Shown piece by piece: positions 1 to 30,934 of a DNA stretch of 30,934 nucleotides. The DNA lies in assembly GCA_016193065.1 (NCBI GenBank), contig JACPSX010000261.1, forward strand, positions 1 through 30,934, written 5' to 3'. The stretch's first letter is position 1; every line of letters starts with the position of its first letter. Below the pieces are notes generated by a model, which had not been told where the DNA came from, ran no database searches, and saw only the letters and a program-made list of their open reading frames with translations. This DNA is from Candidatus Tectimicrobiota bacterium (GTDB taxonomy: Bacteria; JACPSX01). The translations under genes and the position numbers were made by a program.

Positions 1-1
1 A

Positions 2-376
2 TTGGTGGTAGCAAGCAGGAGCCAGAAGAAGGAAGAGGCAAAGCCTCCTCCCACCGTTTCTCGTCAACCGGCCCGCCCCGCGGCACCAAGGCCCACGGCA
101 GCGGACATCGCGGCTTGTAACGAGTACGCGAAGTCCGTCGCGGGCGACAAGACCGCCGAAACGGTAAAGGATGCCCTGATCGGAGGTGTGCTCGGTGCCG
201 GGGTGGGAGCTGCTACCGGGGAAATTGCCGGAGGCGGCAGACGCACTGGCAGGGGAGCAGCCAGCGGTGGACTCACCGGAGCTGCGGCGGGAACGCTCTA
301 CGGGATCAACGAAGCCAAGAAAAACGATGCCCGGTACGTGGAAGCGTATCGGGCCTGCATGAGAGGACGGGCCTAA
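2..376 (+). CDS. Glycine-zipper envelope protein, 5'-truncated by the window edge
   Basis: The open frame enters from the left edge, so the N-terminus, probably a signal peptide, is missing. The visible part begins with a Lys/Pro/Ala-rich linker (about residues 8-33). A glycine-zipper region follows at about residues 58-103, with repeated small-xxx-small spacing (GGVLGAGVGAATG, then GGLTGAAAGTLYG), and the tail ends in YRACMRGRA. Glycine-zipper proteins with a Tyr-Arg-x-Cys-Met tail are common small envelope or outer-membrane-associated proteins of Gram-negative bacteria. The zipper is thought to pack as membrane-embedded helices. The stop codon is followed after one base by the start of the beta-barrel gene, so the two are probably co-transcribed. 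The exact role is unknown. Family recognition rests on the zipper pattern and the tail only. Confidence 0.7.
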   Translation: MVVASRSQKKEEAKPPPTVSRQPARPAAPRPTAADIAACNEYAKSVAGDKTAETVKDALIGGVLGAGVGAATGEIAGGGRRTGRGAASGGLTGAAAGTLYGINEAKKNDARYVEAYRACMRGRA

Positions 377-377
377 G

Positions 378-1169
378 ATGAAAAGAAGGGGCGACCTTCG
401 CGTTGTTGTGGGCATGATCTTCATCCTGCTCGGCGCCGCACCGGCCTTCGCTGCAGACCCAAGCGGGTCACTTTCGACCTCCGTAGACTACTCGAAGGGG
501 GACTACGGTACCGGCGAAAACACAACGATTCTCTCCGTGCCGTTCATGCTTGGGGTGACACCGATCGACCGGCTAACGCTAAGCCTCACGGTGCCCTACA
601 TCCGACAGACGACGCAGACCGTCTTTGTCACGGGTGGTGGCGTTGCGAAGCGCCAAGGAAGGGAGCGTCAGCTCTCCCGCACCGAGGAGGGGTTGGGCGA
701 TATCCTGATGGAGGGTGAATATGTGCTGCTCGGTGAGCAACTCACCTCCCCCGAGGTCGCCGGTTCTCTCAAAATCAAGCTTCCGACCGCAGACGAGGAC
801 AGGGGCCTGGGAACGGGGGAGTTCGACGAGACGATCGGTGTGGGCTTCAGCAAGACCTTCCTTGAGCGCCTGGGCCTGCACCTGGATTTGGGGTACACGT
901 TCATCGGCTCGCCGCCAGGGACGGACTTCCGCAACTCGTTTTCGTGGAGCACCGGCGCGGCTTACCTGGTGGCTCAGCCGATCTCGGTGTTCGCGTTCCT
1001 CGACGGCTCTACCGCGATCGCTCGAGATCAGAAGAATCCCCTGGAGTTCCGCTTTGGCACCGAGTACGAGCCCGCCAAAGCGGTGAGCCTTACCGGCTCA
1101 TTGGGTGTCGGGCTGAGCGACGGCTCCCCCGATCACAGCATCTCGGGCAGAGTCGCCTTTCCGTTCTGA
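378..1169 (+). CDS. Outer-membrane beta-barrel protein, transporter-like
   Basis: 263 residues with a cleavable signal peptide (MKRRG, then a hydrophobic stretch ending AFA at about residue 25). The rest alternates amphipathic beta-strands and glycine/aspartate-rich turns, and the chain ends in Phe (VAFPF), the usual C-terminal signature of BAM-inserted barrels. Features such as TPIDRLTLSLTVPY, GLGDILMEGEY and KLPTADEDRGLGTG resemble the large family of putative outer-membrane transporters often labelled 'phenol degradation MetA-like'. The substrate cannot be inferred. It starts one base after the glycine-zipper gene and is followed by a strong hairpin at 1181-1199. The start is the only well-placed ATG, with a purine-rich stretch inside the upstream gene serving as ribosome binding site. 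Confidence 0.75.
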   Translation: MKRRGDLRVVVGMIFILLGAAPAFAADPSGSLSTSVDYSKGDYGTGENTTILSVPFMLGVTPIDRLTLSLTVPYIRQTTQTVFVTGGGVAKRQGRERQLSRTEEGLGDILMEGEYVLLGEQLTSPEVAGSLKIKLPTADEDRGLGTGEFDETIGVGFSKTFLERLGLHLDLGYTFIGSPPGTDFRNSFSWSTGAAYLVAQPISVFAFLDGSTAIARDQKNPLEFRFGTEYEPAKAVSLTGSLGVGLSDGSPDHSISGRVAFPF

Positions 1170-1180
1170 CGTTGTTGGGC

Positions 1181-1199
1181 GCTCCGGCGCATCCGGAGC
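1181..1199 (+). other. Perfect 7-bp hairpin after the beta-barrel gene
   Basis: GCTCCGG (1181-1187), loop CGCAT, CCGGAGC (1193-1199). It lies 11 nt beyond the beta-barrel stop. No T-tract follows, so it is not a canonical intrinsic terminator. It could stabilise the 3' end of the upstream message or attenuate expression of the next gene. Confidence 0.5.
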
Positions 1200-1214
1200 A
1201 TTGACAGGGTAGCA

Positions 1215-1247
1215 AGCGTTTAACGACTCGTAAAGGAGGATCCAACC
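1215..1247 (+). promoter_or_regulatory. Duplicated leader and ribosome binding site, copy 1
   Basis: The 33 nt before the ATG at 1248 match the 33 nt before the ATG at 3211 at 29 of 33 positions, with no gaps. The conserved parts are AGCGTTTAAC, ACTCGT and AAGGAGGATC. The match includes a strong Shine-Dalgarno (AAAGGAGG). Besides marking a duplication, it could be a shared control element. Confidence 0.6.
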
Positions 1248-1841
1248 ATGAGGTATATCCTGGTTACGACGCTTTTGACGATCACGATGCTGGCAGCGCC
1301 GGTGCTAGCGCAGACGACGGATCAGGGAACATTTGACTCGCTCCCTCCGGGCGAGCAGAAAATCGCCGATGCGCTGTTCAACGCGCAGGTGACAAACTCG
1401 ACAGAGGGATCCCCGACTCCCCTTACCCGAGACGACATTGCGACGATGAAGCAGAGCGGCAAAGGATGGGGGGAGATCTTCCAAGAGATGAAGTCTCAGG
1501 GGTTGGTGCAAGAGAAGAACCTGGGGCGGGTGGTCAGCGGGTCTGCCCGGGAGCACCGGGGAGCTTCCTCCGCCACACGAACGGAGGCACGCGAAGGGAA
1601 GTCCATGACCGGGGCATTGCGGACGCCCGAGTCCGGAAGCGCCACGGGGAGAAGCCGGGACCATTTCCGGGGGCAAGTTGAAGAGAACAGTCGCGCGACG
1701 TTCTCTTCCCATGGTCGTTCCGGATGGCGCGCCTCCTCGGGACCGGGGCAGTGGAGGAAAGGCTTTGGAAACAGCTTCGACACCGGCGGGTTCGGCCGCA
1801 GCGGCCACGGAGCAGGCCACGGAAGGGGTGGCCGGAAGTGA
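1248..1841 (+). CDS. Secreted protein of unknown function, paralogue 1
   Basis: 197 residues. The signal peptide (MRYILVTTLLTITMLAAPVLA, cleavage after about residue 21) predicts export. The conserved core at about residues 30-96 carries LPPGEQKIADALFNAQ, LTRDDIATMKQSGKGWGEIF and EMKSQGLVQEKNLGRVVS. The same core recurs in the gene at 3211-3825. Beyond residue 97 the two diverge completely: here the tail is Ser/Arg/Gly-rich and basic, ending GHGAGHGRGGRK. Low-complexity Gly/Arg tails can be disordered or bind polyanions, but no function is recognised. A strong Shine-Dalgarno precedes the ATG. The tail may have been rewritten by a past frameshift, since its composition differs sharply from the core, although neither alternative frame restores similarity to the paralogue by eye. 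Confidence 0.7.
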   Translation: MRYILVTTLLTITMLAAPVLAQTTDQGTFDSLPPGEQKIADALFNAQVTNSTEGSPTPLTRDDIATMKQSGKGWGEIFQEMKSQGLVQEKNLGRVVSGSAREHRGASSATRTEAREGKSMTGALRTPESGSATGRSRDHFRGQVEENSRATFSSHGRSGWRASSGPGQWRKGFGNSFDTGGFGRSGHGAGHGRGGRK

Positions 1842-2114
1842 TCTGGAAATTTTCTCTCTCTTCACGTTACCGGTCGTCTCTGTCATTCACGTCACAGACA
1901 CCCCTCCCCTGCTGTGTAACACTTACAGTCCCACAGTGTAAAGTTTACATGCTTCTCTTCCAAAGTAAGTTCAATACCCCTCTCGTCTCTCCCACTTGAA
2001 TCTCAAAAGACCCAGAAAAACCGAGGCTTCCCACCGGGAGCGGTGAACTCCCTGCGATTGGCACATCCGTTGCTCTAGCGAGGGAGCGATCTGTTTGGTA
2101 GGGAGATCCTCGAG
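1842..2114. other. Gene-free stretch with two dyads
   Basis: 273 nt without a credible gene, noticeably more AT-rich than its surroundings. It contains the tandem dyads at 1915-1949, described separately. No clear -35/-10 pair was found. Confidence 0.5.
1915..1949. promoter_or_regulatory. Tandem palindromes TGTAA-N3-TTACA, putative operator
   Basis: TGTAACACTTACA at 1915-1927 and TGTAAAGTTTACA at 1937-1949 are both perfect inverted repeats of form TGTAA-N3-TTACA. Their starts are 22 bp apart, about two helical turns, so they would lie on the same DNA face. This is the usual layout for cooperative binding of two dimers. They sit 166 bp before the response-regulator gene. The cognate regulator is unknown. 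Confidence 0.45.
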
Positions 2115-2573
2115 GTGGGTAAAGCCTTTGATGAAATTTTGCGGAAATCTCTTCTAGCGAGAGTGGGTGGGCAATCGGTGGCAGTGGAAAAGGTGACAGT
2201 ACAAAAAAGGATTCTCATTGTGGACGCTTATCTCCACAGTCTTGAGGGCCTGAGATGGTCCCTGATGCATGGGGAATGGAAGGTGGAAACAGCTACGGAC
2301 ACCTGGCAGGCCATCAAGAAGGTAAAGGAAAGCCCGTTCGAGGTGGCGATCATCGACCTGGGCCTGCCACCCGTTCACGGTCTGACGATGAGTGGTTGGG
2401 ATCTGGTGCGAATCTTCCGGGCGTTCCACCCGGGGATTTCCATCATTGTGGTAAGCGCGGACGGAGGTCCGGAAGTGAAAGCGCAAGCCGAGCTTCTGAA
2501 GGTGTCGGAGTTTCTCGAAAAACCGATCGATCTCGCCCGGTTGAAGGCAGTCGTGAGCAGGCTCGATCCATAA
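2115..2573 (+). CDS. Single-domain response regulator (CheY-like receiver)
   Basis: 152 residues. A receiver domain occupies about residues 31-150 after a 30-residue N-terminal extension. Visible receiver landmarks are RILIVD (Asp37), the phospho-acceptor Asp81 in VAIIDLGLP, the switch residue Ser114 in VVSAD and Lys136 in FLEKP. The usual acidic pair is reduced: the second acidic residue is Ala38 (VDAY). The loop after Asp81 is longer than usual, with several extra residues (PPVHGLTMSG). No output domain follows, so it would act by protein-protein contact or in a phosphorelay. No histidine kinase is adjacent. The GTG start is chosen because TAGGGAGA lies 9-10 nt upstream. A later GTG could also serve, giving a shorter form that begins at the receiver domain. 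Confidence 0.85.
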   Translation: MGKAFDEILRKSLLARVGGQSVAVEKVTVQKRILIVDAYLHSLEGLRWSLMHGEWKVETATDTWQAIKKVKESPFEVAIIDLGLPPVHGLTMSGWDLVRIFRAFHPGISIIVVSADGGPEVKAQAELLKVSEFLEKPIDLARLKAVVSRLDP

Positions 2574-2601
2574 CCGGGAACGGCCAGAGGAGGAAGCAAT
2601 T

Positions 2602-2682
2602 ATGAAATTTCTCCTAAGCGCGTTCCTAATTGTCGTGATGTTGTCCGTAACTCCGGGGTGCGCAGGTCTGACTACTCAGTAG
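2602..2682 (+). CDS. Tiny lipoprotein-like peptide, 26 residues
   Basis: ATG to TAG encodes MKFLLSAFLIVVMLSVTPGCAGLTTQ. It has a basic start, a hydrophobic core and a cysteine at residue 20 preceded by TPG, resembling a weak lipobox (the -3 residue is Thr rather than Leu). GAGGAGG lies at an ideal distance upstream. Very small lipoproteins of the entericidin type have this shape, but the sequence is not recognisable as that family. It sits between the response regulator and the next secreted protein on the same strand, with short gaps. Confidence 0.5.
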   Translation: MKFLLSAFLIVVMLSVTPGCAGLTTQ

Positions 2683-2719
2683 CGGCGCGCGCTGACATAG
2701 AGCAATGAGGAGGACTTTT

Positions 2720-3118
2720 ATGAAATCCGGAAAAGGTCTGATCAGTTTGGTAGGAGCGGCAATCTTGCTCGGAGCGGCCGGTGCCCAGGCCCAGAATCAA
2801 GTCGGCCCATGGATGGGAAGTCTCGCGCAGGAGAAGCCAGATCGGGAGAGTTGTGTGTCAGTGGTTTACTTCCTGATCGAGGATGACCGCAGCGCTGTGG
2901 ATCAGTGGGAGCGACCGCGAGTTGTGATCCTTCTTGTCAGTGTTGACGAGTGGCAAGATGCGGAGACCTGGGCAGAGGATCCTGCTCCGGGAAGCATGGC
3001 CCGGGAGCGGCCGGATCGAGAAATACGTTGCCCCGAGGTGTCCGCCCTGATGCCGGGAACGGAAGAATCGGGAGATCAACCAGACTCCGAGTCAGGAGGC
3101 TCTACGGAATCCTGCTGA
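2720..3118 (+). CDS. Secreted protein of unknown function with an internal repeat
   Basis: 132 residues from the ATG at 2720. An ATG at 2705 lies in frame, but the Shine-Dalgarno GAGGAGG (2707-2713) falls inside that extension and is well placed for 2720. The signal peptide MKSGKGLISLVGAAILLG is followed by a cleavage site near AGAQA. The mature protein is acidic and contains a duplicated motif: GSLAQEKPDRESC, and later GSMARERPDREIRC. A hydrophobic beta-like stretch (VVILLVSVDEW) lies between the copies. Cysteines fall in or just after each copy and at the very C-terminus (SESC). No family is recognised. It lies in the run of small exported proteins at this end of the window. Confidence 0.6.
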   Translation: MKSGKGLISLVGAAILLGAAGAQAQNQVGPWMGSLAQEKPDRESCVSVVYFLIEDDRSAVDQWERPRVVILLVSVDEWQDAETWAEDPAPGSMARERPDREIRCPEVSALMPGTEESGDQPDSESGGSTESC

Positions 3119-3139
3119 TCAGGTAAGGAAAATAGGACC

Positions 3140-3178
3140 ATGGCAAAGGATATTTGGAATCCCTGGAAGAGTAAGTGA
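3140..3178 (+). CDS. Possible 12-residue leader peptide
   Basis: ATG to TGA encodes MAKDIWNPWKSK, preceded by a purine-rich AAGGAAAATAGG. It ends exactly where the duplicated leader of the next gene begins. It may be translated and couple to the downstream gene, or be chance. There is no independent support. Confidence 0.15.
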   Translation: MAKDIWNPWKSK

Positions 3179-3210
3179 GCGTTTAACAACTCGTGAAGGA
3201 GGATCGAATC
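3178..3210 (+). promoter_or_regulatory. Duplicated leader and ribosome binding site, copy 2
   Basis: Second copy of the 33-nt leader seen at 1215-1247 (29 of 33 identical, same spacing to the ATG), including the Shine-Dalgarno GAAGGAGG. Confidence 0.6.
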
Positions 3211-3825
3211 ATGCGGTACATTTTCATCACCACACTTTTGGCGACCACGATGCTGGCATCACCGGTGCTGGCACAGACGGTCACTGCGACCCAGTCCACA
3301 ACGGTTCAGGCGAACACAAACCTGAAAGCGTACAACTCACTCTCTCCGGGTAACCAGATGATCGCTCGGGCGTTGTTCAGCACTCAGGTGTCGAGTTCGA
3401 CTTCCGCAAGCACTAAGCCTCTCACCCTGAATCAAATCGCCACGATGAAGGAAAGTGGCAAGGGTTGGGCGGAAATCTTTGAGGGCATGAAAGCCCAGGG
3501 CCGGTTGCAGGACAAAACTCTGGGGCAAGTGGTTAGCAGGTATAACCGCCTGCAACGGGTGAACGCGTCCCAGATCACCAAGATTGAGGAAAGTAATCAG
3601 ACCTCGATAAAGGATAAAAGCCGAGGTGATCTTGATGACAGAGATGTAGAGGGTAGTCTACGGTCAACCCTTCCAAACAATCCCGAACCCCGTAGCTCCT
3701 CCTCAGGATCAGTCCAGGGGAACGTGGACAACTCTTTCAGCGTGGGGTATGGCGCCGGTTCCAGAGGACCGGGTGGAGGGCTTGGCGGAGGCGGCCGTGT
3801 CGGTGTTGGCCTAGGCCGCCGTTAG
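3211..3825 (+). CDS. Secreted protein of unknown function, paralogue 2
   Basis: 204 residues from the ATG at 3211. A GTG 18 nt upstream is in frame but lies on top of the Shine-Dalgarno. The signal peptide MRYIFITTLLATTMLASPVLA is nearly the same as in the gene at 1248. The shared core reads SLSPGNQMIARALFSTQ, LTLNQIATMKESGKGWAEIF and MKAQGRLQDKTLGQVVS. The C-terminal half differs from its paralogue: it is Ser/Asn/Asp-rich, then ends in a Gly-rich tail (GPGGGLGGGGRVGVGLGRR). The two genes plus leaders look like a tandem duplication with divergent tails. The KGW-x-EIF-x-x-MK core may be a small ligand- or envelope-binding module, but its function is unknown. It ends 15 nt before PBP1A. Confidence 0.7.
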   Translation: MRYIFITTLLATTMLASPVLAQTVTATQSTTVQANTNLKAYNSLSPGNQMIARALFSTQVSSSTSASTKPLTLNQIATMKESGKGWAEIFEGMKAQGRLQDKTLGQVVSRYNRLQRVNASQITKIEESNQTSIKDKSRGDLDDRDVEGSLRSTLPNNPEPRSSSSGSVQGNVDNSFSVGYGAGSRGPGGGLGGGGRVGVGLGRR

Positions 3826-3840
3826 GGCTAGAAGAAGATC

Positions 3841-5883
3841 ATGCCCGGCAGGAATGAAGGTGCCCCACTCCCCCACCGGCTGCTGGAATTCTGGCGCCGC
3901 CGGCCCGCGGCCGGCAGGGGGATCCTGCTGGGCGTGGCGGTTGTAGTTCCAGCGGGCCTCTTGATCTTTCTGGTGGTCCTTCTTTCCTTGCCCCCGGTGA
4001 CCGGATTGGAGGAGTTGCGGTCGATCCAGAGTGTTCAACTGTACGATGAGAACGATGAACCAATCCCGGGATCCCTTAGGGGGCAGAGGATCTTCATACC
4101 ACTGGCCAAGATCCCCAAAACGCTCAGAGATGCAGTCATTGCCGTAGAGGATGCCCGGTTTTACTCTCATTTCGGTGTGGACCCCACCGGGGTGGCCCGC
4201 GCGATCTATCAGAACCTTCGCCACGGGCGCATCGTGGAAGGCGGCAGCACGATCACTCAGCAACTGGCCAGGGTTCTGTTCCTCACTTCGGACAGGCGTC
4301 TGGATAGGAAGATTAGCGAACTGGTTCTCGCCCTGGAGCTGGAGCACCGGTACTCGAAAGACCAGATTCTAGAGATGTATCTGAACCGGGTTTACTTCGG
4401 TCACGGTGCGTACGGTGTGGAGGCGGCTGCGAAGACGTATTTCGGCAAGCCTGTAACCGAGCTTTCTCTTTCCGAGGCCGCGCTGCTGGCCGGCATCCCT
4501 CGCGCGCCGGGGCTCTACTCGCCGTTTAATTACCCGGATCTGGCCCTGCGCCGCCGGACGCATGTGCTAAATCGGATGGTGGAAACAGGGGTTCTAAAAC
4601 CGGCCGTTGCTCAACGGGCCAAGACAGCCGGTCTGCGCCTGGTTCCTCCCGATCGGCGAACTACGGGTCTGTACTTTGTTGAGTTTGTCCGCGAGATGTT
4701 GATCGAAAAGTACGGAGAGGACATGGTGTTCAGGGGCGGCCTTCAGGTTCACACCACTCTGTCTCCCCGCTTGCAACGACTGGCCGAGCAAGCCTTGCTT
4801 CAGGGCCTCAAGAATCTGGAGTCTCGGACTCTGCCTGTCCCCGCCAGCAAGCGCGGAATACCGTCGGGAGCACCGGAAGGAGCTATCCTTACGATCGAGC
4901 CCGGGACCGGATACATTAAGGCGATGGTCGGCGGCGCTGACTTTTTCCGCAGCGAGTTTAACCGGGCCGTGACGGCCAGGCGGCAGCCGGGATCGGCCTT
5001 CAAACCGTTTGTCTATCTCGCCGCCCTGGAAGCCGGGCTCACACCGGCGACTTGGATCGAGGACAGCCCGGTGAGTTACAAGATCGGGCGCAACGGAAAA
5101 CCGTGGCGGCCCGCCAACTACGGCGGGAAATATAACGGCGCCATTACACTCCAGCAAGGCCTGGAGGAGTCGGTGAACGTGGCAACTGTGAAACTTCAGG
5201 AGAAGATCGGCATTCAGCGGACCATCGGATTGGCCCATCGTCTGGGGATTCGAAGCCCTCTCCACGAGGATCTCTCGCTGGCACTGGGAACCTCTGATCT
5301 CTCACTACTGGAACTGACGGGGGCATACGCTGCCCTGGCAAATCAGGGTGTTTGGATCTCACCCACCCCCATCCGTTACATTACGGACGCCCAAGGAAAG
5401 CTATTGGAGATGTACGTGCCGCAACTGCAGCGAGCAATATCGCGGGAACTGGCTTATGTCATCACTCACATGCTGATGGGCGTTGTGGAGCGAGGCACCG
5501 GGAAAACAGCTAAGGCGCTCGGCCGACCGATCGCGGGAAAAACAGGGACCACGAATGACTACTCGAACGCCTGGTTCATCGGGTACACCCCGAGCCTGGT
5601 CACCGGAGTGTGGGTAGGCTACGACCAGCCCAGGAGTCTCGGGAAAGAAGAGACGGGGGCGCGTGCGGCGCTACCGATTTGGGTCCGCTACATCGGCAAG
5701 GCCCTGGCGAACTCCCCTCCTGAGAATTTCCCGGTTCCTGAAGGGGTGGTGTCGGTCCCCGTGGACCTAAACGCGTCTGGGACCTGCGCTCGCCCGGTGG
5801 AGATGGCCTTCCTCCAGGGCACAGAACCCTCTAATACCTGCGGTGGATTTCTCAGCATATTCCGCCGGATGTTCCACTTTTAA
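3841..5883 (+). CDS. mrcA: Bifunctional penicillin-binding protein 1A
   Basis: 680 residues. Class A PBP that polymerises lipid II (glycosyltransferase family 51) and cross-links the stem peptides in the periplasm. A single membrane anchor lies at about residues 28-50. The GT51 domain (about 55-230) holds the catalytic Glu103 in AVEDARFYSH, plus GGSTITQQLARV and RKISELVLALELE. The transpeptidase domain (about 345-620) has the nucleophile Ser385 in PGSAFKP (SxxK), the SxN motif Ser444-Val-Asn446 and KTGT at 567-570. It is shorter than the E. coli enzyme (850 residues) and lacks its large inserted OB-like domain, as in many other phyla. The start has only a modest upstream signal (AGAAGAAG). 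Repeat A1 follows its stop directly. Confidence 0.95.
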   Translation: MPGRNEGAPLPHRLLEFWRRRPAAGRGILLGVAVVVPAGLLIFLVVLLSLPPVTGLEELRSIQSVQLYDENDEPIPGSLRGQRIFIPLAKIPKTLRDAVIAVEDARFYSHFGVDPTGVARAIYQNLRHGRIVEGGSTITQQLARVLFLTSDRRLDRKISELVLALELEHRYSKDQILEMYLNRVYFGHGAYGVEAAAKTYFGKPVTELSLSEAALLAGIPRAPGLYSPFNYPDLALRRRTHVLNRMVETGVLKPAVAQRAKTAGLRLVPPDRRTTGLYFVEFVREMLIEKYGEDMVFRGGLQVHTTLSPRLQRLAEQALLQGLKNLESRTLPVPASKRGIPSGAPEGAILTIEPGTGYIKAMVGGADFFRSEFNRAVTARRQPGSAFKPFVYLAALEAGLTPATWIEDSPVSYKIGRNGKPWRPANYGGKYNGAITLQQGLEESVNVATVKLQEKIGIQRTIGLAHRLGIRSPLHEDLSLALGTSDLSLLELTGAYAALANQGVWISPTPIRYITDAQGKLLEMYVPQLQRAISRELAYVITHMLMGVVERGTGKTAKALGRPIAGKTGTTNDYSNAWFIGYTPSLVTGVWVGYDQPRSLGKEETGARAALPIWVRYIGKALANSPPENFPVPEGVVSVPVDLNASGTCARPVEMAFLQGTEPSNTCGGFLSIFRRMFHF

Positions 5884-5886
5884 CCC

Positions 5887-6113
5887 TGATCCGAAATTCC
5901 CCGCCGGGGTCATTCGGCGTTGGCCCGCGGGTGACACCCGCCGGGCGGGTACCCGGGACGCCTCCGCAGAGCCGCGCCGGGCACCGAGCCGGCCGCAGGC
6001 AGGGCTAGGTCGGGTTCGAGGAGGCGCCCCCGGGTACCCGCAGAGTGGGTGCACTTTGTGGGCACCCGCCCTGGCCGGGTACCCGCTTTGCGGGTGCAGG
6101 TCCTGCGGGCCAA
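5887..6113. repeat. Structured intergenic repeat, family A copy 1
   Basis: It shares its left part with the copy at 15985-16131: ATCCGAAATTCCCC, TCATTCGG, TTGGCCCGCGGGTG, GCCTCCGCAGAGCCGCGC and, further on, CGAGGAGGCGCCCC and CCTGCGGGCCAA. The ends TTGGCCCGC (5920-5928) and GCGGGCCAA (6105-6113) are a perfect inverted repeat. GCCTCC...GGAGGC is nested inside. Compared with copy 2 it carries about 80 extra bases, including family C hairpins at 6032-6051 and 6077-6096. It fills the gap between the convergent PBP1A and bicupin genes, so it may also act as a bidirectional transcription end. Confidence 0.75.
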
Positions 6114-6127
6114 TCGAGGGCCCGTCT

Positions 6128-7234
6128 CTATTTTTTCTGGAAGAACCGGACCATCTTGACTTCGACCCCGACCTTCGCGCATGCTTCGTTGAACATCTGC
6201 AGGATGCGGGGATCCTCATCGTCATACTCGATCTGGTCCCCGCCGAGTTTCACGCTGATCTCGCTCTTTCCCGCGGTGTTCACGTCCCGGCCCCGGGCGA
6301 TTTCCTCTCCGCGCCGGTATTTCCGGCTCCCCCAGCGCAGGGCCAGGTAGCGAGCGGGATCTGCCCCCGCGTTGAAATGCTGATGAAACCAGCGCTCGGG
6401 GGGAACAAACAGGCTCCCCACGCGCCAGTCGATCCGGGTCATCTCCTGCCCCTCAGGCCACAGCAGGGAGTAACCCTTTCCACCAATGATGAAGACATGG
6501 GCGCCGGGTCCGTGCCGGTGCGCTTTCTTGTAAGTCCCCACTGGAAACTCGGAAATGTGGGCCGCCATGGTGTTGTTGGCCAGCTCAAACATCACGTTGG
6601 AGCCCCCGGCACCCCGGGCCTCCCAGGTGGAGAGCTTGAAGTTTGTAACATCCGCCACGAAGTTCGTATCCCACACCCGGCCCGGAAAGGAAACACCATG
6701 GCCGCTGAAGTAGTCATCCTCGCCGCTGAACCGATCCCGGAATTGAAACGGGTTGTTGAAGATAAAATCAAGATTGTGGAGGAGATTGATCATGGTGGGA
6801 GCCGTCGTCACGGCCACGTACCGGGCGGGTTGATCCCCCTGGCCGTTGAAATGCTGGTGCCATGCGTTCAGGGGGGGAGAGAAGAGGCTACCGGCCTGCC
6901 ATTCAAAGGTCAGCTTCTTCCCCCCTTCTTGCCACACCGTGGTGGCACCTCGACCGCTCAGGACAAAGATGAGCTCTTCAAAGAGGTGGCGCTGCGGCTT
7001 CAAGCTGCCCCCCGGGGGAATCTCACACACATAGGCGTCGTTTGTCTGGCCGGTCCCTTCCAAATTAATAAAGGCCCCCAGCCCCCCCTTGCGCTCCCAG
7101 GGCTCAAGGGCCAGAGTCCTTAAATCCTCCACAAAAAAGCCGGTGTGGATCGGGATCCCTTCCCCCTGGATCCACTTCTCGTACGAGGTCAGTTCGCTCA
7201 ACGTCCCGGTTGCCGCCTCTTTTGGCTCCGCCAT
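6128..7234 (-). CDS. Bicupin domain protein
   Basis: 368 residues with two cupin barrels. Cupin 1 (about 65-145) shows PGGSLKPQRHLFEELIFVLSGRG, with possible metal ligands His83, Glu86 or Glu87, and then His126 and His128 in AWHQHFN. Cupin 2 (about 222-300) shows KKAHRHGPGAHVFIIGG (His239, His241, His246) and WFHQHFN (His284, His286). The classical HxH(x)3-4E motif is altered in both halves: Gln replaces the first His of cupin 1, and His stands where Glu is expected in cupin 2. Overall it resembles gentisate-dioxygenase-like bicupins, but the substrate cannot be assigned. The start is supported by AAGGAGG 8 nt upstream. It lies 51 nt beyond the YjbQ gene and is probably co-transcribed with it. 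Confidence 0.75.
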   Translation of the reverse strand: MAEPKEAATGTLSELTSYEKWIQGEGIPIHTGFFVEDLRTLALEPWERKGGLGAFINLEGTGQTNDAYVCEIPPGGSLKPQRHLFEELIFVLSGRGATTVWQEGGKKLTFEWQAGSLFSPPLNAWHQHFNGQGDQPARYVAVTTAPTMINLLHNLDFIFNNPFQFRDRFSGEDDYFSGHGVSFPGRVWDTNFVADVTNFKLSTWEARGAGGSNVMFELANNTMAAHISEFPVGTYKKAHRHGPGAHVFIIGGKGYSLLWPEGQEMTRIDWRVGSLFVPPERWFHQHFNAGADPARYLALRWGSRKYRRGEEIARGRDVNTAGKSEISVKLGGDQIEYDDEDPRILQMFNEACAKVGVEVKMVRFFQKK

Positions 7235-7285
7235 GCAATCTTCCTCCTTTTGATCGTTAAATGCCTGCCGCGGCGAAACGCTCGT

Positions 7286-7705
7286 CTACTCGCCGATGAT
7301 CTTTACGAGCACCCGCTTGCGCCGGCGCCCGTCAAACTCGCCGTAGAAGATCTGCTCCCAGGGCCCGAAATCCAGCTTGCCGCCGGTAACGGCCACCACG
7401 ACCTCCCTCCCCATGATCTGACGCTTGAGATGGGCGTCTCCATTGTCTTCCCCGGTCAAGTTATGGCGATATCGGGAAGTGGGCTCGTGAGGGGCCAGGC
7501 CTTCGAGCCAGTCCTCATAATCCCGCAAGAGTCCCGATTCGTCGTCATTGATGTAAACGCTGGCCGTGATATGCATGGCATTGACCAGGCACAACCCCTC
7601 CTTGATCCCGCTCTTCTTCAAGCACGCTTCCACCTGGGGGGTGATATTGATAAAGGCCCGCCGGGTGGGAGTGTTAAACCAGAGCTCTTCTCGATAGGTT
7701 TTCAT
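7286..7705 (-). CDS. yjbQ: YjbQ family protein (UPF0047, thiamine phosphate synthase-like)
   Basis: 139 residues, the full length of the family. Diagnostic stretches are [38 protein letters not shown] (His81, His92) and the C-terminal [19 protein letters not shown]. Some members of this family show weak thiamine-phosphate-synthase activity, but the physiological role is unsettled. AGAGGAG upstream supports the ATG. It is the first gene of a two-gene minus-strand unit with the bicupin. Confidence 0.9.
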
Positions 7706-7820
7706 GCGGACGCACTCCTCTGGCCGCCCAGGCCCTTTTCAAACTTGCATTTCGGGGAGCTATGCTATAGGATTCTGCTAGTTTGACCTATCCGATAGCG
7801 ATCCGGCGCCGAATACCCAG

Positions 7821-7895
7821 GGGCGGTTAGTTCAGGGGGAGAACGCCTGCTTCACACGCAGGAGGCCGTAGGTTCAAATCCTACACCGCCCACCA
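7821..7895 (+). tRNA. tRNA-Val (anticodon CAC)
   Basis: 75 nt with CCA encoded. The acceptor stem GGGCGGT (7821-7827) pairs with ACCGCCC (7885-7891), followed by discriminator A and CCA. The D arm is GTTC...GAAC, the anticodon arm is CCTGC-TTCACAC-GCAGG (anticodon CAC, reading GTG), and the T arm is GTAGG-TTCAAAT-CCTAC. All stems are intact. Confidence 0.97.
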
Positions 7896-7994
7896 TCCAT
7901 CAGGTTCTAATCTCTTCTTTCTAATCCTAGACAGGGGATAAGTCAACCCCGATCCGAACACAACCACTCAGCCAGCAGAGGCGCTGGCGACAGA

Positions 7995-8072
7995 GGGCAC
8001 CCACCTGTCTGCGTGCGGACCTGTCTGCCGTGCGGCACAGGCAGGCACGCACAGGCAGGCGCAGGGGTGCCC
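7995..8072. repeat. Long imperfect hairpin between tRNA-Val and the Crp/Fnr gene
   Basis: GGGCACCC (7995-8002) pairs with GGGTGCCC (8065-8072). Between them CCTGTCTGCGTGC, CCTGTCTGCCGTGC, GCAGGCACGC and ACAGGCAGGC give further pairing, so most of the 78 bp can fold back on itself. No T-tract follows. It abuts repeat B1. Confidence 0.6.
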
Positions 8073-8090
8073 CTACATGGTAGTCTTCAG

Positions 8091-8207
8091 TCCGAGGGGG
8101 TAGCCCCCGCAAGCGACCTGAGAGGTTGCGAGGCGAAGACCCACCCGATCCGGCCGAACATCTCTCGTCGCAAGCTCTCCGGGAGCTCAAGGGGGCACTC
8201 CCGAGGA
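8091..8207. repeat. Structured intergenic repeat, family B copy 1
   Basis: The outer arms are TCCGAGGGGGTAGCCCCC (8091-8108) and GGGGGCACTCCCGAGGA (8191-8207). The inner arms are GAGAGGTTGCGA (8120-8131) and TCGCAAGCTCTC (8168-8179), pairing at 11 of 12 positions with one G-G mismatch. Other copies are at 11973-12120, 28220-28334 and 30844-30934. Confidence 0.75.
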
Positions 8208-8239
8208 TCTGAGGAGGGTAGTAATTCCTCAAAACGGGG

Positions 8240-8268
8240 TTCACCGCATCCGCTGAATTTGGTATTCT
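8240..8268 (+). promoter_or_regulatory. Candidate promoter of the Crp/Fnr gene
   Basis: -35 TTCACC (8240-8245), a 17-bp spacer and -10 TATTCT (8263-8268). Each box matches four of six consensus bases with ideal spacing. It lies 35 bp upstream of the start codon. Confidence 0.4.
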
Positions 8269-8303
8269 CTGCATAGCAACCCCTCTCTGGAAAAGGAGGA
8301 ATC

Positions 8304-9005
8304 TTGAGCACAGCACGGACTCTGGATTCTCTAGCCGAGCTGCGCACAGTGAAGCTCTTTCGAAACCTCTCCACGGAGCAGTTGCGCGCGGTGGCTGCTT
8401 CTATGGGGAGAAAGACCATCAAGAAGGGGGAGTTCCTGTTCACGGAAGGGGAGCCTTCCGACTGGCTCTACCTGGTGATCAAGGGGAAAGTAAAGATTCT
8501 CAAGCAATCTTCCCAGAGCAAGGAGATCATCCTGGAAATCCACGGGTCCGGTGAGTGTCTGGCGGAAATCGCGGTCATCGACGGGAATCCCTATCCCGCA
8601 GCGGCCCAGGCGCTTACGGACACGACCGTGTTGAGCGTTGGGCGCAAAGCCTTTCTGGAGATGCTTGCGGTCCACCCCACTCTCTCCCGGGAGATCATCC
8701 TGGGGCTCAGCGCCCGGCTGCGCGAAATCGTCTCCTCCCTCTCTAGTATCGCCGCCCAGCCCGTCGAGAAACGCCTGGCCCGGGCCCTCCTCAAGCTTGG
8801 CGAGCGGGCCGGCATTCCTGACGCCCGGGGGATCCTTCTCAACCTCCCTCTGACCCGCCAGGATTTGGCTGACATCATTGGAGCCACTGTAGAAACCGTA
8901 ATCCGCAGCATGGGAAAGCTGAAAAACCAAGGGCTCATCACCTGGCAGGGCAAGAGGATCATCCTCCAGAACCCCAAAGGGCTGCAGCACCTGATCAACA
9001 GCTAG
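8304..9005 (+). CDS. Crp/Fnr family transcriptional regulator
   Basis: 233 residues. The N-terminal cyclic-nucleotide-binding-type beta-roll (about 18-135) shows IKKGEFLFTEGEPSDWLYLVIKGKVKI and the GECLAEIAVIDG segment. A dimerisation helix (about 137-165) follows, then a Crp-type winged HTH (about 165-230) with recognition region LTRQDLADIIGATVETVIRSM. There are no N-terminal cysteines, so it is not an oxygen-sensing [4Fe-4S] Fnr. The effector is unknown. The TTG start is chosen because AAGGAGGA ends 3 nt before it and no ATG is better placed. It is followed by a binding-protein gene on the same strand, which it could control. Confidence 0.9.
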   Translation: MSTARTLDSLAELRTVKLFRNLSTEQLRAVAASMGRKTIKKGEFLFTEGEPSDWLYLVIKGKVKILKQSSQSKEIILEIHGSGECLAEIAVIDGNPYPAAAQALTDTTVLSVGRKAFLEMLAVHPTLSREIILGLSARLREIVSSLSSIAAQPVEKRLARALLKLGERAGIPDARGILLNLPLTRQDLADIIGATVETVIRSMGKLKNQGLITWQGKRIILQNPKGLQHLINS

Positions 9006-9007
9006 TA

Positions 9008-9102
9008 CCGTTCCAACTGAATGCGCCGAATTCGAGCAGCGTGCCTTGCGGCAAAGATTCCAATCGCATGAGACGAGTAAGTCGGTAAAATAGTTGGAAC
9101 GG
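9008..9102. repeat. Inverted-repeat element after the Crp/Fnr gene
   Basis: CCGTTCCAACT (9008-9018) and AGTTGGAACGG (9092-9102) are a perfect 11-bp inverted repeat. Inside, ATGCG and CGCAT pair again, and GCC-TTGC-GGC makes a small hairpin. It starts 2 nt past the Crp/Fnr stop. It may be a structured 3' end or a small palindromic element. No second copy was seen in the window. Confidence 0.5.
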
Positions 9103-9248
9103 GGCTAGGAGAAATCCGCTCCGATTTGCGCAGAGTCGTGCTACAATTCGGCTTCCGGCGGCATGGCAACGCGGATTGCTAGCCCCCCATGTGTTGAGAG
9201 GAACTTCCAACCGGAATCCCAGCGCTGAACATCCCGAAGGAGATCTAA

Positions 9249-10271
9249 ATGAAAGATTTCAAAATATTTTCCCCATTACCCGGCATCGTCTGCCTTGTTT
9301 TTCTGGTGCTGCACCTGGCTGGAACCCCTCTGAACGCTTCCGCAACCGCAGCGGAGCTCGAAAAGCTCAATGTCAGCTATTCCAGTATTGCTGCGGCTTC
9401 CGTGTCCACCTGGGTGCCCTGGGAAGCAGGCATCTATAAGAAGTATGGTCTCGACGTCAACATCCTCTATGTCGCCGGCTCCAAGGCGATCTCCGCCGTG
9501 ATCTCCGGGGATACTCCGATCAGCCAGGGATCGGGTGCCGCGGCCATCCTCGCCCGCCTCAGCGGATCCGATGTGACCCTTATCGGAGCGATCATCAACG
9601 TGATTCCCATGAGCCTGGTGACCACGCCGGACATTACAGGTCCCCAAGACGTGAAGGGCAAAACCTTCGGTGTCACTCGCTTCGGTTCGCTGACCGACCA
9701 GGGATTAAGAAGGGCTATCAGCGAGTGGGGGCTTGATCCGGCCAAGGACATCAAGATCATCCAGACCGGAGGAGTTCCGGAAAATCTTCTCTTCATGCAG
9801 CAGGGGCACATCAAGGGCGCTCTGATTTCCTCGCCGACCCTGGAGAAGGCCAAAGAGATGGGTTACAGGGAACTCGTGAATCTGGCCGACATCAAATTCC
9901 GCTATCCGTCCACCGCGCTGATCACGACCGATTCGTTCATCAAGAGCCGGCCGCAGACCTTGAAGACTTTCCTCAAGGCAACTCTCGAAGGAATCAAATA
10001 CGCCAAAACGAACCGCGACTTCACCATCAAGATCCTGGGGAAGTATACCCGGACTTCGGACGCCAAGTTACTCGGCAGCGCTTTCCAGAGCTACGTCCTC
10101 GGCTACATCCGCAACGTCCCGACCATCACCGCCACGGAAATCGAATCCGCGCTGGAAGAGATTGCCGTTAGAAATCCCAAAGCGAAGGGCGCGGAACCCA
10201 AGCAATTCTTCGATCCCGCCCCGTTGGATCAACTGGCCAAAGAAGGGTTCATCAAGCAACTCCACCCTTGA
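9249..10271 (+). CDS. NMT1/THI5-like ABC transporter substrate-binding protein (orphan)
   Basis: 340 residues. The signal peptide spans about residues 1-33 (hydrophobic IVCLVFLVLHLAG, cleavage near ASA). The mature fold begins KLNVSYSSIAAASVSTWVPWEAGIYKKYGLDVNI. This opening is typical of SsuA/TauA/NMT1-like periplasmic binding proteins for small organic anions or pyrimidines. The later GPQDVKGKTFGVTRFGSLTDQGLR and IQTGGVPENLLFMQQGHIKGALIS fit the family. No ATP-binding or permease gene is adjacent, so it is an orphan. The ligand is unknown. GAAGGAGA precedes the ATG at good spacing. It converges on glgA. Confidence 0.88.
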   Translation: MKDFKIFSPLPGIVCLVFLVLHLAGTPLNASATAAELEKLNVSYSSIAAASVSTWVPWEAGIYKKYGLDVNILYVAGSKAISAVISGDTPISQGSGAAAILARLSGSDVTLIGAIINVIPMSLVTTPDITGPQDVKGKTFGVTRFGSLTDQGLRRAISEWGLDPAKDIKIIQTGGVPENLLFMQQGHIKGALISSPTLEKAKEMGYRELVNLADIKFRYPSTALITTDSFIKSRPQTLKTFLKATLEGIKYAKTNRDFTIKILGKYTRTSDAKLLGSAFQSYVLGYIRNVPTITATEIESALEEIAVRNPKAKGAEPKQFFDPAPLDQLAKEGFIKQLHP

Positions 10272-10367
10272 GGACGGCAACCCCACTGGCTGATCCAAGC
10301 GGTCCCGATCTTAGACATCAGGGAAGCGTTATACCACCAGGACCTCAATCATGCTTGGTTCTCCGCA

Positions 10368-11816
10368 TCACCCCGACCCTTCCCGCAACCGCCGGAAGAG
10401 ATCGAGGTATTCCCTCGCCGAGCGCTCCCAGGAATGATCCGCACTCATTCCGTTGGCGACCAGGCGACCCCATTGCTCGGGACGGCGGTAGGCATCCAGC
10501 GCCCGCCGGATGGCCCCCAGGAATGCCTGAGGGGAATACTCCGAAAAGCGAAACCCGTTGCCGATTCCTGGGGGATCCAGCTCTTGCACGGTATCATCAA
10601 GCCCTCCGGTCGCCCGGACTACGGGGACCGTACCATACTTCAGGCTGTACATCTGGTTTAAGCCGCAAGGTTCATAGCGGGAAGGCATGAGGAAAAGATC
10701 GGCGCCCGCCTCAATCTTGTGGGCCAGGGCGTTGTCGAAGCGCAGAAACACCCGAACCCCCCGAGAGTGGCGTTTCTGGAGCTGCTCAAACAATTCATGA
10801 TATTTCTTTTCTCCGGTCCCCAGGAGGACAAACTGGACACCGAGCCCCATGAGATCCTCCATGATGGCGGCCAGAAGGTCAAACCCCTTCTGATCTGCCA
10901 GTCTGGAGATCACCCCAAGAACGGGGACGTCGGCCGTTTCAGGAAATCCGCAGACTTGTTGCAGGTCCCGCTTGCATTCTTTCTTGCCGCTGATGTCACT
11001 CTTAGAATAATGACGGGCGATGAAGGGATCCGTTTCGGGATTCCAGTCCGCATAGTCTACTCCATTAAGGATCCCGTACAGGGAACTGGAATGCTCCTGG
11101 AGGACTCCCTCCAAACCGAAGCCCTGCTCGGCCGTGCGGATCTCCTCCGCGTATTTCTTGCTGACCGTGGAAATGGCGTCGGCAAACACCATGCCCCCCT
11201 TCAGGAAGTTGATCTTCTCATAAAACTCCAGTTGCCGGGGATTGAAGTACTCCCAAGGCAGGCTCAAGAGGTGCCAGTCCAGATGCCAAAAGACCCCCTG
11301 ATAACCCAGGTTGTGGATGGTCATCAGTGTGCGGACGGAACCAAGCTCAGGATAGGAAGATGCCGATGCTTTCAGGAACACCGGCACCAGGGCTGTTTGC
11401 CAGTCGTGGCAGTGCAGAATCTCGGGGGCGCCGATCCGCCGCAGGAGCTCCAGAGCCGCCCGGGAGAAAAAAACAAAGCGCTCGGCATTGTCTCCATAGT
11501 CCCCCTCCGGGGTCGAGTATAGGTATTCCCGCCGAAAGTAGCGGTCTGCCTTGATGAAGAAAACTTGCACCCCCTGGCCCACGCGGGCCTGCAGCACCTC
11601 CGCCGGCTCCTGTCGATCGCTGATGGGAACCGAAAAGCGGATGCCGCTGTCCTCCACCGACAAGCGGTCGTACGGAATCACCGAATACGCGGGCAGGACC
11701 AGGCGAACCTGAGCCCCTTGTTTTTCCAGCGCCAGGGGCAGGCTGCCCGCGACGTCCGCCAGCCCACCGGTCTTCGCGAAGGGAACAGCTTCCGGTGAAA
11801 TTTCCACGATGTCCAT
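10368..11816 (-). CDS. glgA: Glycogen synthase (ADP-glucose, GT5)
   Basis: 482 residues, the usual length for bacterial GlgA. It transfers glucose from ADP-glucose to a growing alpha-1,4-glucan. The N-terminal GT5 domain starts with EISPEAVPFAKTGGLADV, in which Lys15-Thr-Gly-Gly is the ADP-glucose-binding motif. HCHDWQTALVPVFL and the IHNLGYQGVF segment follow. The C-terminal Rossmann domain has LADQKGFDLL, LLGTGEKKY and LMPSRYEPCGLNQMYSLKYGTVPVVRATGGLDDTV, with the conserved Glu and Cys-Gly region. AAGGAGG precedes the ATG. No other glycogen gene is next to it. A 434-nt repeat-rich gap separates it from ubiD, so it probably has its own promoter. Confidence 0.95.
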   Translation of the reverse strand: MDIVEISPEAVPFAKTGGLADVAGSLPLALEKQGAQVRLVLPAYSVIPYDRLSVEDSGIRFSVPISDRQEPAEVLQARVGQGVQVFFIKADRYFRREYLYSTPEGDYGDNAERFVFFSRAALELLRRIGAPEILHCHDWQTALVPVFLKASASSYPELGSVRTLMTIHNLGYQGVFWHLDWHLLSLPWEYFNPRQLEFYEKINFLKGGMVFADAISTVSKKYAEEIRTAEQGFGLEGVLQEHSSSLYGILNGVDYADWNPETDPFIARHYSKSDISGKKECKRDLQQVCGFPETADVPVLGVISRLADQKGFDLLAAIMEDLMGLGVQFVLLGTGEKKYHELFEQLQKRHSRGVRVFLRFDNALAHKIEAGADLFLMPSRYEPCGLNQMYSLKYGTVPVVRATGGLDDTVQELDPPGIGNGFRFSEYSPQAFLGAIRRALDAYRRPEQWGRLVANGMSADHSWERSAREYLDLFRRLREGSG

Positions 11817-11972
11817 GAGTCGCCTCCTTATGACGCCACTTTGACCGCCTGCGGGTTGCTCTCCGTAGGATGATTGCTGGGGCCGGTCCGCCCGGATCTG
11901 CTTTCTGCCTCGGGATCGGGCGTTTCTTCAATCTCCTTGATCCAAATCTCGTTACCGAACCTGCTGCTGGAA

Positions 11973-12120
11973 GAGACCGGGTGTGCCCCGCAGGGCGACT
12001 TAAAGTTTTGCAGGCGCCGCACCCACGAAGATCTGAACCCCTCGCACGCGAAAAACAACCGATCCTAAATCGCCCTCTCGTGCAAAAGTTTACTGGAGCC
12101 CCAAGGGGCACCCCGGTCTC
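11973..12120. repeat. Structured intergenic repeat, family B copy 2
   Basis: The outer arms GAGACCGGGTGTGCCCC (11973-11989) and GGGGCACCCCGGTCTC (12105-12120) are almost perfectly complementary. The inner arms AAAGTTTTGCA (12002-12012) and TGCAAAAGTTT (12081-12091) pair at 10 of 11 positions, again with a single G-G mismatch. Its inner-arm sequence differs strongly from copies 1 and 3, yet pairing is kept. Confidence 0.7.
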
Positions 12121-12131
12121 CCATCTCATTA

Positions 12132-12212
12132 TCTTGCCGCAAGCCGTTCGGGAGCCGGGTACCCATCCTGGGTGTGGGCGCCCCCGAGGGCTTGAGGAGG
12201 GTAGCAACTCAT
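12132..12212. repeat. Half copy of family B with a family C hairpin inside
   Basis: CCGCAAGCCGTTCGGGAGC and GCCCCCGAGGGCTTGAGGAGGGTAG match the right half of the copy at 8168-8220. Inserted between them is GGGTACCCATCCTGGGTG (12157-12174), a variant of the family C hairpin. No matching left half precedes it. Confidence 0.5.
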
Positions 12213-12250
12213 AGGCTCCGCCGGACGGCCGCTGGCGGGAATTCGCAGGG

Positions 12251-13696
12251 CTACTGGCTGCGGCGGGAGTCCCAGCAGCAGGGAATTGCCTGCAGAGCCG
12301 CCGCGCTGACATAATCCTCGATCCGGGCCGCCTTCAGGGCTTCGGCCGGTACCCGGGTGCGGGACGCAAAGGGGCGCCCCTTGGGCATCGTGGCGTCGAT
12401 GATCATCTTCGATGTGGCCGTCTCACGAGTTACGGAGGGATCCAGCGGGCTGCCCTTCGCGTCGCGGATGATATCCACGGCCTCATGGGGCTGGCAGCGA
12501 GTGGCCACCGCCCATAGCACCTCCTGCTCGTTAAAGGGATCGATGTCCGCGTCTACGACAATGACGTTCTTGATGAAGTCGCAACTGGCCAGTGCCATGA
12601 GGGCCGCCTGACGGGCCTGACCCTCGGCTTGCTTCTCAATGGAGACGTAGCAGTTGAGGCGGCAATTCCCCGAGAAGGCAAAGTGAACGCCGCGCACGGA
12701 GGGGACAACCCCACGAATCGCATTGAAAACATCCCCCTCCTTGGGGATCCCCCCCAGAATCCAGTTCTCCCGATGGGAGACGAAAATATCCTGAAAGCAG
12801 GCCTGGCGCCGGTGCGTGATCGCCTTGACCTCCACGACCGCGGAAAGCCTCTGCGGCCCGTAGTATCCGGTCCACTCTCCGAAGGGTGCTTCAATCTCAC
12901 GGAGCCCGGGAGGGACTTCCCCCTCGATGATCAGGTCCGCATCCGCGGGCACCCAGAAGTCCTCCCCCCAGGTCGCGGAAGGTGTGATGCGCAGAGCGGA
13001 TCCCGACACTCCCCCGACCACCTCGTAATCATCGGTGCCGAAGGGTTGCACGTTCAGGCAGCCCAGAAAAAAGAGCGGATGGTGGCTCACCACGATGGCC
13101 ACCGGAGCGGGTTCCCGCCGCTCATGATAGCGCTTGCACAACTGCCAGCTATGGCGCGGAGCCATGTAGAGCCCCAGCCGTCGGGGCCCTTTGTACATGT
13201 TTCTCTGGAAAGCCAGGTTGTAAAAGGGGTGTTCCGGATCCCTGAAGACGGTCACCATATCCACATAGGGGGCAGGATCCATCTCGTGGTGCCGGACCAG
13301 AGGCAGGTCACGGAGGTCCGCATCTTCGCCGGTCCGAACGACCTCATGGACAGGAGCATCCTCACCGGCCAGCTTGCCGGGAGGGAGACGGCGCTGCAGC
13401 CGGCCGGCGAAGTCGAGGCTCAATGCCAGCCCGGCGCTTTCGGGCTCCAATCCCATGGCAATTGCGCACTTCTCCCGGGTGGCAAACACGTTCGTGACCA
13501 GGGGGAAAGAAGAGACTTCCCCCCGCAGGTTGCGCGCCGAGCGAAACAGAACCAGGGGAAATTGCCCCCGGGATTCCAGGTGGCCCAGCAGCGCCGTAAC
13601 TTGGAAGCTCCCGGGGGAGACGGGCCGGTCGACCTCTAAAATCTCCCCAGGGTGCTCTCTCTGCAGATGCCGGAGAAAATCAGCCAGACTGTCCAT
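12251..13696 (-). CDS. UbiD family decarboxylase
   Basis: 481 residues, the family length. UbiD enzymes use prenylated FMN to (de)carboxylate aromatic or alpha,beta-unsaturated acids. Visible family features are FATREKCAIAMGL, VFRDPEHPFYNLAFQRNMYKG, LIIEGEVPPG leading to EIEAPFGEWTGYYGP (the acidic active-site region) and VDADIDPFNEQEVLWAVATR. The true substrate is open: UbiQ-type 4-hydroxybenzoate, other aromatic acids or heteroaromatics are all possible. No UbiX prenyltransferase is in the window. The ATG at 13696 is preferred over a GTG at 13702 because of GGAGGGGAG upstream. It lies 18 nt downstream of a binding-protein gene on the same strand, which suggests an uptake-plus-catabolism pair. 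Confidence 0.9.
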   Translation of the reverse strand: MDSLADFLRHLQREHPGEILEVDRPVSPGSFQVTALLGHLESRGQFPLVLFRSARNLRGEVSSFPLVTNVFATREKCAIAMGLEPESAGLALSLDFAGRLQRRLPPGKLAGEDAPVHEVVRTGEDADLRDLPLVRHHEMDPAPYVDMVTVFRDPEHPFYNLAFQRNMYKGPRRLGLYMAPRHSWQLCKRYHERREPAPVAIVVSHHPLFFLGCLNVQPFGTDDYEVVGGVSGSALRITPSATWGEDFWVPADADLIIEGEVPPGLREIEAPFGEWTGYYGPQRLSAVVEVKAITHRRQACFQDIFVSHRENWILGGIPKEGDVFNAIRGVVPSVRGVHFAFSGNCRLNCYVSIEKQAEGQARQAALMALASCDFIKNVIVVDADIDPFNEQEVLWAVATRCQPHEAVDIIRDAKGSPLDPSVTRETATSKMIIDATMPKGRPFASRTRVPAEALKAARIEDYVSAAALQAIPCCWDSRRSQ

Positions 13697-13714
13697 GAGC
13701 ACTCCCCTCCGGAG

Positions 13715-14689
13715 TCATTTCAAGAAGCGTGTGTCCACCAGATCCTCGGGTCTGGCTGCCGGAGCCTGGGGAAAATCGCTCTTGGCCGACTCCAGAACCG
13801 CCGCGATCCCTTGCAGATCAACGCGAAAGTCCCGCTCGAGGACCGGAACCTCCGCGTTGTAGGCCAGCTCCAGCGTCTTCACGTCCCGGATCTGGGTGTT
13901 CTTGGCAATAATCCCCATAGCCACCTCCTTCCGGGTAAAGAGAAACTGCGCGGCTTCCCGGATGGCATCCACGAATCCCTGCAGAATGTCCTGACGCTTG
14001 GCGATCGTGTCTCGGGTCGTGGCCAGTGCGGTGGCAGCATAGGGGATCCTGAGAGCCGTGCCGTCGGCGATGAGCCGGAAGCCTTTCTGGATGACCTGAG
14101 TATCCTGCGGAGGGATGACGGCAATCGCGTCCACGGCGCCGGAGGCCATGGCGGCCACGCTTTCCAACTGCCCCCCGGTCTGGATAAAGCTCACATCCCG
14201 GCCAGCATCCAGGTTAAAGCGCTTGAGAATCTCCACGGCCAGAAAATGGGGATTACTGCCGACCCGCACGACGCCGATTTTTTTCCCTTTCAGATCGGGC
14301 ACCGTCCGCAGTTCAGGTTTGCCCACGATGCTGCCGGTGAGGACGTTTTTCAAAGCCCCGATAAACACCAGATTTCTCGCCCCCCCCAGGTAGGCTCGAA
14401 TAATCCCCACACCCCCGATGAGGGCCACGTCGGCTCCGCCGGCCAGGAGCGTGGCCACCACCGGAGGAGCTCCGCCGATGTACGTGAGTCGCACGTCCAA
14501 TCCCCGTTTCTCGAAAAACCCCTGCTCGATGGCAATCCACACCGGAGATTGAGAAATGACCTTGGCCGAGTAGACGATGGAGATCTTCGATGCAGCCAGC
14601 CCCGGTGAACTGGCAAACCCGATGACCGCCAACCAGACGAGCAGGCCGACCAGGGGCATATGAAAGCGCCGCAGCTTTCCCCTCTCCAT
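13715..14689 (-). CDS. NMT1/THI5-like ABC transporter substrate-binding protein linked to ubiD
   Basis: 324 residues from the ATG at 14689, which has AAAGGAGGAG just upstream. An in-frame start 48 nt earlier lacks one. The signal peptide is MERGKLRRFHMP plus a hydrophobic core, with cleavage near GLAAS. The mature part shows KISIVYSAKVISQSPVWIA, EQGFFEKRGLDVRLTYIGG, ADVALIGG and VPDLKGKKIGVVRVGSNP, all typical of NMT1/SsuA-like periplasmic binding proteins. No permease or ATPase is present. It is distinct from the binding protein at 9249-10271 (similar fold, low identity by eye). It lies between pilD (52 nt) and ubiD (18 nt), so it is probably expressed with both. Confidence 0.88.
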   Translation of the reverse strand: MERGKLRRFHMPLVGLLVWLAVIGFASSPGLAASKISIVYSAKVISQSPVWIAIEQGFFEKRGLDVRLTYIGGAPPVVATLLAGGADVALIGGVGIIRAYLGGARNLVFIGALKNVLTGSIVGKPELRTVPDLKGKKIGVVRVGSNPHFLAVEILKRFNLDAGRDVSFIQTGGQLESVAAMASGAVDAIAVIPPQDTQVIQKGFRLIADGTALRIPYAATALATTRDTIAKRQDILQGFVDAIREAAQFLFTRKEVAMGIIAKNTQIRDVKTLELAYNAEVPVLERDFRVDLQGIAAVLESAKSDFPQAPAARPEDLVDTRFLK

Positions 14690-14741
14690 AACTCCTCCTT
14701 TGCCGACTCCAGGCCGGCTGTTGAGAGATACCCCCACCTCT

Positions 14742-15500
14742 TCAGCCCATGAGGGACAAATACCAGAAGATAATCACCTTGCCGTAAAACAATGCGCCCA
14801 CAGCTCCCAGCGCCAGAAAAGGACCAAACGGGATCATGTCCTTGCGTCCTTTGAGCCCTAGAATGAGGAGAGCAATGGCCACCAGAGAGCCCAGCAGGAT
14901 TCCAGCAAAAATCGTTACCAGGGTCAACTGCCAGCCCACAAAGGCTCCGATCATAGCGATCAGCTTGATGTCCCCGCCCCCCATTCCGCCGCGGCTCACC
15001 AGCGCAATCAGGTAGAAAAGCCCTCCCCCCAACAGAACTCCCAGGAGGAGGTCCAGAACATGGTTCATCGACACCAGGAAACCGAACAAGAGGCCAACGG
15101 CAATCCCGGGCAGCGTAATCATATCGGGGACGAGCTTATGTTCCAGGTCGATGAAGCTGACGACCACCAGAGCGCTCAGAAGGACCGCGGCCTCCACCCC
15201 CTGCCATGTGGGGCCTAATTTCCGGTAGACCAGCAAAAAAAGGACGCCGGTGAGCAGCTCAACCAGAGGGTAACGTACGCTGATGGGTTCCCGGCAGCGT
15301 GCGCAACGGCCGCGCAGGAACAGATAACTCAGGATGGGGACGTTCTGGTGGGGCAAGATCGCGGCATTGCAGCGGGGGCAGTGGGAAGCCGGAGCGATGA
15401 GCGATTGCCGGCGGGGCAGGCGGAAGATACACACGTTGGCAAAGCTGCCGATGGTCGTTCCCAGGACAAAGGCTCCCAGCAAAGGGAGTAGCTCCGTCAC
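14742..15500 (-). CDS. pilD: Type IV prepilin peptidase / N-methyltransferase
   Basis: 252 residues. It cleaves the leader of type IV pilins and type II secretion pseudopilins at the inner membrane and methylates the new N-terminus. The cytoplasmic loop has the two CxxC pairs (Cys41/Cys44 and Cys66/Cys69). The aspartic protease residues are Asp118 in SFIDLEHKLVPD and Asp177 in GMGGGDIKL. About eight hydrophobic segments are visible. The GTG start overlaps the recX stop by 4 nt (GTGA), with GAGGAGG upstream, so the two are translationally coupled. No pilin genes are in the window. Confidence 0.95.
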   Translation of the reverse strand: MTELLPLLGAFVLGTTIGSFANVCIFRLPRRQSLIAPASHCPRCNAAILPHQNVPILSYLFLRGRCARCREPISVRYPLVELLTGVLFLLVYRKLGPTWQGVEAAVLLSALVVVSFIDLEHKLVPDMITLPGIAVGLLFGFLVSMNHVLDLLLGVLLGGGLFYLIALVSRGGMGGGDIKLIAMIGAFVGWQLTLVTIFAGILLGSLVAIALLILGLKGRKDMIPFGPFLALGAVGALFYGKVIIFWYLSLMG

Positions 15501-15970
15501 TGAACCTCCTCGATCACATGCTGCGCCAGCTCGTAGGAGAAACCCCGCCCGATCAGAAAGCGAAAGAGTCTCTCTCGGACTTTCTCGGGGGAACCTGCAC
15601 GGCTACTCTTCAACTTCTTGCGGGCCGCTTCCAGGGCCATCTCGTGCTCCCGGTTCTCGTCCATCGATTCCCTCACGATCGCTGTTGCCAGGGCCTCCCC
15701 CAGCCCCCGGCGGATCAGCTCCTGGCGCAGGAGCCGGGCTCCCATGGGTTTTCTCTCCAGGCAGTCACGCGCCCACTGGCGCCCGAACGCCTCGTCGTCC
15801 AGGTATCCGGCTTCCTCCAGGTAAGAGCTGACCCTGCGCATCAGAGACGGTTCGAAGCGGGCCTTGTGCAGCCGCTGTTCGACCTCGAACCGGCTGCGGG
15901 CCCGCCGAGCCAGGTAGCGCACCGCAGTTTCCAGGGCCGCTTTCCAGCGGCTCTCTTCCTCTTCCACCAT
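15497..15970 (-). CDS. recX: Regulatory protein RecX
   Basis: 157 residues. RecX binds RecA filaments and limits their extension. It consists of tandem three-helix repeats; family landmarks are ALETAVRYLARRARSRFEVEQRL, YLEEAGYLDDEAFGRQWARDCL and GARLLRQELIRRGL. The frame stays open a further 58 codons upstream, but that extension translates the family A repeat, so the ATG at 15970 (AGGTGA upstream) is preferred. It overlaps pilD by 4 nt. Unusually, a 147-nt structured repeat separates it from recA. Confidence 0.88.
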   Translation of the reverse strand: MVEEEESRWKAALETAVRYLARRARSRFEVEQRLHKARFEPSLMRRVSSYLEEAGYLDDEAFGRQWARDCLERKPMGARLLRQELIRRGLGEALATAIVRESMDENREHEMALEAARKKLKSSRAGSPEKVRERLFRFLIGRGFSYELAQHVIEEVQ

Positions 15971-15984
15971 TTCACCTAACCCCA

Positions 15985-16131
15985 ATCCGAAATTCCCCAT
16001 CAGGATCATTCGGAATTGGCCCGCGGGTGGCGTCGGGGATGCCTCCGCAGAGCCGCGCGAAAGTGGGACCCTCGTCAGGGTGACGTAGCGCGGCTCGAGG
16101 AGGCGCCCCGGCGACAGGACCTGCGGGCCAA
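15985..16131. repeat. Structured intergenic repeat, family A copy 2, between recA and recX
   Basis: The ends TTGGCCCGC (16016-16024) and GCGGGCCAA (16123-16131) pair perfectly. Nested inside, GCCTCC (16041-16046) pairs with GGAGGC (16099-16104), GAGCCGCGC (16050-16058) with GCGCGGCTC (16088-16096), and ACCCT (16068-16072) with AGGGT (16077-16081) around CGTC. The left flank TCCGAA...TTCGGA forms a further stem. It therefore folds as one long rod. It starts 39 nt after the recA stop and ends 14 nt before the recX start. It could limit read-through from recA to recX. Confidence 0.8.
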
Positions 16132-16170
16132 CGGCGCGAGTCAACCAGGTTGGTTTTCTTCGGATTAGGG

Positions 16171-17202
16171 CTAAGATTCTGCCCCTGTTCCCACCGAAGC
16201 GCGAGTCATTCCAAGTTTTTGCCGCAACTCCTTCTCGATCTCGCCGGCCGCGGCCGGATTCTCCCGCAGGAATTTCTTGGCGTTCTCCCTCCCCTGCCCG
16301 ATCCTCTCGTCCCGGTACGAGTACCAGGCCCCGCTCTTGGCGATGATCCCGTTATCCACACCGAGATCCGCCAGATCCCCCTCCCGGGAAATCCCTTCGC
16401 CGTAAATGATGTCAAAGCTCGCCTGCTTGAAGGGAGGAGCCACTTTGTTCTTGACGACCTTCACCCGGGTGCGGCTGCCGATCACGTCTTCCCCTTCCTT
16501 GATGGACTCCAAGCGACGGATATCCATGCGGACGGAGGCGTAGAACTTGAGGGCGTTGCCCCCCGTCGTGGTCTCCGGGTTCCCGAACATGACACCGATC
16601 TTTTGCCGGATCTGGTTAACGAAAATGACGCTGGTGCGGGATTTGCTGATGATGGCGGTGAGCTTGCGCAAAGCTTGTGACATGAGCCGGGCCTGGAGCC
16701 CCATGTGGGCGTCTCCCATTTCCCCGTCAATCTCCGCCTTCGGCACCAGGGCCGCCACCGAATCGATGACGATGACGTCCACCGCGCCGCTGCGCACCAG
16801 GACCTCGGCAATTTCCAGAGCTTGTTCCCCCGTATCGGGCTGTGAAATGAGCAGGTCGTCGGTGTTTACGCCCAGGTTCCGGGCGTAAGACGGATCCAGG
16901 GCATGCTCGGCGTCAATGAACGCCGCCACGCCGCCGGACTTCTGAGCTTCGGCAATGATGTGCAGGGTCAGGGTGGTTTTCCCGGAGGATTCGGGTCCGA
17001 AGATCTCCGCCACCCGGCCGCGCGGAATCCCCCCGACTCCCAACGCCGCATCCAGGGAGATGGAGCCGGTGGGAATTACAGCCACATCGGCCAGGGCATC
17101 CTCGGAACCCAGTCGCATGATTGCCCCTTTACCGAATTGGCGCTCGATCTGACTGAAGGCCAGGTCCAGGGCTTTCTTCTTGTTTTCCTTGGTGGCGTCC
17201 AT
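16171..17202 (-). CDS. recA: Recombinase RecA
   Basis: 343 residues, full length. The ATP-dependent strand-exchange protein also stimulates LexA self-cleavage. Walker A is GPESSGKT at residues 69-76. Also visible are [19 protein letters not shown], Walker B in [44 protein letters not shown] and the L2 loop [19 protein letters not shown]. The C-terminal tail is short and lacks the strongly acidic end of E. coli RecA. AGGAG lies 9 nt before the ATG. There is no recognisable SOS box in the 37-nt gap to thpR, so it seems to be transcribed from upstream genes or from a promoter inside thpR. Confidence 0.98.
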
Positions 17203-17239
17203 TGCATTGTTCTCCTAAGACTCCCCCGCCGTTAATGCC

Positions 17240-17821
17240 TCAGCTCCCCGGGCCACCCAGGGGAACCGACTCCAGCAACGAATACTCGGCGCCCGTGGGC
17301 TTCAGCGTGCTGCGCATCAAATCCACAGCGCTGACCTCGAAGATTCCCCCATGTCGTCTTTTCTCGGTATGCAGGAGCCGGATCAGTTGACCCCGTCCTC
17401 GGGAAACCGCCACGCGGCCCATGGTCAGATGAGGGGTATAGTCCCGCTCCTCGGGCTCAAATCCTAACTTCCGAAATCCTTTCTCTAGCTTTACCTGAAG
17501 CCGTTGCAGTTCGCCGCTGGCATCCTCCAAGCCTATCCAGATGATCCTCGGATAACGCGCATTAGGAAAGGCATCAACCTCCGTAATCTCCAGCGTGAAC
17601 GGAGAAGCGCCACGGGCAGCTTCCACCATCACACCACGAATTTCAGGAATGCGTTCCTCCTCGACCTCTCCCAGAAATTTCAGGGTAACGTGGAGCCCCT
17701 CCGGCCTGATCCAGCGGACGGCAATATCGGCGTGGCGAAAGAGATCCTGAACGCGGCCCAATTCCTGCCTGATGTGCGCAGGGATGTTAATCGCGACAAA
17801 CGTCCGCAGTATGGGGCTCAT
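17240..17821 (-). CDS. thpR: RNA 2',3'-cyclic phosphodiesterase (2'-5' RNA ligase family)
   Basis: 193 residues. It belongs to the 2H phosphoesterase superfamily. The two HxTx motifs are His44-Val-Thr46 in GLHVTLKFLG and His131-Leu-Thr133 in YTPHLTMGRV, which form the catalytic pair. PNARYPRIIWIGL between them is typical of the ThpR subfamily. It hydrolyses 2',3'-cyclic phosphate ends and can ligate tRNA halves in vitro. It starts 1 nt after the pncC stop. The thpR-pncC-recA neighbourhood is common in several bacterial phyla. Confidence 0.93.
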   Translation of the reverse strand: MSPILRTFVAINIPAHIRQELGRVQDLFRHADIAVRWIRPEGLHVTLKFLGEVEEERIPEIRGVMVEAARGASPFTLEITEVDAFPNARYPRIIWIGLEDASGELQRLQVKLEKGFRKLGFEPEERDYTPHLTMGRVAVSRGRGQLIRLLHTEKRRHGGIFEVSAVDLMRSTLKPTGAEYSLLESVPLGGPGS

Positions 17822-17822
17822 A

Positions 17823-18308
17823 TTAGTTGAGGGGTAACCTCCCTGTCAAATGCTCTTCCAGGAGAGTTAAGGTCCGCTGCGCGGCTGCAAGCTTCACAGC
17901 CAACCGATCTCCGGGAAACAGAGCGTGCTCCACGTGAACTCCGTCCGCCGAGGCCAGGGCAATAAAAACCGTTCCTACGGGCTTGGCCGGACTTCCCCCC
18001 GTGGGCCCCGCGATTCCAGTAACGGCCAGACCCAAATCCACCCCTGCGCGGTCTCTTACCCCTCGCGCCATGAGTTCAGCGGTCCGGGCACTGACCGCCC
18101 CGGATTCGGCCAGTACACTCTCTGGGACACCTAGAAGATCGATCTTAGCCTGGTTGCTGTACACGACGACTCCACGTTCCAGGTAGGCGGAGCTTCCGGA
18201 AACATTGGTGAGGCGATGGCAGATCAGGCCCCCGGTACAGGACTCAGCTACGGACAGCCTCAACCCTTTTTCCCGGAGCAATCTTCCGATCCGTTCCTCT
18301 AGATCCAT
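17823..18308 (-). CDS. pncC: Nicotinamide-nucleotide amidase (CinA C-terminal domain)
   Basis: 161 residues, equivalent to the stand-alone CinA C-terminal domain. Motifs are LSVAESCTGGLI, VVVYSNQAKIDLLGV, GAVSARTAELMARGVR and VTGIAGPTGGSPAKPVGTVFIAL. It deamidates NMN to nicotinate mononucleotide, recycling pyridine nucleotides. The N-terminal competence-damage domain of full CinA is absent. Its start overlaps the end of pgpA by 10 nt, so it is translationally coupled. Confidence 0.95.
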   Translation of the reverse strand: MDLEERIGRLLREKGLRLSVAESCTGGLICHRLTNVSGSSAYLERGVVVYSNQAKIDLLGVPESVLAESGAVSARTAELMARGVRDRAGVDLGLAVTGIAGPTGGSPAKPVGTVFIALASADGVHVEHALFPGDRLAVKLAAAQRTLTLLEEHLTGRLPLN

Positions 18309-18760
18309 CCCGCCAACCCTCCCGGCAGTCGATTCACGCCATGGAGGATCCCGTTGGTTATAAGGCCCGCCAGGACGTCATCCGCCATCACGCCAAATCC
18401 CCCGGGGAGTTTCTCAAGAGAGGGAACTGGTTTCCAGATGTCGAAGATCCGGAAGAGAATAAACCCCGCAGCGACGCTAAAAACGGACAACGGGACCAGA
18501 AAGAGGCTCAAAAGCATCCCCGCTACCTCGTCGATGACGATGGCAGGAGCGTCTTTGCACTCGAGCAGGATCTCCGCCCGCCGGGAAATCTCGACTCCGA
18601 GGACAATCACCCCCACTCCGACAATACCGAAGGGTAGCGTTCCCAGCCGGGATAGAAGCAATGCCAAAGGGACCGCCACAGCCGCCCCGAGGGTTCCCGG
18701 TGCCACCGGGCTCCGGCCCACCCCTCCTGCGGTAGCCAACCACAGGATCAGCTTCTCCAT
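18299..18760 (-). CDS. pgpA: Phosphatidylglycerophosphatase A
   Basis: 153 residues. An inner-membrane phosphatase that converts phosphatidylglycerophosphate to phosphatidylglycerol. Conserved features are GVGRSPVAPGTLGA, DAPAIVIDEVAGMLL and FRIFDIWKPVPSLEKLPGG followed by VMADDVLAG. Membrane segments alternate with these loops. It starts 13 nt after dxr and overlaps pncC by 10 nt. Its position directly after dxr replaces the rseP protease found there in many proteobacteria. Confidence 0.95.
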   Translation of the reverse strand: MEKLILWLATAGGVGRSPVAPGTLGAAVAVPLALLLSRLGTLPFGIVGVGVIVLGVEISRRAEILLECKDAPAIVIDEVAGMLLSLFLVPLSVFSVAAGFILFRIFDIWKPVPSLEKLPGGFGVMADDVLAGLITNGILHGVNRLPGGLAGWI

Positions 18761-18773
18761 AAAGCCCGTTCGC

Positions 18774-19934
<1,161 letters not shown>

Positions 19935-19941
19935 GTTCCCC

Positions 19942-20742
19942 TCAGATCGTTCCCAGGAGGTAGCGGGCATAAAAGTAAAGGAGCGGGGCGGCAAATAGGA
20001 GGCTGTCCAACCGATCCAGGATGCCGCCATGCCCCGGGATCATCCCCCCCGAGTCCTTGACCCCCGCACTGCGCTTGAGCATGGATTCCACCAGATCTCC
20101 AAGCTGTCCCGAAACGGCCAGCAGAGAACCGGCCGCCAGCCAACGACCTCCTCCCATCACAGGAAGAAACCAGACTGAGGCGCCGTATGCGGCTGCCAGG
20201 CTCCCCCCGAACCCAGCCACGGCTCCTTCCACCGTTTTCTTGGGGCTGATTTGGGAGGCCAGCGGACGTCTTCCCAGAGAGCTTCCCACGCAATACGCAA
20301 AGGTATCTCCTATCATAATCACCATGAACAAAAAGTAAAGGAAATGGTGCCCTTCGGGAAGGCGCCGCAGGGCAATCAGAAACCCGGAGAGCCACCCCAC
20401 ATACAGGATACCCCAGAAGGTCCCCCCGAGCTTATCGATCACACGATCGTACCTTTGCGGGGAAAGCAGGTGAACGACTGCCAGAATCAAGACCGCCCAG
20501 GTGAGAACCATTACGGGGGCTAACGTCCAGGTCAGCGCAAAGCTGGCCGTCACCACAGCCCCCAAGAGGATCCCTGCCTTCCCCCAGCAGGAACTCCCCG
20601 CACCGGCAGACAGCGAATAGAACTCCCGAAGCCCGGCTGCAGCTACCGCTACCACCAGAGCAGAGAACGGCAAAACGCCGGTATACTCCACCAGCAGGTA
20701 GAGAAGGGGAAGAAGAAGCGCAGCGCTGATGAGCCGCCGCAC
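19942..20742 (-). CDS. cdsA: Phosphatidate cytidylyltransferase
   Basis: 266 residues. An integral membrane enzyme making CDP-diacylglycerol from phosphatidate and CTP, the branch point for all phospholipids. About eight hydrophobic helices are visible. The family signature is complete: SQISPKKTVEGAVAGFGGS, then LVESMLKRSAGVKDSGGMIPGHGGILDRLDSLL. The GTG start lies 3 nt after the uppS stop, so the two are coupled. Confidence 0.95.
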   Translation of the reverse strand: MRRLISAALLLPLLYLLVEYTGVLPFSALVVAVAAAGLREFYSLSAGAGSSCWGKAGILLGAVVTASFALTWTLAPVMVLTWAVLILAVVHLLSPQRYDRVIDKLGGTFWGILYVGWLSGFLIALRRLPEGHHFLYFLFMVIMIGDTFAYCVGSSLGRRPLASQISPKKTVEGAVAGFGGSLAAAYGASVWFLPVMGGGRWLAAGSLLAVSGQLGDLVESMLKRSAGVKDSGGMIPGHGGILDRLDSLLFAAPLLYFYARYLLGTI

Positions 20743-20745
20743 CGG

Positions 20746-21504
20746 CTAATCTCCGCAGTCCAATTGCTCTGGAGTGAATCCAAAGCGTCGCTGGCGCTGC
20801 TGATAGGAGAGGAGAGCATCCAGGAGATGCTGTCCGCCGAAATCGGGCCACAGGACATCGGTGAAGTAGAACTCCGTGTAAGCAACCTGCCACAGGAGGA
20901 AATTGCTGATTCGCAGCTCCCCGCTGGTGCGGATGAGCAGATCCGGGTCGGGCAAATCGGCGGTATCCAAGCTGCCTGCAAAGAGCTGTTCGTTGATCTC
21001 TTCCACCCGGACTTCCCGAGCCTGAACCCGCAGCGCCAGCCTGCGGGCCGCCTCCACGATTTCTTCCCGGGCCCCGTAGCTCAAGGCCAGGGTCAGCACC
21101 ATGCCGTTGTTTTTCCGGGTGCGGTCCTTGGCAGAAGCGATCTTTTCCTGAACGAGCTCGGGAAGGGCCTGAATACACCCGATCGTGTTGAAGCGGATGT
21201 TTTCCCGCTCCATGCGATCGATCTCCTTGACCAGATGCTCGTCCAGAAGGGCCATGAGCGCTTCAATTTCAATCTGGGGACGGTTCCAGTTTTCACTCGA
21301 GAACGAGTACAAGGTAAGAGCTTCGATCTCCAACTGACGGCAGTTGCTCACCAGTTCCTCCACGGCTTTCGCCCCGGCCCGATGTCCCATCACACGGGGT
21401 AAACGCCGCCGCTTTGCCCAACGCCCGTTGCCGTCCGTGATGACGGCGATGTGGCGGGGAAGATGAGCCGGATCGATCCGGGACAGTTGCGCTGGAGTCA
21501 ACAC
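20746..21504 (-). CDS. uppS: Isoprenyl transferase (undecaprenyl diphosphate synthase)
   Basis: 252 residues from the GTG at 21504, which has AGGAG 8 nt upstream. In-frame ATGs at 21552 and 21594 have no ribosome binding site. It condenses isopentenyl diphosphate with farnesyl diphosphate in cis to give the C55 carrier for peptidoglycan. Visible motifs are HIAVITDGNGRWAKRR (catalytic Asp24; the usual Met before it is Thr), RLPRVMGHRAG, LTLYSFSSENWNRP and, near the C-terminus, DPDLLIRTSGELRISNFLLWQ with FTDVLWPDF. Confidence 0.95.
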   Translation of the reverse strand: MLTPAQLSRIDPAHLPRHIAVITDGNGRWAKRRRLPRVMGHRAGAKAVEELVSNCRQLEIEALTLYSFSSENWNRPQIEIEALMALLDEHLVKEIDRMERENIRFNTIGCIQALPELVQEKIASAKDRTRKNNGMVLTLALSYGAREEIVEAARRLALRVQAREVRVEEINEQLFAGSLDTADLPDPDLLIRTSGELRISNFLLWQVAYTEFYFTDVLWPDFGGQHLLDALLSYQQRQRRFGFTPEQLDCGD

Positions 21505-21615
21505 AGGCTTTTCTCCTGCCAGGGTCCTGTTGGGCCCGAGTCCCGATTCCATAAAATGGCAGCATTGGGAAGAGAAAAAAGGTAGGCCACCCAACCGGCG
21601 GTTCCCGTTGTCTCC

Positions 21616-22185
21616 CTAGACTTCCAGAACCTCTTTTTCCTTTTTGGTCGCGATGGCATCGATTTTGCCGATGTGCTGATCCGTAAGCTTCTGGATTCGG
21701 TCCTGAGCCTTGCGCAATTCGTCCTCGGAGATCTCTTTGTTCTTTTCCAACCCCTTCAGGCTCTCGTTGCCTTCTCTACGGATGTTGCGCACGGCAACCC
21801 GGGCTTCCTCGCCCATTTTCCGTACCACCTTGATCAAATCCTTGCGCCTCTCCTCGGTCAGAGGAGGAATGTTGATCCGCACAATCTTGCCGTCGTTGCT
21901 TGGCGTAAGACCCAAACCGGACTTCAGGATTGCCTTCTCAATCTCTCCAATCAAGTTCTGATCCCACGGTTGGATGGTGATGAGCCTGCTCTCGGGGACG
22001 GAAAGGGTGGCCACTTGATTCAGGGGCATGTTGGTCCCATAGTAGTTCACCGTGATCCCTTCCAGCAAAGCCAGGGACGCTCGCCCGGTCCGGATTCCCG
22101 ACAAATCTTTCTGCAGAACTTCCACGGAACCAGCCATCTTTCTGTCCACGTCTTTGAAAACCTTTTCGGTGGCGCTATCGGGCAT
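21616..22185 (-). CDS. frr: Ribosome recycling factor
   Basis: 189 residues. With EF-G it splits post-termination ribosomes. Typical stretches are [82 protein letters not shown] and [17 protein letters not shown]. Its ATG lies inside the end of pyrH (11-nt overlap), so translation is coupled. Confidence 0.98.
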
Positions 22186-22900
22186 TGCTCCCTCCCTGCA
22201 CGATGGTCCCGATGGACTCCCCTTGCAGAACGCGGCGCACGTTCCCGCGGACCTGTAAATTAAAGACGATGATCGGCAGGTTGTTATCCATGCAGAGCGA
22301 GATGGCCGTGGCGTCCATGACCTTGAGCCCCCGTTGCAGCACGTCGCTATAGCTTAAGTCCTCGAAGCGCTCGGCCGCGGCCGCTTTCATCGGATCGCCG
22401 CTGTAGATCCCATCGACCTTGGTGGCCTTCAGGATGACCTCGGCATTGATCTCCATGGCCCGCAAGGAGGCCGCCGTATCGGTCGTGAAATAGGGGTTCC
22501 CGGTACCCGCGACAAACAAGACGACCCTGCCTTTTTCCAGATGGCGGATGGCCCGCCGCCGGATATAAGGCTCGGCCACCTCATGCATTTCGATAGCGGT
22601 CAGAACCCGGGTATCGACCCCGTGTTCTTCCAGGGCGGCTTGCAGGGCCAGACCGTTGATCACCGTGGCCAGCATCCCCATGTAATCGGCCGTGGCCCGC
22701 TCGATCTTGTAGTCGGTCCCCTGCAGACCCCGGAAGATATTGCCCCCGCCGATGACGACAGCCACCTGGGCTCCGAGGTCCCGGACTTCTTTAATTTCCT
22801 CGGCGATGGCGTGAAGTTGGGCGGCATCGACGCCGTAGCCGCGCTCACCGGACAGCGCCTCTCCGCTCAACTTCAGGAGAACTCGCCCATATTTCAGCAC
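22175..22900 (-). CDS. pyrH: Uridylate kinase (UMP kinase)
   Basis: 241 residues. It phosphorylates UMP to UDP and belongs to the amino-acid-kinase fold. Motifs are [70 protein letters not shown] and [22 protein letters not shown]. The GTG start has GGGAG 7 nt upstream. A 148-nt gap with nothing recognisable separates it from tsf. Confidence 0.98.
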
Positions 22901-23048
22901 CGCTTGGCTCCCGCAGGTTCAATCATCCATTTGGATCGAACCAACCCAGAGGCCCATGCTTTTGCCCCCCGTGCACGCCGAAAAACTTTCTCTGGGGGCT
23001 GTGAGCCTATCCAGTTCCTCCGCCTCCGCGCTCTGCGCGAGAGGTCCC

Positions 23049-23645
23049 TCAGTCCCGGCCTACCTGAAAGCGGGCAAACTGCTTGACCTGTATGTTTTCG
23101 CCAATCTGGGCGATTTTTTGAGAGATCAGATCCTTCACGGTTAGATCGGGGTCCTTTACGAACGGCTGTTCGAGCAGACAGGTCTCGGAACAGTACTTCT
23201 CAAGCTTACCTTCGACGATCTTGTCGATGACTTTTTCGGGCTTCCCCGAATTGCGGGCCTGCTCCCCGTAAATTTCCCTCTCTTTCTCCAAAACCTCCGG
23301 GGGAACTTCGTCGCGGCTCAAGTAGAGGGGGCTGGCGGCCGCGATGTGCATGGCCAGGTCTTTGACCAGTTCCTGAAACTGGGGAGTGCGGGCTACAAAA
23401 TCCGTCTCGCAACCCACCTCCACCAGCACTCCGATCTTCCCCCCGGCATGGATGTATGAGCCCACAAGCCCTTCGCGGGTCGCCCGGCCGCCTTTTTTTG
23501 CCGCTGTGGCCAGACCCTTCTTGCGCAGGTAGGAAATGGCCGCCTCCATGTCCCCGTTGGATTCCCTGAGGGCCTCCTTGCATTCCATGACCCCAACACC
23601 CGTTTTTTCCCGCAGGTCTTTGACCATTGCTGCTGTAATCGTCAT
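23049..23645 (-). CDS. tsf: Elongation factor Ts (short form)
   Basis: 198 residues. Guanine-nucleotide exchange factor for EF-Tu. The N-terminal UBA-like part reads [21 protein letters not shown]. The core contains [18 protein letters not shown], and the C-terminus has [18 protein letters not shown]. It is of the short type (about 200 residues) with a single core subdomain, as in many Gram-positives and deltaproteobacteria, and not the roughly 283-residue E. coli form. The ATG has GGGAG 7 nt upstream. It lies 34 nt after rpsB. Confidence 0.97.
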
Positions 23646-23679
23646 GATTCAACTCCCGGATAGAGAAGGAAGTAGATGT

Positions 23680-24477
23680 TCAGGCATTGGTTTCGGCGGG
23701 GGCTTGACTCGCTTCGACTTCATCTTCTGCTGCGGTTTCCACTAGAGATTGGGCGGGTTCTTCCGTGCCAACGGCCGTGCCCGCCGTGGCACTCGAGCGG
23801 GCGCGCCCCTCAAGGACAGCATCGGCAATCATGCCCGTGATCAGGCGAATGGACCGGATGGCATCGTCGTTTCCGGGAATGACGTAGCTCACTTCATCTG
23901 GATCGCAATTCGTATCCACAAGAGCAATCGTCGGGACGGAGAGCTTGCGAGCTTCGCTCAGCGCGATCCGCTCTTTTTTGGTATCCACGAGGAAAACCGC
24001 CCTGGGCAGGCTGTCCATATCCTTAATTCCCAACAGATACTTTTCGAGCTTGGCCCTTTCCTTCTCCAGATGGATGACTTCCTTCTTGGTAAGGGACTCG
24101 AATGTCCCGTCCTGTTTCATGCGCTCGATTTCTTTCAGGCGGTTGACGCTTTTGCGGATCGTACTGAAATTAGTCAGCATGCCCCCCAGCCAACGCTGGT
24201 TCACGTAAAACATCTGGCAGCGGCTGGCTTCTTCGCAAATGATCTCCTGGGCCTGTTTTTTCGTGCCCACGAAGAGGATGGAGCCTCCTTCGGCGGCCAC
24301 GTCTCGGGCAACCTTGCAAGCCTCTTTTAACTTGCGAACGGTCTTTTGCAGATCAATGATGTAGATGCCGTTTCGGGCTCCAAAAATGTACTTTTTCATC
24401 TTTGGATTCCAGCGCTTGGTTTGATGCCCGAAATGGGTCCCCGCTTCCAGAAGCTGCTTCATCGTGATCGTGGCCAA
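23680..24477 (-). CDS. rpsB: 30S ribosomal protein S2
   Basis: 265 residues. Typical S2 stretches are [82 protein letters not shown] and [24 protein letters not shown]. The acidic, alanine-rich C-terminal extension after about residue 230 varies between species. The start is a TTG with GGAGGAGGAG 5 nt upstream. An in-frame ATG five codons later is farther from it. Confidence 0.98.
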
Positions 24478-24559
24478 ACGTTCTCCTCCTCCGTACCTTG
24501 CCCTCCTCTAGAGCACTCTTAAGAAGTAACCGCCGCCAGCGGTAGTGTGTAATCTGTTG

Positions 24560-24588
24560 ATATTATCACGTCTTAGCTGACTTCGCAA
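24560..24588 (-). promoter_or_regulatory. Candidate promoter of the rpsB-led run
   Basis: On the minus strand, -35 TTGCGA (24588-24583), 17 bp, -10 TAATAT (24565-24560). The leader downstream contains a small ACCGC...GCGGT stem, possibly part of an S2 autoregulatory site. It lies immediately after the argJ stop, so the run can be expressed independently of argC-argJ. Confidence 0.45.
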
Positions 24589-24602
24589 GGATAAAATCAC
24601 CC

Positions 24603-25820
24603 CTAACTTCGGTAAGCCGCATTAATCCGCACGTATTCGGGCGATAGGTCCGAGGCCCACACCACCGCTTCACCGGATCCCCGGTGCAGGTGAATCCGCA
24701 TGGATATGTTCCGCTTTCTCATCAATTTCCTGACTTTTGCCTCCTGGGCGGGAGGCAAGGGCTCTCCCCGGCGAACCAGAGAAAACTTTCCGATGGACAA
24801 ATCGACACGGTCCGGATTGAAAGGGACCCCCGCATTTCCAGCCGCAGCCAGGATCCTCCCCCAGTTGGGATCCTCCCCAAACAGGGCCGTTTTCACCAAG
24901 GGAGAGTTGGCAATGGCCAGCCCCACGGCTTTCGCCTGGGCTGCCGAGGGGGCGCCCTGGACGTTTACTTCCAAAAGCTTCGTGGCGCCTTCCCCATCCT
25001 GCACGATCATCTTGGCCAAATCCAGACAAACCGCAAGGAGAGCCTCCTTGAACAGAGCGCCAAAGGGGGTCTTCTCGTCGATCTCCGGGGCCACCCGCTT
25101 CTCCCCGGTTGCCAGCAAGAAGACGCAATCGTTGGTACTCGTATCCCCATCGACCGTGATCCGATTGAAGGACTTTTCGACGGCCTCCCGCAAAATCTTC
25201 TGGAGCACCCCTCGACGAGCATACGCGTCCGTGGCCAGAAAGCAGAGCATCGTGGCCATCCGGGGGGAGATCATCCCCGAGCCTTTGGCAATCCCCCCGA
25301 GGCTCACCGGATAGCCCCCCACCTCCCAGCGCAAAGCCGCAAGCTTGGGCCGTGTGTCCGTGGTCATTATCGCCCGGCCGGCATCTCCTCCCCCGTTTCC
25401 GCGCAACGCCTTGACCAGAGAGGGTATAGCACTGACAATGCGCCTCATAGGCAGCCTTTTTCCAATCACGCCCGTTGAAGCCACCAGGACGCGGCTCGGA
25501 GAAACCCCCAGGCAGGCCGCTGTCACCTCCGCCATTTTGCAGGCATCCCGGTAGCCCTGCGCTCCCGTGCAGGCATTCGCATTGCCGCTATTGGCCACGA
25601 TAGCCCGGATCTTCCCGGTGCGGATCTGCTGTCGGGAGAAGCGCACAGGAGCCGCCTGGACTTGATTCGAGGTAAACACGCCCGCCGCTGTGGCGTCCCG
25701 CTCGCAAAAGATCAGGGCAAGGTCCCCGCCCTTCTTTTTTATCCCACAGTGGACACCGGCCGCCTTCACCCCGGGGACTGCCGTAATCCCTCCCTTCAGA
25801 CGCTTGAGCCCTTTCCTCAT
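24603..25820 (-). CDS. argJ: Arginine biosynthesis protein ArgJ (ornithine acetyltransferase)
   Basis: 405 residues. It transfers the acetyl group from N-acetylornithine to glutamate; some members also use acetyl-CoA. The self-cleavage site Ala189-Thr190 lies in SPRMATMLCFLATD, giving the Thr nucleophile of the beta chain. Other family stretches are AAGVFTSNQVQAAPV, IVANSGNANACTG, VASTGVIGKRLPM, VDGDTSTNDCVFLLATG and GEDPNWGRILAAAGNAG. It lies 21 nt after argC in a two-gene unit. Confidence 0.97.
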   Translation of the reverse strand: MRKGLKRLKGGITAVPGVKAAGVHCGIKKKGGDLALIFCERDATAAGVFTSNQVQAAPVRFSRQQIRTGKIRAIVANSGNANACTGAQGYRDACKMAEVTAACLGVSPSRVLVASTGVIGKRLPMRRIVSAIPSLVKALRGNGGGDAGRAIMTTDTRPKLAALRWEVGGYPVSLGGIAKGSGMISPRMATMLCFLATDAYARRGVLQKILREAVEKSFNRITVDGDTSTNDCVFLLATGEKRVAPEIDEKTPFGALFKEALLAVCLDLAKMIVQDGEGATKLLEVNVQGAPSAAQAKAVGLAIANSPLVKTALFGEDPNWGRILAAAGNAGVPFNPDRVDLSIGKFSLVRRGEPLPPAQEAKVRKLMRKRNISMRIHLHRGSGEAVVWASDLSPEYVRINAAYRS

Positions 25821-25841
25821 AATTCATTCCCTACCTTCGGC

Positions 25842-26888
25842 TTAGGGAAAAAGGCCGGCCCCTTCCAGCCCCTCTCTCTCGTCGAAGCCGAACATCAGGT
25901 TCATGTTCTGGATCGCCTGTCCCGCCGCCCCCTTCACGAGATTATCAAGCGCGCTCACTACGATGAGCCGGCCCACTCTGCGGTCCACATAGATCCCCAC
26001 ATCGCAGAAATTGGACCCCAGCGTATCCTTTGTGGCAGGGAACTGGCCGGACTCCCGGACCCGGACAAATGGCTCGGAGGCATACTGCTTCTGGTAGAGC
26101 CCCAGCATCGCGCTTTCATCCGCCGAGCCCGTTAGAGAAGCATACGCTGTCGTCAAGATCCCCCTCGTCATAGGGATGAGATGGGGAGTAAAGGACACCC
26201 GCACGGGACCCCCCGCCCGCACCGACAGCTCCTGCTCGATTTCGGGAGTGTGCCGGTGGCGCCCTAAACCGTATGCGCGCACGCTCTCGTTGCACTCACC
26301 AAACAGATAGGCCAGATCCACCTGGCGGCCCGCCCCGGAAACCCCCGACTTGGCGTCAATGACAATGGAATCCTCCCGGATAACCCCGCACCCCAGAACC
26401 GGGAGCAGGGCCAGAATCGCCCCGGTCGGGTAGCAGCCCGGGTTGGCGACCAAAACGGCGGAATGGATCTCCCGGCGATAGACTTCCGGAAGGCCGTATA
26501 CGGCGCTGCCCAGAAGGCCCGGAAAACTGTGGGTGATGCCGTACCATTCCTCGTACAGCCCGGGATCCCGCAGGCGGAAGTCGGCGCTCAGATCAACCAC
26601 CTTTTTCCCCTGGTCGAGGAGCCCGGGGATCACCCCCATCGCGGTCTTGTGCGGCAGGGCCACAAAGACCAGGTCGCAATCGTTGGTAGCCTTAAGATCA
26701 TCGAGAGAGGTAAAGGAGCCGTCAAAATACCCCTGGAGGGAAGGAAAGGTGCGGGAGATCACCTGGCCAGCGTAGCGGTCAGCCGTGGCGTGGGTAACCT
26801 TTACCCGGGGATGACTCCAGAGGAGGCGCAGGAGTTCCGCCCCCGTGTACCCGCTGGCACCCGCAATGGCAACCTTGAGCTTGTCCAC
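25842..26888 (-). CDS. argC: N-acetyl-gamma-glutamyl-phosphate reductase
   Basis: 348 residues. An NADPH-dependent reductase, the third step of arginine synthesis. The nucleotide-binding AIAGASGYTGAELLRLL is at the N-terminus. The catalytic Cys152 lies in VANPGCYPTGAIL, and SGVSGAGRQ and the LIPMTRGILTTAYASL segment follow. The GTG start has GGGAGG upstream at unusually close spacing. It lies downstream of the rpsI terminator, so it likely has its own promoter in the 56 nt before its start or is read by leakage. Confidence 0.97.
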   Translation of the reverse strand: MDKLKVAIAGASGYTGAELLRLLWSHPRVKVTHATADRYAGQVISRTFPSLQGYFDGSFTSLDDLKATNDCDLVFVALPHKTAMGVIPGLLDQGKKVVDLSADFRLRDPGLYEEWYGITHSFPGLLGSAVYGLPEVYRREIHSAVLVANPGCYPTGAILALLPVLGCGVIREDSIVIDAKSGVSGAGRQVDLAYLFGECNESVRAYGLGRHRHTPEIEQELSVRAGGPVRVSFTPHLIPMTRGILTTAYASLTGSADESAMLGLYQKQYASEPFVRVRESGQFPATKDTLGSNFCDVGIYVDRRVGRLIVVSALDNLVKGAAGQAIQNMNLMFGFDEREGLEGAGLFP

Positions 26889-26944
26889 AGCCTCCCACCC
26901 GCAGCCTTTTCAAAAAATGCCAGGCCGCCTGACCACCAGGGCCC

Positions 26945-26979
26945 AAAAAATTAAGGAAGGCCCTCTTTGACCTTCCTTA
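26945..26979 (-). terminator. Intrinsic terminator of rplM-rpsI
   Basis: On the minus strand TAAGGAAGG (26979-26971) pairs perfectly with CCTTCCTTA (26960-26952) around a 10-nt loop. A run of T (26950-26945) follows. It lies 28 nt after the rpsI stop. Confidence 0.85.
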
Positions 26980-27006
26980 GGAACAAGTATGACCGACCAG
27001 AAAAAC

Positions 27007-27399
27007 CTAGCGCTTGGAGAATTGGAAACGTTTCCGGGCCCCTTTCTGGCCGTACTTTTTGCGCTCCTTCACCCTGGAGTCCCGAGTCAAGAAACCGGCT
27101 CTCTTTAAGTGTTGCCTCAATCCTGGATTGAAGAGGAGCAGCGCCTTGGCGATCCCATGTTTAACGGCCCCCGCCTGACCCGACAGTCCTCCCCCTTCCA
27201 CCGTAGCTCGGACGCCAAATTGTCCCGAAGTGTTCGTCACCTCAAAGGGCTGCTGAATTTCCATCCGGGAAGTCTCGCGTCCGAAGTATTCCTCCACAGG
27301 GCGCCGATTCACCAACACAGAGTCCTCTCCCGGGGTGATCCACACTCGCGCTACCGCGCTCTTTCGTTTCCCCGTTGCGTAATAGTTCATCGTGGTCAA
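27007..27399 (-). CDS. rpsI: 30S ribosomal protein S9
   Basis: 130 residues. Typical S9: [46 protein letters not shown], and the basic end [16 protein letters not shown] that reaches the P-site tRNA. The TTG at 27399 follows GAGAGGTG at short spacing. The ATG at 27390 would be too far from it, so TTG is preferred, though not certain. It starts 20 nt after rplM. Confidence 0.97.
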
Positions 27400-27419
27400 G
27401 ATTCACCTCTCATGGGGCT

Positions 27420-27851
27420 TCAAAGCTCAACCGTCTCGGGCTTCTGCGCCTGATGGGGGTGCTCAGCGGCCGGGTAGACTTTCAGCTTGCCGATGAGCTG
27501 CCTGCCCAGGCGATTTTTGGGGAGCATCCCGCGCACGGCGTTCTCTATGATCCGCTCCGGTTTTGCGGCCAGGACTTCTGCGGCGCTCTCGGAGTGTAAT
27601 CCTCCCGGATATCTTGAATGTCGAATGTATTTCTTGTCCTGGAGTTTTTTACCCGTCAGCACCACCTGAGCCGCATTGACCACGATCACATGATCTCCCG
27701 TGTCCAGATGGGGGGTAAACGCCGGCTTGTTTTTGCCGCGCAAGATCCTGGCCACTTCACTGGCCAGACGGCCCAGAACCTTTCCTCTGGCATCGACCAG
27801 GTACCACTTCTTCGCAATTTCTGCCAAGTTTGGCGTTAATGTTCCGCGCAC
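27420..27851 (-). CDS. rplM: 50S ribosomal protein L13
   Basis: 143 residues. Typical L13: [54 protein letters not shown], and [32 protein letters not shown] at the C-terminus. The GTG start is supported by AGGGAG 8 nt upstream. It is the first gene of the rplM-rpsI operon. Confidence 0.98.
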
Positions 27852-27903
27852 TCTGAATTCTCCCTAAAAAATCAAAGACTTGCGAAGGATCAGGCGCACG
27901 CAG

Positions 27904-27932
27904 ATGGTACAGTGGTCCCGGCAGTCTGTCAA
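27904..27932 (-). promoter_or_regulatory. Promoter of rplM-rpsI
   Basis: On the minus strand a perfect -35 TTGACA (27932-27927), a 17-bp spacer and -10 TACCAT (27909-27904, four of six). It is about 53 bp upstream of the rplM start. Confidence 0.7.
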
Positions 27933-28027
27933 GGGAAATTTAGCCCTTTCCGGCCCGCCGCGCCGGGTTTGGCCCGCCAATTTTTGTGGCGCCACAGGAA
28001 AAGGGCCGCATCCCGCCCTTCGCTTCC

Positions 28028-28047
28028 GGGTACCCGCCTTGCGGGTG
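28028..28047. repeat. Family C hairpin
   Basis: GGGTACCCGC-CTT-GCGGGTG. The ACCCGC and GCGGGT arms pair around a 3-nt loop. The same 22-nt sequence, including TT after the hairpin, recurs 114 bp downstream at 28142. Near-identical forms occur at 6032 and 6077, and variants at 5947 and 12157. Confidence 0.65.
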
Positions 28048-28141
28048 TTCCGCAGCGACCCTGTCGGGCCTGCGCTTGGACGAAGCTTCCGGAATTCCCT
28101 GCGGTCAGTTCCGGCTTTCATCCGGCGCAGGCCTCGGTGGC

Positions 28142-28161
28142 GGGTACCCGCCTTGCGGGTG
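28142..28161. repeat. Family C hairpin
   Basis: Exact repeat of the 28028-28047 element, in direct orientation. Confidence 0.65.
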
Positions 28162-28219
28162 TTGCTGCTCCCGGCAGTTTTGCTCAGGGCGGGAATGTCG
28201 GCCCCCTCAGTGCTCTGCT

Positions 28220-28334
28220 TCCGAGGGGTTGCCCCCGTAGGCGATCTAAGCGGTTGCGAGGAAGAGACCTCTCAATCCGGCTGATACAACTCGCGTCGCA
28301 AGCGCTTCGTGAGCCCAAGGGGGCACCCCGAGGA
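28220..28334. repeat. Structured intergenic repeat, family B copy 3
   Basis: The outer arms are TCCGAGGGGTTGCCCCC (28220-28236) and GGGGGCACCCCGAGGA (28319-28334). The inner arms are AAGCGGTTGCGA (28248-28259) and TCGCAAGCGCTT (28296-28307), pairing at 11 of 12 with the same G-G mismatch as copy 1. From 28271 to 28361 it is nearly identical (89 of 91 by eye) to the inverted copy at the right window edge. Confidence 0.78.
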
Positions 28335-28375
28335 TGCCGAAGAGAAACTGGGGGTGGGCAAACCGTGCAGGGGCG

Positions 28376-28404
28376 TTGCCAAACTTCCGGGGGACCACTA
28401 TAAT
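28376..28404 (+). promoter_or_regulatory. Promoter of ccdA
   Basis: -35 TTGCCA (five of six, 28376-28381), a 17-bp spacer and a perfect -10 TATAAT (28399-28404). It lies 46 bp before the start codon, directly beyond the end of repeat B. Confidence 0.75.
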
Positions 28405-28450
28405 TGCGCCCAACATCTGCTGCGGAAAACGGCAGGAGGGGAGCAGTTTC

Positions 28451-29197
28451 ATGGAAAACCTCGGGCAAATAACGGTCCTGATGGCCCTTAGCGCGGGGGT
28501 CTTCTCGTTCCTGTCTCCTTGTGTCCTGCCCTTGTTCCCTTCCTACTTATCGTTCATCAGCGGAGTCTCTCTCGATCAGATGCTTGCCCCTTCCGATCGA
28601 ACCCAGGTTCGCAAACGGGTTGTTTTCAATTCCCTCTGCTTCATCCTGGGGTTTTCCCTGGTCTTCGTGGCGCTGGGGGCCTCGGTGACTCTCCTGGGGC
28701 AACTCCTGCTGAGGCACCAGGTCGTGCTGCGCAAGGCGGGAGGCATCCTGATCGTGATCTTCGGCCTCTACCTGACCGGCGTGCTCAAACTCCCATTCCT
28801 GGCGCGCTACCGCCAGTTCAACCTGGAGAAAAAGCCATCGGGGTACCTGGGTTCATTTCTCGTGGGCTGCACGTTCTCTATTGGCTGGACCCCTTGCGTC
28901 GGCCCCATTCTGGGATCCATCCTCCTGGTGGCCAGTACGTCCGAGGACATAAGCCGCGGGATCACCCTGTTGCTCTTCTACTCGGCGGGATTGGCCCTCC
29001 CCTTTTTCGTGGGCTCCCTGAGTATTGAACGGTTTCTGCCGCTGTTCCAGCGCTACCGGAAACTCATCCCGGTTCTGCACACTGTGGCCGGCCTCATGCT
29101 CATCGCCGTGGGGGTTCTTCTCTACACAAACTACCTGACCCGCCTGAACAGCTACGCATTGCAGCTCACGCCGCGCTGGCTCTGGGAACGCCTCTGA
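28451..29197 (+). CDS. ccdA: Cytochrome c biogenesis protein CcdA (DsbD-like transmembrane domain)
   Basis: 248 residues from the ATG at 28451. It is preceded by GGAGGGGAG; an upstream extension of the frame would read through repeat B and the promoter. It moves reducing equivalents from cytoplasmic thioredoxin across the inner membrane to apocytochrome c reductants. The redox pair is Cys24 in FLSPCVLPLFPSYLSF and Cys149 in GWTPCVGPILGS, each in a transmembrane helix. About six or seven hydrophobic segments are visible. It is convergent with ccmB. The pairing with the heme exporter genes fits a cytochrome c maturation role. Confidence 0.93.
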   Translation: MENLGQITVLMALSAGVFSFLSPCVLPLFPSYLSFISGVSLDQMLAPSDRTQVRKRVVFNSLCFILGFSLVFVALGASVTLLGQLLLRHQVVLRKAGGILIVIFGLYLTGVLKLPFLARYRQFNLEKKPSGYLGSFLVGCTFSIGWTPCVGPILGSILLVASTSEDISRGITLLLFYSAGLALPFFVGSLSIERFLPLFQRYRKLIPVLHTVAGLMLIAVGVLLYTNYLTRLNSYALQLTPRWLWERL

Positions 29198-29233
29198 CGA
29201 GTCACGCACTTCCGGACCTCGGCTCCACATCTT

Positions 29234-29264
29234 GCTGACCGCTGATTGCTGACTGCTGAATGCT
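29234..29264. repeat. GCTGANN heptad tandem repeat, copy 1
   Basis: GCTGACC-GCTGATT-GCTGACT-GCTGAAT-GCT: four heptads of form GCTGANN. An inverted counterpart lies at 30783-30809 on the other side of ccmA-ccmB. Confidence 0.65.
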
Positions 29265-29273
29265 ATCCTGGAG

Positions 29274-29951
29274 TTATTCCTCGACCACGTACTCGAAGGT
29301 GAGAAAACAGATCACCACAAAGATCACGTCGAAGACGCCGAGCAGCTTGAGCCAGTCGCCCGCATCTCCCAGGGGATCTCCGGCCAGCACCTTCCCGGTG
29401 GCCTTTACGGCCGCAATGATCACCGGCACCGCGACGGGGAACAGCAGAATCGGCAACATGACCTCCCGGGTCCGGGTGTTGACGGACATGGCGGCAAACA
29501 AGGTGCCCACGGCGGCAAAGCCGATCGTGCTCAAGACGATGACCACGATCAAGCGCAGGATGACCTCGAGCAGGGGAAGGTTTAAGAAGGCGGCAAAAAC
29601 AGGGAAGGCAAAGATCTCTATAATCCCCATGAACAACACGTTGCCGATCATCTTCCCCAGGTAAATCGCACCCCGGTCCATGGGGCTCAACAGGAGCCCC
29701 TGCAAGCAATCATTTTCTTTCTCGGCCAGGAAGGAACGGTTCAGGCCCAGGACTCCGCCGAAGGTGAAGGCAACCCACAAAATTCCAGGGGCTAGTTCCC
29801 TCATCCGCTGACTGCCCGGATCGAACGCAAAGGCGAAGATGAGCGCCACCAAGAGGGTGAAGACCAACAAGCTGGTGAAGATCTCCTTGGTGCGGAACTC
29901 CGTCGTGATGTCTTTCCAAAGAATGATCCGAATGAGATTCAAGTACCCCAT
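29274..29951 (-). CDS. ccmB: Heme exporter membrane protein CcmB
   Basis: 225 residues with about six hydrophobic segments. It is the permease of the CcmAB(C) complex needed to load heme onto CcmE in system I cytochrome c maturation. Family stretches are KDITTEFRTKEIFTSLLVF, WVAFTFGGVLGLNRSFLAEKENDCLQGLLLSP, IYLGKMIGNVLF and EVMLPILLFPVAVPVIIAAV. Its ATG overlaps the end of ccmA by 13 nt. The usual next gene, ccmC, is absent; the opposite strand carries ccdA there. Confidence 0.94.
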   Translation of the reverse strand: MGYLNLIRIILWKDITTEFRTKEIFTSLLVFTLLVALIFAFAFDPGSQRMRELAPGILWVAFTFGGVLGLNRSFLAEKENDCLQGLLLSPMDRGAIYLGKMIGNVLFMGIIEIFAFPVFAAFLNLPLLEVILRLIVVIVLSTIGFAAVGTLFAAMSVNTRTREVMLPILLFPVAVPVIIAAVKATGKVLAGDPLGDAGDWLKLLGVFDVIFVVICFLTFEYVVEE

Positions 29952-30682
29952 CCGACTCTCTCCCCCACGTGCTCGTAGTAGACCGCTTCCAGATCCTGAA
30001 GCCCGATCCTCGCCGCTCTCTCCTGGTAGACGATCTTCCCGGCCACCAGGATGGCGACCCAGTCACTGATCTCAAGGCCGCGGCCCAGATCATGGGTCGT
30101 GAGAATGATCCCCTTGCCTTGCCGCCGCACGTCCAAGAGAGCGGTGTTGAGGATGCGTACGGCATGCTGGTCCAGACCCGTGTAGGGCTCGTCGAGCAGC
30201 AAGACCTTGGGATCGTGAAGAATGGCGCGAGCTATGGCCAGCCTCTGCTCCATGCCCCGGGAAAAGGTGCGCACCGGATCGTCTTTGCGCTCCTCGAGAC
30301 CCACCATGGCCAGAAGTTTTTCGATTGGGTCCCGCCCCCCGCTGCATCCGTACAGGGAAGCGTAGAAATGCAAATTCTCCCGGGCTGTCAGGCTCCCGTA
30401 GAGAAAACTGCGATGGGCGACCACTCCGATTTTCCGGCGCAGGTCTTCTCCTTCCTTGCGCAGGTCGTGGCCGGCAATCCGGATTGTCCCTTCCTCAGGT
30501 CGCAAGGAGGTGGACAAAACGCGGATCAGGGTGCTCTTGCCGGCCCCGTTGGGACCGAAGATGGTGAGAATCTCGCCGGCCCCTAACTCCAGGTTGACGC
30601 CCCGCAGGACCTTACGATAGCCGTAGGATCGGGTCAGCCCTTCGATGCGCACCAGCGGCTCCGGCTGCTGTCCTTTCTCCAT
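29939..30682 (-). CDS. ccmA: Heme exporter ATP-binding protein CcmA
   Basis: 247 residues. The ATPase of the Ccm heme-handling complex. Walker A is GPNGAGKST at residues 43-51. The ABC signature appears as FSRGMEQRLAIARAI, Walker B as KVLLLDEPYTGLD, and the switch His in LTTHDLGRG. Assignment as CcmA rather than a generic ABC ATPase rests on the overlapping ccmB. The start has GGGAGG 7 nt upstream. Confidence 0.92.
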   Translation of the reverse strand: MEKGQQPEPLVRIEGLTRSYGYRKVLRGVNLELGAGEILTIFGPNGAGKSTLIRVLSTSLRPEEGTIRIAGHDLRKEGEDLRRKIGVVAHRSFLYGSLTARENLHFYASLYGCSGGRDPIEKLLAMVGLEERKDDPVRTFSRGMEQRLAIARAILHDPKVLLLDEPYTGLDQHAVRILNTALLDVRRQGKGIILTTHDLGRGLEISDWVAILVAGKIVYQERAARIGLQDLEAVYYEHVGERVGWGT

Positions 30683-30747
30683 CCCAATCCTCCCGCCGTT
30701 TGAGAATCGCCAGAGGCAACCCTCTCACAGAAGTCAAAAACTTCGGA

Positions 30748-30776
30748 ATGATGCCACGCCCTTCCCCATGCGTCAA
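30748..30776 (-). promoter_or_regulatory. Candidate promoter of ccmA-ccmB
   Basis: On the minus strand -35 TTGACG (30776-30771), a 17-bp spacer and -10 CATCAT (30753-30748, four of six). It is 66 bp before the ccmA start. Confidence 0.45.
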
Positions 30777-30782
30777 TACAGA

Positions 30783-30809
30783 TCAGCAGTCAGCGGCCAG
30801 CACTCAGCT
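30783..30809. repeat. GCTGANN heptad tandem repeat, copy 2 (inverted)
   Basis: Read on the minus strand, this gives about four GCTGANN-like heptads (one is GCTGGCC). It is inverted relative to 29234-29264, so the pair brackets ccmA-ccmB. Confidence 0.6.
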
Positions 30810-30843
30810 AAGAATTCGGAACAAGAAGCAAGAAAGAAGGCCC

Positions 30844-30934
30844 TTGCCCACCCCCAGTTTCTCTTCGGCATCCTCGGGGTGCCCCCTTGGGCTCACGAAG
30901 CGCTTGCGACGCGAGTTGTGTCGGCCGGATTGAG
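30844..30934. repeat. Structured intergenic repeat, family B copy 4, inverted and cut by the window edge
   Basis: The reverse complement of 30844-30934 matches 28271-28361 at 89 of 91 positions by eye. It holds the right inner arm, the right outer arm and about 27 further bases (GCCGAAGAGAAACTGGG and on). The other half lies outside the window. Confidence 0.75.

Follow-up and report, generated by a model that had tools for sequence, protein, structure and literature searches.

A MITE inserted at the recA stop codon separates recA from recX in a Candidatus Tectimicrobiota genome

What is the strongly folded repeat that fills the gap between recA and recX, and does it set the balance between the two gene products? 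The window analyzed here (the whole 30,934-nt stretch) is contig C182 of a 2.9-Mb genome assembled from metagenomic data in 294 contigs; both genes lie on its minus strand and were confirmed by Pfam. In E. coli, a terminator between recA and recX limits read-through into recX, and work by Pages and colleagues from 2003 is said to give a general precedent for unequal expression of the pair. The original prediction placed a dispersed repeat with nested stems in this gap and suggested that it replaces such a terminator, possibly co-opted to set the RecA:RecX ratio. recX is usually found downstream of recA; co-transcription of the two is known from several species, and the mycobacterial genes overlap (PMC3062782). 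Among other bacteria with recX directly after recA, the genes frequently overlap or recX starts within ~60 nt, and some pairs are 80–200 nt apart. The features of the locus and of its relatives in the window are as follows.

15497–15970, minus strand: recX, 157 aa, ATG at 15970, three Pfam domains (RecX_HTH1/2/3)
15976–15979, unstranded: CTAA, left target-site duplication, identical to 16171–16174; reads TTAG on the strand of recX and provides that tetramer in the recX Shine-Dalgarno region TTAGGTGA
15980–16170, plus strand: full-length family A MITE, 191 bp, supported by a terminal inverted repeat (TIR) pair with target duplication, 22 places in the genome and a fold z-score of -7.8
15980–15991, plus strand: left TIR CCCCAATCCGAA, 12 bp, from pattern searches against a reversed control
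~16018–16130, plus strand: GC-rich nested palindromic core module (GGCCCGCGGGT ... ACCTGCGGGCC), 21 matches when searched alone, common to copies with different arms
16159–16170, plus strand: right TIR TTCGGATTAGGG, 12 bp, from TIR pairing
16171–16174, unstranded: right target-site duplication CTAA, from sequence and reading frame; holds the recA stop TAG (16173–16171, minus strand)
16171–17202, minus strand: recA, 343 aa (PF00154, E = 2e-142)
5880–5883, unstranded: TTAA at the left end of a second copy; holds the PBP1A stop TAA (5881–5883; PBP1A reading frame 3841–5883)
5884–~6113, plus strand: second family A copy after PBP1A, right-truncated, with GGGTACCCGC..GCGGGTG hairpins in its stem
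7947–7957, plus strand: solitary left TIR end CCCCGATCCGA preceded by TCAA, from the end-motif search; no partner end found

The repeat was predicted at 15985–16131, and it does lie there; that interval is too narrow, however, leaving out the outermost left bases and the entire right arm of an element that spans 15980–16170 and is framed by 4-bp duplications. Across the genome, the end-motif pattern occurs at 25 sites versus 1 with the reversed control, and the exact core 11-mer of the TIR at 29 versus 1. In 25 TIR pairs selected by their ends alone, with the flanks uninspected, the flanking 4-mers were identical in 18 (partner-shuffle mean 2.3, maximum 9 in 20,000), and flank identity peaked at k = 4 only. 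These identical flanks mark target-site duplications, identifying the family as MITEs moved by transposition. A first reading of the ends as TA-duplicating (ERIC/Correia-like) was ruled out by the clear 4-bp duplications. Judged from these sequence hallmarks, the recA–recX hairpin is a non-autonomous MITE that was moved by transposition.

Genome-wide copy counts are lower bounds: the repeat query matched 22 distinct places, and at least 28 two-ended elements carry the family TIRs, at 96–249 bp and without a transposase gene. The dispersed nature of the repeat is thereby confirmed, as is in part a second copy after PBP1A, which is present at 5884–~6113 with its right end missing. About half of the inverted end pairs enclose non-rod sequence unrelated to the palindrome (L146, L147, L149–L157, L163, L164, L166 and L172). 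Since the same TIRs surround unrelated interiors, the mobile unit is defined by its ends and not by the rod. The make-up is modular, the core being present in L031 and L038 with different arms. In L028 (2613–2803), it is inverted relative to the arms within a perfect TTAG target duplication, as though recombination across the inverted ends of the core had turned it around; L042 (493–599) is a 107-bp derivative without the core and with an intact TTAA duplication, as a deletion between GCGGGTG direct repeats would leave it. Copies occur at many unrelated loci in both orientations relative to genes, and insertions sit in non-coding sequence, repeatedly at stop codons. The rod fold therefore came with the mobile family and did not arise at the recA–recX locus, whose copy matches the family consensus at 94% identity. 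Searches of 40 other genomes, none of the same phylum, found the repeat absent, with one 29-bp match (E = 3.5e-4) in a single genome, and a search of viral contigs gave 0 matches.

Joining the flanks without the insert yields …GAATCT TAG GTGAA ATG GTG…, a recA–recX gap of 5 nt in which the recX Shine-Dalgarno AGGTGA overlaps the recA stop. In the proposed history, the MITE would have transposed into TTAG at the end of recA within a tightly packed recA-TAG-GTGAA-ATG-recX operon, and the 4-bp target duplication would have restored both the recA stop and the Shine-Dalgarno region of recX. We regard this splitting of a tight operon as highly probable. Because four bases were duplicated, the recA stop and the recX ribosome-binding region are both kept; as read from the DNA, both reading frames survived the insertion. 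The locus thus offers a sequence-level example of a mobile element entering a 5-nt operon gap with neither gene broken, in which a target at a stop codon plus a 4-bp duplication restores the stop of the first gene and the ribosome-binding site of the second.

This arrangement recurs. Joining the flanks at the junction of enoyl-CoA hydratase and its next gene also gives a tight operon junction (TTAGGAGGACAGGCCATG), and a stop codon occupies target positions 2–4 in 9 of 29 elements, namely at recA, PBP1A and genes of the DUF2059, SLT, SpoVR, ECH, DUF2232, PfkB and HHH families. Roughly 7% would be expected, with gene calls covering 71% of the sequence; given such incomplete calls, the true expectation could be about twice as high and the excess perhaps only twofold. 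The apparent bias can reflect a YTRR-like target together with selection against coding insertions. Several operon junctions in this genome, recA–recX among them, have gained inserts through a target at the stop codon; in this way repeats could alter the output ratio of adjacent genes, in this case those for a recombinase and its inhibitor.

The fold of the element is well beyond chance. The interval 15985–16131 folds at -96.4 kcal/mol versus -63.3 ± 4.25 for dinucleotide shuffles (z = -7.8, 0/200). Folding and a stem check bear out the predicted nested stems, three of them perfect (GAGCCGCGC/GCGCGGCTC, GCCTCC/GGAGGC and ACCCT/AGGGT), with one G-T pair each in GGCCCGCGGGT/ACCTGCGGGCC and CGTCGGGG/CCCCGGCG. 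The sense RNA (recA to recX) with its flanks reaches -122.8 kcal/mol (z = -3.5), with the element predicted as a single long hairpin at whose base CUUAG from the recA stop region pairs with UUAGG from the recX ribosome site. Rfam gave no match above the gathering score at the element, two chance-level matches, and only tRNA elsewhere in the window. Among 12 copies compared, two-sided changes affected 0 of 44 base pairs in core helices 5–10; they are confined to outer helices 1, 3 and 4, where L028, L031 and L038, with swapped or unrelated arms, align.

The consequences for recX were assessed by predicted accessibility, with values that vary with the flank length folded (their direction is stable) and a model that ignores co-transcriptional folding and RNase III. 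The recX AGG is predicted to be unpaired with a probability of 0.01–0.04 with the element versus 0.3–0.7 in the empty site; opening the site would cost 4.1–4.3 kcal/mol versus 0.7–1.5 kcal/mol, and 1.1–2.1 kcal/mol if the model places a ribosome at the recA stop. Masking to a comparable degree is also predicted at the enoyl-CoA hydratase junction and not clearly at three others. In the recA–recX mRNA, the 191 nt would fold as one long hairpin whose body, a long duplex, is a possible RNase III substrate; by analogy with NEMIS of Neisseria, such processing is a reasonable expectation (PMC2229807). RNA processing and masking of the ribosome site could leave recX expressed less than recA, or less coupled to it. 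We infer this lowering or uncoupling, by processing or masking and not by a terminator, to be the most likely effect, with confidence about evenly poised.

Whether the element might instead be another kind of repeat, or no true insert, was weighed against its ends. An extragenic palindrome of the REP/BIME type, mobilized by a RAYT (Y1) transposase, would share its palindromic, dispersed and mostly intergenic character, and the genome does hold two Y1_Tnp genes; the defined TIRs and 4-bp duplication contradict this origin, the length is 191 bp versus 20–40 bp, and members without the palindromic core use the same ends, making it very improbable for the 191-bp element. For the small GGGTACCCGC..GCGGGTG hairpins that some copies carry inside them, such an origin may yet apply. 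Misplacement of the repeat during assembly is a concern in a draft of 294 contigs, where repeats are error-prone, and yet the flanks are the expected neighbors recA and recX, and the perfect target duplication at the junctions rejoins into a sensible operon; we give an artefact hardly any credence.

The functional alternatives turn on what the hairpin does to expression. An attenuator or terminator co-opted to set the RecA:RecX ratio by limited read-through, as in E. coli, would fit the position between the two genes, the very stable hairpin on the transcribed strand and the precedent said to exist for unequal recA and recX expression. The recA-to-recX strand of the gap, however, contains neither a hairpin followed by a U-run nor a promoter match, and the only terminator-like match lies on the opposite strand inside recX. 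Lacking a U-run on the relevant strand, an E. coli-style terminator is not supported, and neither is the predicted replacement of one; the same hairpin, moreover, stands at many unrelated loci in both orientations relative to genes, and its core is without covariation. Such a regulator is accordingly unlikely. The position does make some effect on the RecA:RecX balance plausible, but with the same core at ~20 unrelated loci and no compensatory changes in core pairs, selection keeping the element as a regulator is not supported. Space rules out a recX promoter lying after the repeat, as the target duplication and the recX ATG are just 5 nt apart. A stronger contender is a neutral passenger, in which the rod loops out, the recA stop and recX start meet at its base, and the output of the genes stays essentially the same; only in this expression effect does it part from the reading of lowered or uncoupled recX. 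The exact preservation of stop and Shine-Dalgarno speaks for it, as do insertions that are non-coding and often at stops, as expected if tolerated by selection. Against it stands the predicted burial of the AGG by a hairpin of about -100 kcal/mol that directly abuts the ribosome-binding site. We hold the neutral passenger to be a real if lesser possibility. A further idea treats the element as a transposon-made translational coupler: TTAG at the recA stop, a nearly self-complementary tetramer, would pair with TTAG in the recX Shine-Dalgarno at the rod base, and translation of recX would depend mainly on ribosomes that, in terminating on recA, melt that base. We consider this improbable; if true, and taken with the apparent stop-codon bias, it would mean that a MITE family turns operon junctions into stop-codon-gated switches.

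The reading of the insert as a transposed MITE can be set beside known families. YPAL of Yersinia shows a tendency to insert immediately after stop codons. Bacterial MITEs with long-hairpin transcripts are well described and include Correia/NEMIS, ERIC, RUP and YPAL (PMC2229807). Family A has the marks of this kind (12-bp TIRs, a fixed 4-bp target duplication, short length, dispersal and no transposase gene) and is a new family within it, set apart by its ends and its 4-bp YTRR-like target. Correia/NEMIS of Neisseria are likewise short, TIR-bounded, mostly intergenic elements that occur with and without an internal segment and duplicate their target; at ~100–155 bp, their transcripts fold into long hairpins for which RNase III cutting was proposed (PMC2229807). 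They differ in having TA ends and 24-bp TIRs, as against the 4-bp duplication and 12-bp TIR CCCCGATCCGAA of family A, and no sequence relation was seen. YPAL/RU-2 resembles family A in being palindromic, ~168 bp long and intergenic, and is expressed with upstream genes, the stability of whose transcripts it may affect (PMC2229807); its inverted repeats are internal and its target duplications span 3–26 bp, whereas those of family A are terminal and fixed at 4 bp. ERIC and RUP are also MITE-like, intergenic imperfect palindromes, and ERIC alters flanking transcript stability in an orientation-dependent manner (PMC2229807); both have 5'-TA-3' termini and 7–9-bp TIRs (PMC2229807, Table 1). The 5'-TA-3' termini common to Correia, ERIC and RUP are not found in family A, whose 4-bp duplication is mostly YTRR. 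Nor does a 191-bp TIR element match the REP/BIME pattern of 20–40 bp, RAYT and no target duplication. The 4-bp duplication resembles that of IS5 (YTAR, PMC10359306), although family A targets, unlike YTAR, also include TTGA, CTGA, TGGA and TGTA.

Searches with PF13358, PF01609, PF13546 and PF13701 in this ~86% complete assembly found no transposase flanked by CCCCGATCCGAA ends, and a DDE_5 (IS701-type) transposase was absent from the genome search. Two candidate autonomous partners were rejected by their differing ends, an IS630 on C24 (CTAGTGCACTGAC) and an IS1380 on C242 (CCCGGATTATTC). The latter (L176, 302–1776) encodes an IS1380-family transposase with a left end CTAA|CCCGGATTATTC and no right end found. 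That left end resembles the MITE ends in its 4-bp-like target and in starting with CCC, but not in sequence.

Other repeats were also seen. A hairpin unit of 20–24 nt, GGGTACCCGCNNNGCGGGTG, lies at 28026–28048, 28141–28163, 6029–6051, 6075–6096 and 5934–5956; it occurs alone or at several positions inside 191-bp copies, sometimes in both stem arms, and possibly represents a REP-like repeat in its own right. Possible movers of such small hairpin units are two Y1 (IS200/RAYT-like) transposase genes (L010, 157–792, and L009, on contigs C67 and C217). The window further contains an 81% identical direct repeat of 102 nt (1215–1316 and 3178–3279) and a 91-nt inverted repeat pair (28271–28361 and 30844–30934), 98% complementary and 2.5 kb apart, with its second arm at the contig end. 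A related 44-nt motif of the GGGCACCCC family appears again at 8158 and 12071.
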